A stretch of 64,000 nucleotides of DNA from Fibrobacter sp. UWP2 (GTDB taxonomy: Bacteria > Fibrobacterota > Fibrobacteria > Fibrobacterales > Fibrobacteraceae): positions 1 to 64,000 of the forward strand of contig NZ_FQYM01000015.1 in NCBI RefSeq assembly GCF_900141705.1, read 5' to 3'. Made by a program: the position numbers and the translations under genes. Shown here one piece after another: positions 1 to 64,000 of this stretch. Positions within the stretch are counted from its first letter, which is position 1. Every line of letters starts with the position of its first letter. The notes beneath the pieces were generated by a model. It searched no databases. It saw nothing but the letters and a program-made list of their open reading frames with translations, and was not told the origin of the DNA.

Positions 1-45
1 GAAAAGAGCATGAAACTACTTGACAATGAAGCGCTAATAGCCTAG
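1..45 (+). CDS. Possible 3' end of an upstream gene (partial)
   Basis: Frame 1 is open from the left edge and reads 14 residues ending DNEALIA before a TAG stop at 43-45. It is too short to identify and may be chance. It is listed only because the next gene starts 70 nt downstream in the same direction. Confidence 0.25.
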   Translation, partial: EKSMKLLDNEALIA

Positions 46-116
46 ATTTACACCAGTTGGAGACCTGGATTTTCAACTAAAAAAGGGACAAATTCTTTTT
101 TATGGGGGAAAATAAA

Positions 117-707
117 ATGATGCATGGATTTTTTTTTGAACCTAAGGAACTTCGCCCCGTCGATAACGAAAAATCCCCAAAATTGAATGAAATAGAGAAC
201 CGCCCCGGTTACTACAAATGGTGGGCGAATAAAAAAGATTTCAGGATGATTCTTTCGAAGCTGGGAGCTGATTTTGATACAATTATTCGCGAAAATGTCG
301 TTGAATGTTTTGATGAATTTTATTGTGTTTATGTGGGAATTGCCGTAAAGGAGTCCGTGCGGTCAAGAATTAATTGGCATGTGAATGACAAGCACGATAA
401 AAAGAGAGTCGAGAAAGGTTACCTTTCAACTTTACGTCAAACAATTTCGAGTATTGTTGCAAATAATCAACTGGCCAAAAAAGAAACGAACGATTTTATA
501 GATCGCCTAAAAGTAGAAGTATTCTATAGCAATTATGAAATCAATTCCATCGAAGCCAAGACGGAAATTGAAAAAATCGAAAAGGACCTCATTCAAGCCA
601 AATTACGAGTCCTGAATATCCGCGACAACGAACATCCGTCGGCACAAAGCATGAAAAAAACGTTGCAAAAGCTTCGTAAAGAAAGCAAGGCCAAAGCTTT
701 GGAGTGA
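117..707 (+). CDS. GIY-YIG-like nuclease-fold protein
   Basis: About 196 residues. The sequence shows a GYY tripeptide near the N-terminus, a YVG tripeptide about 40 residues later followed by an Arg-rich helix (SVRSRINWH), and C-terminal Glu (IEKIEKDLI) and Asn (LNIRDN) positions. This order matches the GIY...YIG...R...E...N layout of GIY-YIG nucleases, some of which are type II restriction enzymes of the Eco29kI kind; the assignment is by motif only. An ATG at 102 is also in frame, but the purine run GGGGGAA at 104-110 sits correctly for the ATG at 117 (or 120), so 117 was chosen. No methyltransferase is visible next to it, so a restriction role cannot be claimed. The region is AT-rich compared with the rest of the window. 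Confidence 0.5.
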   Translation: MMHGFFFEPKELRPVDNEKSPKLNEIENRPGYYKWWANKKDFRMILSKLGADFDTIIRENVVECFDEFYCVYVGIAVKESVRSRINWHVNDKHDKKRVEKGYLSTLRQTISSIVANNQLAKKETNDFIDRLKVEVFYSNYEINSIEAKTEIEKIEKDLIQAKLRVLNIRDNEHPSAQSMKKTLQKLRKESKAKALE

Positions 708-731
708 TCAGATAAAAGACATATAAGCGTT

Positions 732-1091
732 TCAGCTGTCCACCCTTCTGGCCAAAACTGCAACATGCTGTCGCAGTATTTCGTGCACCTCGCCAGAAAG
801 AACCTTGACATCTGCCGATACATCGGAAATATCCCTTGTGTTCTGGGCGGTTTGCAGCGCCAGCGGAGTGACACCCGAACCATTGAGCAGTAAGCCTTCC
901 GATACGGCGTAATCCTTCAACTGTTTGAAAAGGCGGATGAGCGCCTTGCTCTGCGCTGTCGCCTGCTCGCCCTTAAGAACAGTCATGAGCATGTAAATAC
1001 CCTGCTCGGTAAATGCGTAGGGTGGCTTCCGAGATCCTCCCCATCTTGATATCGGAATTTCCGATATCAAGTTTAAGGATTCATTTACCCT
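732..1091 (-). pseudogene. ORF6N-domain protein, 5'-truncated remnant
   Basis: The reading frame contains the conserved second half of the ORF6N (phage/KilA-N-associated DNA-binding) domain: WGGSRKPPYAFTEQG, then MLMTVLKGEQA and ALIRLFKQLKDY. The similarity continues upstream of the only possible start (a TTG at 1068-1070) through SLNLISEIPIS to an in-frame TAG at 1092-1094, so the N-terminal half of the domain is gone. The C-terminal about 50 residues are predicted helical. It ends 24 nt from the convergent GIY-YIG-like gene. Interpretation: decayed gene of phage or mobile origin. A short translated product from TTG cannot be ruled out. Confidence 0.6.
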
Positions 1092-1108
1092 CTATCCCTC
1101 GCGACCAT

Positions 1109-2467
1109 CTACAGCACGATCACGGATTTTGGGGCGTAGATTTTGGAACTTATGCTCCTTTTGGCATCTAAGCCCAAGGAAATCAAACTATTCGGTTCCA
1201 TCAAGAAATCAATGACGTTCATGGTTAAAATTCCATTTTCGTCATAGAAAGCCGGCACAAAATCCTTTGTGACGACAATTTTCTTGAACGAATCCCGAAC
1301 CGTCTTGAACGGCCTAATTTCCTGGGCCCTTTTTTCATTATCCGGCATTGAAAATGCCGACTGAATGTAGTAACGCTGCGACCCAAGATTACAGACAAAA
1401 TCTATTTCAAGGTTCTTGCGGGAAACAGACCCGTTCTCGTTCTTTTGCGCTAGCTCCACCACGCCAACATCCACGTTAAAACCGCGATATAGCAGTTCAT
1501 TGTATATGGCGTTTTCCATCAGGTGCGTTTCCTCGAACTGCCTAAAATTGAGTCTCGCATTTCGGAGTCCCAAGTCTGCAAAATAGAACTTCTTCGGAGC
1601 ACCGATATATCGTTTGCCCTTGATGTCATAGCGCGAAGCCGAACTTATCATGAAAGCATCTTCCAGATAATCGATAAATTTCGCTACGGTATTGCGGGTT
1701 ATCTTGGACTTCTTTTCACTATGGAAGGTGTTCGTTATCTTTTCTGCACTCGACAGTGAACCCACTGACGAAGACAAGACATCAATCAAGTCCCTTAAAT
1801 CATTTTCGTTCCTGATTTTGTTCCGCTTGACGACATCGCGAATATAGACTTCATCAAAAAGACTCGACAGGATATGACGTTTCTTTTCGGCATTACTTTC
1901 CTGTGCCACAAGTGGCAGACCACCATAAAGCAGATACTCCGCAAAGCCCTGGTACTTGTCCCCAGAAAAATTTTCCATGAACTCGCTAAAAGAAAGCGGC
2001 AACAAATGAATCTGGTCGCTTCTCCCCGCAAATTCTGTAATCAAGTCCTTCGACAGAAACTTCGCATTGCTCCCCGTTACAAAAATTTCAAATTCCGGTT
2101 TCCGAAGATACGAATTCAAGACCGACTCAAACGCACCCAGCTCCTGGATTTCGTCCAACAACAAGAAATACCGTTCACCTTCCTTGGTATGCGTTTTCAG
2201 ATAGTCCATAAATTTTGCCGGATCCACCTGCTTTTTCTTCAACTGTAGTTCAATCGGATTTTCGCCGATTCGTTCAAGGTCTTCGGCGGAATCGAAAGCA
2301 AACCGGATTATATGTTCTGCATCCGTTACATTGTATTTCAAGTAATCGTAAAAGAGGGTGTTCAACAGAAAGGACTTGCCGGAACGCCGAATTCCGGTAA
2401 TCACCTTGATAAAACCATTCCCGATGGAATGGACCAATTTGTCCAGATAGACCTGTCTTTTGAACAT
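1109..2467 (-). CDS. AAA ATPase with C-terminal DUF4143 domain
   Basis: 452 residues. The N-terminal P-loop is GIRRSGKS around residues 25-32 and a Walker B-like LLLDEIQEL follows near residue 105, then TGSNAKFLS (sensor-like) and the FAGR motif. The C-terminal third (ADLGLRNARLNF, NAIYNELLYRGF, then NLEIDFV) is the nuclease-like DUF4143 fold. This AAA_14/DUF4143 family is widespread and often duplicated; its cellular role is not firmly established, although toxin-antitoxin or mobile-element links have been suggested. It sits alone between the ORF6N remnant and an intergenic region with a 37-nt direct repeat. Its start has no strong Shine-Dalgarno sequence; a TATAAT hexamer lies about 30 nt upstream. 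Confidence 0.85.
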   Translation of the reverse strand: MFKRQVYLDKLVHSIGNGFIKVITGIRRSGKSFLLNTLFYDYLKYNVTDAEHIIRFAFDSAEDLERIGENPIELQLKKKQVDPAKFMDYLKTHTKEGERYFLLLDEIQELGAFESVLNSYLRKPEFEIFVTGSNAKFLSKDLITEFAGRSDQIHLLPLSFSEFMENFSGDKYQGFAEYLLYGGLPLVAQESNAEKKRHILSSLFDEVYIRDVVKRNKIRNENDLRDLIDVLSSSVGSLSSAEKITNTFHSEKKSKITRNTVAKFIDYLEDAFMISSASRYDIKGKRYIGAPKKFYFADLGLRNARLNFRQFEETHLMENAIYNELLYRGFNVDVGVVELAQKNENGSVSRKNLEIDFVCNLGSQRYYIQSAFSMPDNEKRAQEIRPFKTVRDSFKKIVVTKDFVPAFYDENGILTMNVIDFLMEPNSLISLGLDAKRSISSKIYAPKSVIVL

Positions 2468-2479
2468 TTTTCGCCCTTT

Positions 2480-2588
2480 TTAGGAATTATTTTTGCATAT
2501 TATAACGTTTTTCATTCCTAATATATATAATTTTAGTGGAAAACGAGTATATTAGGAATTATTTTTGCATATTTTACATTTTTTCATT
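2480..2588. repeat. Direct repeat pair upstream of the DUF4143 ATPase
   Basis: Two copies of a 37-nt sequence lie at 2480-2516 and 2552-2588, 72 nt apart. The first 22 nt are identical (beginning TTAGGAATTATT) and both end TTTTTCATTC. The first copy also pairs with ATTCCTAA at 2514-2521 as an inverted repeat. On the minus strand each copy carries a -10-like hexamer (TATAAT in one, TAAAAT in the other), so the pair may be a duplicated promoter or operator. Confidence 0.6.
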
Positions 2589-2624
2589 CGTATTGTAAAT
2601 GCCTTTCCTGGTGTTGAGTGCCGT

Positions 2625-2801
2625 TAATCTTCTGGCCCTAATCCTTCTGCCTCCCGGGCCCACTGGTCATCGAGATCGGGATGTTCCTTGCGAAAACGCC
2701 TTAGGGCTTTATGGATTTCCCAATCCAGGTTCAAGTTTTCGGCTTGGCACTTGGGCTTCAGCTCGTTGTAGAGTTCTTTTACTTTTTCTTCGAGTGTCAT
2801 A
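2625..2801 (-). CDS. Small protein of unknown function (58 aa)
   Basis: This short gene begins MTLEEKVKEL and ends AEGLGPED. It has a clear Shine-Dalgarno sequence (AAAGGAG) seven bases before its ATG. The product is highly charged and probably helical, with one Cys and the patch HKALRRFRKEHPDLDDQW. No family was recognised. It lies 43 nt downstream of the unknown gene ending at 2845, on the same strand, so the two are probably co-transcribed. The good ribosome site and operon position are the reasons to call it real; nothing supports a function. Confidence 0.6.
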
Positions 2802-2844
2802 ATTTGCTCCTTTTTTGCAATTTAAATTTATCCAATAATTTATG

Positions 2845-3618
2845 TCAAATATTGACATTTTCATTCAACCTTAACTCGTTAATCATCGTTTCGAGATTGC
2901 AAGGCTCGCCGTCGCCGTGGAATTCGGCTCCGGGTCTCGGGTCTTTATAGTTTCCCTTTTCGACCTTCTTCTCGTATTCCGCTTCGGCGAGCGTCCACTT
3001 GGCGATGATTGACTTTGCGACGGTCTCGACGTCTTCGGAAAGGCTGGTCTGCAAGAACCAGAAATACTGCCCGAAACTACGGTTCTTGACGCGAATTTCC
3101 TGCTTGCACTCGGGGCAATATGCGGTCGCGCGGGAACTGCCCGAAAGCGGGGACCCGGTGAAGCTGCGGATGACCGCCGTTCCGCCGCACTTGCACTCGA
3201 CTTTGAACTGGTCGGTTTCCCAGATGCGCAGAAGTGTCGCAAGCCTGAGGCCGACCCTGACGATGCTGCCTGCAATGTTGAACGCCCTTGAGGTGTGCAG
3301 GGGGCCTACGTAGAGCCCGCCGCCCTTGATGGCGTAGTGGGCGTCTATGTTCGCGTAGCGCGGTGTCGCGAGGATTTCGTCCCGGTGGCGCATGATGAGG
3401 TCCAGGTTGTCGAACAGCAATTTCTTCTTGCGCTCGAAACGCTTCTCCTGGAGTTCGTGCAGTTCCTCTTGCTCTTTTCTCTCCTTTTCCATTTCGTCGC
3501 TAATCAGCTTCAGCCCCGCCGCCTGCCGCTTGCACATTGAGACGAACGATTCCGGATGGGAGTCCGGTTTCTTGAGGTAATCGTTGATAGATCTTGAATC
3601 GTCGAATATGATTGCCAT
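2845..3618 (-). CDS. Unknown protein with a four-cysteine zinc-ribbon-like region
   Basis: 257 residues with a strong Shine-Dalgarno sequence (AGGAGG) before the ATG at 3618. Residues about 40-75 are a charged segment (EKERKEQEELHELQEKR) that should form a coiled coil. A CKCGG pair around residue 143 and a CPEC pair about 30 residues later could bind one zinc. The middle holds GGGLYVGPLHTSRAFNIAG, a glycine-rich stretch of unknown meaning. No known family was recognised. It lies upstream of the 58-aa gene in the same direction. The AT-rich surroundings and lack of recognisable neighbours fit an accessory gene. Confidence 0.6.
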   Translation of the reverse strand: MAIIFDDSRSINDYLKKPDSHPESFVSMCKRQAAGLKLISDEMEKERKEQEELHELQEKRFERKKKLLFDNLDLIMRHRDEILATPRYANIDAHYAIKGGGLYVGPLHTSRAFNIAGSIVRVGLRLATLLRIWETDQFKVECKCGGTAVIRSFTGSPLSGSSRATAYCPECKQEIRVKNRSFGQYFWFLQTSLSEDVETVAKSIIAKWTLAEAEYEKKVEKGNYKDPRPGAEFHGDGEPCNLETMINELRLNENVNI

Positions 3619-3735
3619 GGAAAACCTCCTGGTGTTTTTCTAATATTTGTTTCATATTCGCTATGCATGTATGTAAATATATGCATAAGCACAGTGATTA
3701 ATATACAAAAAGAGAGCGACAAAAAATGTCACTTG

Positions 3736-3754
3736 CCAAAAATCGTATTTTTGG
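3736..3754. terminator. Hairpin downstream of the M41-like gene
   Basis: A 7-bp stem, CCAAAAA / TTTTTGG, with a 5-nt loop lies just past the stop of the minus-strand gene ending at 3760. A second imperfect stem (GACA/TGTC) follows in the minus direction before a T-rich run. It is probably the terminator of the PAP2 / histidine phosphatase / M41-like operon. Confidence 0.45.
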
Positions 3755-3759
3755 GGTTT

Positions 3760-4251
3760 TTAGGCTTTTTTCAGGATGTTTTCGATATCATCGCGGGTCA
3801 GGTACACGCGCTGATTCAACGCTTCGGCAATCCCACAAAGGGCCTTGCGGCATGCCATCAGGATGTTGTAATCCTGCTCGACCACGTTCGTCTCGACCAG
3901 CTGAAAATAGTAGCACGCCGCCTGGAACTTCTGGTAATCCGGATCGCTCTTGTAGAGCTCCATGGGCAGTTCCTTCATGACGGTGTCGAGGTCGCACTTG
4001 AAATCCTTGCGCATCAGGAATTCCGCGATATGGCCCGCCATCGCGATATGCGCGTCGCCCTCGAGTTCCGTACCCGCGATGTGCGTGGTGCCCGGCTGCT
4101 CCCTGGAATTGTTCATCTTCACGTAATCCAGCGGGCGCTTGAACAGGAACGCGACAAGCGCGTGGCCCGCCTCGTGGTTGCACAGTTTCTTGAATTCCTC
4201 TTCGCCGAAAAACTCCACCAGCGATTCATGCGTCAAGACTTGTTCCGGCAT
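3760..4251 (-). CDS. Stand-alone peptidase M41-like protein (no AAA domain)
   Basis: 163 residues. The zinc-protease motif HEAGHALVAF (HExxH) lies near residue 26, followed by a segment like the FtsH protease domain: a helix AMAGHIAEFLM and a later acidic patch SDPDYQKFQAA where FtsH has its third zinc ligand. FtsH carries this domain behind a membrane anchor and an AAA ATPase; here neither is present, so the protein must act without its own unfoldase, if it is active. The start at 4251 is set by AAGGAG eight bases upstream; the frame extends 22 codons further but has no ribosome site there. It is the last gene of the three-gene operon that begins with the PAP2 phosphatase. Confidence 0.65.
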   Translation of the reverse strand: MPEQVLTHESLVEFFGEEEFKKLCNHEAGHALVAFLFKRPLDYVKMNNSREQPGTTHIAGTELEGDAHIAMAGHIAEFLMRKDFKCDLDTVMKELPMELYKSDPDYQKFQAACYYFQLVETNVVEQDYNILMACRKALCGIAEALNQRVYLTRDDIENILKKA

Positions 4252-4291
4252 TGCGAAACTCCTTTGCAGGCCCCTGTTTGGAACCGCGAAT

Positions 4292-4972
4292 CTAGAACTC
4301 CAGCCAGCCCGTTTCAAGGCCAGTCACGGGAACAATGCGGCGGGGCGCACAGCCTTCCGGGCCAGTCACCACGGCCATTCCGGTGAGGTAATTCATCCAG
4401 CGCCGGGGCGTAAAACGCATGTTACAGAAGTGTGTGAGACACGGAACCACCCAGGCGTCGTGCGTCGCGAAGATGTTGAAGCGTGCAACACCCTTCGAAA
4501 GCATCGTCGAAAGCATCTCTCTGGAGCGGCTCGCCAGTGGGTAAAACGCTTCGCGGGTACCGCGGGCCCCTTGCGAGGTCTCGTTTTCTAGCCATGCGCA
4601 AATGCCTTCGTAAAACCCGGCGCGCAGCACCTTTTCGAACTCGCCCTGGTCCTGCACGAAAAAATCGCCAAGGCAACCGAGCGGTTCCACATGGACCTCG
4701 CGAAGCCCGTGCCCTTCCCCGATGCAACGGGCCGTTTCCATACAGCGTCCTACCGGGCTCGAGAAAAAGACCATGTCGCCGTCGGGGATGCTCCGGCCAA
4801 GCGAGAAAGCCTGCTCGCGACCGCGTTCCGTAAGACCCACATGCGCGCCGTAATCGGGGTCGTTAGGCGTAATGTGGTTGCGTTCTCCGTGACGTATCAG
4901 GAGGAACACGCGCTCGTCATTCGCCAGCGACTCAAAAAAATCTTTTCCCAAAACAAAGTCCAAGAATGACAC
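4292..4972 (-). CDS. Histidine phosphatase superfamily protein
   Basis: 226 residues with the catalytic LIRHGERN motif near residue 25 (phosphorylated His), the conserved Arg in SSPVGRCMETA (about residue 75) and a second His in FNIFATHDAWVV (about residue 170). This is the phosphoglycerate-mutase-like fold; members dephosphorylate sugar phosphates or other small molecules, and the substrate cannot be told here. Translation starts at a GTG only six bases after the PAP2 stop, with AGGGAA overlapping that stop, so the two genes are coupled. The M41-like gene follows 40 nt later. Confidence 0.8.
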   Translation of the reverse strand: MSFLDFVLGKDFFESLANDERVFLLIRHGERNHITPNDPDYGAHVGLTERGREQAFSLGRSIPDGDMVFFSSPVGRCMETARCIGEGHGLREVHVEPLGCLGDFFVQDQGEFEKVLRAGFYEGICAWLENETSQGARGTREAFYPLASRSREMLSTMLSKGVARFNIFATHDAWVVPCLTHFCNMRFTPRRWMNYLTGMAVVTGPEGCAPRRIVPVTGLETGWLEF

Positions 4973-4978
4973 AATTCC

Positions 4979-5509
4979 CTAAAAAATCGTTATCCAAATG
5001 ACATGCCCAAGCACAAAGCTCAATATGCCGAGCAAGAACCCGCACAAAATGTCCGTGAGCCAATGCACGCCAAAGTACACGCGCAAAAGCCCCCATGTGA
5101 GCGGCAAAAGAATCATGATCCAGCCATATTGGGGAACACAAAAGAAAACGGCACTCGCAACCGCCAGGTTGTTCATCGTGTGACCCGAAGGGAAGCTGTA
5201 CTTGTCGAGCGGCGGAACTTCCGCCTTGATTTGCGGGTTCGCCGCGAACGGGCGCGGGCGTTTGGTATTGAGTTTAACCACCTCGTAAAGCACAAGGCTC
5301 ACCGCGAGCGCCATGAGCGCCTGCCAGAGGATCGGCAAAAAGCGGTCCCAGCCGACCTTCAAGAAGACGAACAGCGCGAACGCCGCCCAGATGTAGCCGT
5401 CGCCAAGGCGCACGTAAAATTTGAGGAGTTTCTCGGTTCCCTTGGAAAAACGGCGATTTGTCCAGTAGACAGACACCCGATTGTCAAATTCTGCTATGCG
5501 TTTTAACAT
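4979..5509 (-). CDS. PAP2-family membrane phosphatase
   Basis: 176 residues and four to five hydrophobic helices. All three parts of the PAP2 signature are present: KLNTKRPRP, then PSGHT, then RVYFGVHWLTD. Such enzymes remove phosphate from lipid phosphates such as phosphatidate, PGP or undecaprenyl pyrophosphate on the outer face of the inner membrane; the substrate is not defined by sequence. The ATG at 5509 was preferred over an in-frame TTG three codons upstream because a TAGATTTG box lies six bases before it and there is no Shine-Dalgarno sequence, suggesting a leaderless transcript. It heads the operon with the histidine phosphatase and M41-like protein, and is divergent from ackA. Confidence 0.85.
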   Translation of the reverse strand: MLKRIAEFDNRVSVYWTNRRFSKGTEKLLKFYVRLGDGYIWAAFALFVFLKVGWDRFLPILWQALMALAVSLVLYEVVKLNTKRPRPFAANPQIKAEVPPLDKYSFPSGHTMNNLAVASAVFFCVPQYGWIMILLPLTWGLLRVYFGVHWLTDILCGFLLGILSFVLGHVIWITIF

Positions 5510-5515
5510 CAACCC

Positions 5516-5523
5516 CAAATCTA
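5516..5523 (-). promoter_or_regulatory. TAnnTTTG box before PAP2 gene
   Basis: On the minus strand the octamer TAGATTTG lies 6 nt before the ATG at 5509. It matches the -7 element described for Bacteroidota promoters. The gene lacks a Shine-Dalgarno sequence. Confidence 0.5.
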
Positions 5524-5585
5524 GTTTTATTTGAATTTCCTATTTTTCCACGCTGGAAACAAACAATAAAATATAGAGGCTCAAC

Positions 5586-6755
<1,170 letters not shown>

Positions 6756-6813
6756 TAGGTACGAGAGCGCCAGCCCTGCACCTATTTTGCAGATTCTAGC
6801 GCAAACGGTCTGA

Positions 6814-6838
6814 AAAGGCTCCGCATTGCGGAGCCTTT
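6814..6838. terminator. Bidirectional rho-independent terminator
   Basis: An 11-bp perfect stem, AAAGGCTCCGC / GCGGAGCCTTT, with loop ATT lies between the convergent ackA and the large surface-protein gene. A T-rich run follows in the plus direction. Confidence 0.9.
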
Positions 6839-6864
6839 CTTTCGTTATTGACACACTACGTGCG

Positions 6865-9558
6865 TCACTTAATCGTCCAGGTCTGGTTGTTGACGCGGAG
6901 GATCTTACGACCCTGCACCTGGGCACTCGCGTTACGCACGTCGGCTTCCGAGACCGGGAGCTTAGCCTGCCACATCACGCGGCCCTGCATGTCGAGGAGA
7001 GCCACGCTGCCGTGGCTCTGCATCACGGCATTCTGCCAGGTAGCCTTGGGCTGCGCAATCATCGGGGCAATGCCGTCCTTGGCGTTTTCCTTGCCCAGCA
7101 CAATAAAGAAGTTCACCGTCACATAGGTGCCGGCAGCATCGGCCGACTTAACACCAATTGCAAAAGTCTCGCCTTCTTCATACGTAGCCTTTTCAACAAA
7201 GGAGAACGTCAGGGAATCGCCCTTGATAGCCGCTTCAACTTTTTTAGACAAAGCCGGAGTCATATTGGGCGTATAGGTTAAAGAGTCGTCATCAATATCG
7301 CTCACATAATCACTCATATCAACACTCACGGACCACTTCTCTATGTTCTTCACATAGAGCGTATCCGTCTTGAGCAGCACAGGCTTGTCGTTCACCGGAG
7401 CAATATCCACGACGATCTGCATTTCAGCCGGAGTGTAGTCGCCATCGGTCGCATACACCGTCACCACAGCCTTGCCACAAGAATCCTTGACCGGCTTAAT
7501 GGTAATAGAAGCCGTCGTTACAGTCACAGTCATTTTGCCATCATTGCTCTTGGCAGAATACGTCAGCGTTCCGTCAGTCTGGCTCTTGAACCAGCTTGTG
7601 TAAATGGCCTTGAGGAAGCTGATACTCTTGGTGGCATCTTCCGTCGTAGACGTATCGACCTTGGCAACAAGAACCTTGGGAACCAAGTTCTCGCCGACCG
7701 TAATGGTCACCGTCGTTTCTTCGGACTCCACCTTCTTCGAATTGACTGCCTTATAGGTAAAGGAATCCTCACCCGTAAAGTCGGCGTCGGAGGTGTAGGT
7801 AAAGCTGCCGTCTTCCTTAAGTTCAAGTTTGCCGTTCTTGGGCTTTTCAACCAGCACAGCCTTCAAAGTATCCTTGGCATTGTCGGGGTTCTTGTCGTTA
7901 GCCAGAACGCCATTCTTGGCAGTCGTCTTGAATTCCGCCCCCTGCAGAGCCTTGAAGGAGTCTGCAACGGCAAGTGGAGGATCGTCCACCGCACTGACCT
8001 TGATAATTATGTTCACGCCGACCGTATCTTTGCCCTCGGCGGCAAACAAGAAGAGGGTGTCCGTTCCGTTTGCGTTAGCGACAGACGTCACATCGAATAT
8101 GTAATCGTTGGCAATTTTGCCCACTTCAGAAACTGTGACAACGCCCTTGTTGCTCTTGATCTTCACTTCGATGCCGGTGGCGCTTATCGCATCAGGGTCA
8201 GTGAACACAATATTCGCCGTCGGAATGGAAACTTCAAACGCGTCAAAGTCCTCTTTCACCTCAATAACAGTGCCGAGTTTTTGCGCCTCGTCATTGACAT
8301 AGATGGTAGAGTCAGTGACCACAACCTTGGCCGGGTCTTCCACGTTCTTCACCGTAATAGTCACCGTGGCAGGTTCACTGGTCTTGGGTTCATAGGAGTC
8401 ATCTGTACGGGCAACCTCGGTAATCTCGTAGGTAAATACATCTGTACCATAAAAATCGGGATTGGGGACGTAAGTGAAGGAGCCCTTTTCGCTGAATGTC
8501 AAAGTACCGTGCAACGGCTCCTTAACCAAAGTCGCAGTGTAGCTATCTTCGTCAGCATCATAGTCGTTGACAAGCACGCCCTTGCTGGCGAGCACCTTGA
8601 GAGAATCGTCTTCAGACATGGAGTAGGCGTCGTCGACAGCCACCGGAGCATTTTCATTGTCAATTACGGTAAGGGCGAGTTCGTAGGTGACAGCAGCGTG
8701 TTCGCCGTCATCGGCAGTCAGGGTAACCACAGTCTCGCCATCGGTGTTGGAGACAGCCACAATTTTTACCGTTTCGCCCAAACCGAGGTCCTTTGCAACA
8801 AGAGCCGTAGCAACGGGATCCGCAAAAGAAACAGACACCAGCGCGTCGCCATCCTTGTCGCTAAAGATACTGGAGAGCTTGATGGAAAGGGTGTCGCCTT
8901 CGTTCAAGACGGCCTCACCTTCGGCGTCACCAACAAGGGCTGGCGGGTAAGTAACGCACTTGTCGCCCAAAATGAAGCTTGAAACTTCAACAGTGTTTTC
9001 GGCGATGCCGGACTTCTTGGCCATCTCGCTCTTGTAGCTAAACTGGACACCGGTCTGCCTATCCACATTCCACTTAACGGTTACATCGGACTTCCAGCCC
9101 TGGGTCAGGTCATCGAAAGCCACAAAAGTTGACTTGAATCCGGTCGAAGCCGGCAAGGTGACACCGTAAAAGTTGCCGTCGCTAATGGAGGATTGCTTAA
9201 AATCCAGACGGACCGGCGCCAAAGCCTTATAGGTAACGCAAGCGCCTTTGTACGCAGAAAGCGAGATGTAGGAATCCTTGCAATTTTCCCCATTTTCGTC
9301 ACAGGTCTGCTTCCAGCCGATGCCGTAGCCCGCGCCCGAATTTGTGCTTGTCGTGGGAACAGAGAAGTCAATCACCTTGACTTCGTTCACGTTCGTCGTA
9401 TCGACGGTGGCCTTGGTGCCATACTCATAAACGTACGAATATGCCGTTTCGAAAGTGGCTTCGTCTTCGTCGCTCCACACCACAGCGGTGGCGGCGTGGG
9501 TGTAGCCGGCCACAATACCGAGGGCCGCTACCGTCAAAAGAGTTTTTGTAACTGTCAT
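6865..9558 (-). CDS. Large secreted protein with tandem cadherin/Ig-like repeats
   Basis: 897 residues. An N-terminal signal peptide (ending GYTHAATA) is followed by a roughly 200-residue beta-rich domain of unknown family, then repeated modules. Two of these show the tandem-95/VCBS-like pattern: NDYDADEDSYTATLV with GSFTYVPNPDFYG and DVFTYE, and NDKNPDNAKDTLKAVLV with GSFTYTSDADFTG and DSFTYK. The C-terminus carries ALLDMQGRVMW and ILRVNNQTWTIK, the short beta-sandwich tail shared by several secreted proteins in this window. AAAGGAG precedes the ATG. It probably sits on or outside the outer membrane and may bind polysaccharide or cells. No catalytic motif was seen. It stands alone between two intergenic regions. 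Confidence 0.75.
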   Translation of the reverse strand: MTVTKTLLTVAALGIVAGYTHAATAVVWSDEDEATFETAYSYVYEYGTKATVDTTNVNEVKVIDFSVPTTSTNSGAGYGIGWKQTCDENGENCKDSYISLSAYKGACVTYKALAPVRLDFKQSSISDGNFYGVTLPASTGFKSTFVAFDDLTQGWKSDVTVKWNVDRQTGVQFSYKSEMAKKSGIAENTVEVSSFILGDKCVTYPPALVGDAEGEAVLNEGDTLSIKLSSIFSDKDGDALVSVSFADPVATALVAKDLGLGETVKIVAVSNTDGETVVTLTADDGEHAAVTYELALTVIDNENAPVAVDDAYSMSEDDSLKVLASKGVLVNDYDADEDSYTATLVKEPLHGTLTFSEKGSFTYVPNPDFYGTDVFTYEITEVARTDDSYEPKTSEPATVTITVKNVEDPAKVVVTDSTIYVNDEAQKLGTVIEVKEDFDAFEVSIPTANIVFTDPDAISATGIEVKIKSNKGVVTVSEVGKIANDYIFDVTSVANANGTDTLFLFAAEGKDTVGVNIIIKVSAVDDPPLAVADSFKALQGAEFKTTAKNGVLANDKNPDNAKDTLKAVLVEKPKNGKLELKEDGSFTYTSDADFTGEDSFTYKAVNSKKVESEETTVTITVGENLVPKVLVAKVDTSTTEDATKSISFLKAIYTSWFKSQTDGTLTYSAKSNDGKMTVTVTTASITIKPVKDSCGKAVVTVYATDGDYTPAEMQIVVDIAPVNDKPVLLKTDTLYVKNIEKWSVSVDMSDYVSDIDDDSLTYTPNMTPALSKKVEAAIKGDSLTFSFVEKATYEEGETFAIGVKSADAAGTYVTVNFFIVLGKENAKDGIAPMIAQPKATWQNAVMQSHGSVALLDMQGRVMWQAKLPVSEADVRNASAQVQGRKILRVNNQTWTIK

Positions 9559-9750
9559 AAAGAACTCCTTTCTTTAAAACCGATTAAAACCGCCTGTGCG
9601 GCGGACCCCTTACCACGTAATATTAAAATAACAATTTGACGGGCGTCACACAAGAGGGGGGAGGGGGCGGTTTTTGCGGGATGGCCCCAAAAAGCCCCCA
9701 AAACAGGCCCTTTTTCGAAAAAAAACGGTTGACGGTCTGCCAGGCGCGGT

Positions 9751-11559
9751 CTAGCCGCCCAGCGCGTCCAAAATTTCAAAGCGCTCGTATGCCTTCTCGA
9801 GCTTGGTCTCGCGGTCGGCGATTTCCTTTTGAAGTTCCACAATGCGGGTGGCGTTGGTGTAGACCTCGGGCTTGGCGAGCTCCGCCTGGAAGCCCGCTAT
9901 CTCGGCCTCCAGCTTGTCGATTTTTTCGGGGAGAGCGTTGTATTCGCGCTCCTCGTTGTAGCTGCGCTTCTTCTTTTTGGGGGCCGCGGTTTCGGTGGAA
10001 CTCCCCCCGGTACGGGCAACCTGAGCACGGGTTTGCTCCTCACGGGCCTGCTCTGCGCGAGCGGTCTCCTTGTCGCGCATCTTCTTGTTCGCCTCGTAGT
10101 CGCTGTAACCGCCCACCGCCTCGAACACGTTGCCGTTTTCCTCGATGGCAAAAATTCCCGTCGCCACGGTGTCCAAAAAGGCGCGGTCGTGGCTTACAGT
10201 GAGCACGGTCCCCTTGTAGTCGGCAAGGAGCTCAGCCAAAAGATCGAGCGTTTCCATGTCGAGGTCGTTGGTGGGTTCGTCCAGCACCAGCACGTTGCTC
10301 GGGTGGCTAAACAAGCAAGCGAGCAAAAGACGGTTGCGTTCGCCGCCGCTCAAGGCGCTAATGGGCCCGCGGGCACGCTCGGCCGAAAACAAGAAGTCTT
10401 GCAGATAACTTAACACATGGCGTTTAACGCCGTTCAGCGTAATGTAGGCCTGGCCGTCGCCAATGTTCTCGACGAGGCTTTTGTCTTCGCGCAGCCGGGT
10501 GCGCATCTGGTCAAAGTAGGCGATTTGCAGGTTGCTCCCCAGGCGCACTTCGCCCTCGTTGGGCTTGAGTTCGCCCAAAATGAGGCGGAGGAGCGTGGTC
10601 TTGCCGCTCCCGTTAGGGCCCACAATGCCAATGCGGTCGCCGCGGCTGACCTCGGTCGTAAAATGGCTAATGAGCGGCGCTCCGTCGTAAGTGTACGAGA
10701 TGTCGGTGAGGCGAGCCACCAGGCGCCCGGATCGCTCGGCTTCGGTAATCTGCATGTTCACCGATCCGGTGCGCGTGCGCCTCTCGGCCCGTTCTTGCCG
10801 CATTTTGATGAGCGCACGCACGCGACCCTCGTTACGGGTGCGCCGCGCCTGGATTCCCTTGCGGATCCACACTTCCTCCTCGGCCAAGCGCTTGTCGAAC
10901 AACGCGTTCGCCTTCTCCTCTTCGGCCAGGGCCTGATCGCGGAACTGCACGAACTTGTCATACGGAAAGTCCCAGCAACGCACGCGTCCGCGGTCCAGTT
11001 CAAAAATGCGGGTGGCGGTACGTCGTACAAAGGCGCGGTCGTGACTCACGAACATGACGGCGCAATTCAAACGGGTCACAATCCCCTCGAGCCATTGAAT
11101 CGCCGGGATATCCAGGTGGTTCGTGGGTTCGTCCAGCAAAAGCAGGTCCGGATCCTCGGCGACGGCCCGTGCAAACAGCACGCGACGCTTTTGCCCGCCA
11201 CTCAAATCGTCGTAAAAAGCGTCGGCATCAATACCCGTCTTGCCCAGAATCGCCTCGGCATGGGTATTGTGCTGGCCGTCCGCCGAGAGTCCAGCCATCA
11301 CGATCTCGCGGACAGTCCCCTCGATGTGCGCGGGGATTTCCTGGATCATGCGGCTCACGCGGAGGCCCGCCTTTTTAACAATCTCGCCCGAATTGCTCTC
11401 CATTTCGCCCGTCAAAATCTTGAGGAGCGTACTTTTGCCCTCGCCGTTGCGGCCCACAAGGCAAATGCGGTCGCCCGGCTCAATGTCGAACGAAACGTTG
11501 TCTAAAAGGGGCGGCCCGCCAAAACGGAGCATTATGTTTTGCGCAGAGAGAATGGGCAT
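9751..11559 (-). CDS. uup: ABC-F family ATPase, Uup-like
   Basis: 602 residues with two nucleotide-binding domains and no membrane segment. Walker A motifs are GRNGEGKST (about residue 37) and GPNGSGKTT (about residue 315); LLLDEPTNHLD and LVLDEPTNDLD are the Walker B motifs, with LSGGQKRR and LSGGERNR signatures. The charged interdomain linker (RRTRNEGRVRALIKMR) and a C-terminal coiled coil (EKIDKLEAEIAGF onward) are typical of Uup, which acts on ribosomes or on branched DNA. The start lies 33 nt from the divergent outer-membrane gene and has no Shine-Dalgarno sequence. Other ABC-F types are possible, but the C-terminal coiled coil favours Uup. Confidence 0.85.
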   Translation of the reverse strand: MPILSAQNIMLRFGGPPLLDNVSFDIEPGDRICLVGRNGEGKSTLLKILTGEMESNSGEIVKKAGLRVSRMIQEIPAHIEGTVREIVMAGLSADGQHNTHAEAILGKTGIDADAFYDDLSGGQKRRVLFARAVAEDPDLLLLDEPTNHLDIPAIQWLEGIVTRLNCAVMFVSHDRAFVRRTATRIFELDRGRVRCWDFPYDKFVQFRDQALAEEEKANALFDKRLAEEEVWIRKGIQARRTRNEGRVRALIKMRQERAERRTRTGSVNMQITEAERSGRLVARLTDISYTYDGAPLISHFTTEVSRGDRIGIVGPNGSGKTTLLRLILGELKPNEGEVRLGSNLQIAYFDQMRTRLREDKSLVENIGDGQAYITLNGVKRHVLSYLQDFLFSAERARGPISALSGGERNRLLLACLFSHPSNVLVLDEPTNDLDMETLDLLAELLADYKGTVLTVSHDRAFLDTVATGIFAIEENGNVFEAVGGYSDYEANKKMRDKETARAEQAREEQTRAQVARTGGSSTETAAPKKKKRSYNEEREYNALPEKIDKLEAEIAGFQAELAKPEVYTNATRIVELQKEIADRETKLEKAYERFEILDALGG

Positions 11560-11592
11560 GACCCCAATTTAGAATTTTCTACATTACCCCTT

Positions 11593-12681
11593 GTGAGCCG
11601 CCTTTTTCAAATCGTCTTTGCAGCTTGCCTCGCGGGGGCGTCTTTGTTCACGCCCGCTCCGGCGCAAACCGAAGAAGACGACTTCCAACGCTTTGCCATA
11701 ATCCCGGTAGTTGGCTACACCGAAGAGACCAAGTTCGAATACGGACTCATGGGCAACTTCTTTTTTAAGCCCAGTTTCAAGGGCGGCCGCACCAGTGAAC
11801 TCGACATTATTGCCTACGCCACCACCGAGGACCAGTACTCGGCCTCCATTGCACCGTTGTTCTTTTTGTTCCACGACCAGCTCTCGGGCAAAGTCTACTT
11901 CTTTTACGAAAATTGGACGGGGCGCTTTTACGGGTTCGGCAACGACCCCGACATAGACGACTATCGCAAATTCGAGCGTTCCACGTTCTACACGCAGGGC
12001 GAACTCGAAACCAACTTCCTCTTGCCCCGAAAGCTCTCGGCTTTCAAGTACGGGGTCAACTTCGAGTTCAACAACAGCACCTTCAAGCACGAGGACTACG
12101 AGGGCGAAATCGTGTACCCCGGCGACGTGGACGGCTGGCGCAACGGCGTGGGCTACCACCTCACCTACGATACGCGCGACAACCTCAACTGGGCCCGCCA
12201 CGGCTTTTTTGCGCAATGGGAACAGGACATTTACCCCAAGACGCTGGGGGACTTTGACTACAGCGTTTCAAAACTCGACTTGCGCGGCTTCAGTGAATTT
12301 ATATGGAACACCTCGATGGCCGTGGGCTGCATGTGGAAGCGCGTCAACGGCAACGCCCCGTTCGACATGTTGGCTGGAGCCGATGGCGTCAAACGATTCC
12401 GCGGCGTAAAAACAAATTACTTCAACGGGAACCAGGCGCTGTTCCTGCAAACCGAGTTCCGCAAAGCGCTCTTTTGGCGCCTCGCAGGGAACATCTTTTT
12501 TGAAGGCGGCAAAACAGGCGAATACTTTAGCGACCTGTGGCGCGAGCAGTGGCACACGGGAGTGGGCTTCGGGGGGCAGCTCGCGCTCAACATGAACGAA
12601 AGGCTCTACGCCCGCGCCGACCTCTCGCTTGTGGATTTTAAAAACATTGGGCTCACCTTTTACCTGAGGGAAGCCTTTTAA
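11593..12681 (+). CDS. Omp85/BamA-like outer-membrane beta-barrel protein
   Basis: About 362 residues from the GTG at 11593. A signal peptide (cleavage near TPAPAQTEE) leads directly into alternating hydrophobic/polar strands with many aromatic residues, ending ...NIGLTFYLREAF; the terminal Phe is the usual outer-membrane barrel signature. The segment VGYHLTYDTRDNLNWARHG matches the bacterial surface antigen (D15/BamA) family, where DTRD and the following P/G-rich turn recur. No POTRA domains are present, so this is a barrel-only member of unknown cargo. The frame opens upstream at 11539, but that start would overlap the divergent uup gene. TAGAAT lies about 17 nt before the GTG and no ribosome site is present, so the mRNA leader is very short. 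Confidence 0.75.
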   Translation: MSRLFQIVFAACLAGASLFTPAPAQTEEDDFQRFAIIPVVGYTEETKFEYGLMGNFFFKPSFKGGRTSELDIIAYATTEDQYSASIAPLFFLFHDQLSGKVYFFYENWTGRFYGFGNDPDIDDYRKFERSTFYTQGELETNFLLPRKLSAFKYGVNFEFNNSTFKHEDYEGEIVYPGDVDGWRNGVGYHLTYDTRDNLNWARHGFFAQWEQDIYPKTLGDFDYSVSKLDLRGFSEFIWNTSMAVGCMWKRVNGNAPFDMLAGADGVKRFRGVKTNYFNGNQALFLQTEFRKALFWRLAGNIFFEGGKTGEYFSDLWREQWHTGVGFGGQLALNMNERLYARADLSLVDFKNIGLTFYLREAF

Positions 12682-12700
12682 TCCCTTTAGGGCAAAAAAA

Positions 12701-12725
12701 ACGGACTCCTAGGGTCGAAGTCCGT
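12701..12725. terminator. Bidirectional terminator between barrel protein and nuoA
   Basis: A 7-bp stem, ACGGACT / AGTCCGT, with an 11-nt loop, flanked by an A-run on the left and GCTTTTA on the right, lies between the convergent genes. Confidence 0.8.
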
Positions 12726-12752
12726 GCTTTTAGCGAAATAGAATTTCTTGAT

Positions 12753-13145
12753 TTAGTCCTTGATGCTCGTCCAGTCGAGTACGCCCTTCTTGTACAGGTA
12801 GGTGTAGCCCGCTTCGAGAATCACGAGGAAGCCGAGGAGCACAAAGAGCAGTTCCCAACCGCCGGTCAAGAACTGGACTGTCCACGGGTAGAGGAACGCC
12901 ACTTCGAGGTCGAACACCAAAAAAAGCATGGCGACCATGTAATATTTGACCGGATAACGCTCGTTGGCGGTACCAGAAACGTGAGCTAGGCCACACTCAT
13001 ACGACGATCCCTTGATCAAAACCTGCTTAATTTTGCCCGGGTGGAGGAACCAGTTGGCAAGGAGGAGGATGGCCGGAATGCAGATAGCCATTATAACCAG
13101 GATGGTCATGGCGAAAGTGGTGTCGAAAATTTCAACATTGCTCAT
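12753..13145 (-). CDS. nuoA: NADH-quinone oxidoreductase subunit A
   Basis: 130 residues with three membrane helices. The family hallmarks SYECGL and KYYMVAMLFLVFDLE are both present. NuoA is a small core subunit of the membrane arm of complex I. It is usually the first gene of nuoABCD..., but here nothing follows: a terminator and a convergent gene come directly after the stop, so the remaining subunits must be elsewhere or absent. No Shine-Dalgarno sequence precedes the ATG; the upstream region is an A/T run containing a TATTTTTT box 8 nt before it. Confidence 0.92.
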   Translation of the reverse strand: MSNVEIFDTTFAMTILVIMAICIPAILLLANWFLHPGKIKQVLIKGSSYECGLAHVSGTANERYPVKYYMVAMLFLVFDLEVAFLYPWTVQFLTGGWELLFVLLGFLVILEAGYTYLYKKGVLDWTSIKD

Positions 13146-13200
13146 AGTGATAAAAAAAATAGTAAAAAACTTTTTTCTGTTAACCCCGTAAAATGTAAAG

Positions 13201-13208
13201 TATATTTG
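13201..13208 (+). promoter_or_regulatory. TAnnTTTG box before FISUMP lipoprotein gene
   Basis: TATATTTG lies 5 nt before the ATG at 13214, and there is no Shine-Dalgarno sequence. It is an exact match to the Bacteroidota-like -7 element. Confidence 0.5.
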
Positions 13209-13213
13209 GGGAC

Positions 13214-14104
13214 ATGAAACGAATCATTACATTAATGGGCGTTTTGGGTGTGTTTTCTGCCTTTACGGCCTGTTCTTCTGATACTCCGTCAGCAGCCATG
13301 GAAGTGAATGAATTTCCGACTAGCGTTTCCTCAACTGCTGTTCCAGAAACAACATACGTTGATCCGGGCGACTCCACCGTAATCAGGGATTCCGTAATCA
13401 ATAACGATACGACCATCCACAAACCGGTCTATATCTCTGCCAGCTCGAACGTTTACGACAAGCCCTACATGAGTAGTGGCGAAGTATTCTGCTGGACCGA
13501 AGGCTGCGAGGCCAACTACCCCCGCAGTTCCTCCTCCACGGAACAAGCCCCCCAGTCCAGTTCCGACGTGGGCGGAGGCGCCATTACCATCGAGGTCCAA
13601 AAAGAAGACCCAGCCAAGGTCGAAGGCAACAAGATGACCGACGTCCGCGACAACAAGACGTACACTGTTGAAACCGTGGCCGGCCGTCTTTGGATGTCCG
13701 AGAACATCAAACGCGAATCGCCCACCGGTTCCTATTGCACCACGAACGGCGACGACAAGGATGTTTGCGACCTGTACGGCACGTTCTATACCTATGCCGC
13801 GGCGTCATCCTACGCCTGCCCCGGCGGCTGGAGACTCCCGACCGTCGACGAAGTCCAGGCTGCCGCCGCTGCCAAGGACACCACCTGGTGGACCGTTGGC
13901 GGGCGTTTCAAGATCGAAGGCGACAACGCCAGCTACGGCCTTGAAAAAGAGCAGGGCTACATTTGGGTCGAGAGCAACGGCGAGTTCAACTCCTGGCGCA
14001 TCGAAGACTACACCGACAAGCACACGTTACAGCTCCAGAGCGGTTCCGCCAGCGAGCGCGCCTACAACGTCCGTTGCATTCAAAAGAAGGAAGGCGAAGA
14101 ATAA
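13214..14104 (+). CDS. FISUMP-domain lipoprotein (Fib_succ_major paralogue)
   Basis: 296 residues. The lipoprotein signal ends FTAC (Cys about residue 20). A Ser/Pro/Thr-rich linker with SSSS stretches leads to the C-terminal FISUMP domain (TIGR02145): MTDVRDNKTYTVETVAG, RLWMSENI, then YGTFYTYAAA, ACPGGWRLPTVDE and NVRCIQ. This family is the largest paralogous family of Fibrobacter succinogenes; its function is unknown, and its members are secreted or surface lipoproteins. The pattern resembles the C-type-lectin-like fold of related major paralogous domains. It ends 3 nt from the convergent uvrC with no hairpin between them. Confidence 0.9.
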   Translation: MKRIITLMGVLGVFSAFTACSSDTPSAAMEVNEFPTSVSSTAVPETTYVDPGDSTVIRDSVINNDTTIHKPVYISASSNVYDKPYMSSGEVFCWTEGCEANYPRSSSSTEQAPQSSSDVGGGAITIEVQKEDPAKVEGNKMTDVRDNKTYTVETVAGRLWMSENIKRESPTGSYCTTNGDDKDVCDLYGTFYTYAAASSYACPGGWRLPTVDEVQAAAAAKDTTWWTVGGRFKIEGDNASYGLEKEQGYIWVESNGEFNSWRIEDYTDKHTLQLQSGSASERAYNVRCIQKKEGEE

Positions 14105-14107
14105 CCA

Positions 14108-15943
14108 CTACTCGGCAACGTACTTCGCGACCTGCTCGCGGAGCCTGCTGCCGCGGATCTTCCCCAGCAAATCAATGATATCTTCGAGCGGAGCCTGCAT
14201 AAAGGCCTCCGCGCTTTTGTATTTGCTCAAGATCTTTATACGGGTCTCGTGACCCACGCCTGGAATCTTGAGCCACTCCACCTCCAGGTCCTTTTTGCGT
14301 TTGCTCCTCTGGTAGGTGATGGCAAAGCGGTGGGCCTCGTCGCGGGCGTTCTGCAGCAATTTGAGCGCGGGGCTCGTGCGGTGCAGCACAATGCTCTTGC
14401 GGTCGTCGGGGAACACAATCTCTTCGAGCCGTTTGGCAAGGCCTATCAGGGGCAGGTCCTGATCGTGCCCCAGTTCCTTGAGAATCTGCATGGTGGCGTC
14501 CACCTGGCCCTTGCCGCCGTCGCACACCCACAGGTCGGGCATGGGCGTGCCCTCTTCTTCAAGCCGCCTAATGCGGCGGGTCATGACCTCGCGCATGCTC
14601 GCGAAGTCGTCGACGCCCTCCACGGTCTTGATGATAAACTTGCGGTAGTTCGCCTTGTCGGGCCGGCCGTTCTTGAAGGCGACCAGGCTTGCCACGGTGT
14701 TGGTGCCGCTCAAGTGCGAAATGTCGACGCACTCGATGCGGAAGGGCGTCTTTTTGAGGCCCAGCACCCGCTGGAGCTCAAACACGCTGCCGTCGATTTC
14801 GCTGTACTTTTGGATCTCGGCGCGCATCTCGACCAAAATCATGTCGGCGTTCGCCCCAGCCAGTTTGAGGAAGCCCAGCTTTTCGCCGCGCTGCGGGTTG
14901 GTGAGCGTAACCTTGTGGCCCGCCCGGGTCGAAAGCGCCTGCATCAAACTCTCGGCGTCGTCGGGGAGTGGCACGTCGGTCGCGATTTCGCCGGGCACAA
15001 AGTCCACGTCCATGTACCACTGCAGCACCATTTGCTGCAAAATTTCGGTCTCGTTCTCCTCGAGTTTGCAGTCGAGGCGGTAATGGCGCCGACCGCAAAG
15101 TACGCCGTTGCGGTACTCGAATATCACGGCGGCGGCCATGCTGCCGTTGCGGCGCAGGCTCAAAACGTCCATGCACAGGTTCGCGTCGGTCACGTCGGTC
15201 TTTTGATGGATCCCCGTCACCTTGAGCGCCTGGATGGCGTCGCGCCTCTTTTTGGCGGTCTCAAAATCCAGCCGCTCGCTCGCCTCCAGCATCTCGCGCT
15301 CCCAAAGGGCAATCAGGTCGTCGCGCTTGCCGTTCAGCAGCATTTGCGTTTGCTCTACCGACTTACGGTACTCCTCGGGCGTAACAAGCCCGGCGCAGGG
15401 GGCGTTGCAGCGGCCTATGTGGTAGTTGAGACAGGGTCGCGCCGGCTTGGCGAGCGGGAGCTTGAGCGAGCATTCCCGAATCTGGAACAGCCTCGCCGCG
15501 ATATCCTGGAGCTGGGCTATCATGCGGGAACCCATGTACGGGCCGTAGTACTGGCAGCCGTCCTTGTGAACCGCCCGGCTCAAAAAAAGCCTGGGGAACG
15601 GCTCGTGGACCGAGAACGCCAAGTACGGGAAATGCTTGTCGTCCTTGAGTTCCACGTTGTACTTGGGCGTGTGCTTGCGCACCAGGTTGGCCTCCAAAAT
15701 GAGGGCCTCGGCCTCGCTCTCGGTAATAATCCACTCGATATCCCGTATAAACGGCAGCATGAGCGTGGCGGCCCTATGTCCGCTGTGGTCGCTCCCGTCA
15801 AAGTAGCTGCGCACGCGGTTCTTGAGGACCTTCGCCTTGCCAATGTAGATGATCTTCCCCTGGGCATTGCGCATAATGTAAACCCCCGGCAGGGCCGGGA
15901 GCTCCGCCAAGCGTCGCTCTATGTGCTCGGAAACGGGAACCAT
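14108..15943 (-). CDS. uvrC: Excinuclease ABC subunit C
   Basis: 611 residues. An N-terminal GIY-YIG nuclease domain (GVYIM ... IIYIGKA, then NRVRSYF) makes the 3' incision; the UVR region (RDAIQAL) follows mid-protein. The C-terminal RNase H-like domain (RIECVDISHLSGTNTVAS, DLWVCDGGKGQ) makes the 5' incision, and two helix-hairpin-helix motifs (IPGVGHETRIKIL and LLGKIRGSR) close the protein. UvrC cuts both sides of lesions marked by UvrA/UvrB. The ATG at 15943 was chosen because a TATAAT box lies seven bases upstream of it; the first in-frame ATG at 15961 precedes that box, so it would not be in the mRNA. Confidence 0.96.
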   Translation of the reverse strand: MVPVSEHIERRLAELPALPGVYIMRNAQGKIIYIGKAKVLKNRVRSYFDGSDHSGHRAATLMLPFIRDIEWIITESEAEALILEANLVRKHTPKYNVELKDDKHFPYLAFSVHEPFPRLFLSRAVHKDGCQYYGPYMGSRMIAQLQDIAARLFQIRECSLKLPLAKPARPCLNYHIGRCNAPCAGLVTPEEYRKSVEQTQMLLNGKRDDLIALWEREMLEASERLDFETAKKRRDAIQALKVTGIHQKTDVTDANLCMDVLSLRRNGSMAAAVIFEYRNGVLCGRRHYRLDCKLEENETEILQQMVLQWYMDVDFVPGEIATDVPLPDDAESLMQALSTRAGHKVTLTNPQRGEKLGFLKLAGANADMILVEMRAEIQKYSEIDGSVFELQRVLGLKKTPFRIECVDISHLSGTNTVASLVAFKNGRPDKANYRKFIIKTVEGVDDFASMREVMTRRIRRLEEEGTPMPDLWVCDGGKGQVDATMQILKELGHDQDLPLIGLAKRLEEIVFPDDRKSIVLHRTSPALKLLQNARDEAHRFAITYQRSKRKKDLEVEWLKIPGVGHETRIKILSKYKSAEAFMQAPLEDIIDLLGKIRGSRLREQVAKYVAE

Positions 15944-16042
15944 GGGTAGAATTATAGTCATTTTTTTTCTATCTACCCCGTCCGTTTTTTTATATATCTT
16001 ATTATAGGTATACCATACCCCCTGAAATTACGGAGTAACTAA

Positions 16043-16951
16043 ATGAATCTAGATAACATCAATCTCCTTTCGCAAAAGGTCGACGGGGTACTCGCTACAG
16101 TCCGCGGCCTGCGCCAAGAAGTGGCCAGCCTCAAGCAAAGCCTTGCCGGGGCCAAGGCCGAACTCCAGGACAAGAATACGCTCCTGGAAACCGCCAACGC
16201 AAACCTCATGGACTGCAAGGCCGCCCTGGACGCCCGCGCGAACCAAGTCGCCGCCCAGGACGACGCCCTGAACAAAAAGCAGGAAGAGGTCGACTTCTTG
16301 AAGATGCAGATTGATGAAAACGGTGCCAAGATCCAGTCGATGAACATGCAGATTGAAGAAAAGGACGGCATCATCAACAGCCTCAACAGCCAGCTCGCCG
16401 GCAAGGTCGCAAACATCGAGAGCCTCAACGGGCAAATCGCCGGCAGGGATGCGGCAATCGAGCGCCTCAACGCCGAACTGACCGAAAAAGTCAACTGCAT
16501 CGAAAAGCTGAACGAGACCATCCAAGCGCAGGGCGAAGAGATCACCGAGGCGCAGGAAAAGTTCAAGCAGCTTCTCTCCACCATCGAGACGGAACTGGGT
16601 ACGGAATTTACGCTGGACGGCACCGCTGCCCCTGCAGCCGAGGCGCCTACCGCGGAACAACCCGCCGAGGAACAGCCCGTCGCCGAAGAACCTGCGCCGG
16701 CCGAAGAAGCCCCTGCCCAGGAAGCCGTCAAAGAGCCGGTAGCCGAACCCGAGAGCGCCGCCGAACCCGCGACCCCCGAACCCTCCGTAGAAATTTCCGA
16801 AGACATCAACCCCGACGAACCGGTCCTCGACTTCAACCAGATTTCTGAAGACGAAGAGGACGAACCCATTGAGGTTCATGGCGCCAATGAAAAGGACAAC
16901 GATTTATTTTCGACGAGCAATGGAGGCTCGTCTACAAATTTTTTCGGATAA
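16043..16951 (+). CDS. Long coiled-coil protein upstream of zapA
   Basis: 302 residues. Residues 1-185 are an almost uninterrupted heptad pattern (LRQEVASLKQSL, INSLNSQLAGKV, IESLNGQIAGRD, IERLNAELTEKV), with an internal repeat near residues 100-155. The C-terminal part is disordered and acidic, rich in Ala, Pro and Glu (EAPTAEQPAEEQPV), and ends FSTSNGGSSTNFFG. A ribosome site (GGAG) precedes the ATG. It lies 43 nt before zapA in the same direction. A coiled-coil partner of ZapA (ZapB-like scaffold) is a reasonable inference from position and shape, but there is no sequence match to ZapB that can be shown here. Confidence 0.6.
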   Translation: MNLDNINLLSQKVDGVLATVRGLRQEVASLKQSLAGAKAELQDKNTLLETANANLMDCKAALDARANQVAAQDDALNKKQEEVDFLKMQIDENGAKIQSMNMQIEEKDGIINSLNSQLAGKVANIESLNGQIAGRDAAIERLNAELTEKVNCIEKLNETIQAQGEEITEAQEKFKQLLSTIETELGTEFTLDGTAAPAAEAPTAEQPAEEQPVAEEPAPAEEAPAQEAVKEPVAEPESAAEPATPEPSVEISEDINPDEPVLDFNQISEDEEDEPIEVHGANEKDNDLFSTSNGGSSTNFFG

Positions 16952-16959
16952 GGATGCTG

Positions 16960-16995
16960 ATGGACGATGATCCATTCGGCGTAGGAATGCGATAA
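16960..16995 (+). CDS. Possible 11-codon uORF coupled to zapA
   Basis: An ATG with AAGGA five bases upstream opens an 11-residue frame (MDDDPFGVGMR) whose TAA overlaps the zapA start as TAATG. The ribosome site and overlap suggest translational coupling. It may also be chance. Confidence 0.35.
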   Translation: MDDDPFGVGMR

Positions 16996-17312
16996 TGCCA
17001 GAACTCGAATCTCACAGACCTTTAAGCGTGACCGTCGCCTCGGAACGGCTTCAGATCCGTACAGATTTGTCTGACGCGGACCTGAAGGAAATCCTCGACT
17101 ACATTGCCGAGCGTTACGAAGGTTACAAAAAGTACAACCTGGAAGCCAGCAAACGCATGGCCCTGCTCGCCCTCGAAATGGGCCAGCAAATCTTTGAGCT
17201 GCGCAAGCGTCTCCACCAGGCCAAGGTGCTCAAGGAGCAAATGGACCAGGGGATCAAGGACATCACGTCGCTGCTCGAGGAGGGGATCGACCACTCCAAG
17301 GAATGGGGGTAA
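16995..17312 (+). CDS. zapA: Cell division protein ZapA
   Basis: 105 residues, normal length. The N-terminal half (PLSVTVASERLQIRTD, then LKEILDYIAERYEGYKK) is the ZapA beta-alpha globular head, and the C-terminal half (QQIFELRKRLHQAKVLKEQMD) is the coiled-coil dimerisation stalk. ZapA crosslinks FtsZ protofilaments in the Z-ring. The upstream coiled-coil gene and the downstream 6S-like RNA form a familiar neighbourhood: zapA next to 6S RNA is common in bacteria. The ATG overlaps a short upstream ORF as TAATG. Confidence 0.8.
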   Translation: MPELESHRPLSVTVASERLQIRTDLSDADLKEILDYIAERYEGYKKYNLEASKRMALLALEMGQQIFELRKRLHQAKVLKEQMDQGIKDITSLLEEGIDHSKEWG

Positions 17313-17367
17313 ATCAAGGTTTTACACAAAAGTGACAAACAAAGTGCAAAATCTAGCGATAAAATAC

Positions 17368-17396
17368 TTGTTTTATTGAGTGAACGAGAATATATT
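17368..17396 (+). promoter_or_regulatory. Promoter of the 6S-like RNA
   Basis: TTGTTT (17368-17373), a 17-nt spacer and TATATT (17391-17396) match a standard vegetative promoter. Transcription would start near 17402-17404, at the base of the predicted closing stem. Confidence 0.6.
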
Positions 17397-17402
17397 ATAG
17401 TC

Positions 17403-17570
17403 AAGGCACCTCACGGATTAACGCCCGATCTAACAAGATTAAAACAGCTCGTTGCTCTTGTGGTCAAGTTTAGGCGCGCTTCGACGCGAAAAACGAAATC
17501 CCAAGGCACTGCTATCCATTTTAGATGAGTAGCTTCGAGTGTTCCACCGTGTTTGTGTGCCTAACCTTTA
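17403..17570 (+). ncRNA. ssrS: Probable 6S RNA
   Basis: The roughly 320-nt gap after zapA has no credible ORF but folds. The ends pair: AGGCAC (17404-17409) with GTGCCT (17557-17562), and ACGG (17413-17416) with CCGT (17547-17550). Inside are a long apical hairpin (CTTGTGG ... CCCAAG with an inner CGCG-CUUCGA-CGCG stem-loop) and a 3'-side hairpin (CACTGCTA ... TAGC with outer AGTG). A closed end stem, a large asymmetric bubble and an apical arm at about 168 nt fit 6S RNA, the regulator that mimics open promoter DNA and binds sigma-70 RNA polymerase. The promoter in front, terminator behind and zapA neighbour all support it. SRP RNA, tmRNA and RNase P were considered; their signature loops are missing. 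Confidence 0.65.
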
Positions 17571-17578
17571 AAAAAAAG

Positions 17579-17609
17579 CGCTCGGTCAATCGACCGAGCG
17601 TCTTTTTTT
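17579..17609. terminator. Terminator after the 6S-like RNA
   Basis: A 9-bp perfect stem, CGCTCGGTC / GACCGAGCG, with an AATC loop is followed by TCTTTTTTT in the plus direction and preceded by an A-run, so it can serve the RNA and the convergent YhhN-like gene. Confidence 0.9.
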
Positions 17610-17631
17610 AGGACTTGCCCCCAGGCCAAAA

Positions 17632-18402
17632 CTACCTGTCGCGGCGATACCCGCTAAGGGCCAAAAGTATTAGCGCCGGCGTGTAGAAGTACCACACAAA
17701 GTTGTTGGCAACGGTCGCCACGATCTCTTGCAGGCTGTGGTCGGCGCCGGTCGCCAAGGAAATGCCCACACAGGCGTCGCAGCAAAAGAATAGAATCATG
17801 CCGCGCTTGATATTGCGCGCGTTCTTTGCCGGGAAGTAGCCTTTTTTGGGAGCCTGCCACGCCACAATCAAACTGCAAATGAGGAAGGCGCCGTAGGTAG
17901 CCACGGTGGGGATGGTCGGCCCGCCGAACACGCCAAACAAGTGGAGCGCGTTGCAAATGAACATCACAACGAACGGCACCACAATAATGCCCGGCGTATG
18001 CTTGTCGTCATCGCTCTCGCGGGTATGCCTGTAAATGAACAGCGCCTGGACCACCATAAAAAAACAAATGCCGAGCAGCGTGTAGTCGCCGCTGTGCTCA
18101 AACAGGCTCGCCACATTGTGGAGGATCTTGAGGCAAAAGTCCGCGCACAGGGCGAACACAAAGCTGAGCTGCAAAAAGCGGCGATCCCGCTTGCACAAGG
18201 CATCCTTGCCAATAAAGAGGGCGACAATGGTCATAATTGCCGTCACAGCGAACTTGGCATAATTTTGGAAATGGCTGGAATCCACCAGGCACTGTTCAAC
18301 GGCACCGCACTGGTAAAATACATACCAGTCGCGAACAAAGAACGCCACGGCAAGAATCGTGACGACAATTAAAAATGCGGTTATGTGTATTCTTTTCATC
18401 AT
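17632..18402 (-). CDS. YhhN/lysoplasmalogenase-like membrane protein
   Basis: 256 residues with about eight hydrophobic helices. The pattern FALCADFCLKIL, then GDYTLLGICFFMVVQALFIYRH, then MILFFCCDACVGIS and FYTPALILLALSG follows the YhhN family (a conserved acidic residue in the second helix, a His after the fourth, an Asp near the sixth, and a Tyr-rich last helix). Some eukaryotic relatives hydrolyse vinyl-ether lipids; bacterial roles are poorly known. The gene is monocistronic, convergent with the zapA/6S unit. Its start has TATTATTG 7 nt upstream and no Shine-Dalgarno sequence. Confidence 0.65.
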   Translation of the reverse strand: MMKRIHITAFLIVVTILAVAFFVRDWYVFYQCGAVEQCLVDSSHFQNYAKFAVTAIMTIVALFIGKDALCKRDRRFLQLSFVFALCADFCLKILHNVASLFEHSGDYTLLGICFFMVVQALFIYRHTRESDDDKHTPGIIVVPFVVMFICNALHLFGVFGGPTIPTVATYGAFLICSLIVAWQAPKKGYFPAKNARNIKRGMILFFCCDACVGISLATGADHSLQEIVATVANNFVWYFYTPALILLALSGYRRDR

Positions 18403-18438
18403 AACCGCAATAATAGTAAATTCTACCTTATGTTGTTT

Positions 18439-18459
18439 GTACTTTTTTATACAACCATC
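18439..18459 (-). terminator. Weak hairpin after the GH30 gene
   Basis: On the minus strand a short stem with GTTGTA / TACAAA flanks an A-rich loop 14 nt past the GH30 stop. No long T-run follows, so confidence is low. Confidence 0.3.
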
Positions 18460-18472
18460 AGTAAACTATCCA

Positions 18473-20428
18473 TCAATGTACCATCCGCTGTAAGAGCGTT
18501 TTACCGCGATTATTGCGAACTTGTACAAGGTAGGCGCCGCGAGGCAATCCCTGGAGTGAGAGCGTGGCCGAGCCAACCACCTCTTGGCGCTTTACCAAGA
18601 CTCCCTGCATGTCGTACACGTTCACATGCAGTTGCTGACGCGGGGCAGTCAATTCCAATTCGGCGCCACGACGGGCAACGCGAATGCCTGTCGTCGAGGT
18701 GTCGGGCTCCACGTAGGGGTGGTCCGGGTCGTTCACCACCACCTTGATGTCCACAGAGCTTTCACAGCCCACCGCATTGGTGTAGGTGCCCGTATAAACG
18801 CCGCTCATGGTCCCGTCCATGTTCTTGAAGCGCACTTCGCGGCCCGCATAGCTAAAGCCGTTGGGGCCAGACCACAGCCAACGCCCGCCGTCATAGGGAT
18901 GCGGGCCAATCACCAGGGAATCGCCCTTGTTGGGTTCCACTGAGGTCGTCTCGTTCCAACCGCCGTCATGCACCTTCACGTAGGGAATCAAGTCGCTGGG
19001 CGTGCACTGACCGCCCGCACCCGGGTCCACGTCGGCCACCACCAGCGTCGTCACCGTGTTCGACGGGGCCGTCATGGCAATCGCCTTGTTCGCGACCTTC
19101 AAATCCGAGAGAGCCTTGAGACTCCCGGGCAAGGCGAACTGGTGGACCTTCACCGTCGAGCCTGCCGATTCGAACCCGCTCAAGTCAAAACTGTAATTCA
19201 CGTCGCTAGAACCGCTGTTGCGCACCACAATCACAAGCGCCCCGTCGGGCCTGAGCGCCGCCAATGTATTGCCATTGTCGCTTGCGATAATGCGGGAGCC
19301 CGGACGGATAAACCGGCTGAATGCGGCATGCATGTAATAGCGCGGGCCATACGAAAACGTTTGCTTGCTGTGGTTCATGGCGAAGGTGCGCCAGTTCTCG
19401 GCGGGGTCGCCCAGCTGCCAGTCTATCCACGCCTCTGCCTTCATGTCGCGCAGGTCCTGGATAATCACGTTCGCCATCCACAGCGTGATGTTCTCGTCAC
19501 CGCTCTTGTGCAGCGGTCCCGTCTCCGATTGCCACAGGCGCTTGCCCAGGGCAAAGGCGCGGTTATACAGTTGCGCACGGTAGCTGCCGTCCGAATAGCT
19601 GTGCGTGTTCACCTGGCCCAGGTACGAAAGCGCCTCGGCAGTGTAGTTGCCCAGCTGGTCATGAGCCTGCTTAATCGAGGTCTCGTCGGCGGCGCTCACC
19701 ATGGTCTCCGGGAACAGCCCCTTGCTCTTGAGCGCCTTGCCCAGCTCCACAATCATCTTGGACTGGTTGTTCTTAAAACCGCAGCCCTCCTGGTCGCCGT
19801 TCGCCTTCCACCAGCCGGCGCTCGGCTCGTTGAACGGCTCCACCGTGCGGAAGGTGACGCCCCATTCCGTCTTGAAGTGCTTCGCCACCTCGGAGAGGTA
19901 CTCGGCAAAATCGTCAAAGTAATCTTCCTTGAGGTTGTCGCTGCCGTCGTTCGAGCCCGACACGCAACCGCTCTTGGTCATCCACCACGGCGGCGAATTG
20001 CTGAACGCCTCGTAAATCGGGTCCTTCACCCTCTTGTTGAGCGCCATCAAAATGTTGCGCTGCCCCGGATCCGCCGACCAGTCGTAACTGCCCGATTCAC
20101 TAGTCTTGTAACCCGGCACCTTGCCACCGCCATCGCCCTTGGTCAAATGGTTGTGACCCGGCTGGTCTCCGCCGCCAATGTTGTAACGGAAAATCGTGTA
20201 GCCCAAGCCCGTATCGGGGTCGGCAATCGCGCCCACCAGCTTTTGGTAGTTCGCTTCGTCCCAGGCGCCCGCCTTCACAGCCCACCAGCACAGGCTAGAG
20301 CCCCAGCCCTCAAAGGTCTGGTACTTTTTGGAAGGGTCCACGACGACCTTCGTTTGCGCCATGGAATTTGCGGCAAGGGCCGCCATGGCGAAGACCGCCA
20401 TCATTAAATACTTGCTCCAGTATTTCAT
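18473..20428 (-). CDS. Secreted glycoside hydrolase family 30 (endo-beta-1,6-galactanase-like)
   Basis: 651 residues from the ATG at 20428, chosen because AAGGAG lies seven bases upstream and a signal peptide (MKYWSKYLMM ... SMAQ) follows; the frame extends 60 codons further without either. The catalytic domain begins QTFEGWGSSLCWWA and has FRYNIGGGDQ. The acid/base is Glu201 in VEPFNEPSAG and the nucleophile Glu302 in LWQSETG, as in clan GH-A family 30. The GWGSSLCWWA start and Tyr/Gly-rich loops are typical of GH30 members that cut beta-1,6-galactan. A middle Ig-like region (about residues 480-560) and a C-terminal tail with VYDMQGVLV and LPRGAYLVQV follow. It is transcribed alone, downstream of the CE12 terminator. 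Confidence 0.88.
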   Translation of the reverse strand: MKYWSKYLMMAVFAMAALAANSMAQTKVVVDPSKKYQTFEGWGSSLCWWAVKAGAWDEANYQKLVGAIADPDTGLGYTIFRYNIGGGDQPGHNHLTKGDGGGKVPGYKTSESGSYDWSADPGQRNILMALNKRVKDPIYEAFSNSPPWWMTKSGCVSGSNDGSDNLKEDYFDDFAEYLSEVAKHFKTEWGVTFRTVEPFNEPSAGWWKANGDQEGCGFKNNQSKMIVELGKALKSKGLFPETMVSAADETSIKQAHDQLGNYTAEALSYLGQVNTHSYSDGSYRAQLYNRAFALGKRLWQSETGPLHKSGDENITLWMANVIIQDLRDMKAEAWIDWQLGDPAENWRTFAMNHSKQTFSYGPRYYMHAAFSRFIRPGSRIIASDNGNTLAALRPDGALVIVVRNSGSSDVNYSFDLSGFESAGSTVKVHQFALPGSLKALSDLKVANKAIAMTAPSNTVTTLVVADVDPGAGGQCTPSDLIPYVKVHDGGWNETTSVEPNKGDSLVIGPHPYDGGRWLWSGPNGFSYAGREVRFKNMDGTMSGVYTGTYTNAVGCESSVDIKVVVNDPDHPYVEPDTSTTGIRVARRGAELELTAPRQQLHVNVYDMQGVLVKRQEVVGSATLSLQGLPRGAYLVQVRNNRGKTLLQRMVH

Positions 20429-20507
20429 AAACCAACTCCTTGATGTAAATATATATGTTAAACGCCCGAAAGTCAAATGTGGACAAAACCTGAATATATG
20501 CACAAAA

Positions 20508-20533
20508 CGTCCCCGGGCAAAAACCCGAGGACG
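20508..20533 (-). terminator. Terminator of the GH53-PL9-CE12 operon
   Basis: CGTCC-C-CGGG / CCCG-A-GGACG stem with a 6-nt loop, 20 nt past the CE12 stop, followed by TTTTG on the minus strand. Confidence 0.8.
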
Positions 20534-20552
20534 CTGAGGTATAGGGAACTTT

Positions 20553-22007
20553 TTAGCGAGTATATGTTGGATTCCAATTCCTGGCACGGTCCCTATAAGC
20601 CCTGCCATTTATTAGGAACTGTTTCCGTAAACCTTCCTTATACAAACTCCGAACCTCTTTTTTCCTCAATCCCTCCACTTCCTCGTAAACCGAATCAACG
20701 GGAGTTTCCACACCGGGGACCTCCTCGTCAACGTTAATCAGGCCGCCAGCAGTAATGGGGTCCTTGGGGAGGCTCAACACGTCCGTCGGGTCGGGCTTCG
20801 CGGTATTCAGCGGTTCGTAGTCATCACGGAAGTGCGGCTTAAGCGCCGGAATCTTTTCCTCGATTTCCAGGAGCATGGCACGCGCAAGTTCGTAACCGCC
20901 GTATTCGCAAAAGTGGGTCTTGTCGCTAGCAGTGTGCATGTAGAGTTGGTACTTTTCGCTGCCCAACGCCTTTTGCAGTTCCACCGTACGCTGGTTCAAA
21001 TCCAAACAGATAATCCCGTTGGACTTGGCGAACTTGCGCATCTTCTCGGGGAGCCCGCCCACGCTGGTCGCAGGGTCCAGTTCCCCTTGGCGCGCCGTCG
21101 ATGTCACTAGCACGGGGATAGCGCCCTTGGCCTTAATCTTGTCGCAATAAGACTTCAGCGTATTCTCGTAATTGGCAACGTCATTCGCATTCTTTTGATC
21201 GTTGTGGGCAAACTCCACAAACACGTAGTCGTTTTTGCGGACTTCGGCAAGGATCTTGTCCAAGCGTTTCATCGACAAAAAGCCACTAGCCGTAAGGCCC
21301 GATTCTGCGTAGTTGGCAACAGCAACCGAAGACTTGAAGAATCCAGGTATCATCTGCCCCCAGCCCGACCATGGAGCCGTCAGCTGGTCCACCACGGTGG
21401 AGTTCCCGCAAAGCCACAGGGTCGTCACGTCAGGTTTCTTCTTGATTTCGATACCCGCCACGGCAGGGGCTTTTCCGCTGATGACAAACGTGAGTTTGTT
21501 GTCCCAAGTCCTATAGCCATTTTCCCTGTCCTTAATCTTCATGGTCACGCTGCCGTCAATACTCTTGGTTTCCATGCGGCGGAGTGAAACGGACTGTGTA
21601 GAGAATACGGCACCCGCGGTCGTCACCCTGTCGAATAACAATTTGCGGTTTTCGGCCTTGATGGTGGTCTCGGCATCATTTTCACCATCGCCAAAAGTAA
21701 CGGTCACTTCGTAGTTTGCCTGGGGCAACACCACAGAGAACACCATTTCTCCTGAGCATGTCAAAAAATCCGTGGTGAGTTCATCGTCCCAAAGGCGATC
21801 CACCGACTTGACCGTTCCCGATTCAAAGCCATAGCCCTGCGATTCCGAGAACTTGGTACTCGACTTGATTTGGGTATAACCCGCAGCAACGGGTCCATCC
21901 CCAAAATCAAACTTGTAGCTATCGGCAGAATACGCAAAACTGAAAGGCAAAGTCAAGGCAAATATCGTTGCAGGCATGAAGGCAAGTTCTTCAATAAAGT
22001 TTTTCAT
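20553..22007 (-). CDS. Carbohydrate esterase family 12 (rhamnogalacturonan acetylesterase-like)
   Basis: 484 residues. Signal peptide, then an N-terminal beta-sandwich (about 30-180: YKFDFGDGPVAAGY ... KLTFVISG), then the SGNH esterase: Ser203 in LCGNSTVVD, NYAESGLTASGF, EFAHND (Asn269, Asp270), and the catalytic dyad in SDKTHFCEYG (Asp362, His365). This block set is that of CE12, which removes acetyl groups from rhamnogalacturonan I. The protein ends with a basic tail (KQFLINGRAYRDRARN), one of the two C-terminal tail types in this window. Strong ribosome site GGGAG. It is the last gene of the operon GH53-PL9-CE12, 26 nt after the PL9 gene. Confidence 0.87.
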   Translation of the reverse strand: MKNFIEELAFMPATIFALTLPFSFAYSADSYKFDFGDGPVAAGYTQIKSSTKFSESQGYGFESGTVKSVDRLWDDELTTDFLTCSGEMVFSVVLPQANYEVTVTFGDGENDAETTIKAENRKLLFDRVTTAGAVFSTQSVSLRRMETKSIDGSVTMKIKDRENGYRTWDNKLTFVISGKAPAVAGIEIKKKPDVTTLWLCGNSTVVDQLTAPWSGWGQMIPGFFKSSVAVANYAESGLTASGFLSMKRLDKILAEVRKNDYVFVEFAHNDQKNANDVANYENTLKSYCDKIKAKGAIPVLVTSTARQGELDPATSVGGLPEKMRKFAKSNGIICLDLNQRTVELQKALGSEKYQLYMHTASDKTHFCEYGGYELARAMLLEIEEKIPALKPHFRDDYEPLNTAKPDPTDVLSLPKDPITAGGLINVDEEVPGVETPVDSVYEEVEGLRKKEVRSLYKEGLRKQFLINGRAYRDRARNWNPTYTR

Positions 22008-22033
22008 ATTTCACTCCCTATATCTTGAGTTTT

Positions 22034-23746
22034 TTACTCCGTGACCTTGATTTTTTGCACACGGGCATTGGAAACACTGTGCGGCATCACCACCTGCACA
22101 AAGTACACGCCATTTGCAATACTTGCCGGCAAGACCATGGTTTCTGCGGAAGTGCCGCCGAGGCTCTGTTCATAGGTATTTTTTCCGCCCACGGTGTAGA
22201 TGCGCACGCTCTTGCCCAAACCGTTGTGATGGACGGTCAAGGTGCGGGTTGAAGCATTGTAAGCTACAGCCGCGGCGAACGCGAACGGACTTGCTGCAAG
22301 CGCCGTGGTGCTGGAATCGGCCGACGCAACCGACGTATCGACCGGCACTATAACAGGCGCCACATAGCCGTATTCGTACGCACCCAAATCCGGAGCCTCG
22401 CCCTCGTACTTGAGCCCCACATTCACGCCCTTGTCAATCATCTGGCTGTTCTTCGCAAGTTTCAGGAAGTCGATATCCGGAAGGCTGCCGTCGGCCTGGC
22501 GCGGGCCGAATGCACCACCGAGAGGCCCGAGTTCCTCGCCCGTCACGGTCATGCTCGGGTCAGAGACACTCACGAAATCCGATTCCTTCGGGGTAATGTT
22601 CAGGTTCCAGGTATTGTATTCGCCCGCCGCATATTCACCGCCAATGTAGGCCGTCTTGTTTGGGAAGGCGATGTTGTTCTTCATCACGTGAGCCTTGCTC
22701 CCCTTGAGCACGACGCCGTCGGTGCGGTTGTCATTTGCATCCCAGGTACTCGCCCACATGTTGAACGCAGTACCGTTCATGTAGGCCGTATTGTTGAACC
22801 AGTCGTTACCGCCGCTGCTGTGGTTTGCGTAAAAGCCCGACGCCTTGTTTTTCCAGGCGACGCAGTTGCGGATGGTGTGGCGCACACCCGTCTTGCTGCT
22901 CCCCGCCTTGAAACCGTTGCCGTTGCCATCCTTCGGCTTGCCTGTACCGTAGTTGCTGTAGCCATGGCCCATCGCCCAGCTGTTCTCGATGACTACCGGG
23001 AATTCCTGGCTAATAAAATCCCAGCCGTCGTCGCTGTTCCACCAGGCACGACAACCGATGAACTTCGTCGTATCGCCACCCTGCTGGTAGTGCACACCAA
23101 AGCCGTCGGCATTCTGTCCGTCTCCCTGGCGCCCGTTGGGGTCGTAATTGTCGTGACTGTCGCAGTTCAAGAACAGGTGGCCGCCCGCACTTCCCGTGCC
23201 GCGTTCGTTCACGAAGAATCCCGAACCGCCGTTATGGTGGCTATCCATCAGTTCCAAGAAGATATGCTTGCTGCGTGAAATGTACACGCCCACGTTAGAT
23301 TCGCCCTTCATGGGCACGTTCTTGACTTCGAGTCCTTTCAGGTGCAGGTACTGCGCCTGAATCAGGATACCCGAAGTGTACCTTATGTTGTTCGAACCGT
23401 CGGCAATCGGCATCTTGCTGAAGTCGATGACCGGCTTTTCGCCCGGGTATGCGAGGTAATGAATGCGCTTGTTGTCGCTTGAGCCGCTCTTGGTCAAGTG
23501 AATGCCCGCGAACATATTGTCGTTTTTCACATAGTTCGTGTCCGTATGCAAGTAGGTTCCACCGCGAATCCAGACGGTATCGCCCGCGTTCACTACGGAA
23601 TTCGCCTTGTTGAGGGTCGCGAAGGGGCTATCCTTTGTTCCCTTGTTCGTATTCTTTCCGTCGGGGGCCACGTAGTAGACCGCACCGAAAGTTTCCGCTG
23701 CAGCCAAGGCAATCACGGCCGCACACAACATGCGCTTCATTTTCAT
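22034..23746 (-). CDS. Secreted polysaccharide lyase family 9 (pectate lyase-like)
   Basis: About 570 residues. Signal peptide, then YYVAPDGKNTNKGTKDSPFATL, the usual opening of right-handed beta-helix proteins. The core has NCDSHDNYD, GQNADGFGVHY, GCRAWWNSDDGWDF and GNGFKAG; the Lys near residue 280 in the last motif corresponds to the catalytic Lys of PL9 lyases, and the Asp-rich loops to their calcium site. Members cut polygalacturonate or rhamnogalacturonan by beta-elimination. A Ser/Thr linker and a C-terminal tail (VRIYTVGGKN ... GVYFVQVV) follow. The ATG at 23746 fits GAGGTG just upstream; the longer frame starts at a GTG without a ribosome site. Second gene of the operon, 15 nt after GH53. 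Confidence 0.87.
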   Translation of the reverse strand: MKMKRMLCAAVIALAAAETFGAVYYVAPDGKNTNKGTKDSPFATLNKANSVVNAGDTVWIRGGTYLHTDTNYVKNDNMFAGIHLTKSGSSDNKRIHYLAYPGEKPVIDFSKMPIADGSNNIRYTSGILIQAQYLHLKGLEVKNVPMKGESNVGVYISRSKHIFLELMDSHHNGGSGFFVNERGTGSAGGHLFLNCDSHDNYDPNGRQGDGQNADGFGVHYQQGGDTTKFIGCRAWWNSDDGWDFISQEFPVVIENSWAMGHGYSNYGTGKPKDGNGNGFKAGSSKTGVRHTIRNCVAWKNKASGFYANHSSGGNDWFNNTAYMNGTAFNMWASTWDANDNRTDGVVLKGSKAHVMKNNIAFPNKTAYIGGEYAAGEYNTWNLNITPKESDFVSVSDPSMTVTGEELGPLGGAFGPRQADGSLPDIDFLKLAKNSQMIDKGVNVGLKYEGEAPDLGAYEYGYVAPVIVPVDTSVASADSSTTALAASPFAFAAAVAYNASTRTLTVHHNGLGKSVRIYTVGGKNTYEQSLGGTSAETMVLPASIANGVYFVQVVMPHSVSNARVQKIKVTE

Positions 23747-23761
23747 AAACACCTCAAACAC

Positions 23762-25591
23762 TTACCTTGAATATACCTTAATTTTCCCGGAACGGTTCTT
23801 CAAGGCACCTGCAGAACGTCCGTTCACCAAGAAGTTCCGGCTACCATTGCGGAGCGTATTGCTACGCACGGGAATCCTCTGGAGTACCGTCGTGCCGCTG
23901 TCGCCTACCACCGAGTCGCCGGGATTGACGGGGATTACCGCATTCTTATTCACGAACTCGATACGGTCGATATTCGGGCCGCCATCCTTCGTGAGCGAGG
24001 CGATAGTGATGGTGCTTGCACCCGCAGGCAACTTGAGCGTCACCACGCTAGAATCCCACGATTCCCAGGCACCCGTCGATTCGAAGTCCACCGATTCCAC
24101 CTGCACCTTGCCATTCACCGCAACACTTACCGGGCGATTTGCCGTAGAGCCGTTCGCGAATACAATTTTCACGTCCTTGTCGCCCTCGCCTGCAGTAACC
24201 ACAGAAAGCGTCACCGAGGAACCCACCTCGTTGTCAAGGTTCGCATAGCCCTTGCCCGAAAAGCCCCCGTGCGTCGACTCGAGAACCGTCTTGTTGAACA
24301 CGCCGTTTTCCGCCTCGTACTTGAGCGAATCCTTGCCCACGAACTTGAAGGTCGCGCCCAAATTCACATCCTTGCCGAGACTTGCCACCGTGTATTCCTT
24401 GCCGTTACCCGTGTTGTCGCCGGTCCACGCCACGAATTCCCAACCCTCCTGCGGAACGGCGGTAAAGGTCACCTTGCTGCCTTCCGCAATTTCACTACCC
24501 TCGATGCTCTGCGCAATCGAGCCGCCGTAAGCGACAGTCGTCTTCACGTTGTACTTCTTTACGGCCTTGCCGACCTGCACCCAGTCCGGGAGCGTCGCGT
24601 TGTATTTTTTCGCAATATCGCGCAATTCCCTAAGGCGCGCGTTCGCCGTATATTTCTGGCCATCGCGATCGAACATCGGTTTTTTGCTGTAGCGGGTCGG
24701 CTCCCACACGAAGGTTCCCCAGCCCAGGTCGCCAAATTCGTAGAACACCGAGTTCACGAGGGCCGTGCGTTCGCCCGTATATTCGCAGCTCAACACCGCC
24801 TTCTTGTTCTTGACCACCAAGCCGAACATATCGCGCCAATCCTGCCCGTTGTTCGTGGTGCCGTAGGTGGAACCGCAAATGGCATCATAGTCGATATTCG
24901 CGTGAATCTTGCTGTACCAATCCGCGAAGCCCTTCTCGGGGCGCGGCTGTCCATGCTGCATCACAATCTTGATAGAAGGATCCGTCTCGCGCACCGCACG
25001 CACACCCGAATTGATGATATTCGCGAAGTCCGCCGTCTTGCTCAGCGAAACGCCCGCCACCTTCGAGTTGATTTCGTTACCCACCTGCACCATGTCGGGG
25101 CGAAGTCCCGCCTTCATGAGCGCATCCATGGTCGTCTTCACGTGGTTATAGGCGAGCTTGCCCATCTCGGCATTGCTCTTGCCCGCCCACGAGGCCGGAA
25201 CATTCTGGTGGCCGATGGATGCCCACGTGTCGCTCATGTGGAAATCGAGGAAGAATCCCATGTTGTGCGCCTTGATGCGCTTGGCGAGCGCGATGGTATG
25301 TTCCAGGTCGCACCAGCACACGTTGGAATTCGCGCCGGAGTAGCTCTCCTTGGCGTAGCCGATGCACGAATTCACGAAGGTGCGCACGCGGATAAAGTTG
25401 ATGCCGTTGTTCTGCAAGATGTCGAAAAGATCCTGCTTTTTACCGTCATCGTAGTATGTTGCCCCCAAGGACTCGTCTTCGAGCACCCACGAGATATCGA
25501 CGCCCACGATATACGGGCGCGCAAGCGCCGCAACCGCCACGGCACCCAGAGCCAGCGCTATTTTCCTGATGATTTTACCCATTCCAAACAT
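23762..25591 (-). CDS. Secreted glycoside hydrolase family 53 endo-beta-1,4-galactanase with CBM-like module
   Basis: 609 residues. Signal peptide, then VGVDISWVLEDE opens the GH53 barrel. Glu173 in VQVGNEINS is the acid/base and Glu270 in LSCEYTGE the nucleophile; GWGTFVWEPTRY closes the barrel near residue 300. A short B-repeat-like segment (VPQEGWEFVAWTGD, about 375-410) and a CBM6/35-like beta-sandwich (LKYEAENGVF ... GPNIDRIEFVN, about 425-560) follow. The tail is basic (NFLVNGRSAGALKNRSGK), the same type as in the CE12 protein. It cuts the beta-1,4-galactan side chains of rhamnogalacturonan I. Ribosome site AAAGGAG. First gene of the operon; two copies of the 19-bp TACTAY motif lie 35-95 nt upstream of its start. 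Confidence 0.93.
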   Translation of the reverse strand: MFGMGKIIRKIALALGAVAVAALARPYIVGVDISWVLEDESLGATYYDDGKKQDLFDILQNNGINFIRVRTFVNSCIGYAKESYSGANSNVCWCDLEHTIALAKRIKAHNMGFFLDFHMSDTWASIGHQNVPASWAGKSNAEMGKLAYNHVKTTMDALMKAGLRPDMVQVGNEINSKVAGVSLSKTADFANIINSGVRAVRETDPSIKIVMQHGQPRPEKGFADWYSKIHANIDYDAICGSTYGTTNNGQDWRDMFGLVVKNKKAVLSCEYTGERTALVNSVFYEFGDLGWGTFVWEPTRYSKKPMFDRDGQKYTANARLRELRDIAKKYNATLPDWVQVGKAVKKYNVKTTVAYGGSIAQSIEGSEIAEGSKVTFTAVPQEGWEFVAWTGDNTGNGKEYTVASLGKDVNLGATFKFVGKDSLKYEAENGVFNKTVLESTHGGFSGKGYANLDNEVGSSVTLSVVTAGEGDKDVKIVFANGSTANRPVSVAVNGKVQVESVDFESTGAWESWDSSVVTLKLPAGASTITIASLTKDGGPNIDRIEFVNKNAVIPVNPGDSVVGDSGTTVLQRIPVRSNTLRNGSRNFLVNGRSAGALKNRSGKIKVYSR

Positions 25592-25625
25592 CCTTCACTC
25601 CTTTGTTTGAGTTATTGTTTTGTTG

Positions 25626-25644
25626 TACTATAAATTGTACTACA
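25626..25644 (+). promoter_or_regulatory. TACTAY motif, copy 1 (GH53 operon)
   Basis: The site fits TACTAYAAAWYGTACTAYA and is 18/19 identical to the site before the TIGR02147 gene at 31462. It lies 35 nt before the GH53 start. Its two TACTAY half-sites are 12 bp apart. Confidence 0.6.
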
Positions 25645-25667
25645 TTTTCTATAAATATAACTCATTT

Positions 25668-25686
25668 TACTACAAAACGTACTATA
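25668..25686 (+). promoter_or_regulatory. TACTAY motif, copy 2 (GH53 operon)
   Basis: This is a second copy, 15/19 identical to copy 1 and in the same orientation, exactly 42 bp (about four helical turns) from it. Confidence 0.55.
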
Positions 25687-25705
25687 TTTTTTGAGAAAAT
25701 TTAAA

Positions 25706-25734
25706 ATCGCCTTTTTCGAGCGAAAAACGGCGAT
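25706..25734 (-). terminator. Terminator of the GH43 operon
   Basis: A long stem (ATCGCC plus a T5 run pairing with an A5 run plus GGCGAT, one bulge) lies 25 nt past the small ORF stop and is followed on the minus strand by TTTAAATTTT. Confidence 0.8.
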
Positions 25735-25758
25735 ATTTAACACGAAACAAGAATTTTC

Positions 25759-25845
25759 TCACCCGTAAACAAGTCCCAGCGCGATGGCGAGTAGGCCGAG
25801 CACCGCAATTTGCTTGACGATGGCGAAATTTTCACGTTCGAACAT
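25759..25845 (-). CDS. 28-residue membrane peptide gene, coupled to GH43
   Basis: The frame begins MFERENFAIV, continues as one hydrophobic helix (KQIAVLGLLAIALGLVYG) and stops. Its ATG lies 3 nt after the GH43 stop, and the last codons of GH43 supply GAGCTGAGG as a ribosome site. A strong terminator follows. The position, ribosome site and clean membrane-helix composition suggest a real single-pass peptide. No family was recognised. It may anchor or regulate an envelope complex, but nothing shows this. Confidence 0.55.
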   Translation of the reverse strand: MFERENFAIVKQIAVLGLLAIALGLVYG

Positions 25846-25848
25846 GCT

Positions 25849-27504
25849 TTACCTCAGCTCAATTTTTTGGATGCGGCCGCCGAGCCTTACCACGTATGCG
25901 CCGGGAGCAAGGTTCTTCACAGCGACTTGCGCAGCATGCCCGCGGGCAACTACCACGCCGTGCAGATTCATCAGGGCGTAATCCGCAACCTGCGAGAATC
26001 GCAATCCATCCACGCGAGAAACCCCGACAATCCGTGCACCGAGATTCTCGGGCACCGCGATCAGCGACGTGGTTTCTACGGAACTGCTCGACACGGCCTC
26101 GCTAGAAGAACTTTCGGCGACAACAGAGCTAGAAGAACCATATGCAGATTCATCGCCCATGTATTCGAACTTGAACGACTGATTCTGCGTCCCGGTCTGT
26201 TTCCACACAACAAGCGGCATGCCCGCCTCCGTAGAGATGTTCAGGACGTCGCCTAGGTATTCACTTGCAGTATCCGCGTACAAACGGTAACCGTCATCCA
26301 CATTAAAGTTCTCGATGACAATGCGATTCTCGGCCTCGACGGTCCTTGCCGTATCAAGCAGGTTTCCCTTGCCGAACGAGAGATACTTCCCCGTTTCGAT
26401 GTTCCTGAGCGTGTAGGTGTAGCCGTCGATTCTCTTGAGCGCCCACAGTTGCGATTCGCTTTCTTCGGAATCCATCTGGATTACTGCGGAAGCCGCATCT
26501 TCGAGACTCAAGCCGCTGTGCCGCGCCTTGATGCGGTAAACGCCATCCCTGATTGGCGCATGGTCAACCTTCTTTACGCCTGCGTCGGTCATGGTGATGT
26601 TCGCGATGGTCGAATCGTTTTCGTAGTAGGCGTAGTCCACGCACAGCGCACGGCGGAAACTGCCGCCAATCGCGCCCGTATGGTATATGTAATACCACTG
26701 GTTATGGAATTCAACGAACGCCTGGTGGCTCGTATTGGAATTCTTGTTGTAGCCGACAATGACCTTGGAATTGGATACGGGCCCCGTCGGACTTTTCATG
26801 GTCGCCTGGCCAATGCGTTCTTCCCAGCCGTAGGCATACGTCAAAAAATAGTAGCCGTTCCTTTTGTGAACGTACGGCGCCTCGGTAAAACTGGGCGGCG
26901 TCACGTTGAACATGTTGCCTTGCAGCTCGACCATGTTTTCCTTGAGCCTGTAGCCCATCACGGCGCCGTTGCCCCAATAAATATAGGCCTGTCCGTCGTC
27001 ATCGATAAAGACGGTCGGGTCGATATCGTAATTCACGCCGCTATTCGCAGCAGTCATGTTGCTGGTAATGAGCGCCTTGCCGATGGCATCCTTGTACGGG
27101 CCGGCCGGATGGTCCGCAACCGCGACACCAACTGCAAAGTCCCTGCCGTCGTGCACGGTCACGTACCAGTAGAACTTGCCGTTCCGTTCGATAGCCTGGC
27201 TCGCCCAGGCACTGCCGCGTGCCCACTTGAACGACTTGATAGAAAGCACGGTCCCGCGATCCACCCAGGTATCCATATCTCCCGAAGAGAATACGTGCCA
27301 GTCGTTCATTATGTAACCTTCGTGACCGGCGGGCGCTTCGTCATGCCCCGTGAAGATATACATGGTATCGTTGTGAACGAGCCCCGCGGGGTCTGCCGTG
27401 AACATTTTTGTGACAACGGGATTGCTTGCGGCAAATGCACCAACGGCAAGCGACAATCCTGCACCTATAAAACCACCCCGAAGGGCGTTTCCCAATCCAT
27501 ACAT
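25849..27504 (-). CDS. Secreted glycoside hydrolase family 43 with ricin-like module
   Basis: 551 residues. Signal peptide, then a five-bladed propeller with the three GH43 acidic residues: Asp38 (FTADPAGLVHND), Asp162 (YDIDPTVFID) and Glu208 (SFTEAPYVHK). Residues about 310-460 look like a ricin-type lectin domain (GVYRIKARHSGLSLED ... QLWALKRI). A poly-Ser linker leads to a tail with VVARGHAAQV and APGAYVVRL. Family members are alpha-L-arabinofuranosidases, beta-xylosidases or galactan exo-enzymes; with GH53 and CE12 nearby an arabinan or arabinogalactan substrate is likely. Ribosome site AGGAG. It is a tandem paralogue of the next gene upstream (similar domain order, 35 nt apart). Confidence 0.88.
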   Translation of the reverse strand: MYGLGNALRGGFIGAGLSLAVGAFAASNPVVTKMFTADPAGLVHNDTMYIFTGHDEAPAGHEGYIMNDWHVFSSGDMDTWVDRGTVLSIKSFKWARGSAWASQAIERNGKFYWYVTVHDGRDFAVGVAVADHPAGPYKDAIGKALITSNMTAANSGVNYDIDPTVFIDDDGQAYIYWGNGAVMGYRLKENMVELQGNMFNVTPPSFTEAPYVHKRNGYYFLTYAYGWEERIGQATMKSPTGPVSNSKVIVGYNKNSNTSHQAFVEFHNQWYYIYHTGAIGGSFRRALCVDYAYYENDSTIANITMTDAGVKKVDHAPIRDGVYRIKARHSGLSLEDAASAVIQMDSEESESQLWALKRIDGYTYTLRNIETGKYLSFGKGNLLDTARTVEAENRIVIENFNVDDGYRLYADTASEYLGDVLNISTEAGMPLVVWKQTGTQNQSFKFEYMGDESAYGSSSSVVAESSSSEAVSSSSVETTSLIAVPENLGARIVGVSRVDGLRFSQVADYALMNLHGVVVARGHAAQVAVKNLAPGAYVVRLGGRIQKIELR

Positions 27505-27539
27505 CCAAACACTCCTGTTTTTAGAATAAGTTAATTCCG

Positions 27540-29150
27540 CTAGAACATCACCCGATACGGAATCCGCCTGTCAAAACTGCGGCCCTTGAGGTCACGGTAA
27601 CCCTTGCGAGCAGGCACCTGCATTCCCTGGCGAGCGGCACGCGGAGCAATCGCGGTAGTTCCACTGCTGGAACTTTCGGGCGCGACTTCGCTGCTCGAAG
27701 AATTTTCGGCGACAACAGAGCTGGAAGACTCCTTGATGCTAGAGGACGATTCCGGTTCAACAGCCGGCGGGGTCGCCTTCGCGAGTTTCACCTTCTGGTT
27801 GTCGGCACCGGTACGCACCCAGGTAATCACAGGCATGCCTGCGTCCTTCGAGACATTCAGCACATCGCCCACAAAGTCGCTGTCGTAATCGCCATACAGG
27901 TAGTAGCCCTTCGCGGCAGAGGCGTTCTCGATGCGGATTTCGCAGGCAGTCGCCGACGTCTTGACGGTATCGAGCAGTGTCTTGGGCGGGCAATAGTAGC
28001 GGCCGGTACCGTAATTCTTGAGCGTGTAATGGCGGGCATTTTTCGCGCTGCGTTCCACGGTCCAGAACTGGTTTGCATCCTTTTCGCTTTCGGGGCGCTG
28101 CACCACGATTCCGTTTTCTTCGACCAGCGACAAGGCGCTGTGCGAAACAGTCAGGCGGTACGTGCCATTTTCCACGAGCGCGTTATTTACTTTGTCTACA
28201 CCCGTGGTAGTGCGCTTGATTTTCTGGATATTCGCATTCTCGTCATAGTACAGGTAGTCGATATTCACGGAGCGGCGGTAGGTCCAGCCACCCGGAGCGT
28301 TCGCACCATGATACATAAAGTACCAGTGGCCGAGATACTTGAAAATCGCCTGGTGGTTCGTCTCGGAATTGTCGAGCTTGTCGTTCAGCACGCCCTTCTG
28401 CGTCCACGGGCCATTCAGGCTTGTGGCCATCGAGTAGTTCGTGGTGGACGGGTAGCCCGAAGCATAACTGAAGTAGTAGTTGCCGCGGTACTTGTGCATC
28501 CAGGGAGCCTCGAAAAAGTCCCTGATCTTAATGTCTTCGGGCGTACTCGCGAGTTCAATCATATTTTCCTTGAGTTTCACGCGACGGCCCGCATTCCACG
28601 AGCCCCAATACATCCAGATATCGTTCCCGTCGTAGAAAATTGCGGGGTCGATATTCAGCGCGACATCGTTCTGGGTATCGTCGGTCACGAGCGCCTTGCC
28701 AATAGCATCCTTCCACGGGCCCGAGGGGTGATCGGCCACCGCGACGCCAATCGCGAAACCCTCATCCTGCTTGATTGTTGCGTGATGTACCGCCACGTAC
28801 CAGTAGAACTTGCCGTTACGGTATTCGCAATGCCCCGCAAAGGCGTTGCCGCTCGCCCACTTGAAGGTGCGCCACGAAAGTACCGCACCGTAGTCATGGT
28901 AGTTTTCCATGTCGTCGGTTACCAGCACGTGCCAGTCGTTCATCAAGAAGAACTTGTTGTTATCCCCCTGAGCGCCCTGCTCGTCGTGGCCCGCAAAAAT
29001 GAACAGGCTGTCGTTGTGCACGAGCGCCGCGGCGTCGGCAGAGTAGAATTTTGTAGTGAGCGGGTTCGCCGCAAGCACGAACGCCGGAAAAAACGCAGCG
29101 CAAAGAGCAGTGCCGCAAAGCAAAGCTTTGTTCAAGAAAGAATATCCCAT
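27540..29150 (-). CDS. Secreted glycoside hydrolase family 43 with ricin-like module (paralogue)
   Basis: 536 residues with the same architecture as the GH43 protein downstream: Asp39 (YSADAAALVHND), Asp168 (LNIDPAIFYD) and Glu214 (DFFEAPWMHK) are the catalytic triad. A ricin-like region (GTYRLTVSHSALSLVEE ... FWTVERS) and SSSS linkers follow. Unlike its paralogue, the C-terminus is basic (AARQGMQVPARKGYRDL ... DRRIPYRVMF) rather than the beta-sandwich tail, so the pair probably has different surface fates. The catalytic-domain differences suggest related but not identical arabino-substrates. First gene of the GH43 operon; a standard promoter lies upstream at 29191-29219. Confidence 0.88.
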   Translation of the reverse strand: MGYSFLNKALLCGTALCAAFFPAFVLAANPLTTKFYSADAAALVHNDSLFIFAGHDEQGAQGDNNKFFLMNDWHVLVTDDMENYHDYGAVLSWRTFKWASGNAFAGHCEYRNGKFYWYVAVHHATIKQDEGFAIGVAVADHPSGPWKDAIGKALVTDDTQNDVALNIDPAIFYDGNDIWMYWGSWNAGRRVKLKENMIELASTPEDIKIRDFFEAPWMHKYRGNYYFSYASGYPSTTNYSMATSLNGPWTQKGVLNDKLDNSETNHQAIFKYLGHWYFMYHGANAPGGWTYRRSVNIDYLYYDENANIQKIKRTTTGVDKVNNALVENGTYRLTVSHSALSLVEENGIVVQRPESEKDANQFWTVERSAKNARHYTLKNYGTGRYYCPPKTLLDTVKTSATACEIRIENASAAKGYYLYGDYDSDFVGDVLNVSKDAGMPVITWVRTGADNQKVKLAKATPPAVEPESSSSIKESSSSVVAENSSSSEVAPESSSSGTTAIAPRAARQGMQVPARKGYRDLKGRSFDRRIPYRVMF

Positions 29151-29190
29151 AATACATCCCTTTTGCAGGTTTTAGTCAACCTACACCTAA

Positions 29191-29219
29191 AATATACCTT
29201 CAAACTAATAAAAAGTCAA
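29191..29219 (-). promoter_or_regulatory. Promoter of the GH43 operon
   Basis: On the minus strand TTGACT (29214-29219), a 17-nt spacer and TATATT (29191-29196) match the vegetative consensus; the predicted start is about 33 nt before the ATG. The rest of the 207-nt gap (29151-29357) is AT-rich with no ORF. Confidence 0.6.
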
Positions 29220-29357
29220 CACTTTTGTTTATTTTTTACTATTTTTAAACATTTTCAACAATTTATAAACATAAAAAGTCCACATTTAGAGACTTGAAGG
29301 ATGAGCCCAAGCGGGGGTTGAATTTGGCGAAGTAATCTAAGTTTTGTTATAGCTCGA

Positions 29358-30620
29358 CTAAAAAACGGCGTTCTTTTGCAGGGCGTAGAACAGCTTGAAC
29401 CAGTCCTCGCCCTGGGCGCCATCGGTAAAGAAGACGTTCTGAATGCCGCCCACCATGTTGTTGTAGCCACCGATAAGAGGATAGCTCGCCTCATCAAGCC
29501 CTTCGGAGCCCTCGAAAGTCCTGCGTTCCAAAAATTCGCCATCCACGTAAATGGTTATTTCGTTTTTAGCAATTGTAAAGGCGTACTGGTGCCAGGCGCC
29601 ATCCAGAATTTCCGCCGTACCAAACACCGCATTGTAATCGCCATCGCGGGTGTTGATGCGGATGTTTATTTTGTTCGTAGCCTCGCGCTGCTGAACAATG
29701 AAGCCGGCGCTATCCTTGTCGGACACGAGAATCCGCGCATAGTTATGCAACTGCTCGGCGGCATCCATGTGGATCCAGAAGGAAACACCCAAGGTAAGGC
29801 TATCCGTAAACGTCTTTTCCATGCCGATAATCCGGCCATCGCCGGTCGTATCCATGACGACCTCGGGCAACCAGTAGGCACGTGCCAGGGGGAGCCCTGT
29901 ATGGTTCGTCAACGCACAGTTGTCAAACGCCTTGAATTCAATGGATCCATTTTTGGTCAAGGCTACCGTTTCCATGAGGCCCCAGTACAAAACGCTGTCG
30001 CCCGCGGCACCAGCAGAGTCCAAGAGGAGGATACTGCCCGCGGCATCGGTGAGGCACGGGTTTTTCAGCGAAGCCGGAAGCCACACAGGAAACGGCATAT
30101 CGGCTAGTTCCGCCGCACTGGCGCCATCGACCGCGGTACCCACGTCAAGGGAAACCGCCTGGGGCTCCTTCATGGGAAGCGCGGCATCGTAGCTCACTTC
30201 GCCTTCGACAGCCACCCATTCCACAGAAACGGAGCGCACTTCGCCCGAGGCGGAGCGGATCTCGACAGAATCGTAGGTACCCACAGGGACATCCACGATC
30301 TCAGCAATGCCTGTCAAAACCTCGACGGAATCCAGCACCTTCTCGAAACCATAGCGCGAAACATAGATGGTGTCGCCCACGGTATCGCTCTCGGTATAGC
30401 TCGCTACCAGCGTGTCGAACGCCGCAGCAGAAAGAGCCGCCGTGGAAATGTACATGCGGGCGAGCCCCTTGTTGCCGGTGTTCGTCTCGATGATTGTCCC
30501 CGCAGTATTCGCGCCAGAAGGAGAATCGCTACAAGCAGCAAACACGACCAGCGACGCGGCGCAGAGAAACATCGCAAAATTCAGCGTGCAGAAAGGCTTC
30601 GTGATAAGTAAACGTTTCAT
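29358..30620 (-). CDS. Lipoprotein with C-terminal LamG-like domain, paired with TIGR02147 regulator
   Basis: 420 residues. The signal peptide ends VFAACSDS (lipobox Cys), so the protein is a lipoprotein. Residues about 45-190 are beta-rich with no recognised family; residues about 225-415 form a concanavalin/LamG-like jelly roll (GVSFWIHMDAAEQLH, RILVSDKDSAGFI, WHQYAFTIAKNEITIYVDGE, YPLIGGYNNM). Such domains bind glycans or proteins. The ATG overlaps the TAA of the upstream regulator by one base (TAATG), so synthesis is coupled. The neighbouring module repeats this arrangement with a different lipoprotein. A carbohydrate-sensing role is inferred from this layout only. Confidence 0.7.
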   Translation of the reverse strand: MKRLLITKPFCTLNFAMFLCAASLVVFAACSDSPSGANTAGTIIETNTGNKGLARMYISTAALSAAAFDTLVASYTESDTVGDTIYVSRYGFEKVLDSVEVLTGIAEIVDVPVGTYDSVEIRSASGEVRSVSVEWVAVEGEVSYDAALPMKEPQAVSLDVGTAVDGASAAELADMPFPVWLPASLKNPCLTDAAGSILLLDSAGAAGDSVLYWGLMETVALTKNGSIEFKAFDNCALTNHTGLPLARAYWLPEVVMDTTGDGRIIGMEKTFTDSLTLGVSFWIHMDAAEQLHNYARILVSDKDSAGFIVQQREATNKINIRINTRDGDYNAVFGTAEILDGAWHQYAFTIAKNEITIYVDGEFLERRTFEGSEGLDEASYPLIGGYNNMVGGIQNVFFTDGAQGEDWFKLFYALQKNAVF

Positions 30621-31462
30621 TATTCGCCCTCCTTCTCGTTCTTGACGTTGCTGAACACGTGGAGGTTGATGTGCTCCACCTCCGTTGCGGCAGCGCGGTC
30701 CTCGCGCACAATCTTGCGGACTTCCTCTTTGAATCTCTCGGTGGCATGCTCAATTTTTTCGCGGCCCCTGCGCGAGACGCTGAAATTGAACGTGGTAAAA
30801 TCCCTGGATTCGCCGTCGGCGGATTCCAGCGCCTGTCGCGAAAGGTCAAGACACTTCATCTGGTACTGGAGCACCATCTTGTCTTTGCACTCGCTCACGG
30901 TGCGGTAGCTTTCGCGGGTCGCCTTCCAAAAGCCTTTGTCGTTCTTGCGGATAAGTTCCATCTTTTTGAGCAGCGCAAGCGATTCGCGAATCTTTTTCTC
31001 CGATACAGGCGGGAACAGCTTTTGCTGCAGTTCCGTAACATCGTCAGCGACGTTCATGGAGTCGAGGGCGTTGAACACCACCACGTTGTACCAGTTGGAG
31101 AATAGTTCGTAGCTTTCGGGTTCCACGATGATTTGCGGGTTCGGATTCAACTTGAGCATGCACTTCATGGCAAGCTCGCGGGCATCCGCCGTCTTTCCCT
31201 GGTCAAAATGCACCATGGCCTCGAAGTAGCGCGCCTCATCGCCCTTGAGCCCAATGACCGCAACAAAGCGCGAGAGCATCTCCTTGGTGATGGCTTTGCC
31301 CTTGAGTACGTCGTTGAAATAGCTGCGCGTGTGCGGCAGCCCCAGCTTGTTGCAGAATTCCGTGCGGGTGAACGTAGGCTCCGAAAGGGCGCGCCGTTCC
31401 TGATATTCCGCCAAAAAGTTCCTGACCTTGGTAAATTCGAATATGTTGACGTACTGGCTCAT
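30620..31462 (-). CDS. TIGR02147-family regulator-like protein
   Basis: 280 residues. The N-terminal NIFEFTKVRNFLAEYQERR followed by an HTH-like segment (FTRTEFCNKLGLPHTRSYFNDVLKG) is the conserved opening of TIGR02147, the second-largest paralogous family of Fibrobacter succinogenes. The centre (YELFSNWYNVVVFNAL) and the C-terminus (FNFSVSRRGREKIEHA) also match. The helix-turn-helix suggests DNA binding; no ligand domain or kinase was recognised. A TATATTTG box lies 4 nt before the ATG, and a TACTAY motif lies 29-47 nt upstream, as in the GH53 operon promoter region. It overlaps the LamG-like lipoprotein gene by one base. Confidence 0.8.
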   Translation of the reverse strand: MSQYVNIFEFTKVRNFLAEYQERRALSEPTFTRTEFCNKLGLPHTRSYFNDVLKGKAITKEMLSRFVAVIGLKGDEARYFEAMVHFDQGKTADARELAMKCMLKLNPNPQIIVEPESYELFSNWYNVVVFNALDSMNVADDVTELQQKLFPPVSEKKIRESLALLKKMELIRKNDKGFWKATRESYRTVSECKDKMVLQYQMKCLDLSRQALESADGESRDFTTFNFSVSRRGREKIEHATERFKEEVRKIVREDRAAATEVEHINLHVFSNVKNEKEGE

Positions 31463-31466
31463 GCCT

Positions 31467-31474
31467 CAAATATA
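31467..31474 (-). promoter_or_regulatory. TAnnTTTG box before TIGR02147 regulator 1
   Basis: On the minus strand TATATTTG lies 4 nt before the ATG at 31462; there is no properly spaced ribosome site. Confidence 0.5.
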
Positions 31475-31490
31475 TAATAATTTTCGCGCA

Positions 31491-31509
31491 GGTAGTACAA
31501 TTTATAGTA
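31491..31509 (-). promoter_or_regulatory. TACTAY motif, copy 3 (regulator promoter)
   Basis: On the minus strand it reads TACTATAAATTGTACTACC: 18 consecutive bases identical to copy 1 at the GH53 operon, 5.8 kb away. It lies about 17 nt upstream of the -7 box, over the expected -35 region, so binding could block or replace -35 recognition. Confidence 0.6.
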
Positions 31510-31559
31510 AAAGCTTGATAAAAAGTCTTTTTTTTCGAGCTACGCACAACAAAGCGCCT

Positions 31560-32822
31560 TTATTGCCGTATTTCTGCGAAGTCCTCGATTCCCAGGCCTT
31601 CAAAGACAATTTCGTCAATTTGCAGGCGGGTGCCACTGTAAATGAACAGGCTAAAGAGGGCAATTTCTGAGGAGACCTCGTCAAAAGGCACATTATAACT
31701 GGCGCTGTCCAGGGACTCCTCACCGGGGCGGAGCACCACCTCGGTCCAATCGTCCGTCGCATTCACCTTCCAGTAGGCCTTGCGGAACTTGTTGTCTTCC
31801 ACTTCTTCGTAATGCTCCAGAGCAAGGCCGAATTCGGCGTCGCCCTTCACCTTGATGCGAATGGCGGTCAGCATACTCAAATCAAAATAGGTGGAATCGG
31901 CGCCCAGGTGCGTCCCCAAGAGTATGCCCCCGTTGTTATCAAGCTCGTATTCCAGCTTAAGAGAAAGCCCTTCAAAGGCATCTGCAGAATCCAGCGCCGC
32001 GACCACGTTCCCCGCCGTATCGGGGAAAATCCAGGTCACGCCGGTAACCGACATCAGGTACCAGCCGTAACCCTTGGAGACCGTCACAAGGTTGTTCACA
32101 TTGTCGCCATCATCAAAGTCCTCGAACAGGAATTCCTTCGACAACGAATCCTCCGCCGAAGCGTCCATAAACGAGACCAACGTGTCGAGGGCCTCCCCCG
32201 CGGCAAGCGAAACCCGGAGCTCCGTAGAATCCGCGACGAGAGTGTAACTGCCCGCAGGCACGTGGGCAAACACGTATTCCGAGCCATGCAATTGCGCGAC
32301 ATATGGCGTTGACGCCAACGAGACCTGAGCCGCCAGCAGCAAAGAATCCGACTCAGCGGAAACGGTTCGCACGCGGATGCTCGACGAAGGCAAAAGCTCT
32401 ATTTCGCAGGCAGCCGCCAGGGGGTCCGGCGTCAGTCCACCTGCAGGCAACTCAAGCGGCGCCCACGCCATGAGCGCGGAATCCGCACCCGAGATGGCTT
32501 CCACAAAACAGCCGCCTAAGCCGCAGAGCGAGTCCAAACTGGCAACCATAAATTCAAAGCGGGCCTCGCCCAGGGAATCCGATTCCACCGCCTGCAAAAG
32601 GTCAGTGCCGTGAGCCACGTAAAGCGCCACGCGGGCCTGTGCCAAGGGGGCATTCTCTGCATTCACCACGCGGATTGCAATACCGTTGGTGGTCTCGCTG
32701 GTGGCACCCGCCGTGCTAGAGGAATCCGAACAAGCTGCAAAAAAGGCTGCGAACAGGAGATACACTCCGAGCTTCGCACGTCGGTATGTCGCGTTAAACA
32801 AGCATCCCGCTAACAACTTCAT
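31560..32822 (-). CDS. Lipoprotein with C-terminal carbohydrate-binding-like domain, paired with second TIGR02147 regulator
   Basis: 420 residues from the ATG at 32822. The signal ends FFAACSDS (lipobox Cys). Two beta-rich segments (IAIRVVNAENAPLAQARVALYV near residue 50; SIRVRTVSAESDSLLLAAQV near residue 150) look like carboxypeptidase-regulatory/Ig-type folds, each with a G-x-Y-x-L strand. Residues about 245-410 (FEDFDDGDNVNNLVT, IRIKVKGDAEFGLALEH, AYWKVNATDDWTEVVL, LQIDEIVFEG) resemble a galactose-binding jelly roll of the CBM11 kind. The ATG overlaps the TGA of the upstream regulator (ATGA). Layout is the same as the preceding module, although the two lipoproteins differ in domains. Confidence 0.7.
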   Translation of the reverse strand: MKLLAGCLFNATYRRAKLGVYLLFAAFFAACSDSSSTAGATSETTNGIAIRVVNAENAPLAQARVALYVAHGTDLLQAVESDSLGEARFEFMVASLDSLCGLGGCFVEAISGADSALMAWAPLELPAGGLTPDPLAAACEIELLPSSSIRVRTVSAESDSLLLAAQVSLASTPYVAQLHGSEYVFAHVPAGSYTLVADSTELRVSLAAGEALDTLVSFMDASAEDSLSKEFLFEDFDDGDNVNNLVTVSKGYGWYLMSVTGVTWIFPDTAGNVVAALDSADAFEGLSLKLEYELDNNGGILLGTHLGADSTYFDLSMLTAIRIKVKGDAEFGLALEHYEEVEDNKFRKAYWKVNATDDWTEVVLRPGEESLDSASYNVPFDEVSSEIALFSLFIYSGTRLQIDEIVFEGLGIEDFAEIRQ

Positions 32823-33670
32823 CGTTCGCATTCCTTTTTCATCATGGGGAACAACTGAAAATTCAACTGGTAAACGCTGTCGCAAACTTCGGAGGGCATG
32901 CCATTCACCACGTTCACAATCTCCTTACGCGCCTCCGCCAAAATACGGCGGACCTTTTGGATTTGCGTCGAATCCATGGCGAGGGTGAGCGTGCTGATGT
33001 CGCGGTTCTCTTTGGGCGTGTTCGAGATGGCCTGCTTCGCAAGTTCCGCGATGCTCCCCTGATACTCGCTAATGCAGGCGCTGCACCAGCGCTCGCCCGT
33101 GCGCACATGGGCAATCGTCGGCACCACGCGGCCGTTCGGCTTCTTGGTCGCAAGCCCAAGCGAAAGCAACGCCTCCACGGCGGCATTCACTTGCGCCGCA
33201 GTAAGCTTCGGGATGCACGCATCACCGAGGGCATCGGCATCCGCCACGCCGCGGTAATCGAACACATCCAGGGCCGAGCGGATCATCGGGTAGTACCACG
33301 TCTGGAAATAACGGTACTGCACCTCGTCGAGCTCGCGGCACGAGGCAGGCCGCATCTTTTGCATGTGTTCAAAGTGTATGCGAATATCGGCATCGGTCTT
33401 CGCCTTGCCATAGGCGACCATCTCGCGGAAGTACTCGCCCTTCGCCTCCTTAAAACGGAAGAAGGCGACAAAGGCCTCCACGGACTTGGACGATATGTGT
33501 CGCTTTTCCTGGATGACCTTCAAAAGGAGGCTTGCGTCCATCTCCACGGCGCAGGCGAACACGCGGTAGCTGAAAGTCGGGTCCAGCGCCTTCTCCATCA
33601 CGTAGAAGGCCTGTAAGAACTTCCGGTAATCCGTAAAGTCAAAGACGTTGATTTTACTTCTCGAAAACAT
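32819..33670 (-). CDS. TIGR02147-family regulator-like protein (second copy)
   Basis: 283 residues from the ATG at 33670, where the family-typical MFSRSKINVFDFTDYRKFLQAFY begins; the frame extends eight codons upstream into a palindrome, which argues against a longer protein. The domain order matches the first copy: HTH-like N-terminus (YRVFACAVEMDASLLLKVIQ), central YFQTWYYPMIRSALDV, C-terminal RDISTLTLAMDSTQIQKVRR, where the conserved Arg-rich helix lies. A GTATAGT / ACTATAC inverted repeat lies 9-29 nt upstream and contains a TATAGT -10-like hexamer, so autoregulation is likely. It is coupled to its lipoprotein by ATGA. Confidence 0.8.
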   Translation of the reverse strand: MFSRSKINVFDFTDYRKFLQAFYVMEKALDPTFSYRVFACAVEMDASLLLKVIQEKRHISSKSVEAFVAFFRFKEAKGEYFREMVAYGKAKTDADIRIHFEHMQKMRPASCRELDEVQYRYFQTWYYPMIRSALDVFDYRGVADADALGDACIPKLTAAQVNAAVEALLSLGLATKKPNGRVVPTIAHVRTGERWCSACISEYQGSIAELAKQAISNTPKENRDISTLTLAMDSTQIQKVRRILAEARKEIVNVVNGMPSEVCDSVYQLNFQLFPMMKKECER

Positions 33671-33678
33671 AGGCGCCC

Positions 33679-33699
33679 GTATAGTTGAGTTCACTATAC
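33679..33699. promoter_or_regulatory. Palindromic operator-like site before TIGR02147 regulator 2
   Basis: A perfect 7-bp inverted repeat, GTATAGT-N7-ACTATAC, ends 8 nt before the regulator start. On the minus strand one arm contains TATAGT, a -10-like hexamer, so the operator and promoter overlap. Confidence 0.55.
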
Positions 33700-33834
33700 A
33701 TTATGAATATAAATAATTGCAGCCCCCGATGCAACAAAAAGTTACATTAGTTGACATTTTTGTCCACACCCGCAAGCAAAACCCTTTGTACTCGCAAACC
33801 TCTAGATATACATTATAGTTATCAAGGAGTCCTT

Positions 33835-35487
33835 ATGAAAAACATTGAAAAAGCCTTAATTTTAGCGGTTTCCGCAACTTTTCTCACATCGGCCCCGGCT
33901 CTTGCCGCCAAGTACGAAGCCGAATCGGCCACCCTCAGCGGAGGCGCCACCCCAGGCGCCGATAATTCCGCTTCGGGTTCAAAATTTGTCAACATGAACG
34001 GGGGGACTATCACATTCCCGAACGTATCTGTCGAAAACGCCGGCAAATACGAACTCGCCATCACTTATAGGGCCGATAACCCCAAGAACAACCTCATTAA
34101 GGTAAACGGCTCCACTTCACAAACCCTGGCGTTCCCCGCAACCACAAGCTGGAGCAAGGCGATCGCCATCGTCACCCTCAAAAAGGGAAACAATTCCATC
34201 GCCATCGACAAGGACTGGGGCTGGATCAGCGTGGACTACATCGATATTACGCCCTACACACCCGCACCCTTCAGCATCTCCCCCAAGCCGGTGACCCCAA
34301 ACCCCACAGAAGGGCTCGTCAAGCTCTACGCATTCCTGGTGGAGAACTTCGAAAAAAAGACCATCAGTGGCATCATGACGGGCGACTTGGGCAGCCATAC
34401 CTTGGGAGACGACTTCCGTAAACAGGACGACGTGGAGGAAATTTACAAGCGGAGCGGCAAGTACCCGGCACTTGTAGGTGTAGACTTCCTGTTTGCCTCG
34501 GGGCCAAACGCCAAATCCTCCTGGAACATGGAATACACAACGAAGGCGATAGACATTGCGAAGGGTGTCTGGAAAGCCGGAGGAATCCCGAACTTCACCT
34601 GGCACTGGAAAGACCCCCTCGACAAGGATGACGCATTCTACACCCCGGGGGCAAGCAACGGGACCACAACAAACTTCAATTTCGCAGACGCCTTTGTAGC
34701 CGGGACCACCGAATGGAATACCGAAAGCGCAGCCTACAAGGGAATCATTAACGACGTCGATTTCATCGCGGACTTTTTCCTCGACCTTCAAAAGGATGGA
34801 GTTGCCGGAATCTTCCGCCCACTCCACGAAGCAGGTGGCACCTGGTTCTGGTGGAGCATCAATTCCGGCAAGCAGTTCGCGGCACTATACCGGCTCGTCT
34901 ATGACCGCATGGTAAATGTCAAGGGGGTCCGCAACATGGTTTGGGTTTACAACCCCTCCACCGACGACGTGAACGGCTGGGACCCGGGCGACAGCTACTA
35001 CGACGTGCTCGGCATAGACATCTACAACAGATCAGGCGACAACTCCAGCAACGCGGCAAGCTTTGACGGCCTCAAGGCAAAGAACGGGGGCAAAAAGATA
35101 CTCGCCCTCACCGAGAACGGGCCCATCCCCGACGTAGCCAAGATGCACGAGGACGTCTCGGTATGGAGCTGGTGGATGCCCTGGTACCACACATGGAACA
35201 GCAAATTCATCGACCAGACTCCCGACGCTGTATGGAAAAGCAACATGGAGGACGACCGCATTTTAACCCTCGACAAGATGCCTGGCTGGGACAAGTATGT
35301 GGTCAGCAGTTCCAGCTCAGACCCCGGCACCACCCGCTTGAACAAGGTTTTGACCAGCAAGGCGCCGGAAGTCCGCCACTTGGGCGACCGCACACGAGTC
35401 TACAACCTGAACGGACGCGCAGTCGGCAATGGATCGGGATTGTCTGGAGAGCGCCGCCTGCCCCGTGGTTACTACGTCACCAAGTAA
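33835..35487 (+). CDS. Secreted glycoside hydrolase family 26 mannanase with CBM35-like module
   Basis: 550 residues from the ATG at 33835 (AAGGAG six bases upstream; the open frame to 33751 has no signal peptide). Signal peptide, then a CBM6/35 sandwich (KYEAESATLSGG ... GWISVDYIDITP, about 25-140), then the GH26 barrel with Glu332 acid/base (FRPLHEAGG) and Glu427 nucleophile (LALTENGP). Endo-beta-1,4-mannanase is the usual activity. The tail has VYNLNGRAVGNG and LPRGYYVTK but stops there, about ten residues shorter than the tails of the GH30 or SGNH proteins. It is divergent from the second regulator-lipoprotein module, with 164 nt between the starts. A strong terminator follows. Confidence 0.92.
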   Translation: MKNIEKALILAVSATFLTSAPALAAKYEAESATLSGGATPGADNSASGSKFVNMNGGTITFPNVSVENAGKYELAITYRADNPKNNLIKVNGSTSQTLAFPATTSWSKAIAIVTLKKGNNSIAIDKDWGWISVDYIDITPYTPAPFSISPKPVTPNPTEGLVKLYAFLVENFEKKTISGIMTGDLGSHTLGDDFRKQDDVEEIYKRSGKYPALVGVDFLFASGPNAKSSWNMEYTTKAIDIAKGVWKAGGIPNFTWHWKDPLDKDDAFYTPGASNGTTTNFNFADAFVAGTTEWNTESAAYKGIINDVDFIADFFLDLQKDGVAGIFRPLHEAGGTWFWWSINSGKQFAALYRLVYDRMVNVKGVRNMVWVYNPSTDDVNGWDPGDSYYDVLGIDIYNRSGDNSSNAASFDGLKAKNGGKKILALTENGPIPDVAKMHEDVSVWSWWMPWYHTWNSKFIDQTPDAVWKSNMEDDRILTLDKMPGWDKYVVSSSSSDPGTTRLNKVLTSKAPEVRHLGDRTRVYNLNGRAVGNGSGLSGERRLPRGYYVTK

Positions 35488-35510
35488 ATTCTGACTCCCA
35501 GATTCCATCG

Positions 35511-35532
35511 GGTCCCCTCGCTAGCGGGGACC
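35511..35532 (+). terminator. Rho-independent terminator after GH26
   Basis: Stem GGTCCCC / GGGGACC with an 8-nt loop, followed by TTATTCTTC. Confidence 0.85.
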
Positions 35533-35640
35533 TTATTCTTCTGGCGTAAAGCCCAAACAGTTCCTTTTTCCAAAAGTTTTCTTGCAAAAAACAATAAACA
35601 ACACTATATTGAACATAATACAAGTTATGAAAGGAGTGTT

Positions 35641-37038
35641 ATGGAAAAGACAAAAGCCCTCGGGCTGTTTTTATGCGTTGCCGCCATGGCAATTTGCCCA
35701 CAGGTAAAGGCCATTACGCCAAACCCGCTGGTGAGCGGCGGGGTCAAAGCGATTGCCGACGGCACCGAAACCGACTACCTCACCGACGGTTCGCTCATCA
35801 ACTGGAAGTACAGCACCGCCAAAAAAATTGCCTTCCAACTCAAGGAGGGACCCACCAAGCTCCGCATCAACTGGGAATCGCTGGGCGATTGCGCCTGGGC
35901 CACCAATTTTACCACAGGTTGTGGTCACTCAGGCACCGCGCTCTCGGACTTCAAGATTTTTACCTCCGCCAATTCCACCAACGGCGTCGACGGGGACTGG
36001 ACTTTGGCCACCGAGGTGAAAGGAAACCCGGTCATGGCGCGCGGGGTCGACATCGACTTTGCCGGCAAGTCCTGGTTCCGCATCGAAAGCGAAAAGGAAG
36101 TGGGCCAGATTCTGGAAGTGCAGGCGTTCGACATGAGCAACGACGGTGACGACACTTGGTTCTTTATGGGCACGAGCATCAGCCAGATGGGAATTAAGCA
36201 GCAGGACACCGACTCCACCACCGCCGACCTAATCCACGCACGCCACCCCGACTTTACGCCCGCCATGCTGCGGGGCGGCATCGGCTGCATCAACAGCACC
36301 GAGGTGGTCGCCCACCTGGGCGAATACCTGGAATACGCGGGCAACGTCAAATACTGGGCCATCGAGATGGGCACCAACGACGCCTGGGGCGGCGGCGACT
36401 GGAACGTAGGGACCTTCGAAAAGAACATGCAGACCATCATCGACTCGGCAAAGGCGCACGGCATCACGCCGGTATTGGCCCGCATCATCGCCACGAACCC
36501 GGCCAAAACCGATGGCGGCTGGCAAATCAACCCCAAGTTCCTGGATGTTATAGACAACTTAACACAAAAGAACGGTTTGCCCAAAGGACCCGACTTTTAC
36601 AGCTATTTTGAAGCCCACCCCGAGCTTTTGGCCAACGACGGCGTGCACCCCAACGGCGAAACTGGCGGCGGCAAAGCCATGCACCGGCTGTGGGCCGAGG
36701 CGCTGGCACCGCTCTACGCCACAAGCTCCATCCCCACCAGCAGCTCCAGCGAACCCGAAACACCGGGGAGCAGCTCCACCACGGAGTTTATCGCCCTTAC
36801 CGCACCCGCAGCAGCATTTGTGCAACTGCAGGGGCAAAACATCGTGGTGTCGCCGCAACTTCCGGGAGAAGTCACGTTCTCCCTTGTGGACATGACGGGC
36901 CACGTAGTGGCCAACACCCGCGCCTACGTACAACAGGGGGCGACCCACAGTTTTGCGGTGCAGGCGCCCGCCGGCAGTTACATCGCCACGGTACGCGGCC
37001 CCGGCGGGAAGGCGTCCATCAACGTGCGGTTCAAGTAA
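35641..37038 (+). CDS. Secreted SGNH-hydrolase carbohydrate esterase
   Basis: 465 residues. Signal peptide, then a discoidin-like beta-sandwich (about 30-165: ADGTETDYLTDGSLINW ... EVGQILEVQAF), then the SGNH domain: Ser179 (FFMGTSISQ), Gly in RGGIGCINS, Asn246 (EMGTNDAWG) and the dyad in NDGVHPNGE (Asp333, His336). Members deacetylate xylan, mannan or pectin; beside a mannanase an acetyl-mannan role is plausible but not proven. A SSSS linker and a beta-sandwich tail (SLVDMTGHVVANTR ... GSYIATVRGPGG) follow. Ribosome site AAAGGAG. It stands after the GH26 terminator with its own promoter region. Confidence 0.8.
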   Translation: MEKTKALGLFLCVAAMAICPQVKAITPNPLVSGGVKAIADGTETDYLTDGSLINWKYSTAKKIAFQLKEGPTKLRINWESLGDCAWATNFTTGCGHSGTALSDFKIFTSANSTNGVDGDWTLATEVKGNPVMARGVDIDFAGKSWFRIESEKEVGQILEVQAFDMSNDGDDTWFFMGTSISQMGIKQQDTDSTTADLIHARHPDFTPAMLRGGIGCINSTEVVAHLGEYLEYAGNVKYWAIEMGTNDAWGGGDWNVGTFEKNMQTIIDSAKAHGITPVLARIIATNPAKTDGGWQINPKFLDVIDNLTQKNGLPKGPDFYSYFEAHPELLANDGVHPNGETGGGKAMHRLWAEALAPLYATSSIPTSSSSEPETPGSSSTTEFIALTAPAAAFVQLQGQNIVVSPQLPGEVTFSLVDMTGHVVANTRAYVQQGATHSFAVQAPAGSYIATVRGPGGKASINVRFK

Positions 37039-37085
37039 CAACGGGTAGCCCAAAGCCGCGGGAAAAACAAACCTGCGACCCTAAT

Positions 37086-37119
37086 AAAAAGAAGCGATCT
37101 GATCAGGCCGCTTCTTTTT
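37086..37119. terminator. Bidirectional terminator
   Basis: GAAGCG / CGCTTC stem flanked by A5 and T5 between the convergent esterase and transporter genes. It overlaps the last codons and stop of the transporter. Confidence 0.8.
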
Positions 37120-38011
37120 GGGGCTTGATCTTGGCGGTCATGTAGGTGAGCACCAGGTTTTGCCACACCACGTAGCAGGTGGGCGCCAAGGCAACCACAG
37201 GCCCCGCGTAGAGGCTCGCGACCCAAATCACGAGGGTGGTGTTCTTTTGACCCATGCTCTGGGAACCCTCGATGGGCCGGCGGCCACGCTCACAATACCA
37301 GCCCAAAGCAAACTGCAAAATGCACAGCACCAGAGAAACGGCGGCCATCATGGGGAGCTTGCCGCTCTCCCACAGTTCCGCAAAACCCATGGCGCGAATA
37401 TCCATGCTCGCCTTCGCCAGAATGAGGAACACCGAAACGGTCCATACGACCATCGTGTACTTTTGGTACCTGGCGGCACGGTCGGCCAGCTCTGGGTAAA
37501 AGGCGCGCATGCCGAGCGCAAAGGCGAGCGGGATGCTGATGATGGGCTGGATGGTATTGAAAATCTTGAGGGCGACCTCGTACAGGCTCGCCTCGATGCC
37601 CGTGAGGTAGCCGAACACGATGGGGATGCTGAAGCAGGCAATCAGGTTCCCGCTGAGGAATATCTTCAAGGCGAGGGAGGCGCTCCCGCCCAGCATCTTG
37701 GCCATGGCAGGCGCCGCGTTGGCGGGCGGGCAAAGAGCGATGATGGCGCCACCCAAAAGGACCTCACGCGGGAGGCTGAACAGCTTTACGATTCCCCACA
37801 GGGCCACAATCAAAACGAGGCTTACCACAAAGGCGCGAATCTCTATTTTAAATGTGTAGCCGTGGGTCTGCGGCGGAATCTTGGTCACGAAGGTCAAAAA
37901 CATCATGATGCCTATGAGGAAGGGGAGTGCCGGGGCCAAAGCCCCCGCCTGCGGCAATAAAATCCCCGCCACAATGGCAATCGGCATCAGTATGGAACGC
38001 AAATTCCGCAT
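37103..38011 (-). CDS. Bile acid:sodium symporter family (BASS/SBF) transporter
   Basis: 302 residues from the ATG at 38011; the frame is open 100 codons further, but that part overlaps ktrB and has a non-membrane composition, so it was rejected. Nine to ten hydrophobic helices. GGAIIALCPPANAAPAMAKMLGG is the family's conserved crossing-helix region (PPxNxAxA); FSIPIVFGYL and YLTGIEAS follow. BASS proteins move organic anions with sodium; the substrate here is unknown. The start is back-to-back with ktrB, 39 nt apart, and both use a TAAATTT box. Confidence 0.75.
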   Translation of the reverse strand: MRNLRSILMPIAIVAGILLPQAGALAPALPFLIGIMMFLTFVTKIPPQTHGYTFKIEIRAFVVSLVLIVALWGIVKLFSLPREVLLGGAIIALCPPANAAPAMAKMLGGSASLALKIFLSGNLIACFSIPIVFGYLTGIEASLYEVALKIFNTIQPIISIPLAFALGMRAFYPELADRAARYQKYTMVVWTVSVFLILAKASMDIRAMGFAELWESGKLPMMAAVSLVLCILQFALGWYCERGRRPIEGSQSMGQKNTTLVIWVASLYAGPVVALAPTCYVVWQNLVLTYMTAKIKPQKEAA

Positions 38012-38019
38012 AGCGGTCG

Positions 38020-38045
38020 CAAATTTAGAAAAAAAGCTAAATTTA
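38020..38045. promoter_or_regulatory. Back-to-back promoter of BASS transporter and ktrB
   Basis: AAATTTAG and CTAAATTT form a perfect 8-bp inverted repeat (38021-38028 and 38037-38044). On the minus strand TAAATTTG (38020-38027) lies 8 nt before one ATG; on the plus strand TAAATTTA (38038-38045) lies 5 nt before the other. Neither gene has a Shine-Dalgarno sequence. Confidence 0.6.
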
Positions 38046-38050
38046 GCCCC

Positions 38051-39445
38051 ATGTTCCGTTCCAAGTACCAAGCGTTCACCGACACCACGTCCGAGAACGT
38101 GTTCAAGGCGAAAAAGCAGAGCAACCCCATCACCCTCGTTGTGCTGGGCTACTTGCTGCTGGTCTCCATTGGCACAGGCGTATTGAGCATCCCCGCAGCG
38201 TCGACCCGCCCGCTCTCGTTCATCGAGGCGTTCTTCACCTCCATGTCGGCGGTGTGCGTCACCGGGCTCACCGTCGTCGACATTTCCACCACCTTTACCG
38301 ACTTTGGCCACTGGACCCTACTTGTCCTCATGCAGATGGGCGGTCTCGGCATCATGACCGTATCTACCACCTTGATCCTCCTGGCCGGTATGCACCCGGG
38401 TTTCAACCACCAGTCCGTTTTGCTCGCCAACTACACCCAGGAGGGCAACGTGGACGCAGTCCACATACTCAAGGCGGTCATCCCCTTTACCTTCATCCTC
38501 GAGGCCATTGGCGCGGTAGTCTACTTTACCCAGTTCTCGGGAATGCCTCTCTACGAGCGCATCTTCGGGGCCATGTTCCAAGCAGTGAGCTCCTTCTGCA
38601 ACGTAGGGTTCACCCTGTTCCCCGACTCGCTCGTGCAATTCCAGCTGAACCCCGTCATGAACATCACCACCTGCATTTTGGTGCTGGCGGGCGGTTTTGG
38701 CTTCCTCGCCATCACGGAACTGCGCTATGCGGTCGACATCAAGAAACGCTCCATAAGCAAGGTCTCCCTGCACACCAAGATCGCGACCCTCGGCACGCTC
38801 ATCATCGTGCTGGCCAGCACCCTCGTATTCACCCTCACCGAGTGGAACAACGTGCTGAACGACCTCGACTTTGGCGACAAGATGCTCACCACGACCTTCA
38901 TGGCCTTTACCAGCCGTACCGCGGGCCTCAACAACATTGACATCCCCACGCTCTCGGCCTCTTCGCTGTTCTTTTTTGTAATCATCATGTTCATCGGGGC
39001 GAACCCCGGAAGCTGCGGCGGCGGCATCAAGATCACGACGACCGCGGTCATCGGACTCCTCGGGTTCAACCGCCTGCTCGGGCGCACAAAGACCCAGGTC
39101 ATGGGACGCACCCTCCCCGAAGCGACGGTCGACAAGGCGGTACGAATCTTTGTGGTCTCCATCGTGGGGATGGCCCTCGGCACACTCATTTTGCTCTTTA
39201 CCGAAGTCCCCAACGGCGCCGACGGCAGCAGCCAGTTCCTGAAGGTCCTGTTCGAGGTCGTGAGCGCCTACAGCACCTGCGGCCTCTCGATGGGACTCAC
39301 CACCGAGCTCTCCACCGTGGGCGAGGTCGTCATATGCAGCCTCATGTTCATCGGGCGCATGGGGCCCCTGTTCCTGATCTCTGCGGTGGCCGGCACGGCC
39401 CAAAATACCACCTGGTTCGCCGAAGAAGACATCATGGTGGGCTAG
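38051..39445 (+). CDS. ktrB: Potassium uptake protein, KtrB/TrkH family
   Basis: 464 residues with the four-fold repeat of the superfamily. Four pore loops are visible: VCVTGLTVVD (about 80), SSFCNVGFTL (about 180), TSRTAGLNN (about 290) and SAYSTCGLSMG (about 410); their central Gly residues line the potassium filter. KtrB forms the membrane channel, driven by sodium or proton gradients and gated by KtrA, whose gene follows 105 nt later. The length is nearer KtrB than TrkH. Start at the ATG after a TAAATTTA box, with no ribosome site. Confidence 0.9.
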   Translation: MFRSKYQAFTDTTSENVFKAKKQSNPITLVVLGYLLLVSIGTGVLSIPAASTRPLSFIEAFFTSMSAVCVTGLTVVDISTTFTDFGHWTLLVLMQMGGLGIMTVSTTLILLAGMHPGFNHQSVLLANYTQEGNVDAVHILKAVIPFTFILEAIGAVVYFTQFSGMPLYERIFGAMFQAVSSFCNVGFTLFPDSLVQFQLNPVMNITTCILVLAGGFGFLAITELRYAVDIKKRSISKVSLHTKIATLGTLIIVLASTLVFTLTEWNNVLNDLDFGDKMLTTTFMAFTSRTAGLNNIDIPTLSASSLFFFVIIMFIGANPGSCGGGIKITTTAVIGLLGFNRLLGRTKTQVMGRTLPEATVDKAVRIFVVSIVGMALGTLILLFTEVPNGADGSSQFLKVLFEVVSAYSTCGLSMGLTTELSTVGEVVICSLMFIGRMGPLFLISAVAGTAQNTTWFAEEDIMVG

Positions 39446-39513
39446 CGGCTCCGCCGCAGTTTCTAGTTTATTGCATTTAAGGCTATAAACATCGCGAAGC
39501 CAGCATCACCGAG

Positions 39514-39541
39514 TAACTAGTAACTAGTAACTATTAACTAC
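39514..39541. repeat. Four tandem 7-nt units upstream of ktrA
   Basis: The unit TAACTAN occurs four times head-to-tail (G, G, T, C at the last base), ending inside the TACATTTA box (39539-39546) that lies 4 nt before ktrA. A change in copy number would shift anything bound upstream of the -7 box. Confidence 0.65.
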
Positions 39542-39550
39542 ATTTAAATC

Positions 39551-40207
39551 ATGGCATCTAAACAGTACATCATTATCGGTCTCGGCAACTCGGCCATCTT
39601 CTTAGCCCGCCATTTGACCAGCCTCGGCCACGACGTGATGGTCGTCGATAACCACCCCGAAAAAGTGCAAGACATCTCGAGCACCGTCTCTCAGGCCGTG
39701 GTCGCCGACAGCACCCGAAAAAAACAGCTGGCTTCCATCCCGCTGCAAAAGGCCGATAGCGTCATTGTTTGCATTGGCGAGAACCTCGAAGCCTCGCTCC
39801 TCACCGTTTTGAACCTCAAGGAGCTGGGCGTCAAGCACATCATAGCCAAGTCCAGCAGCGCAGCCCACTCGAGCATCCTCGAAAAGCTGGGCGTCTCCGA
39901 CATTTTCCACCCGGAACGCGACAGCGCCATTGCGCTCGCCGAACGCCTGAACCGTCCCAACATGCTCGACTTCCTCCCCTTTATGGAAGGCTTCAGCATT
40001 ATCGAAGTCGTGTGCCCCAAGGACTTTATGGGCAAGACCCTGAAGGACCTGAACATCACGCACAAGTACGGCGTGCAGGTCATCGCCATCCGCGACCCGC
40101 AGGAGCCCACCCCCAAGATCGGTAACATCGCCGACGTGGTGCTTCAGGAAGACGACGTGCTGTTCCTTATTGGACCGAACGACGCCCTCGACAAGTTCAA
40201 GAGCTAA
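39551..40207 (+). CDS. ktrA: Potassium uptake regulatory subunit KtrA
   Basis: 218 residues: an N-terminal RCK/Rossmann domain (IIGLGNSAIFLARHL; GxGxxG-like, with VVDNHPEKV for NAD/ATP contact and VADSTRKKQL) and a C-terminal RCK-C domain (GKTLKDLNITHKYGVQVIAI ... DDVLFLIGPNDALDKF). It assembles as a cytosolic ring on KtrB and gates it by nucleotide and cyclic di-AMP binding in known cases. It lies 105 nt after ktrB; the gap contains the tandem heptamer and its own -7-like box, so ktrA may be transcribed separately. Confidence 0.9.
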   Translation: MASKQYIIIGLGNSAIFLARHLTSLGHDVMVVDNHPEKVQDISSTVSQAVVADSTRKKQLASIPLQKADSVIVCIGENLEASLLTVLNLKELGVKHIIAKSSSAAHSSILEKLGVSDIFHPERDSAIALAERLNRPNMLDFLPFMEGFSIIEVVCPKDFMGKTLKDLNITHKYGVQVIAIRDPQEPTPKIGNIADVVLQEDDVLFLIGPNDALDKFKS

Positions 40208-40377
40208 TCCCAGACCCGTAGGAACCTAAAATTTCGTTTTTTTTCGAAAACCTATTGCGAAAAGAATCGAAATAATTTATTTTGAAACAATACAAAGAGT
40301 AACGACAAGCGAATAAAACGAGATTCGCGAGTCAAGGCAAAAACATACCTCTCCGCCAAGCGGAAATAGGAGACAAA

Positions 40378-40935
40378 ATGAAAGTATGGGTCTGCAAAGT
40401 TTGCGGCTATGTCCACATGGGTCCCGAGGCTCCCGATGAATGCCCCCAGTGTCACGCCCCCAAGAGCAAGTTCTTTGAAAAAGTAGAACAGGCCGCCGGC
40501 GGCAAGATCGTTTGGGCCGACGAACACAAGATCGGCATTGCCCAGGGCCTCGACGCCGAAGTGGTGCAGGGCCTTAAGGAGAACTTTGCGGGAGAGTGTA
40601 CCGAGGTAGGCATGTACCTCGCCATGAGCCGCCAGGCCGACCGCGAAGGGTTCCCCGAAGTGGCCGAAGCCTACAAGCGCATCGCCTTCGAAGAAGCCGA
40701 GCACGCCGCCAAGTTCGCCGAACTCCTTGGCGAAGTAGTATACCCCGACACCAAGAAGAACCTCGAGCTCCGCGTTGCCGCCGAAGCCGGCGCCACCGAA
40801 GGCAAACTCGCTCTTGCCAAGCGCGCCAAGGAACTTGGCTACGACGCCATCCACGATACCGTCCACGAAATGTGCAAGGACGAAGCCCGCCACGGAAGCG
40901 CCTTCCAAGGACTCCTCGGACGCTACTTCAAGTAA
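40378..40935 (+). CDS. Reverse rubrerythrin
   Basis: 185 residues. The rubredoxin domain is at the N-terminus ([10 protein letters not shown] with Cys6/Cys9 and CPQCHAP with Cys22/Cys25) and the ferritin-like diiron domain behind it ([35 protein letters not shown] with the ExxH-type metal ligands). Classical rubrerythrins have the opposite order; this reversed form is known from anaerobes and reduces hydrogen peroxide with electrons from NADH-linked donors. AGGAG precedes the ATG. A Fur-type regulator follows 24 nt later. The 170-nt leader is AT-rich and holds a short TCCGC/GCGGA hairpin just before the ribosome site. Confidence 0.9.
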
Positions 40936-40959
40936 CCTAGAAACAAGCCCCCCTCGCTT

Positions 40960-41358
40960 ATGCAATCATCAGCTCTACTACTGCAGGAACATCGCATACG
41001 GCCCTCGGCGCAAAGGCTGGTCGTATTCGACTACCTGCGTAGCGTGAAAACGCACCCCTCGGTCGATACCATCTACCAGGCACTACAGGCCACGAACCCA
41101 AACCTTTCGCGTACTACCGTGTACAACACGCTTGAACTGTTGACAAAAAAAGGGCTCATCCTAACGCTCGACTTTGGCGAGGGGTTCTTGCGTTATGACG
41201 GTAACGTCGAACCGCACAGCCACTTCCAGTGCGAGAAATGCGGCGCCGTTATTGACATCATGGAAACTGCCGAAGGGTGCGAGAAGATGCTCCCCAAGGG
41301 CTGCACACTCTCGTCGGCGTCCCTCTACCTTTACGGCAAGTGCATGAACTGCAAGTAG
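40960..41358 (+). CDS. Fur/PerR-family metal-dependent repressor
   Basis: 132 residues: winged helix (RPSAQRLVVFDYLRS, NLSRTTVYNTLELLTKKG) and the metal-binding half with HSHFQCEKCGAV and CMNCK, which form the structural Cys4 zinc site. Downstream of a peroxide-reducing rubrerythrin, a peroxide-sensing PerR role is likely; the sequence alone does not separate PerR from Fur or Zur. No Shine-Dalgarno sequence is visible; it probably depends on readthrough from the rubrerythrin gene 24 nt upstream. Confidence 0.82.
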   Translation: MQSSALLLQEHRIRPSAQRLVVFDYLRSVKTHPSVDTIYQALQATNPNLSRTTVYNTLELLTKKGLILTLDFGEGFLRYDGNVEPHSHFQCEKCGAVIDIMETAEGCEKMLPKGCTLSSASLYLYGKCMNCK

Positions 41359-41442
41359 TTCCATCGCATATAAACTAAGCGTGATATTCGTCACACCATT
41401 GCTGCCGGTTCAGTTTCTACACTTGGACCGACAGCAAACAAA

Positions 41443-41464
41443 AAGCTCCGCTCCGGCGGGGCTT
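41443..41464. terminator. Bidirectional terminator between Fur-type gene and the secreted unknown gene
   Basis: AAGCTCCGC / GCGGGGCTT stem (one G-U pair) with a 4-nt loop, preceded by AAAA. Confidence 0.8.
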
Positions 41465-41508
41465 AACTTGTTAAATGACTTAGACTTAGAGTGCCAGTCC
41501 GGTCTGAC

Positions 41509-42081
41509 TTAGAACACCGGTTCGGCCGAAGTTTTTGCGTCCGTCTTTTTGACGGGGATGGCTTCCTTGGCCAGGGTACGGTGTTCGACCACACCCACGG
41601 CGAAGTACTTGTTGCCCTGCTGGATCACAGAGGTGGCGGCATTCAACAGCTTGACGCCATACCATTCCTGGTAAATGTTGCGGCCGTTGCGCAGGTTCAT
41701 CTCGTTGACGGTGGGATCGCCCGAGGGCTTGCCGTACTTGAGGGTGAACTGTTCCGACATGTACTCTACGGCCTCGATCGCCTTGCTGCGGCGGGCTTCC
41801 TCGACACGGCCTGTGCGGATTTCGAAAGCGTAGAACTTCTCGTTTTTATTGAAAATGAAATCTACCTGTACCGGAAGCTCGCCAAACTTGAACACCGGGA
41901 CCTGAATATGGCCGCCCTGGTCAAAAGTATCGTAACCCATTTTCATGAGTTCCTCAATGACGGTTTCGCGGGTAGCACCAAAAGGAATTCCTGCGAATTC
42001 CAGCTCACTACGCTTTTGGGCGAACACTTCCATGGAAAGTGTCAGCACGAGCAGCGTCAATATAGTCACAAACTTTGGCAC
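41509..42081 (-). CDS. Secreted protein of unknown function
   Basis: 190 residues. A signal peptide (FVTILTLLVLTLSMEVFA) is followed by a beta-rich domain opening LEFAGIPFGATRETVIEELMKMGY, a pattern seen in small periplasmic proteins that sense or scaffold, then VQVDFIFNKNEKFYAFEI and YFAVGVVEH. No specific family was recognised and there is no catalytic motif. It is transcribed alone between a terminator and the divergent aroC. Confidence 0.6.
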   Translation of the reverse strand: MPKFVTILTLLVLTLSMEVFAQKRSELEFAGIPFGATRETVIEELMKMGYDTFDQGGHIQVPVFKFGELPVQVDFIFNKNEKFYAFEIRTGRVEEARRSKAIEAVEYMSEQFTLKYGKPSGDPTVNEMNLRNGRNIYQEWYGVKLLNAATSVIQQGNKYFAVGVVEHRTLAKEAIPVKKTDAKTSAEPVF

Positions 42082-42176
42082 GTTAGTCTCCTAAAACCAT
42101 TGTAAAAGATAATAAACTTTCCCGAAACGGGCACATTTTTTTTGGTTTTTATGCCCCTTTATCTATATTTTGTGAT

Positions 42177-43259
42177 ATGGCAAGCATATTTGGCAAGATT
42201 TTCACTGTAACGACCTGGGGAGAATCCCATGGTCCGGCTGTCGGGGCCGTTTTGGACGGTTGCCCGGCGGGAATCCCCCTTAGCGAACAGGACATCCAAA
42301 AATACCTGGACCGCAGGCGCCCCGGGCAGAGCAAAATGACCACCGCCAGGAACGAAAAGGACCAGGTGAAAATCTTGAGCGGCGTCTTCGAGGGCAAAAC
42401 CACGGGGACTCCCATCTCGTTTGCCGTGTTCAACGAAGACCAGCACAGCAACGACTACGCCGAAATCGAAAAGTGGTACCGCCCGGGCCATGCCGACCTG
42501 TGCTACGACCTCAAATACGGTTTTAGGGATTACCGCGGTGGCGGACGCAGTTCCGCCCGCGAGACCATCGGTCGCGTCGCCGCGGGTGCCGTGGCCCAAA
42601 AGTTTTTGCAACAGGTGGCAGGGACCGAGTTCATTGCCTGGGTCGACTCCATTGGCAATGTGGACTGCCCAAAGTTTGATACAGACAAACTAACGCTCGA
42701 GATGGTGGAAGCCTCCCCGGTGCGCTGCCCCGACAAGGCGGCAAGCGACAAGATGGAATCGGCCGTACTTGAAGCAAAGCAGTCGATGGACAGCGTTGGT
42801 GGCATCGTGAGCCTGCTCATTAGGAACGTGCCTGCCGCCCTCGGCGAACCGGTGTTCGACAAGCTCGACGCCCTGCTTGCCCAGGCCATGCTCAGCATTC
42901 CCGCCTGCAAGGGATTCGAGGTCGGGAGCGGCTTTGCCGCAGCCCGCATGCGCGGGAGCGAGCACAACGACGAGATTTACTGCGAAGGCGGAAAGTTCCG
43001 CACGCACACCAACAACGCCGGCGGCATTGTCGGCGGCATCAGCAACGGAGAGAACATCGTTTGCCGCATGGCGTTCAAGCCGACAGCAACGATTTCGCAA
43101 CCCCAGAAGACAGCCAGCAGGTCTGGCGAAAACGGCGAGCTCGCCGCCAAGGGTCGCCACGACCCTTGCGTTGCCGTCCGCGCTCCCGTGATTGTGGAGA
43201 GCATGGCGGCGCTCGTGCTCGCCGACCTCTACCTGCAACAAAAGCGGAATAGCCTTTAA
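42177..43259 (+). CDS. aroC: Chorismate synthase
   Basis: 360 residues, normal length. The three signatures are present: TWGESHGPAVGAV near the N-terminus, RPGHADLCYDLKYG near residue 105, and GGRSSARETIGRVAAG near residue 120; AARMRGSEHNDE and HTNNAGGIVGGISNG follow. It makes chorismate from EPSP with reduced FMN, the last shared step of aromatic amino acid synthesis. A TATATTTT box lies 5 nt before the ATG and there is no ribosome site. lpxK overlaps its stop (TAATG). Confidence 0.96.
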   Translation: MASIFGKIFTVTTWGESHGPAVGAVLDGCPAGIPLSEQDIQKYLDRRRPGQSKMTTARNEKDQVKILSGVFEGKTTGTPISFAVFNEDQHSNDYAEIEKWYRPGHADLCYDLKYGFRDYRGGGRSSARETIGRVAAGAVAQKFLQQVAGTEFIAWVDSIGNVDCPKFDTDKLTLEMVEASPVRCPDKAASDKMESAVLEAKQSMDSVGGIVSLLIRNVPAALGEPVFDKLDALLAQAMLSIPACKGFEVGSGFAAARMRGSEHNDEIYCEGGKFRTHTNNAGGIVGGISNGENIVCRMAFKPTATISQPQKTASRSGENGELAAKGRHDPCVAVRAPVIVESMAALVLADLYLQQKRNSL

Positions 43260-44164
43260 TGAAGCCTTGGCGGTTGGCGGCAGCGGCGCTATACCGCGCA
43301 GGTTACGTACTACACCACAAGCTCTGCTTAAAACCGGGCAGGCCCTTGGCGCACGCCAGGCTGATTGTCGTTGGCAGCTACCTTGCGGGCGGTGCCGGCA
43401 AAACTCCATTTTGCATTTGGCTCGCGAGCTTCCTCGCATCACGCAACGGCGACGGCGAGAACGCCCAGCCCCCACGCATCGCCATCCTTTGCCACAGCAA
43501 GGCAAAGGACGAAGCGGAACTGCTCGGGCAAAAGTTGCCGTTCGCACGCGTCGCCACAACACAGAACCGCTACATTGCGGCCCACGCCCTCGACCGCCAT
43601 TTTGACTACATCATTTGCGACGACGGGTTCGAGGATTCCCGCCTTGCAGGCGCCACCACCATTCGCCTGGACTGGGGCGAAGGTAGCACTGCAAAAATCC
43701 CGAACAAATGGAGCGACCTGATTCCAGCGGGCAAGTACCGAAGCCTCTTTTGCGACCACGGCGAAGCCGCACTCGTATTGCGCTGCGGCAACGACCCCGC
43801 GCTTGACAACGCCAACGTGTATTATTTGATCGAGGGCGTGAAAAACAACCGCGACAAGTCCATTCTCGAAAACGCCCGTGCAAAAGAGGCAACAGTCCTT
43901 TGCGCGATAGGCGACCCACGTCGCTTTGTAGAAGACCTCGAACGCTTTGGCGTCAAGCCCAGGCGCGTCAAAAAACGCCCCGATCACGACTCCCGTTTTG
44001 AATCGGCTTTGGCAAGGGAACTGCGGTCGGGCCGCCCAGTGGTGATCACCGAGAAGGACGCCGTGAAGGTCGCCACAAAATTCCTCCAAAGCGCAAATTT
44101 GTACATCGCCAGGCAAAAAGTTGTGGTTTCGGAACAAATTCAACAAAAAATCGCTTATTTGTAG
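43259..44164 (+). CDS. lpxK: Tetraacyldisaccharide 4'-kinase
   Basis: 301 residues. The P-loop GGAGKTPF near residue 45, DDGFEDSRLAGATTIRLDW (normally DDGFQH) near residue 121, DLIPAGKYR and VVITEKDAVK near residue 265 are the LpxK landmarks. It phosphorylates the lipid A precursor at 4' at the inner membrane. The replacement of the usual Gln-His by Glu-Asp in DDGF is a visible departure. The gene starts within the aroC stop (TAATG), an unusual pairing of aromatic and lipid A synthesis. A normal number of residues suggests a functional enzyme. Confidence 0.9.
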   Translation: MKPWRLAAAALYRAGYVLHHKLCLKPGRPLAHARLIVVGSYLAGGAGKTPFCIWLASFLASRNGDGENAQPPRIAILCHSKAKDEAELLGQKLPFARVATTQNRYIAAHALDRHFDYIICDDGFEDSRLAGATTIRLDWGEGSTAKIPNKWSDLIPAGKYRSLFCDHGEAALVLRCGNDPALDNANVYYLIEGVKNNRDKSILENARAKEATVLCAIGDPRRFVEDLERFGVKPRRVKKRPDHDSRFESALARELRSGRPVVITEKDAVKVATKFLQSANLYIARQKVVVSEQIQQKIAYL

Positions 44165-44213
44165 AACCCTATTTTTTTATTATTTGGTCAGGACAAGGGA
44201 AAAGGATAGACTT

Positions 44214-45692
44214 ATGACTCTGACCAAGAGAATCACAGAACTTTTGCAAGCGCTTTCGGCCGGCATTCCAGAACGCGAGTTCTGCATCCAGCTCGGCTTC
44301 CTCGCCACGCTCGTGGGCGAACCATTTTACCTGTACGGGCGTTCGGGTTCGGGCAAGTCGCTCGTGATCGATCGTCTCGAAGCCGCCTTTAAGAATGCAA
44401 AAATCTTGAAGCTCGGCAAACGCGAACATGAACTGCCCGAAAAGATCGAGGGCTACGACCTCATTATTTTCCAGAGCTTCGACCCGTTTAACGAGCAGAA
44501 CAAAAATAACGTGCATATCGCCCTGGACTACCGTCACAAGGCATCACTCGTCATCTCGGGCGACCTCCGTCCCGAAGTGGCACTCAACCGCACTGAGATT
44601 ACAGATAAAATATCTCTCATCGTGACGCTCCCCGAAAGCATTTCGGCGGGCGCACTCTGCTCGCTTTTGCAAACGCAGGGTGACGTGACCAAGACCTATG
44701 TGCCCGTGGGACTTGCGGTTTCTCCCGAAGAAAAGGCACAATGGAACGAAGAAATCAAAAAGATTTCCCTTTCCGAAGACACGCTGTTTATCATTGGCGA
44801 AATCGCCAAGATTTGTGACGAGAACAAGATTTACGTTCCCATCCGCAAGTGGCTCGCCCTCTCGAACATCATCAAGGCGGCAGCATTCTTTAACGGCCGT
44901 ACCGAAACGCGCATCACCGACACGTTCTTTTTGGGCAGCCCCATCTGGGGGCGTTCCACCTCGAACACCGCCATCGTGGACAACTACAAGATCATTGTGC
45001 GCGACCGCATTTTGAAGGACATCCCGAACATCATTGCGAACCCTTACGACGCCGACGACCTGCTCAACCGCGTACACCGCATTTTGGACACCAGCGACAA
45101 CAAATACGACACCAAGGATTTCAACGGCGAACCATGCGTGCTCTACAAAATCAACATCGCCGGCGAGCCCGCACCGCTCTACGTGCCTTCGCGCTACATC
45201 GAGACGGAGCAGGACTTTAACCCTTACAACGAACTACGCCAAGAAGAAAAGCGCGTGCGCTGCAACTTCCATGGCACTTCGAATTGCACCATCTCCATCG
45301 ATTCCGCCGTCAAGACCATCGGCCTCCGCACCAACATGGCGCGCGGGACCCAGTCGTCGCAACTCAAGCCCAAGGGCAAGTTCGAGGACTTCGGTACATT
45401 GCCGACATACATATTGAAGGAAAATGACCCCGAGGTCATCGAGTCGAAAAAGTCCCAGCTGGCCGATATCCGTCAAGAGATCAAGGACGCCGCCGAGAAC
45501 GAGACACGGAACCTGCAAAAACTCCGCGACGTATTCGGCGACATCAAGGCCTCCAAGGACGACCTCTTCTGCAATAAGGAATTCTTTAAAAAGTCCCAGG
45601 AACAGGTGAGCGAACTCTTTGACAAGACGAAGGTCGTCATCAGCAAAATCAAGGAAGCCCACGAGCTTATCGCGGGCCAGAACAAGTACTAA
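44214..45692 (+). CDS. RavA/MoxR-like AAA ATPase
   Basis: 492 residues from the ATG at 44214 (AAGGAT ribosome site). The N-terminal half follows MoxR/RavA: ERSF-like EFCIQLGFLATLVGEPFYLYG, P-loop GRSGSGKS, and LALSNIIKAAAFFNGR (the family's C-terminal lid). The usual acidic Walker B (LFLDEI) is replaced by DLIIFQSFDPF, so ATP hydrolysis may be altered. The C-terminal 200 residues (a beta-rich stretch with VLYKINIAGEPAPLYVP, then a coiled coil) resemble RavA's extra domain only loosely. No von Willebrand-factor-A partner (ViaA) is adjacent. Substrate unknown. Confidence 0.65.
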   Translation: MTLTKRITELLQALSAGIPEREFCIQLGFLATLVGEPFYLYGRSGSGKSLVIDRLEAAFKNAKILKLGKREHELPEKIEGYDLIIFQSFDPFNEQNKNNVHIALDYRHKASLVISGDLRPEVALNRTEITDKISLIVTLPESISAGALCSLLQTQGDVTKTYVPVGLAVSPEEKAQWNEEIKKISLSEDTLFIIGEIAKICDENKIYVPIRKWLALSNIIKAAAFFNGRTETRITDTFFLGSPIWGRSTSNTAIVDNYKIIVRDRILKDIPNIIANPYDADDLLNRVHRILDTSDNKYDTKDFNGEPCVLYKINIAGEPAPLYVPSRYIETEQDFNPYNELRQEEKRVRCNFHGTSNCTISIDSAVKTIGLRTNMARGTQSSQLKPKGKFEDFGTLPTYILKENDPEVIESKKSQLADIRQEIKDAAENETRNLQKLRDVFGDIKASKDDLFCNKEFFKKSQEQVSELFDKTKVVISKIKEAHELIAGQNKY

Positions 45693-45712
45693 CGGCTCTT
45701 GTAGCGTTTTGC

Positions 45713-46096
45713 CTAGAGGTTGTCGACGCTGTCGGGAATTTCGTTACGCACCACCAGCAAAATGGCGTTTTGCCCGACGATGACGAACTTTTCGCCATTG
45801 ATTTCGAGTTCCGTGCTGTTGGCGTGGAGGTAGAGCGCCTCGTCGCCCTCCTTGACCTGCAGCGGCACGTAGTTCACAGGATTCTGGGACTCCTCGCGGA
45901 AAATGGCGTCGGGATCCTGGTTTGCCGGGATGGGGTACCCCGGACCTACGCGCATCACAATACCCGTGTGCACCACGTCACGCTCCTTGACGCTTGGCGG
46001 CAAAAAGAGCCCGCTATCGGTTTTGTTCGAGGCTTCAAGCGGTTTGATTAAAACACGGTCGCCAATCACTACAACATTTTTAAGGGAATCCATCAT
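45713..46096 (-). CDS. GroES-like co-chaperonin (divergent)
   Basis: 127 residues with VVVIGDRVLIKPLE at the N-terminus, the mobile-loop region SNKTDSGLFLPPSVKERD, and HTGIVMRVGPG, then FVIVGQNAILLVV at the end: the GroES (Cpn10) beta-barrel. Normal GroES is about 95 residues; here an insert (PIPANQDPDAIFREESQNP) lies after GPG. No groL is adjacent, so this is either the sole GroES placed away from GroEL or an extra paralogue. A TATTTTTG box lies 5 nt before the ATG; the start may instead be the next codon, also ATG. It is divergent from the next gene by 29 nt. Confidence 0.75.
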   Translation of the reverse strand: MMDSLKNVVVIGDRVLIKPLEASNKTDSGLFLPPSVKERDVVHTGIVMRVGPGYPIPANQDPDAIFREESQNPVNYVPLQVKEGDEALYLHANSTELEINGEKFVIVGQNAILLVVRNEIPDSVDNL

Positions 46097-46101
46097 GACC
46101 C

Positions 46102-46109
46102 CAAAAATA
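46102..46109 (-). promoter_or_regulatory. TAnnTTTG box before GroES-like gene
   Basis: On the minus strand TATTTTTG lies 5 nt before the ATG at 46096; no ribosome site. Confidence 0.45.
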
Positions 46110-46125
46110 GAATTATATTGGATTC

Positions 46126-47058
46126 GTGATCTTTTTATTGCTCATAATCCTGTGGTTTGTCATTGCCCTTTTTTTGACGCTCTACTTTTACCACACCCCC
46201 AAGGGAAAGGGGTGGTTCAGGATTCTTTGGCGCAGTAAAAAAATACGCAAGTGGTCCATTGTCTCCGTTGTAACGCTTGCCGTCATATCGCTTGCCTTTA
46301 TTTTGCTCCCCTCCGCGACCATCGAGAAGATGGACTCGCGCCCAATTTTCGAGGGTTTTTCGCAGTCGTTAGTGCTGGGGCTCCAGGAGCAAGGAACCAT
46401 TTCCATCGACAGCCTTTGTGACCTGCAGTCGCCCATGCCCGAACTCGCCTATGTGCTGCCCGCCATAGTGGGCGTGTACAACCAGGTTGTGGAGAATCCC
46501 ACCACGCCTAGGCTCCTGCGGCTCGACGACAAGCTCATCCTCTCGTTCGATGGCTATAAGCAGTTCAAGAATCGGAGCATCAAAATCACCAAGGCCGCAC
46601 AAAAAAAGCTAGGCCCCCGTTACCCCCTTAAGATGGAAAGCTCCGGCACGAGCCACACCATCACCGTGACCTACAGCGGCGAGCCCTGGGACAACGAACA
46701 ACTTTGCGGGCTCCCCGCCACCCAAGCCGCCATCCGCGAGCATGTGGACCCCGCGCTGTTGATGTCCATCATTAGGCACATCTCCGATTTCGACTTCAAC
46801 TATGAAGGCGACAACCGCTTGGCGGGCCTCATGGCGCAAGACTCCGGAATCGGCTTGGAGCAAGTGTACGTCGGGGCGGCGCGGCTGCGCATGGCCTTGG
46901 ACACATGCCAAGGTGTGGAGGACGCCGTTGCGACGTTCTACCCCATCCACAATACCCAAGGCCTAAATTCGGAGTGGCGCAAGAGCCCTCTCAAAAGCTC
47001 GTGGATCAAAGAAGTCCTGGATGACGTCCAATTTTACCGGAACAACGGAATAAAGTAA
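46126..47058 (+). CDS. Membrane-anchored degenerate lytic-transglycosylase-like protein
   Basis: 310 residues, GTG start. Two hydrophobic segments (residues 1-20 and about 45-65) precede an extracytoplasmic region. Residues about 205-290 (HVDPALLMSIIRHISDFDFNY, DNRLAGLMAQDSGIGLE, VGAARLRMAL, AVATFYPIHN) follow the SLT fold pattern, in which 'vdPaLl.aii..ESgf' precedes 'GlMQ' and ends in 'aYN'. The catalytic Glu of ES is replaced (ISDF here), so the protein is probably inactive or binds peptidoglycan. A TATATTGG box precedes the start and no Shine-Dalgarno sequence is present. It is followed by an EamA exporter 19 nt later. Confidence 0.5.
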   Translation: MIFLLLIILWFVIALFLTLYFYHTPKGKGWFRILWRSKKIRKWSIVSVVTLAVISLAFILLPSATIEKMDSRPIFEGFSQSLVLGLQEQGTISIDSLCDLQSPMPELAYVLPAIVGVYNQVVENPTTPRLLRLDDKLILSFDGYKQFKNRSIKITKAAQKKLGPRYPLKMESSGTSHTITVTYSGEPWDNEQLCGLPATQAAIREHVDPALLMSIIRHISDFDFNYEGDNRLAGLMAQDSGIGLEQVYVGAARLRMALDTCQGVEDAVATFYPIHNTQGLNSEWRKSPLKSSWIKEVLDDVQFYRNNGIK

Positions 47059-47063
47059 TTTTC

Positions 47064-47071
47064 TAAATTTG
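47064..47071 (+). promoter_or_regulatory. TAnnTTTG box before EamA gene
   Basis: TAAATTTG lies 6 nt before the ATG at 47078; no ribosome site. Confidence 0.5.
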
Positions 47072-47077
47072 ACGGCG

Positions 47078-48007
47078 ATGTTCAACAGCAACGGAAAAAC
47101 TTCGCCTCTTGTTTGGCACGTGCTCGCGGTGATCACCATCGCGTTCTGGGGCACGAGCTTTGTGAGCACCAAGGTGCTCATAGAGCACGGTTTCTCGGCG
47201 GTGCAAATATTCTTTATACGGTTTGCATGCACCTACCTGATCTTGCTATGCGCAAGCCACAAAAAGTTCGTTGCCAAGAGCATCGCCGACGAACTCAAGT
47301 TTTTGCTGGGCGGATTCACTGGCGGCACGCTTTATTTTTGGACCGAGAACACCGCCCTTTCGTTGTCGCCCTCGTCCAACGTATCACTGATTGTTTGCAC
47401 GAACCCCCTTTTGATTATGCTTGCGGGCGTGCTCTTCTTTAAGCGCGAAAAACTCGTGCCGCGGCAAATCGTAGGCTCCGTCATCACTTTTTTGGGGATG
47501 GTGCTCGTGGTTCTGAACGGCAGGTTCATACTGAACCTTTCGCCCCTGGGCGACATACTCGCCTTCACTGCCGCCATCTCATGGACGTTCTACGCCTACT
47601 CTACTGACAAGATAAGAAGCAAGTACGGCACGTTCTTTTCGATACGCAAGGTGTTCTTCTACGCGTTCGTGACTGCCATGCCGCTGATGATTGCAGACTA
47701 CTTCGGGTTCATGGGCGAGGCCCATACCATACCATGGCATGCATTTAAGAAACCAGTCGTGGCGCTGAACTTTCTCTGCCTCGCCATATTCGCGGGCGTG
47801 TTCGGCTACCTCGTGTGGAACAAAGTCATGGAAAAACTCGGAACGATCTTTGCGAGCAACTACGTTTACGGAATTCCGCTCGTGACCATTGTGACCGCCT
47901 CCTTGACCGTCGGCGAACGCATTACCGCCATGGCCTGGACCGGCGCCGCCGCCATCATCTTGGGGATGGTCATGGCGGAGTACAAGAAAAAAGGCCCGAA
48001 CGGTTAA
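47078..48007 (+). CDS. EamA/DMT-family transporter
   Basis: 309 residues and ten membrane helices in two five-helix halves, each an EamA repeat (AFWGTSFVSTKVLIEHG; NTALSLSPSSNVSLIVCTNPLLIML; then IAWTFYAYS-like SWTFYAYSTDKI and VFGYLVWNKVMEKLG, ASLTVGERITAMAWTGAAAII). Family members export amino acids or metabolites. The ATG at 47078 is preferred over the in-frame TTG nine bases upstream because a TAAATTTG box covers that TTG. It ends in an imperfect hairpin terminator. Confidence 0.85.
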   Translation: MFNSNGKTSPLVWHVLAVITIAFWGTSFVSTKVLIEHGFSAVQIFFIRFACTYLILLCASHKKFVAKSIADELKFLLGGFTGGTLYFWTENTALSLSPSSNVSLIVCTNPLLIMLAGVLFFKREKLVPRQIVGSVITFLGMVLVVLNGRFILNLSPLGDILAFTAAISWTFYAYSTDKIRSKYGTFFSIRKVFFYAFVTAMPLMIADYFGFMGEAHTIPWHAFKKPVVALNFLCLAIFAGVFGYLVWNKVMEKLGTIFASNYVYGIPLVTIVTASLTVGERITAMAWTGAAAIILGMVMAEYKKKGPNG

Positions 48008-48017
48008 CGTCCGGGGC
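47994..48017. terminator. Terminator after EamA gene
   Basis: An imperfect stem around GCCCGAACG / CGTCCGGGGC followed by TTTT; it overlaps the EamA stop. The convergent metY may share it. Confidence 0.6.
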
Positions 48018-48060
48018 TTTTACATACCGCCCGCGCTTTTTCAACCGCGCGACGACGCGG

Positions 48061-49338
48061 CTACACTTTTTCAAGTGCCTGCGTAAGGTCGGCGATAATG
48101 TCTTCCACGTTCTCGATACCGACGCTGAAACGAATCAAGTCAGGTGCGACCCCCGCCTCGATGAGCTGTTCATCGGTGAGCTGGCGGTGAGTGTGGCTTG
48201 CCGGGTGCAACACGCAGCTGCGGGCGTCAGCCACGTGGGTCACGATGCAGATCATCTTGAGGCTGTCCATGAACTGGATGCTCTTTTCACGGCCGCCCTT
48301 GATGCCGAACGTCAACACGCCGCACGGGAGCCCGCCCTTGAACTGCTTCTTTGCAAGTTCATGGTACTTGTTGCCTTCGAGGCCCGCGTAATCAACCCAG
48401 GCGACCTTCGGATGGTTCTGGAGGAACTTTGCGCAAGCGAGCGCGTTTTCGCAATGGCGCGGCATGCGGAGGTGAAGTGTTTCAAGGCCGAGGTTCAAAA
48501 GAAATGCGTTGTGCGGAGCCTGGATGGATCCGAGGTCGCGCATGAGCTGAGCCGTCGCCTTGGTGATGTAGGCGCCCTTGCCGAAAGCCTTTGCGTAAGC
48601 GAGACCATGGTAGCTCGGGTCCGGTTCCGTGAGACCCTTGAACTTGTCGTGATGGGCTTCCCAGTCAAAGTTGCCGCTATCCACAATGCAGCCGCCGACA
48701 GAAGTCGCATGGCCGTCCATGTACTTGGTCGTGGAATGCGTCACGATGTCCACGCCGTATTCAAAGGGTCGGCAAAGAATCGGGGTCGGGAACGTGTTGT
48801 CCACAATCATCGGGACGCCGTGCTTGTGCGCAAGCTTTGCAAAACGTTCCAAGTCGAGAATCTTGCCGGCCGGATTTGCCACCGTTTCGCCGAAGAAGCA
48901 CTTGGTGTTCGGACGGAACTCCTTCTCGATTTCTTCGTCAGAGGCGTCCTGGTCCACAAACGTGCACTCAATGCCGAGCTTCTTCATGGTGACGCTAAAG
49001 AGGTTGCTGGTGCCGCCGTAAATGGCGCTCGTGCTAATAAAATGGTCGCCCGCTTCACAAATGTTGAAGACGGCGTAGAAGTTCGCGGCCTGACCGCTGG
49101 AGGTGAGCATCGCAGCGACGCCACCTTCGAGAGCGGCAATCTTCGCCGCGACAGCATCGTTAGTCGGGTTCTGCAAGCGGGTATAGAAGTAACCCGAAGC
49201 CTTGAGGTCGAACAAATCGGCCATCTGGGCGCTGGTATCATACTTAAAAGTGGTGCTCTGGTAAATGGGAAGAACGCGGGGTTCGCCCTTGGTGGGGGTC
49301 CAGCCGGCCTGTACACAATCGGTTTCTATATGAGCCAT
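48061..49338 (-). CDS. metY: O-acetylhomoserine sulfhydrylase
   Basis: 425 residues, typical of MetY and longer than CGS/CBL (about 390). The opening TDCVQAGWTPTKGEPRVLPIYQSTTF, then LTSSGQAANFYAV, the PLP Lys in THSTTKYMDGHATSVGG, and the C-terminal SVGIENVEDIIADL are family signatures. It makes homocysteine from O-acetylhomoserine and sulfide with PLP. The promoter and an 80-nt leader with a hairpin lie upstream (49339-49452). AAGAGG precedes the ATG. No methionine-type riboswitch could be recognised in that leader. Confidence 0.93.
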   Translation of the reverse strand: MAHIETDCVQAGWTPTKGEPRVLPIYQSTTFKYDTSAQMADLFDLKASGYFYTRLQNPTNDAVAAKIAALEGGVAAMLTSSGQAANFYAVFNICEAGDHFISTSAIYGGTSNLFSVTMKKLGIECTFVDQDASDEEIEKEFRPNTKCFFGETVANPAGKILDLERFAKLAHKHGVPMIVDNTFPTPILCRPFEYGVDIVTHSTTKYMDGHATSVGGCIVDSGNFDWEAHHDKFKGLTEPDPSYHGLAYAKAFGKGAYITKATAQLMRDLGSIQAPHNAFLLNLGLETLHLRMPRHCENALACAKFLQNHPKVAWVDYAGLEGNKYHELAKKQFKGGLPCGVLTFGIKGGREKSIQFMDSLKMICIVTHVADARSCVLHPASHTHRQLTDEQLIEAGVAPDLIRFSVGIENVEDIIADLTQALEKV

Positions 49339-49424
49339 TCTTTTGCCTCTTGATTAATTTTTTGCTCAAATATAGATAGAGCCAGAGGTGTAAAAGGCTC
49401 TAATCCATATTCAAGCTATGTGGA

Positions 49425-49452
49425 AATATAGAAAGATTCTATAACCTGTCAA
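49425..49452 (-). promoter_or_regulatory. Promoter of metY
   Basis: TTGACA (49447-49452), a 16-nt spacer and TATATT (49425-49430) on the minus strand. The resulting leader of about 80 nt contains a 7-bp TAGAGCC / GGCTCTA hairpin (about 49377-49402). Confidence 0.65.
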
Positions 49453-49485
49453 TGCAAAAATGCAAATACATGCATAAAGAAACGG

Positions 49486-52047
49486 CTATTTTACATCGAT
49501 CCGGCGCACCTGCCGGTCAACCTGAACCAGATAACTGCCGGCACGACGCATTTCGAGCGCAACGTTTCCGGTGGAGCCCACCAGCCCCTTGGCAATTACC
49601 CGGCCCTGCATATCGAACACGCTTACCTTTGAGCCCGCATGGGCGCCATAGACTTGCAGCAGGCGACCCGCGGCATTGACGCCGAACGAAAGCGTCTTGG
49701 AAACTTCGCGAAGCGATTGCCTTATACTGTTCGACCAGATGGTACCTTCGTATGTGTTTACGCAACTGTTCAGGATATTTGGGAAGGAGCCCTTACCATC
49801 CGGATGCCAGAAAAATTCTTCCCATACGGACTGGCTGTAATAATCGTTGATGAATAGTCCCGAAACACTATGGTTGTTGGCATAATAAACCAAAGTATTG
49901 CCATTAAGCAGTACACCAATGGGCTGCCACAGTACGATTCCGTCCACCCAATTGCTGTCGGCATCCACGAGGACCTCGTTGACGACAATGTCGTTTGTTT
50001 GCCAGGCACAGGGGAGGGTTTCTGTAAGTTTGGCGCTGTCAAGTTTGTTGCTCGTGTACAGTGCAAACCAGTACAGTTCTTCGCGATTTGAGATGAGGTA
50101 GCAGCCGTTTTCGTTTGTGGCGGGCTTCTTGGGTTCGGGGTACCAGTGCGCATAAAGGTCGAAATCGCGGCTGTAGTAGGATGTTTTCCCGAAACTCTTG
50201 ATTTCGCTGGAATAAGTGAGTTTTTCAAACCAACCTACAAAAATAAAGCCTTTACGGGTCGGTTCTTTTAAGGTGATGTCGGTGTCGAAATTGAATGTTG
50301 CCGGATTAGCGGGGGCATTCTCGCCACCGTTCAAGTGGTACGTGATCTTATAGTTGTTCGTTATCCACTTTGCATATAACGTGATATCGTCGCGGCGATC
50401 CTTCGCAAGCTCTTTCACAAGCGTTTTGAACGTGGAATCGGCATACCAGCCGTCAAAAGTGTAGCCTACTTTTTCAAGCCCCTTTAATGTATAGGCCGCG
50501 GAATCCGAGGACCAGCGCGAGGGATTGATTTCGGGCTCCATGCCGCCATTGGCAACATAGGTCACAAGATATTCGCTCTCCCACCTGGCGTAAAGGGTGT
50601 AGTATTTTTTGCTACCGGCCTTGATGGTGTCAATCCGTTCCTTATACAGGCTGTCGGCAAACCACCCTTCAAAGGTATCGCCCTCCTTTGTGGGACTTGA
50701 CAGAATAACGGCGGAATCGATTGTGTAGTACTCCGGGTTTTTGTCGCTGTTCACGCCACCGTTCAGTTTGTAGTCAAGGTAATACCTCACATTGGAACTT
50801 AAAACCGGGTATGGATCTACGCCCACGCTTTGTTCCCATGCGGCACCATAGGTGCCCTCCTGCAATTTCCCTAGAACGGTCCCGTCCCTGAATTCGTCCG
50901 CAGTCGCCTTTGATCCACCGTATTGGGCTGCCCCATCGCCGGCATAGTAGGTGTTCTTGATTTCAACATGGTGGCGGGAACTGTCATAGTAACACCATTC
51001 AAGATTATGAAGGCCAAAAATGGCATCGCCGCTATCAGAAACAGTTCCGATGTTGAATACGTTCTCGAGGGTTAAATCCTGCGCTTGACCGACAATGCCT
51101 CCGGTTCCATCATATGGGCGAGATGCACCGGAAACGCGGCCCGCATTGTAGGCGTTGATAATCTGAGTCACGTTGCTCGGGTTCATCGTGGGCCATTCGG
51201 GCTTTGCTAGGGCAGGCTTTGCCAAGGGAGGCGGAGCACAAAGGCACGACCAGTCTTCCTTGCTTATAATTGCACCGGCAATGCCGCCGGCGCTACCGCG
51301 CGCGACAACCGTCGCCTCGCTAAAAACATTGACAAGAAGCGCCGACTGTTTTATATAGCCGACAATACCTCCTGCATAAGGGGTACCTTCAAAATAGGAA
51401 TCCTTAATACCCAAGTTCCTTACGACGGGGGGCTTGCCGGCGCCTTCATAAAGCTTAGAGAAAAACCCGGCTTCATACTGTTTTTTTGTATAAAGCCCCG
51501 AAATGGTGTGGCCGTTGCCCTCAAATATTCCGCCAAATGCAAAAGGCTTCCAGTACATGATGTCATTGCGGGTGGAGTCCGGGTTCCCTTCCGCATCCAG
51601 CAGATTTTCATTGACCACGATATCGTTCTGGAGTTCTATGCAAGCAAAGGTGGAAAGTTTGGGGATGGCGTAAAGTTCCTCCTTGGAGGTGATTTGGTAA
51701 CAACTGTCAGCACTTAACTGGGGTTCCTTGACTGCAGGGGCCCAAAGCGCTGTTAGCGTGTATTTGTCTCCACTGCAACGGGATATACTTTTTTGGGGAG
51801 CGTCGTAAAAAACACCGGTGGTAGCTTCTTTAAACCAGCCCAGAAACCGGGAACCTTCGCGGGTCGGCTCCTGGAGCGTAATCGTGCATTCGCTAGAATC
51901 TGCTTTTATGACGACATAGCTATCCGGGTTCGCGGGGTCATTCACGCCCCCGTTCAGGTGATAGGTGATAGTCCGCGTGTCGCCTACCGCGGCAAAGCCG
52001 AGGCCACCTAAAGATAACAGCAACAACATAGAATATAAGCACTTCAT
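49486..52047 (-). CDS. Secreted InlB B-repeat and GLUG-motif surface protein
   Basis: 853 residues. Signal peptide (MKCLYSMLLLLSLGGLGFAAVG). Four InlB B-repeats (Listeria-Bacteroides type) with the pattern TYHLNGG ... EPTREG..F.GWF lie near residues 26-80, 418-485, 490-560 and 565-640. Two GLUG-like segments (GGIFEGNGHTISGLYTKKQ with VRNLGIKDSYF and IVGYI; a shorter one near residue 750) separate them. The tail is VSVFDMQGRVIAKG ... AGSYLVQVDRQVRRIDVK, the beta-sandwich type. Function: cell-surface adhesin-like; no enzyme motif. The start has TATATT close upstream and no ribosome site. Confidence 0.75.
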   Translation of the reverse strand: MKCLYSMLLLLSLGGLGFAAVGDTRTITYHLNGGVNDPANPDSYVVIKADSSECTITLQEPTREGSRFLGWFKEATTGVFYDAPQKSISRCSGDKYTLTALWAPAVKEPQLSADSCYQITSKEELYAIPKLSTFACIELQNDIVVNENLLDAEGNPDSTRNDIMYWKPFAFGGIFEGNGHTISGLYTKKQYEAGFFSKLYEGAGKPPVVRNLGIKDSYFEGTPYAGGIVGYIKQSALLVNVFSEATVVARGSAGGIAGAIISKEDWSCLCAPPPLAKPALAKPEWPTMNPSNVTQIINAYNAGRVSGASRPYDGTGGIVGQAQDLTLENVFNIGTVSDSGDAIFGLHNLEWCYYDSSRHHVEIKNTYYAGDGAAQYGGSKATADEFRDGTVLGKLQEGTYGAAWEQSVGVDPYPVLSSNVRYYLDYKLNGGVNSDKNPEYYTIDSAVILSSPTKEGDTFEGWFADSLYKERIDTIKAGSKKYYTLYARWESEYLVTYVANGGMEPEINPSRWSSDSAAYTLKGLEKVGYTFDGWYADSTFKTLVKELAKDRRDDITLYAKWITNNYKITYHLNGGENAPANPATFNFDTDITLKEPTRKGFIFVGWFEKLTYSSEIKSFGKTSYYSRDFDLYAHWYPEPKKPATNENGCYLISNREELYWFALYTSNKLDSAKLTETLPCAWQTNDIVVNEVLVDADSNWVDGIVLWQPIGVLLNGNTLVYYANNHSVSGLFINDYYSQSVWEEFFWHPDGKGSFPNILNSCVNTYEGTIWSNSIRQSLREVSKTLSFGVNAAGRLLQVYGAHAGSKVSVFDMQGRVIAKGLVGSTGNVALEMRRAGSYLVQVDRQVRRIDVK

Positions 52048-52134
52048 ATTCTTAATATAACGAAATTATTTTATATAAAGTAGCAGTATTAAAAAATATC
52101 GTTGACAAAAAATAAACACCAAAAGGCGTTTTTT

Positions 52135-52377
52135 TTAATCAATTTGCGTAAATCTGTCGATGACGATGTCGTCCGGGAGCATTACGCGGCTTTCAAAGTC
52201 CGCCTTGGAACGAATCCAAATGGTCCCCCTCGGGTGTTCAGGAGTTTCGTACTCACTCCTGTATACAACCATAGGCTTAACGTCTTCACAATCAAGCGCG
52301 TTCGCCTCAATAACAGTATAAATCATTGTAGGACTTTTGTAATGACGATAGCGGTGCCCGTTAATGGCTTTGCTCAC
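52135..52377 (-). CDS. DUF1653-family small protein
   Basis: 80 residues. GHRYRHYKSPTMIYTVIEANALDCEDVKPMVVYR is the DUF1653 pattern (a small beta-barrel of unknown function, seen beside many nucleotide enzymes). The GTG start overlaps the Nudix stop as GTGA, so the two are coupled. The 3' end carries no clear hairpin. Confidence 0.75.
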   Translation of the reverse strand: MSKAINGHRYRHYKSPTMIYTVIEANALDCEDVKPMVVYRSEYETPEHPRGTIWIRSKADFESRVMLPDDIVIDRFTQID

Positions 52378-52931
52378 AGTTCCTCTCCTTTATGTTCTGT
52401 GATCACGGAAGTCAGGTAATCATAATCCTTGGGGTGGCTCACGAATTTTGCAGGGTACAGTTTATGCTTCGAGAAAAATTCATCGCGCGTCATCCACACA
52501 AAACTTTCAACTTCGCCGGGTTGCGGCACAAGTGAGGCGGCTTCCTTGGCGTTGAGGGTAATACGGTACGTGTCGTAGTACTCGTTATCAAAATACGTCC
52601 CGTTGTTCAATACGCTCTCGTGGGTCGATTCAAAAAGGTACGTGAGGTCAGAGGCTTTTTTGGTTATGCCAAGCTCTTCCTTGAGCTCACGCAGAGCGGC
52701 CTTTTTGCTGGTGTCGCCCGCAGTAATGTGACCCGCGCAACTGGTGTCCAAAAGGCCCGGGTTATTCTCTTTTTCCCGGCTGCGAAGCTGGAACAGAATT
52801 CGACCGGATTCATCGAACGCCCAAACATGCACCGTGCGGTGCCACAATCCCTTCGCGTGGACTTCGGTACGCCCGCGAGAGTAGCCTGCTAGGCTTCCGT
52901 CCGGTTTCAAGATGTCGATTTCTTCTTCCAT
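52374..52931 (-). CDS. Nudix hydrolase (IPP-isomerase-like subgroup)
   Basis: 185 residues. The Nudix box is GHITAGDTSKKAALRELKEELGI (around residues 67-89), with the standard Glu pattern EExG. The N-terminal segment (LKPDGSLAGYSRGRTEVHAKGLWHRTVHVW) is typical of the YfcD/isopentenyl-diphosphate-isomerase-like subgroup, whose substrates are mostly unknown. TAAATTAT lies 7 nt before the ATG and there is no ribosome site. It is co-translated with the DUF1653 gene. Confidence 0.85.
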   Translation of the reverse strand: MEEEIDILKPDGSLAGYSRGRTEVHAKGLWHRTVHVWAFDESGRILFQLRSREKENNPGLLDTSCAGHITAGDTSKKAALRELKEELGITKKASDLTYLFESTHESVLNNGTYFDNEYYDTYRITLNAKEAASLVPQPGEVESFVWMTRDEFFSKHKLYPAKFVSHPKDYDYLTSVITEHKGEEL

Positions 52932-53028
52932 AGGTATAATTTAAACAATTTGTTTTTTTTGCGTGAAAAAATTCTTCAATCTTTTGAAAAAAAACGTTTA
53001 TGTGGAGTTTTTTTGTTAGTATTTGGGC

Positions 53029-54123
53029 ATGCAGTTCAACGAAGATGCCATCCAAAAATTAATGCAATCCGCCAAGGACCAGGGCGTTTTTGACAAGGCC
53101 GTGGCGGGATTCGTATTGCCCGACGGCACCCAACGTGTAGTGGAGTTCAATACACCCCGCGACACGGTCTTTGACATCGCGAGCCTCACCAAGGTATGCC
53201 CCACCTCGACGCTCGCCCTGCGTTACATACTCGAGGGCAAGCTCGCAGTCAATACCCGCGTGGTGGACTACATCCCCGAATTGCATACGAACTACCGCGA
53301 CGACATTTGCATATTCCACCTGCTCACGCACAGCCTGGATTACCGTGTACCAATGAAGACGCTCCGTACGCTCCCGGCAAAAGAAATCCTCAACGCACTT
53401 TTCACCTACCAATTCGAGAAGGCGCCCGGTGCCGACTTCAACTACGGCAACCCGGCGAGCGTCCTTTTGGGTATCATCTTGAACCGCCTTACAGGCAAGT
53501 CGCTGCAGGACCTGGGCCGCGAGCAGTTCTTTGAACCACTCGGCATGACCCGCAGTGGCTGGGATCCGCTCACCCGCGACTTCAACCGCATCGCCAAAAC
53601 ACAGATTATGCCCACCGAAATTTGCGCGTTCCGCGGTCGTGAAATCCAGGGCGAAATCCACGACGAGAGCGCATGGGTTTTGCGGGAGTTGTTCCCCGTG
53701 GGGAGCGCGGGCATGTTCAGCTGCATACCGGACCTGCTCAACTTTGTGCAAATGGTTTTGAACGATGGCACTTTGAACAATGTGCGGGTCATGCCCGAGG
53801 GCGTCCTCGATCTAGTGAGCCACAACGCCTTTGAACGACCCGACTGCCGCCAATTCATTCCCAAGGGCACGACTGAAACCGCCGACGCCTGCACCGCCCT
53901 CGGCTGGGAACTGAACGCCTCCAAGTTCATGGGGACCCGCGTCTCGCCGCGTGCATTCGGCAAAACGGGTTTCACGGGAGCAAGCATTGTCGCCGACCCC
54001 ATTGCCGGCGCCGCAGTGGTGCTGCTCAGCAACTTCACCTACCCGCACCGCGAACCGAACGCCGACCGCATCCACGCATTTCGCTCACGCATCAGCGACG
54101 CATTTTTCGGAATGCTCCTGTAG
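53029..54123 (+). CDS. Beta-lactamase-family serine hydrolase
   Basis: 364 residues from the ATG at 53029; an in-frame TTG two codons upstream was rejected because it lies inside a TAGTATTTG box. The motif order is that of class C beta-lactamase-like esterases: Ser in FDIASLTKV (SxxK), Tyr in ADFNYGNPA (YxN), and FGKTGFTG near the C-terminus. There is no signal peptide, so it is probably cytosolic; such proteins act as esterases or peptidases. It stands alone and ends in a strong terminator. Confidence 0.82.
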   Translation: MQFNEDAIQKLMQSAKDQGVFDKAVAGFVLPDGTQRVVEFNTPRDTVFDIASLTKVCPTSTLALRYILEGKLAVNTRVVDYIPELHTNYRDDICIFHLLTHSLDYRVPMKTLRTLPAKEILNALFTYQFEKAPGADFNYGNPASVLLGIILNRLTGKSLQDLGREQFFEPLGMTRSGWDPLTRDFNRIAKTQIMPTEICAFRGREIQGEIHDESAWVLRELFPVGSAGMFSCIPDLLNFVQMVLNDGTLNNVRVMPEGVLDLVSHNAFERPDCRQFIPKGTTETADACTALGWELNASKFMGTRVSPRAFGKTGFTGASIVADPIAGAAVVLLSNFTYPHREPNADRIHAFRSRISDAFFGMLL

Positions 54124-54153
54124 CCGGGCAGACGTCCGACACCCAAACAAAAA

Positions 54154-54173
54154 ACGTCCCGTTTCCGGGACGT
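54154..54173. terminator. Bidirectional terminator between serine hydrolase and DksA-like gene
   Basis: Perfect 8-bp stem ACGTCCCG / CGGGACGT with a TTTC loop, A-run before and CTTAAAA after. Confidence 0.88.
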
Positions 54174-54198
54174 CTTAAAAATCGGGAGTCGCCAAAAA

Positions 54199-54672
54199 TT
54201 AGCGGCCGGAATTCTTCTTTTGAAGTTCGCGGCGTTGTTCCTCGGCAAACAGGCGGGCCATTTCGATACGGTTGTTTTCCTGTTCCTTCTTTTTGGTCTC
54301 CTCTTTGCAGTTCACGCACTTGGTGGCGGTCGGCACAGCCAAAAGGCGGGTCTTGGGAATCAACTGCTTGCAGACCTTGCAAACACCGAAGGTGCCCTTT
54401 TTTATGCGCTGCAGAGCTTCTTCGAGGTAAACCAGGTACTTGCCTTCGCGGGCCGCCAACGAGAAGGTCGTCTCGAGGGCATTGTAGTCCGTAGCGGAAT
54501 CGGCACTGTCGGAATCACCACCGTCACCAGACTGGCTCTTTTGCCCCTGGAAAGCATTCGCCTTTTCTGATTCACTTTGAGCGGTCACCAACTGGCGCCG
54601 CTTTTCAATCAAAAGTTCCTCAAAAAACTTCAGGTCAGCATCACTCATCTTTGCAGGTTTTTTCTCAGCCAT
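54199..54672 (-). CDS. DksA/TraR-family zinc-finger protein
   Basis: 157 residues from the ATG at 54672 (AAGGAG at the right distance; the frame's 28 earlier codons lack a ribosome site). Long N-terminal helix pair (DADLKFFEELLIEKRRQL ... YLEEALQRIKKG), then the C-terminal zinc finger VCKVCKQLIPKTRLLAVPTATKCVNCKEE with four Cys. DksA binds RNA polymerase's secondary channel with ppGpp; TraR-like members do so without it. The DxxDxA tip motif of DksA is not clearly preserved (SADSATDYN), so a variant function is possible. It follows the mce gene by 87 nt. Confidence 0.8.
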   Translation of the reverse strand: MAEKKPAKMSDADLKFFEELLIEKRRQLVTAQSESEKANAFQGQKSQSGDGGDSDSADSATDYNALETTFSLAAREGKYLVYLEEALQRIKKGTFGVCKVCKQLIPKTRLLAVPTATKCVNCKEETKKKEQENNRIEMARLFAEEQRRELQKKNSGR

Positions 54673-54759
54673 GGTAAACTCCTTCTTTTGGGGTTCGGTT
54701 GGTAGATTCGTTATTATCCGTGATAAATTATCTTTTTTTTTACAAAAAGCAAACACAAA

Positions 54760-55677
54760 TTAAAAAATATCAACATTTAATTTGAGACCGCCCTTTTTGA
54801 TGTCCTTGATCAAGGCATCCATGTCAGCAGAAATCGCGTCCAATTCGCTAATTATGCGGCCTTTGCCCGAAACGATGGCCCCGGCGGTGTTGTCGTCTTG
54901 TTCCAACTTGGAGGCAAGAGCGCTCAACTCGTTCTTGGTGTCCTTGAGCTTGGCGAGCAGCTGGTCAATGTGCTCGACCAGCGTATGGGCGCTTTGAATG
55001 GCATTGTCACCCTTGGCATTGGCGTCTTCGAGCAGCCCCTTCGCATTTTGCAAAGTCTTGTCGCACCGGTCGATAATGCCCTCAGCCTCCTGCTTCCACG
55101 AATCCACGGTCGACTCAGTGGTATTCACCAACTTTTTGCCCTTTTTGAAAACGCGGTCTATGCGCTTGCCCAAAGAGCCCTCGGCAATGGAGTCCTTAAA
55201 GGCGACAAGGGAGTCCTTGATCTCGACCAGGTTGTCGAGGGCGGCAAACAGATCCCTCGAAATTCCCGAAGTCCCCTTGTCGTAAATGCCCGAAACGGTA
55301 TCGCCATCAGAAATAAGATCCGGCGAGTCACCGCTCAACACGCACATCTCGCGTTCGCCCATGAGTCCCGCAGTAATAAGACGGAATTCCGAATTGCGCG
55401 GAATCTTGGCGTCGGCCAGGACCTCGGCGGTCACGTAGACGGCGTCGTCCGTGAGTTCCACCTTGGTGATTTGCCCCTTGCTAATGCCGCGCACTTCCAC
55501 GCGGTTTCCCGGCGAGAGCGTGCCAATAGCCTCGTAGCGCACCACGAACGTGTAACGCTCATGGTATGGGCTTGCCGGATGGAACAAATACCACGCGGCA
55601 CAGCAGCCGCCCAGTAGGAGGATCCCTACCATGGCAGGCAAAATATTCGACTTGACTTTTCTAAGGAAAGGGCTCAT
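54760..55677 (-). CDS. MCE/MlaD-family lipid-transport protein
   Basis: 305 residues. One N-terminal membrane helix (ILPAMVGILLLGGCCAAWYLF) anchors a periplasmic MCE domain: YTFVVRYEAIGTLSPGNRVEVRGISKGQITKVEL. The C-terminal half is helical coiled coil (LQNAKGLLEDANAKGDNAIQSAHTLVEHIDQLL). MCE proteins form hexamers that move phospholipids across the periplasm. No MlaE/MlaF (permease/ATPase) is adjacent, so its partners must be elsewhere. It starts one base after the hprK stop, so it is co-translated. Confidence 0.8.
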   Translation of the reverse strand: MSPFLRKVKSNILPAMVGILLLGGCCAAWYLFHPASPYHERYTFVVRYEAIGTLSPGNRVEVRGISKGQITKVELTDDAVYVTAEVLADAKIPRNSEFRLITAGLMGEREMCVLSGDSPDLISDGDTVSGIYDKGTSGISRDLFAALDNLVEIKDSLVAFKDSIAEGSLGKRIDRVFKKGKKLVNTTESTVDSWKQEAEGIIDRCDKTLQNAKGLLEDANAKGDNAIQSAHTLVEHIDQLLAKLKDTKNELSALASKLEQDDNTAGAIVSGKGRIISELDAISADMDALIKDIKKGGLKLNVDIF

Positions 55678-55678
55678 A

Positions 55679-56710
55679 TTACTCGTACGGAGACCAGTGC
55701 TGGGGATCCATTTCGAGCAGGTCGTCGGAATATTCTCCCTTTGCCTTGGCCTTTATCTTTTGCATTAAACTTTCGTTGAATTCTGCGGCGACGTTTTGCC
55801 CGTTCATCTTCATCAAGGCGTTCATCGCGATGACTTCGCTGATCACGGTCAGGTTCTTGCCCGGCGCCACCGGAATTACGACCTTGGGGATGGAGACTCC
55901 CATTACAATCTCGTCACGTTCGTTGAGGCCCGTACGCTCGTAAGAGACATCGCGGCTCCACGGCTGGAGTTCCACAATGACTTCGATTTTTTTGACCTTG
56001 CGGATGGCGTGGATGCCGAACATAGAACGGATGTCGAGAATGCCCACACCGCGGATTTCCATGTGGTGGCGGATTAGCGGATCGGGGCGGCCCACGATGG
56101 TGTTACCCACATGGCTGATGTGCACCACGTCGTCGGCGACCATGCGGTGACCGCTTTCGACGAGGTCGAGCACGCATTCGGACTTGCCCACGTTGCTATC
56201 GCCAATAAAGAGCATGCCTATGCCGTACACGTCCACAAGGCTCCCGTGGATAACGGCGTGCGGGGCAAAGAACTCCTCAAGGATTCGCTGGACGACTTTG
56301 TTGAATTCGTAGGTGTGGAGCGTGGTCGAGAACAGCGGGATGTGCAGCTTGTTGCACATCTCCTTGAGTTCGTCATGCGGCGTTTGCGCATGCGTCACCA
56401 CCCACATGGGGGCCTTGAAAACCGAGAGGTTCTCGAAAACTTTTTTGCGGCCCTCGGGTCCGAGCGACTCCAAGTAGTTCCACTCGGTATGGCCAACCAC
56501 CTGTATTTGCTCCGAACTATAAACTTTGGTATAACCCGCCATGGCGAGACCAGGGCGATGGATGCCGCCTTCGGCAATGAAGGTGTCCAGGTCCGTTTCG
56601 GGAGAATGGATCGCCAACTGCAAATCTTTGCCATAATGGCAAAAAAAGTCCCGCACCGAGAGCTTCTCCCGGTGCAGGACCTTTAGATCTTTCAACCTAG
56701 ACTCAGTCAT
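55679..56710 (-). CDS. hprK: HPr kinase/phosphorylase
   Basis: 343 residues. Catalytic core with HAVIHGSLVDVYGIGMLFIGDSNVGKSE (the P-loop variant GDSNVGKS), the acidic MVADDVVHIS, the HPrK signature HHMEIRGVGILDIRSMFG and IPVAPGKN. It phosphorylates HPr (or a homologue) on Ser in response to glycolytic intermediates and controls carbon use in Firmicutes; in Gram-negatives it often lies with ptsN/ptsH near rpoN, as here. The N-terminal about 130 residues are the regulatory domain. It starts within the hpf stop (TAATG) and is followed by an MCE gene. Confidence 0.93.
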   Translation of the reverse strand: MTESRLKDLKVLHREKLSVRDFFCHYGKDLQLAIHSPETDLDTFIAEGGIHRPGLAMAGYTKVYSSEQIQVVGHTEWNYLESLGPEGRKKVFENLSVFKAPMWVVTHAQTPHDELKEMCNKLHIPLFSTTLHTYEFNKVVQRILEEFFAPHAVIHGSLVDVYGIGMLFIGDSNVGKSECVLDLVESGHRMVADDVVHISHVGNTIVGRPDPLIRHHMEIRGVGILDIRSMFGIHAIRKVKKIEVIVELQPWSRDVSYERTGLNERDEIVMGVSIPKVVIPVAPGKNLTVISEVIAMNALMKMNGQNVAAEFNESLMQKIKAKAKGEYSDDLLEMDPQHWSPYE

Positions 56711-57027
56711 TATGCAAGAGAAGATGTGGGCTGAGCGCGGTGGTCGTTCTGCTTGTCGTTCGCTTTCTTGAGCTGCACCTTGATGCGCTCCAGGGTGACG
56801 TCGACAGCCTTGCCCATGTTTTCTTCATCGGCAGAGGCGACTACGGTGGAACCCGTGATGCTGACTGTAATTTCGCAATGACGCTGATGTTCCACTTCAT
56901 GGTCGAGAATTACAGAGGCACTGGTGATGTTCGGGTAGAATTTTGCCAATTTATCCATTTCTTCCTGGATTCGGTCCTGGAGACCGGCAGATGCATTAAA
57001 GTGGCGAGCAGAAAACTGAATGTCCAT
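56710..57027 (-). CDS. hpf: Ribosome hibernation-promoting factor
   Basis: 105 residues from the ATG at 57027 (GGAGG upstream). Short-form HPF: MDIQFSARHFNASAGLQDRIQEEMDKLAKFYPNI, then VEHQRHCEITVSITGS and KAVDVTLERIKVQLKKAND, with the basic C-terminus that binds the 30S subunit. It dimerises 70S ribosomes or blocks them in stationary phase. It lies 175 nt downstream of the rpoN stop, behind rpoN's terminator, so it has its own promoter, and overlaps hprK. Confidence 0.9.
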   Translation of the reverse strand: MDIQFSARHFNASAGLQDRIQEEMDKLAKFYPNITSASVILDHEVEHQRHCEITVSITGSTVVASADEENMGKAVDVTLERIKVQLKKANDKQNDHRAQPTSSLA

Positions 57028-57148
57028 TATGATACCTCCGTAAAGTAAAGATGGCACTATATCGCGGGGATTTTACCTCGCATTTAGAGTATATACATCT
57101 TTTTTCCCAAAAAAAACAAGCATTTTTGTGAATTTTCCGATAAAAAGC

Positions 57149-57202
57149 CGTCCCATTTGGAATAAATGAGTTTTTTTGCCCTTTTTGGGCTTTTTTGGGA
57201 CG
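57149..57202 (-). terminator. Terminator of rpoN
   Basis: An outer stem CGTCCCA / TGGGACG (57149-57155 and 57196-57202) encloses a second GCCC/GGGC hairpin; on the minus strand it is followed by GGCTTTTTATC. It lies directly at the rpoN stop. Confidence 0.8.
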
Positions 57203-58825
57203 CTAGACCTGTTTTCTAAGGCGCGCCGGCAAGATTTTGAGCTCCTCTTCGCGGTACTTGGCCACGGTTCGGCGGGCCACCTTGATGCCTTGGGACTCCA
57301 GGGCGTCGGTCAGGGCCTGGTCCGAGAGGGGCTTTTTCTTGTCCTCCTCGTCCACCAGCTTTTTGATGGCAGCAAGGATCTGCGCCGAGCCCACGACCTC
57401 GCCCGAGCTGCTCGAGGGATCCTGCTTGACACCCGAGGTAAAGAACTGCTTGAGCTCGTAAATGCCGTAGGGCGTCTCCACGTACTTGCCGTTGGTCACA
57501 CGGCTCACGGTAGAGAGGTCGCGCCCGACCTCGTCGGCGATTTCCTGCAAAATCATGGGCTTGAGGAAGGCGGGCCCTTTTTTGAAAAAGTCCTTTTGTC
57601 GCTTGACAATAGCCCGCATCACCTTTTCCATGGTGGAGTAACGGTTGTCAATGGCCTTGATAAAGTCGTTCGCCTTGTTGAGGTTGTTCTGGATATACTC
57701 GCGGTCCTTTTTGCTAAGGCCCTTGTCAGAGAGCAGGCTCACATACTCCTTGTTGATGCGGAGATGCCTGGCCCCGTGGGACTTGAAGCACTCCACTTCG
57801 TAGCGGCCCTTCTTTTCGACAACGCGCATGTCGGCGGCCTTGATTTGCGTAGGCGAATTCGAAATCTGGAGTCCAGGATGCGGGCTCAACCTCGAGAGGC
57901 TCGCGACCACCTGCTGAACTTGCTCGGTGGAGGCGTTCATGTCCTTCGCGATTTTGGCGTAGCGGAGCGCCATCAAGTCGTCAAAGTGCTCTCTCAGCAC
58001 CTTGAGGGCAAATTCCGGGAAGTCGTCGATGGCCATCGCCTGGATAATGAAGCTCTCTTGCATGTTGCGGGCGCCAATGCCACGCGGCTTAAAACTTTGC
58101 AACACGTGGATGGCTTCCGCCACGGGGAGACTCGCCGACTCCAGCGGGATTTCGTTGCGTAGCACGCGCTCGATCTCCACAATGTAGCGGTCGTTGTCCA
58201 TGAGGACTTTGGTCATGGCAACTTCGTCGGCAGGCTGCAAAAAACCGTTCTCGTCAAGAGAGTCTATAAGGTATTGCACCAAGGTACGAAAATGGAGCTC
58301 CGTACAACCGGCCTCTTGCAGCTGTTGCAAAAGCTGGTGGGTCCCGTTCCATTCGCGCAACTGTTCAAGCAGACGGTCCTGCAAACTGGCGTCGCGGTCC
58401 TTTTGCGGGAGGTCAAAATCCTCGTCAGGGTCGCGCACGTTCAAGTCCCTAAAGGGAGCATCGGCATTGTCGGCACCGTCTTCCAAGCGCTTGACCCAGT
58501 CGGCATCCGAAGTGTTGTCTAGAATATCGTAGTCCGTGTCGGCGCTGTCTTCGAGCGTACCGCGCTCAAAGTCCATCTCACCCCGCTCGGTATTGGAGTC
58601 TTCCGCATAGTCGTTGCCGGCGTCGTCGGCGCCGCTTTCGGGGGCGGTTTCAAACTCGTCCAAGCCTTCGTCTATTTCCAAAAGTGGGTTGGTCTCGATT
58701 TCTTCCTTGATGGCGGTCTCAAGTTCTAGAGCCGTCTTTTGCAAAATCGTCACCGACTGCAATAACTGCGGCGAAAGCGTTTGTTCCAATCGCTGGGATT
58801 GTCCCAGCTGCATCCCTAAATCCAT
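57203..58825 (-). CDS. rpoN: RNA polymerase sigma-54 factor
   Basis: 540 residues. Region I (Gln-rich LEQTLSPQLLQSVTILQK) binds the activator; region II is acidic; region III holds the core-binding part and the RpoN box ARRTVAKYRE near the C-terminus, with the HTH just before it. All parts are present, so the gene looks functional. It sits in the classical lptA-lptB-rpoN-hpf-hprK order. A long acidic insert after region I (FETAPESGADDAGNDYAED) is Fibrobacter-type. Starts 8 nt after lptB with AGGTGG. Confidence 0.95.
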   Translation of the reverse strand: MDLGMQLGQSQRLEQTLSPQLLQSVTILQKTALELETAIKEEIETNPLLEIDEGLDEFETAPESGADDAGNDYAEDSNTERGEMDFERGTLEDSADTDYDILDNTSDADWVKRLEDGADNADAPFRDLNVRDPDEDFDLPQKDRDASLQDRLLEQLREWNGTHQLLQQLQEAGCTELHFRTLVQYLIDSLDENGFLQPADEVAMTKVLMDNDRYIVEIERVLRNEIPLESASLPVAEAIHVLQSFKPRGIGARNMQESFIIQAMAIDDFPEFALKVLREHFDDLMALRYAKIAKDMNASTEQVQQVVASLSRLSPHPGLQISNSPTQIKAADMRVVEKKGRYEVECFKSHGARHLRINKEYVSLLSDKGLSKKDREYIQNNLNKANDFIKAIDNRYSTMEKVMRAIVKRQKDFFKKGPAFLKPMILQEIADEVGRDLSTVSRVTNGKYVETPYGIYELKQFFTSGVKQDPSSSSGEVVGSAQILAAIKKLVDEEDKKKPLSDQALTDALESQGIKVARRTVAKYREEELKILPARLRKQV

Positions 58826-58833
58826 AGCACCAC

Positions 58834-59571
58834 CTAATCCAAGCGGAAGCTGTCACCCAGGTAAATGCGGCGGGCTTCGGGGTCATTTGCTAAATATTCC
58901 GAAGAGCCCTCGGTAAGCACCTGGCTCTTGTACATAATGTAGGCGCGGTCAGTGATGCTGAGTGTTTCGCGCACGTTGTGGTCGGTAATGAGCACGCCCA
59001 TGCCGCGTTCCTTGAGTCCCGAGATAATAGACTGGATGTCGGCCACGGCGATGGGGTCAATACCGGCGAAGGGTTCGTCGAGCAAAAGGAAGGAGGGGTC
59101 GCTCGCCAAGGCGCGGGCAATCTCTAAACGGCGACGTTCGCCACCCGAGCAGCTCATGGACTTGGTCTTGCGAATGTGCGTAATCTTGAATTCCTCAAGC
59201 AGCTGTTCCAAACGGAGCTTGCGTTCGCGGCGCTTCATGTCTTGCGTCTCGAGAATCGCCATGATGTTCTCTTCGACGGTGAGCTTGCGGAAAATGGACG
59301 CCTCCTGCGGGAGGTAGCCTACGCCAAGGCGAGCGCGCTTGTACATGGGCTTGTCGGTCATCTCGATGTCGTCGAGGAATATGTGGCCCGAGTCGGGACG
59401 CACCATGCCCACAATCATGTAAAAGGAAGTTGTTTTGCCGGCGCCGTTGGGGCCGAGCAAACCGACAATCTCGCCCTGCGATACGCTAATGGAAACGTCG
59501 CTCACCACTTGGCGGCCACCGTAAATCTTGCGAAGCTTTTCGGTGCGAATCGTGCTTACCAAATTTTTCAT
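58834..59571 (-). CDS. lptB: Lipopolysaccharide export ATP-binding protein
   Basis: 245 residues. Walker [10 protein letters not shown] near residue 38, the signature CSGGERRR near residue 140, Walker [14 protein letters not shown] and switch His ITDHN. These, the length and the [21 protein letters not shown] segment are those of LptB, which powers the LptB2FG extractor. It lies downstream of the lptA- and lptC-like genes, overlapping the former by ATGA. Its membrane partners lptFG are not in the window. Confidence 0.95.
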
Positions 59572-61004
59572 TTTTTCTCCGTTTCCTTTTTCGCGTTCTT
59601 GTCGTTCTTTACAGGGGTCGTCTCGTCCGTTTTTTGCGTTTGCCCATCCGCCGCCTTCTTTTTCTCCGCCATATCCTTCATGCGTTTGCGAAGTTCAAAA
59701 GCGTGAAGCGCCTTTTGCGCCTTTTTCTTTTTTTCCTCGTCGCTCATCTCTATATTAGCTTTTTCCGTGCCCTTTTTGTCAAGAGTGGCGACCGTTCCGC
59801 CTTCCTTTTGGAGCGCCGCAATAGAATCCTGCTTCGCCGCTTCCTTGAGCGCCTTGTTGCGGTTTTCTTTTTCGAGGTCAATGTAACGGCCGCTCGCCAT
59901 GGTCGAGTTCCCGAGCAGCTTGAGCGACTTCACTGCGTTCTTTTGGGCGTCAAATACAATGTTAATGGTATCGCCCGCCGCCTCGTTTTTACCCGCAACA
60001 GAGCGATCTTTTTTCACGTAAAAATAGGTGCTTTGCGCCTTGCCCGATACCACCGCGTAATCCATTTTGCCTTTTTTGAAGTACAGGTCCAGACGGTTTC
60101 CGTCCATCAGGTTGCGATAATCAGGGAGGTCGGTCTCGTAAAAGAACCCTTTGGCATTCAGGTTCACATACAGGCGTTCAATTTTGTTGTTGGCGAACTC
60201 GCAATAGAGCGTGTCGCCAAAGGCCTCGGTCACGCTCCCAGGGGATCCCTTTTTAGCGTCTTCCTGCTGCACGCCGTGAGCGTTTCGAATCACGAGTGCC
60301 GACTTGAGCGACTTGTCCGATTCGTCGAGAACCAAAAAGAGCGAGTCGCCGGTCAGGTGGTAATTCTTCATGTCGCAGGTAGGGTGGCCCTTCATGCTGA
60401 GCCAGTTGTTTTTGCGGTCAAAGTAGCCCGTGTCGCAGGTGACCACCATGTCTTTTTGAGTGACCTTCACGCTGTTGAACGCCTCGGCAAAAGATTCCTT
60501 TTTATTGTAGACAATCCGCTTGGCCTCAATGGTCACTGTGTCGATGGTGCTGTCTTTTTGATGTTCGAACTGGAAAAGCTTGGGCTTGTCGGGCATGGTC
60601 AAGATTTCTTGCTTGCGGTCGTAAATCAAATGCTCGCCCGTGAACATGTACGAGCCCGCCGAATCCGCCGCCTTCACGTCGCCCGTCGCCGTCGCCACTT
60701 CCTTCTTTTTGTTGTACATGCCAGTCTGCGCCTGGATAGAACCCGACGGGTGCGTAAAAAGGAAACCACCATCGCATTGCACCACCTCGGTGTTTTTGTT
60801 CCAGCTCGCCCTCTGGGTGCGGAACTGAATAGTGTCGTGCACAAAATGCACTCGGCCCTGAAGCAATAGCGTCCCGTAGGTGCGCGCCACGGCAAGGCTG
60901 TCGGCATGCTTCATAATGAGCGGCGAAGACTGCGCCGCAGCAAGAACCGCCAAAAGCAGAGTACCGCCCACAACAGCGCGAATCATTTGGGCCAACCGAA
61001 TCAT
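59568..61004 (-). CDS. LptA/OstA-like periplasmic protein
   Basis: 478 residues, much longer than E. coli LptA (about 185). Signal peptide ([14 protein letters not shown]), then repeated beta-jellyroll strands of the OstA/LptA kind: [78 protein letters not shown]. The length suggests two or more LptA units in one chain, forming a longer periplasmic bridge. A Lys-rich C-terminus (about 90 residues) follows and is probably disordered. It overlaps lptB (ATGA) and the lptC-like gene (ATGA). Confidence 0.75.
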
Positions 61005-61813
61005 TGGGCGGTTCCCCCCCTAGAGTTCGCGCCTCCATGATTCATAAACTTCATTCGCTTCAACTTTTCGCGAATCTCGTGCCTATGGGCTCGGGAAATG
61101 GAATCGTCGGCACGAGCAGCGGAATCCTCGGCGGAAGTACGCTGATGGTTCGCCTGCTTCCAAAGAGGCGTCGAAGAGACCGGGGCCGGGACAGCCGCAT
61201 TGGCGGAAGCCTGCGCTGTAGAATCCGGTTTTTTCTCCAACTCCTCGGCCTGCTTTTTGTCTTCTTCCTTGAGGCGTTTGGCAGCATCCTGGAAAATGCC
61301 CGTCACGCTGGAGAGAATCCTCCAGTGATCCATCTTGGCGTCACTCTCGAACCCCTTGCCTTGCAAAACGTCGCCGTCCTCGGAGACAACGCGCACATAG
61401 CTCTCGGTTTTGACCAGGTTGTCGGCCTTGTTCCACAAAAGCGAATCGGCTCGCACCGAAGCGCCCTTGGGAGTCAACGCGTACACATGACCATAGGCAT
61501 AAACGTAAGTGAACTTCATGTCGAGCCTGCCGGAGTCGGCGCGCAAAAAGGCGACGCGCTCGCCCAGCGAATCGTAAATGTCGACCAGGACAGGGCGCAC
61601 AAAAATGATTTCCTTATCGGCCCAGCGTTCCAAATACGCCGTCTTCAATTTCCAACTCAAAACAGCCTCGTCGTAGCTGTCAAGGAGCGTCGTATCGGTA
61701 AACAGCATTTGCGGGCGCTCCACCTGCAGCCAGGGTTTTTCTTCTTCAATCTCCTCACACCCCGAGAAAAAGAACAATGCCGCCACAAGCGGGAATATCA
61801 TCCATCTTTTCAT
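61001..61813 (-). CDS. lptC: LptC-like lipoprotein
   Basis: 270 residues from the ATG at 61813, inside the stop of the upstream fusion gene (ATGA). A lipoprotein signal ends FFFSGCEE. The jellyroll (PQMLFTDTTLLDSYDEAVLSWKLKTAYLERW, VLVDIYDSLGERVAFLRADSGRLDMKFTYVYAYGHV) is LptC-like. The charged C-terminal about 90 residues are low-complexity. E. coli LptC is held by a transmembrane helix; a lipid-anchored version is known in other bacteria. The placement before the lptA/lptB genes supports the call. Confidence 0.78.
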   Translation of the reverse strand: MKRWMIFPLVAALFFFSGCEEIEEEKPWLQVERPQMLFTDTTLLDSYDEAVLSWKLKTAYLERWADKEIIFVRPVLVDIYDSLGERVAFLRADSGRLDMKFTYVYAYGHVYALTPKGASVRADSLLWNKADNLVKTESYVRVVSEDGDVLQGKGFESDAKMDHWRILSSVTGIFQDAAKRLKEEDKKQAEELEKKPDSTAQASANAAVPAPVSSTPLWKQANHQRTSAEDSAARADDSISRAHRHEIREKLKRMKFMNHGGANSRGGTAQ

Positions 61814-64000
61814 TTCTTTTTCTTCTTGGTAAAAAGGGAATCCAAAAGTCCTTGGCGCCACAAGGTGAAAAGCAGACCCAATGTAGCCGCAATATACAAC
61901 AAAACGTCTTGATAGAATTCCAGATGGAAAACCGTATTGGCGCCAATGTAGAGCCCGAGCAAAACGAGAATCCAGAACACCTGCGCCAAAAGCGAGATGT
62001 TATAGGGCCAATACCCCATGCGGACAAGGTAGACGTTCATCCACACACATTGAAGCAACTGGTACGAGGCCGTGGCGAAGGCGGCGCCCGCAAGCCCAAA
62101 TCGCGGAATTAAGAGCGCGTTGGCGATAAGCGAAAACACAAGCGTCACCACGTTCAACTTGAGCATAAAACGGCTGTTGCCCATGCCGTTGATGACCGTG
62201 CCCGAAAGCCCAAAGAATCCGTTAAGCAGGTTGCCAAAAAGGAGGATGCCCAGCACCTCGGGGTTTCTCACAAAGGACTTGCCAGCAATCATCAAAATCT
62301 CGTCGGGGAACAGCACAATGAAGAAACCAATAAAGAGCTGGATGAGCGTCACCATAGCGACGCAATAGCTGTAGGTCGCCTTGAGATCCTTGCCGTAGCG
62401 TTCGGGTCGCATGCCCGCCACCACAGGGAGCAAAATCGGAGCGTAGCTCAAACTGATGGTGCGGAGCCCGTTCGAGATGGTCACCATGAGGGCATAAACG
62501 CCGGCAGGGCCCGGTCCCAAGAACAAAAGCACCATCCACAAGTCCATGCGGAGCAAAAGCGAAACCACCACCTCGGAGAAGCCGAGCGGGAGTGCATAGC
62601 GGAACAACTGGGCATCCACTTTACGCTTGGTAAAGAACAGAATGTTGGGGAACTGCGACTGAACAAGACCGCCCAAAATAATAGCACCGATAAAATTGGC
62701 GATCAACAAACCAAGCGGCAGGGCGTGCTGGCCAGGCATCCCGCAAAAGTGGAGAACAATGGCAATCAGCGGCGCCAAGGTGGCGACAGCAAAGTCGTTC
62801 ACAAAAATCTTGTATTGAGGTTTGCGGTTCCCCTCGGAAGCCCCCGAAAAAACGTGAATCATCACCCAAGGGATGAGCGAGCCAAAAAAGAGCGACACAT
62901 CCAAAGGCGAGAGCATGGCGAGACTCGTCGAATAGTGATGCAACCCGAACAGCGACGAAACGGAACCCACGACAAAAAGCAAGACCGCAATCAGCACGAC
63001 CCGGCGCAACGACTCGGCAACGCCATAGTAAGCAGGCCGACCTTCAAGCCTGTTTTGCGGGATAAACCAGTGCAAGCCCTTGTCGAGACCCAAAACGGCC
63101 ACGCGGCTGAGCATGAGCATCAACAACTGCACCGAAACGTAAATGCCAAAAATTTCCTTGTCAAAAATGCGGGCGACAAGGATCATCAACACGGGGCCCG
63201 CCACCTTGAATATGGTCCCGAGCACCGAGAAGAGTGAACTCCGCATCAGGTACTTTTTGTCGGTGGCAAAATCGTCCTTGGGAGCAGACTCTTGCGCAGC
63301 CACATTCTGCCACGGCTGCTCGCGCAGGTTCACGCCATTGAGTTTGCGTTTTTCAAAACGCCTCCACAAGAACTTGTAAAAGAACCACCCCATCGCACTC
63401 GAAGGAAGGTTGTGATACAGGAAGCGCTCGGTAAAGTTCCAACGGACCGACTTGCGGTTTACTCGACGGAAACTGGTGTAGCACCACAGTTCCTTGTCGT
63501 AGCCGCGCTTGCCGTACTTGAGCATACGGTGGATGATTTCGTGGTCCATCAAGGTGAAAGGCCATATCTTTGTGGAATAGCCACCGCACTTGAGGAATGG
63601 ATCTGTCCGGTAAAAATGCCCGTACCCGCCAGAAAAACAGCGGTCGGCAAAATGCTTTGAAAGGTTGTAGCACTTTTGAATGAAGTTCTTTTGTTCTTCC
63701 TCAGCCCACTCCTCGTTCAATCCAAAAGCGAGATAACAGCTGTAGTCAGGATTTTCAACAAACCGCTTTTCGGCGAGCTCTAACGTGTGCGGCGGAAACC
63801 AGGTGTCGGCATCGGTGCAGAGCGTGTATTCCGTTTCCAAATGCGTACAACCCAGTTCCAAGGCGTTCGCCTTGCCCTTGCGCTCTTCCCGCAGAATCTC
63901 GTAAGGCACAGGTGAGTTCTCGAGAACTTTTTTAGCGACATCCACGGAATCGTCAGTAGAGGCGTTGTCAATGAGAATGAGTTTGGCGGGAAGCCTTGTC
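61810..64000 (-). CDS. GT2 glycosyltransferase fused to a Wzx-like polysaccharide flippase (5' end beyond window)
   Basis: At least 729 residues in one uninterrupted frame; the frame continues off the right edge, where it reads LILIDNASTDDSVD, the start of a GT2 fold. Residues of the visible part: GT-A core with CTDADTWFPPHTLELAEKR (DxD motif), GYGHFYRTDPF and WPFTLMDHEIIHRML (acceptor-side ED-like), then a linker near LNGVNLREQPWQ, then twelve to fourteen hydrophobic helices from YLMRSSLFSVLGTIFK onward (DKEIFGIYVSVQLLML, GPGPAGVYALMVTISNGLR, SGTVINGMGNSRFML) of the MATE/Wzx type. Such enzymes add a sugar to, then flip, a lipid-linked glycan. A single chain doing both would be unusual. It overlaps lptC (ATGA). 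Confidence 0.75.
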   Translation of the reverse strand, partial: TRLPAKLILIDNASTDDSVDVAKKVLENSPVPYEILREERKGKANALELGCTHLETEYTLCTDADTWFPPHTLELAEKRFVENPDYSCYLAFGLNEEWAEEEQKNFIQKCYNLSKHFADRCFSGGYGHFYRTDPFLKCGGYSTKIWPFTLMDHEIIHRMLKYGKRGYDKELWCYTSFRRVNRKSVRWNFTERFLYHNLPSSAMGWFFYKFLWRRFEKRKLNGVNLREQPWQNVAAQESAPKDDFATDKKYLMRSSLFSVLGTIFKVAGPVLMILVARIFDKEIFGIYVSVQLLMLMLSRVAVLGLDKGLHWFIPQNRLEGRPAYYGVAESLRRVVLIAVLLFVVGSVSSLFGLHHYSTSLAMLSPLDVSLFFGSLIPWVMIHVFSGASEGNRKPQYKIFVNDFAVATLAPLIAIVLHFCGMPGQHALPLGLLIANFIGAIILGGLVQSQFPNILFFTKRKVDAQLFRYALPLGFSEVVVSLLLRMDLWMVLLFLGPGPAGVYALMVTISNGLRTISLSYAPILLPVVAGMRPERYGKDLKATYSYCVAMVTLIQLFIGFFIVLFPDEILMIAGKSFVRNPEVLGILLFGNLLNGFFGLSGTVINGMGNSRFMLKLNVVTLVFSLIANALLIPRFGLAGAAFATASYQLLQCVWMNVYLVRMGYWPYNISLLAQVFWILVLLGLYIGANTVFHLEFYQDVLLYIAATLGLLFTLWRQGLLDSLFTKKKKK

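Follow-up and report, generated by a model that had tools for sequence, protein, structure and literature searches.

The two consecutive regulator-lipoprotein modules in the window, the whole stretch of 64,000 nt analysed here, are a special case of a much larger, phylum-wide pattern in which a TIGR02147 gene is followed by a lipoprotein gene. The sequence evidence strongly supports the regulator half of these modules, in which the TIGR02147 proteins would control pectin and mannan enzymes locally and autoregulate, each through an operator of its own and over a small polysaccharide regulon. For the best explanation as a whole, in which each module joins such a regulator to a lipoprotein partner that takes part in the same circuit, we estimate a probability of about 0.5. 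Pectin and mannan enzymes thereby gain candidate regulators from a phylum-wide family of undescribed function, together with named predicted operators and target promoters.

Both modules lie on the minus strand. Module 1 consists of regulator 1 (W1, 32819..33670) and lipoprotein 1 (31560..32822), and module 2 of regulator 2 (W2, 30620..31462) and lipoprotein 2 (29358..30620). As the initial annotation had stated, the regulator stop overlaps the lipoprotein start in both, as ATGA in module 1 and as TAATG in module 2; lipoprotein 1 has a second possible in-frame ATG 9 nt upstream of its start at 32822. W1 and W2 are clear members by score of TIGR02147 (Fsuc_second) and of Pfam DUF4423, with full-length TIGR02147 matches of 228 and 238 bits against a curated cut-off of 50, and DUF4423 scores of 96.7 (1.7e-27) and 86.4 (2.4e-24) against a cut-off of 30. 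DUF4423 proteins are also present outside the phylum, in Bdellovibrio. The lipoproteins were called by a rule-based caller, and an FAAC lipobox is visible in both sequences. A jelly-roll end, which had been proposed for both, is found in lipoprotein 2, whose C-terminus is a lectin-like Laminin_G_3 domain (E 9e-14), and is unconfirmed for lipoprotein 1, as its C-terminus matched no Pfam family; near the N-terminus, lipoprotein 1 has weak matches to CarboxypepD_reg and the Ig-like Big_1.

The module pair does sit between pectin and mannan enzyme genes. On one side are a GH53 endo-galactanase (23762..25591, minus strand; Glyco_hydro_53 1.3e-51), a GH43 enzyme (25849..27504, minus strand) and another GH43 enzyme downstream of lipoprotein 2 (27540..29150, minus strand; Glyco_hydro_43 4.4e-27). 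On the other side are a GH26+CBM35 mannanase divergent from W1 (33835..35487, plus strand; Glyco_hydro_26 2.3e-52) and, after it, a GDSL esterase (35641..37038, plus strand; Lipase_GDSL_2 6.6e-6, under the curated cut-off). Neither module contains a sensor kinase, an anti-sigma factor or a TonB receptor. Lipoprotein 1 orthologues sit downstream of W1 orthologues in 29 of 29 other loci. The tandem order of modules 1 and 2 did not recur in the orthologue loci analysed, within flanks of 1.5 kb for module 1 and of up to 6 kb for module 2.

The pairing extends to nearly all paralogues. This genome has 22 TIGR02147 genes, and in 21 of them a lipoprotein gene starts between -13 and +15 nt from the TIGR02147 stop, with an overlap in most. 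As a control, we computed the pairing of other genes in 864 kb of the 3.2 Mb genome, using a simple purpose-made gene caller; there, 34 of 577 (6%) have a close downstream lipoprotein gene (Fisher p about 6e-23 against 21/22). Within those same 864 kb, nine of the ten called regulators are paired (p 2.5e-10 against 34/577). The paralogue survey proposed with the initial annotation thus found lipoprotein partners to be hugely enriched in this genome, rather than at the background level. The family is present in all 61 genomes of the genus, with 6 to at least 34 copies in each of the 60 others, and in 157 of 168 Fibrobacterota genomes, covering 39 of 41 genera. A lipoprotein is adjacent at 68 of 82 regulators sampled from this genome and 14 others in Fibrobacterota, a count that includes nine clear lipoproteins overlooked by the automatic rule and added by eye. 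Similarly, among the regulators of 50 named Fibrobacter loci for which the sequence extends far enough downstream, nearly all have a lipoprotein partner, several of these falling outside the automatic rule and being plain on inspection. One well-supported monophyletic regulator clade (L029, at G000:C12:17219-18031, with L056, L058 and L061) has no adjacent lipoprotein, which means that some TIGR02147 members can do without it. Proximity to CAZyme genes is not a general rule, as most other modules in this genome adjoin housekeeping genes.

The regulators appear to have operators of their own. An alignment of the sequences upstream of 30 W1 orthologues contained a single strongly conserved block, an inverted repeat TGTGGACAAAAATGTC[AC]ACA. 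In the window, this candidate W1 operator is the inverted repeat TGTGGACAAAAATGTCAAC (33749..33768, minus strand) between W1 and the GH26 gene; written as TGTGGACAAAAATGTCMACA, the predicted operator of module 1 lies in the intergenic region common to the regulator and the mannanase. With up to two mismatches allowed, it occurs once in this genome, at 33749-33768. Among 61 genomes, the operator was found in 39 of 40 that have a W1 orthologue versus 3 of 21 that do not (p 2e-11), and the reversed pattern was found in 1 of 61. The three genomes with a site and without W1 are incomplete, and their sites adjoin GH26 or GDSL esterase genes. A GH26 homologue accompanies the W1 orthologue in 26 of 29 loci. 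Other species have extra W1-type sites in the vicinity of FGE-sulfatase-like lipoprotein genes and of a CE15-like esterase/pectate lyase pair, and some of these may belong to other paralogues. At three loci (L267-L269), the W1 operator takes a variant form with an AAATAT core, which lies by a glucuronyl esterase-like gene, with a pectate lyase on the other side in two of the three; this variant is possibly the site of another paralogue.

For module 2, the footprint in the W2 promoter, conserved in 10 orthologues, is ACTAYAAANTGTACTAC, and the candidate operator ACTATAAATTGTACTAC matches it without mismatch at 31492..31508 (minus strand). Only two exact matches to this operator exist in the 3.2 Mb genome, where about 1e-4 to 3e-3 would be expected by chance: the one in the W2 promoter, which is there by construction, and one upstream of the GH53 galactanase, which is independent of the construction. 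The latter (25627..25643, plus strand) precedes the GH53 start by 36 nt, and a third W2-type site with two mismatches (25669..25685, plus strand) is also upstream of this gene. In another species (L106), three W2-type sites precede GH53. Weaker matches occur before a PL11 rhamnogalacturonan lyase, as three half-sites, and before a GH127 arabinofuranosidase, and the genes flanking W2 orthologues in other species encode pectinesterase, pectate lyase, PL11, GDSL esterase or GH43 enzymes, that is, pectin/RG-I functions.

Similar repeats were found for other modules. Three further subfamilies in the named loci have their own distinct repeats at the regulator promoter, as do two more modules that were each tracked through 26 genomes, although the pattern is less clear-cut for the one with a pectate-lyase-headed lipoprotein. 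The half-site of this third module (regulator G000:C2:158858), TGTGGACTTTTT, has a match with one mismatch before the GH43 gene at 27540-29150 in the window, tied with the module's own site as the best in the genome, and it also occurs before a PL11 lyase and another GH43 in this genome; similar half-sites lie before GH43 genes in L108-L110. The half-sites of this operator before the window's GH43 gene are found at 29211-29284, and include TGTGGACTTTT (29274..29284, minus strand). This suggests that some of the genes clustered here are also under the control of a distant regulator. The footprinted operator of the module with a CBM4_9 head finds no other good match in this genome. As this operator is unrepeated and housekeeping genes are the neighbours of most modules, control of CAZyme genes is well supported for some modules and not for all.

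The predicted structure of the regulators is consistent with DNA binding. The first 110 residues of W2 were modelled with pLDDT 90 and pTM 0.82, and the structural neighbours of this N-terminal part are nearly all HTH domains of the XRE/Cro type (HigA, 434 repressor, SinR; Z up to 8.1). Residues from about 110 to 215 resemble the winged helices of MarR, PadR and HxlR (Z 8-9, up to 9.4), and the whole-chain model (pTM 0.45) contains a winged helix and long helices. With Foldseek alone, no match to the regulator models reached an E value below 0.001, a sequence search of solved structures gave weak HTH matches, and for TPRs only weak profile matches were obtained. The earlier description of the regulator as an HTH protein agrees with these two predicted DNA-binding folds and with the conserved subfamily operators. 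As the Z scores are middling, the whole-chain pTM is 0.45 and Foldseek found no match below its threshold, we infer DNA binding from the two predicted domains.

Many of the paired lipoproteins have a common architecture, in which the anchor leads into one or two Ig-like domains, CarboxypepD_reg-like or other, and these into a variable head (Laminin_G_3, CBM_4_9, Pectate_lyase_4, Fib_succ_major or DUF2341). A study of the F. succinogenes envelope quantified four lipoproteins that have carboxypeptidase-regulatory-like domains, found them lower on cellulose and classed them under peptidoglycan biogenesis (PMC6851124); these may be members of TIGR02147 modules.

A few residues past the lipidated Cys, the paired lipoproteins contain a motif that reads roughly AG-x-x-[ST]-E-x-x-N, and its wording tracks the regulator subfamily. 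Lipoprotein 1, paired with W1, has AGATSETTNGIA (32676..32711, minus strand), which is near-invariant in 29 orthologues, and lipoprotein 2, paired with W2, has AGTIIETNTGNKGLA (30459..30503, minus strand), of which ETNTGNK is kept in the orthologues. The motifs of two other modules, AGIEIGNP and AGGTEAESTIA, are kept in 24/25 and 25/25 called orthologues. Across three subfamilies, identity is 70-82% in the motif region, 39-50% in the body and 41-62% in the last eight residues of the signal peptide. As synonymous codons in the motif are no more conserved than those in the body, the motif is conserved as a peptide, and a DNA or RNA element was rejected. The motif is also specific to paired lipoproteins: when the 864 kb were scanned with a profile built solely from other genomes, the seven best scores (16-44 bits) all belonged to paired lipoproteins (p 3e-9), whereas the best of 86 unpaired lipoproteins scored 9.3 bits. 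The remaining two of the nine paired lipoproteins scored low (5.6 and 6.3 bits), beneath one unpaired lipoprotein. In two loci (L104 and L111), LIETNTG is present as a tandem duplicate (GILIETNTGNKVLIETNTG) at the start of the lipoprotein gene; the L104 record is labelled as a Bacteroidales bacterium, and its contig carries Fibrobacter-type genes, so that the label is probably a binning error. Co-variation of motif and regulator was rejected as proof of contact between them. Across genera, the Spearman correlation with the regulator was 0.23 for the motif and 0.14 for the body, and nearest neighbours agreed in 37/68 and 39/68 cases, respectively; as both track the regulator, this is explained by co-inheritance.

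We propose that each unit is a self-contained regulatory module, in which the TIGR02147 protein would be a cytoplasmic, sequence-specific transcription factor that binds a repeat operator private to its own subfamily. As this operator lies at its own promoter, the regulator and lipoprotein would be autoregulated together, and the same operator before a few polysaccharide genes would bring these under the same presumed control. Module 1 would thus control the divergent GH26 mannanase, and module 2 the GH53 galactanase and probably also the PL11 rhamnogalacturonan lyase and GH127 arabinofuranosidase. The translationally coupled lipoprotein would be the envelope partner, composed of a lipid anchor, a subfamily-specific AG-x-x-E-x-x-N peptide, an Ig-like stalk and a variable lectin-, CBM- or enzyme-like head; presumably exposed at the surface, it would most likely contact the matching glycan or its fragments and sway the regulator via the membrane-proximal motif. 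The initial annotation had suggested a glycan-sensing switch. Its regulator half is strongly supported by the candidate operators, which tie module 1 to GH26 and module 2 to GH53 and other pectin genes, while its link to CAZyme genes does not extend to the modules in general.

A role for the lipoprotein in the circuit is argued by its peptide, which is specific, conserved and linked to the regulator, and it is plausible that the lipoprotein is the sensor. Caution is called for because orphan regulators exist and because two membranes lie in between: for a cytoplasmic protein and a lipoprotein of the outer envelope, the route of contact is not obvious. The relay of a signal from lipoprotein to regulator is thus a tentative proposal. 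A comparably serious possibility is that the regulator senses a soluble cytoplasmic inducer, a sugar or oligosaccharide, and that the lipoprotein is mere output, a surface binding protein or adhesin made like the enzymes. This explains the operators and CAZyme targets without a relay and accommodates regulators that have no adjacent lipoprotein; moreover, winged-helix domains of the MarR/PadR type often bind small ligands. It leaves unexplained why a subfamily-specific peptide, better conserved than the heads, sits next to the anchor of paired lipoproteins and of no others.

The conservation of this peptide at the protein level, its specificity to the regulator, the LIETNTG duplication in two loci and the adjacency of a cytoplasmic regulator gene would also fit a peptide that is excised, imported and read by the regulator, as in enterococcal PrgX/cCF10. 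We consider this improbable, as cCF10 derives from the signal peptide of a lipoprotein, before the Cys (PMC7117660), whereas the conserved part here follows the Cys and the signal peptide is less conserved than the motif. An RRNPP-type regulator was rejected on this ground and on the lack of an obvious TPR array in the model (pTM 0.45). Sorting signals of lipoproteins in other bacteria sit just past the lipidated Cys, but a general sorting or surface-export tag of the phylum, with no tie to the regulator, is very improbable and was rejected, as none of the 86 unpaired lipoproteins in the 864 kb scored above 9.3 bits while 7/9 paired ones reached 16-44, and the motif differs between regulator subfamilies.

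Returning to the regulatory module with a lipoprotein partner, we found no description of the function of TIGR02147, the lipoprotein pairing, the motif or the operators in the open-access papers searched. The F. succinogenes genome paper described the regulation of cellulases as an unanswered question, with regulators scarce near cellulase genes (PMC3079729). The TIGR02147 modules qualify as good candidates for the regulators still missing from the picture of plant-fibre digestion; none of the targets found in this analysis is a cellulase. If the lipoprotein does relay a signal, this would constitute a new route by which a soluble regulator receives information from the envelope. It is conceivable, if rather unlikely, that the modules form an undescribed class of transmembrane signalling, in which a co-translated lipoprotein reports the state of glycans to a soluble transcription factor via a short regulator-specific peptide beside its anchor, and which, with tens of copies per genome and private operators and regulons, would be the main control of plant polysaccharide degradation in Fibrobacterota.

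Among known systems, one-component factors of the XRE type and of the MarR/PadR type are alike in predicted folds and in the location of repeat operators, both at the regulator's own promoter and at neighbouring ones. Unlike these, TIGR02147 proteins join both folds in one protein and almost always have a translationally coupled lipoprotein partner. PrgX/cCF10 and other RRNPP systems are similar in that a cytoplasmic HTH regulator may be linked to a lipoprotein-derived peptide, but in TIGR02147 partners the conserved peptide follows the lipidated Cys, and the regulator model shows no obvious TPR array. The glycan-sensing systems of Bacteroidota, hybrid two-component systems and ECF sigma/anti-sigma pairs with SusC/SusD, likewise have regulators encoded locally, next to the genes for glycan enzymes and surface lipoproteins, whereas the TIGR02147 regulator is of the soluble one-component type.
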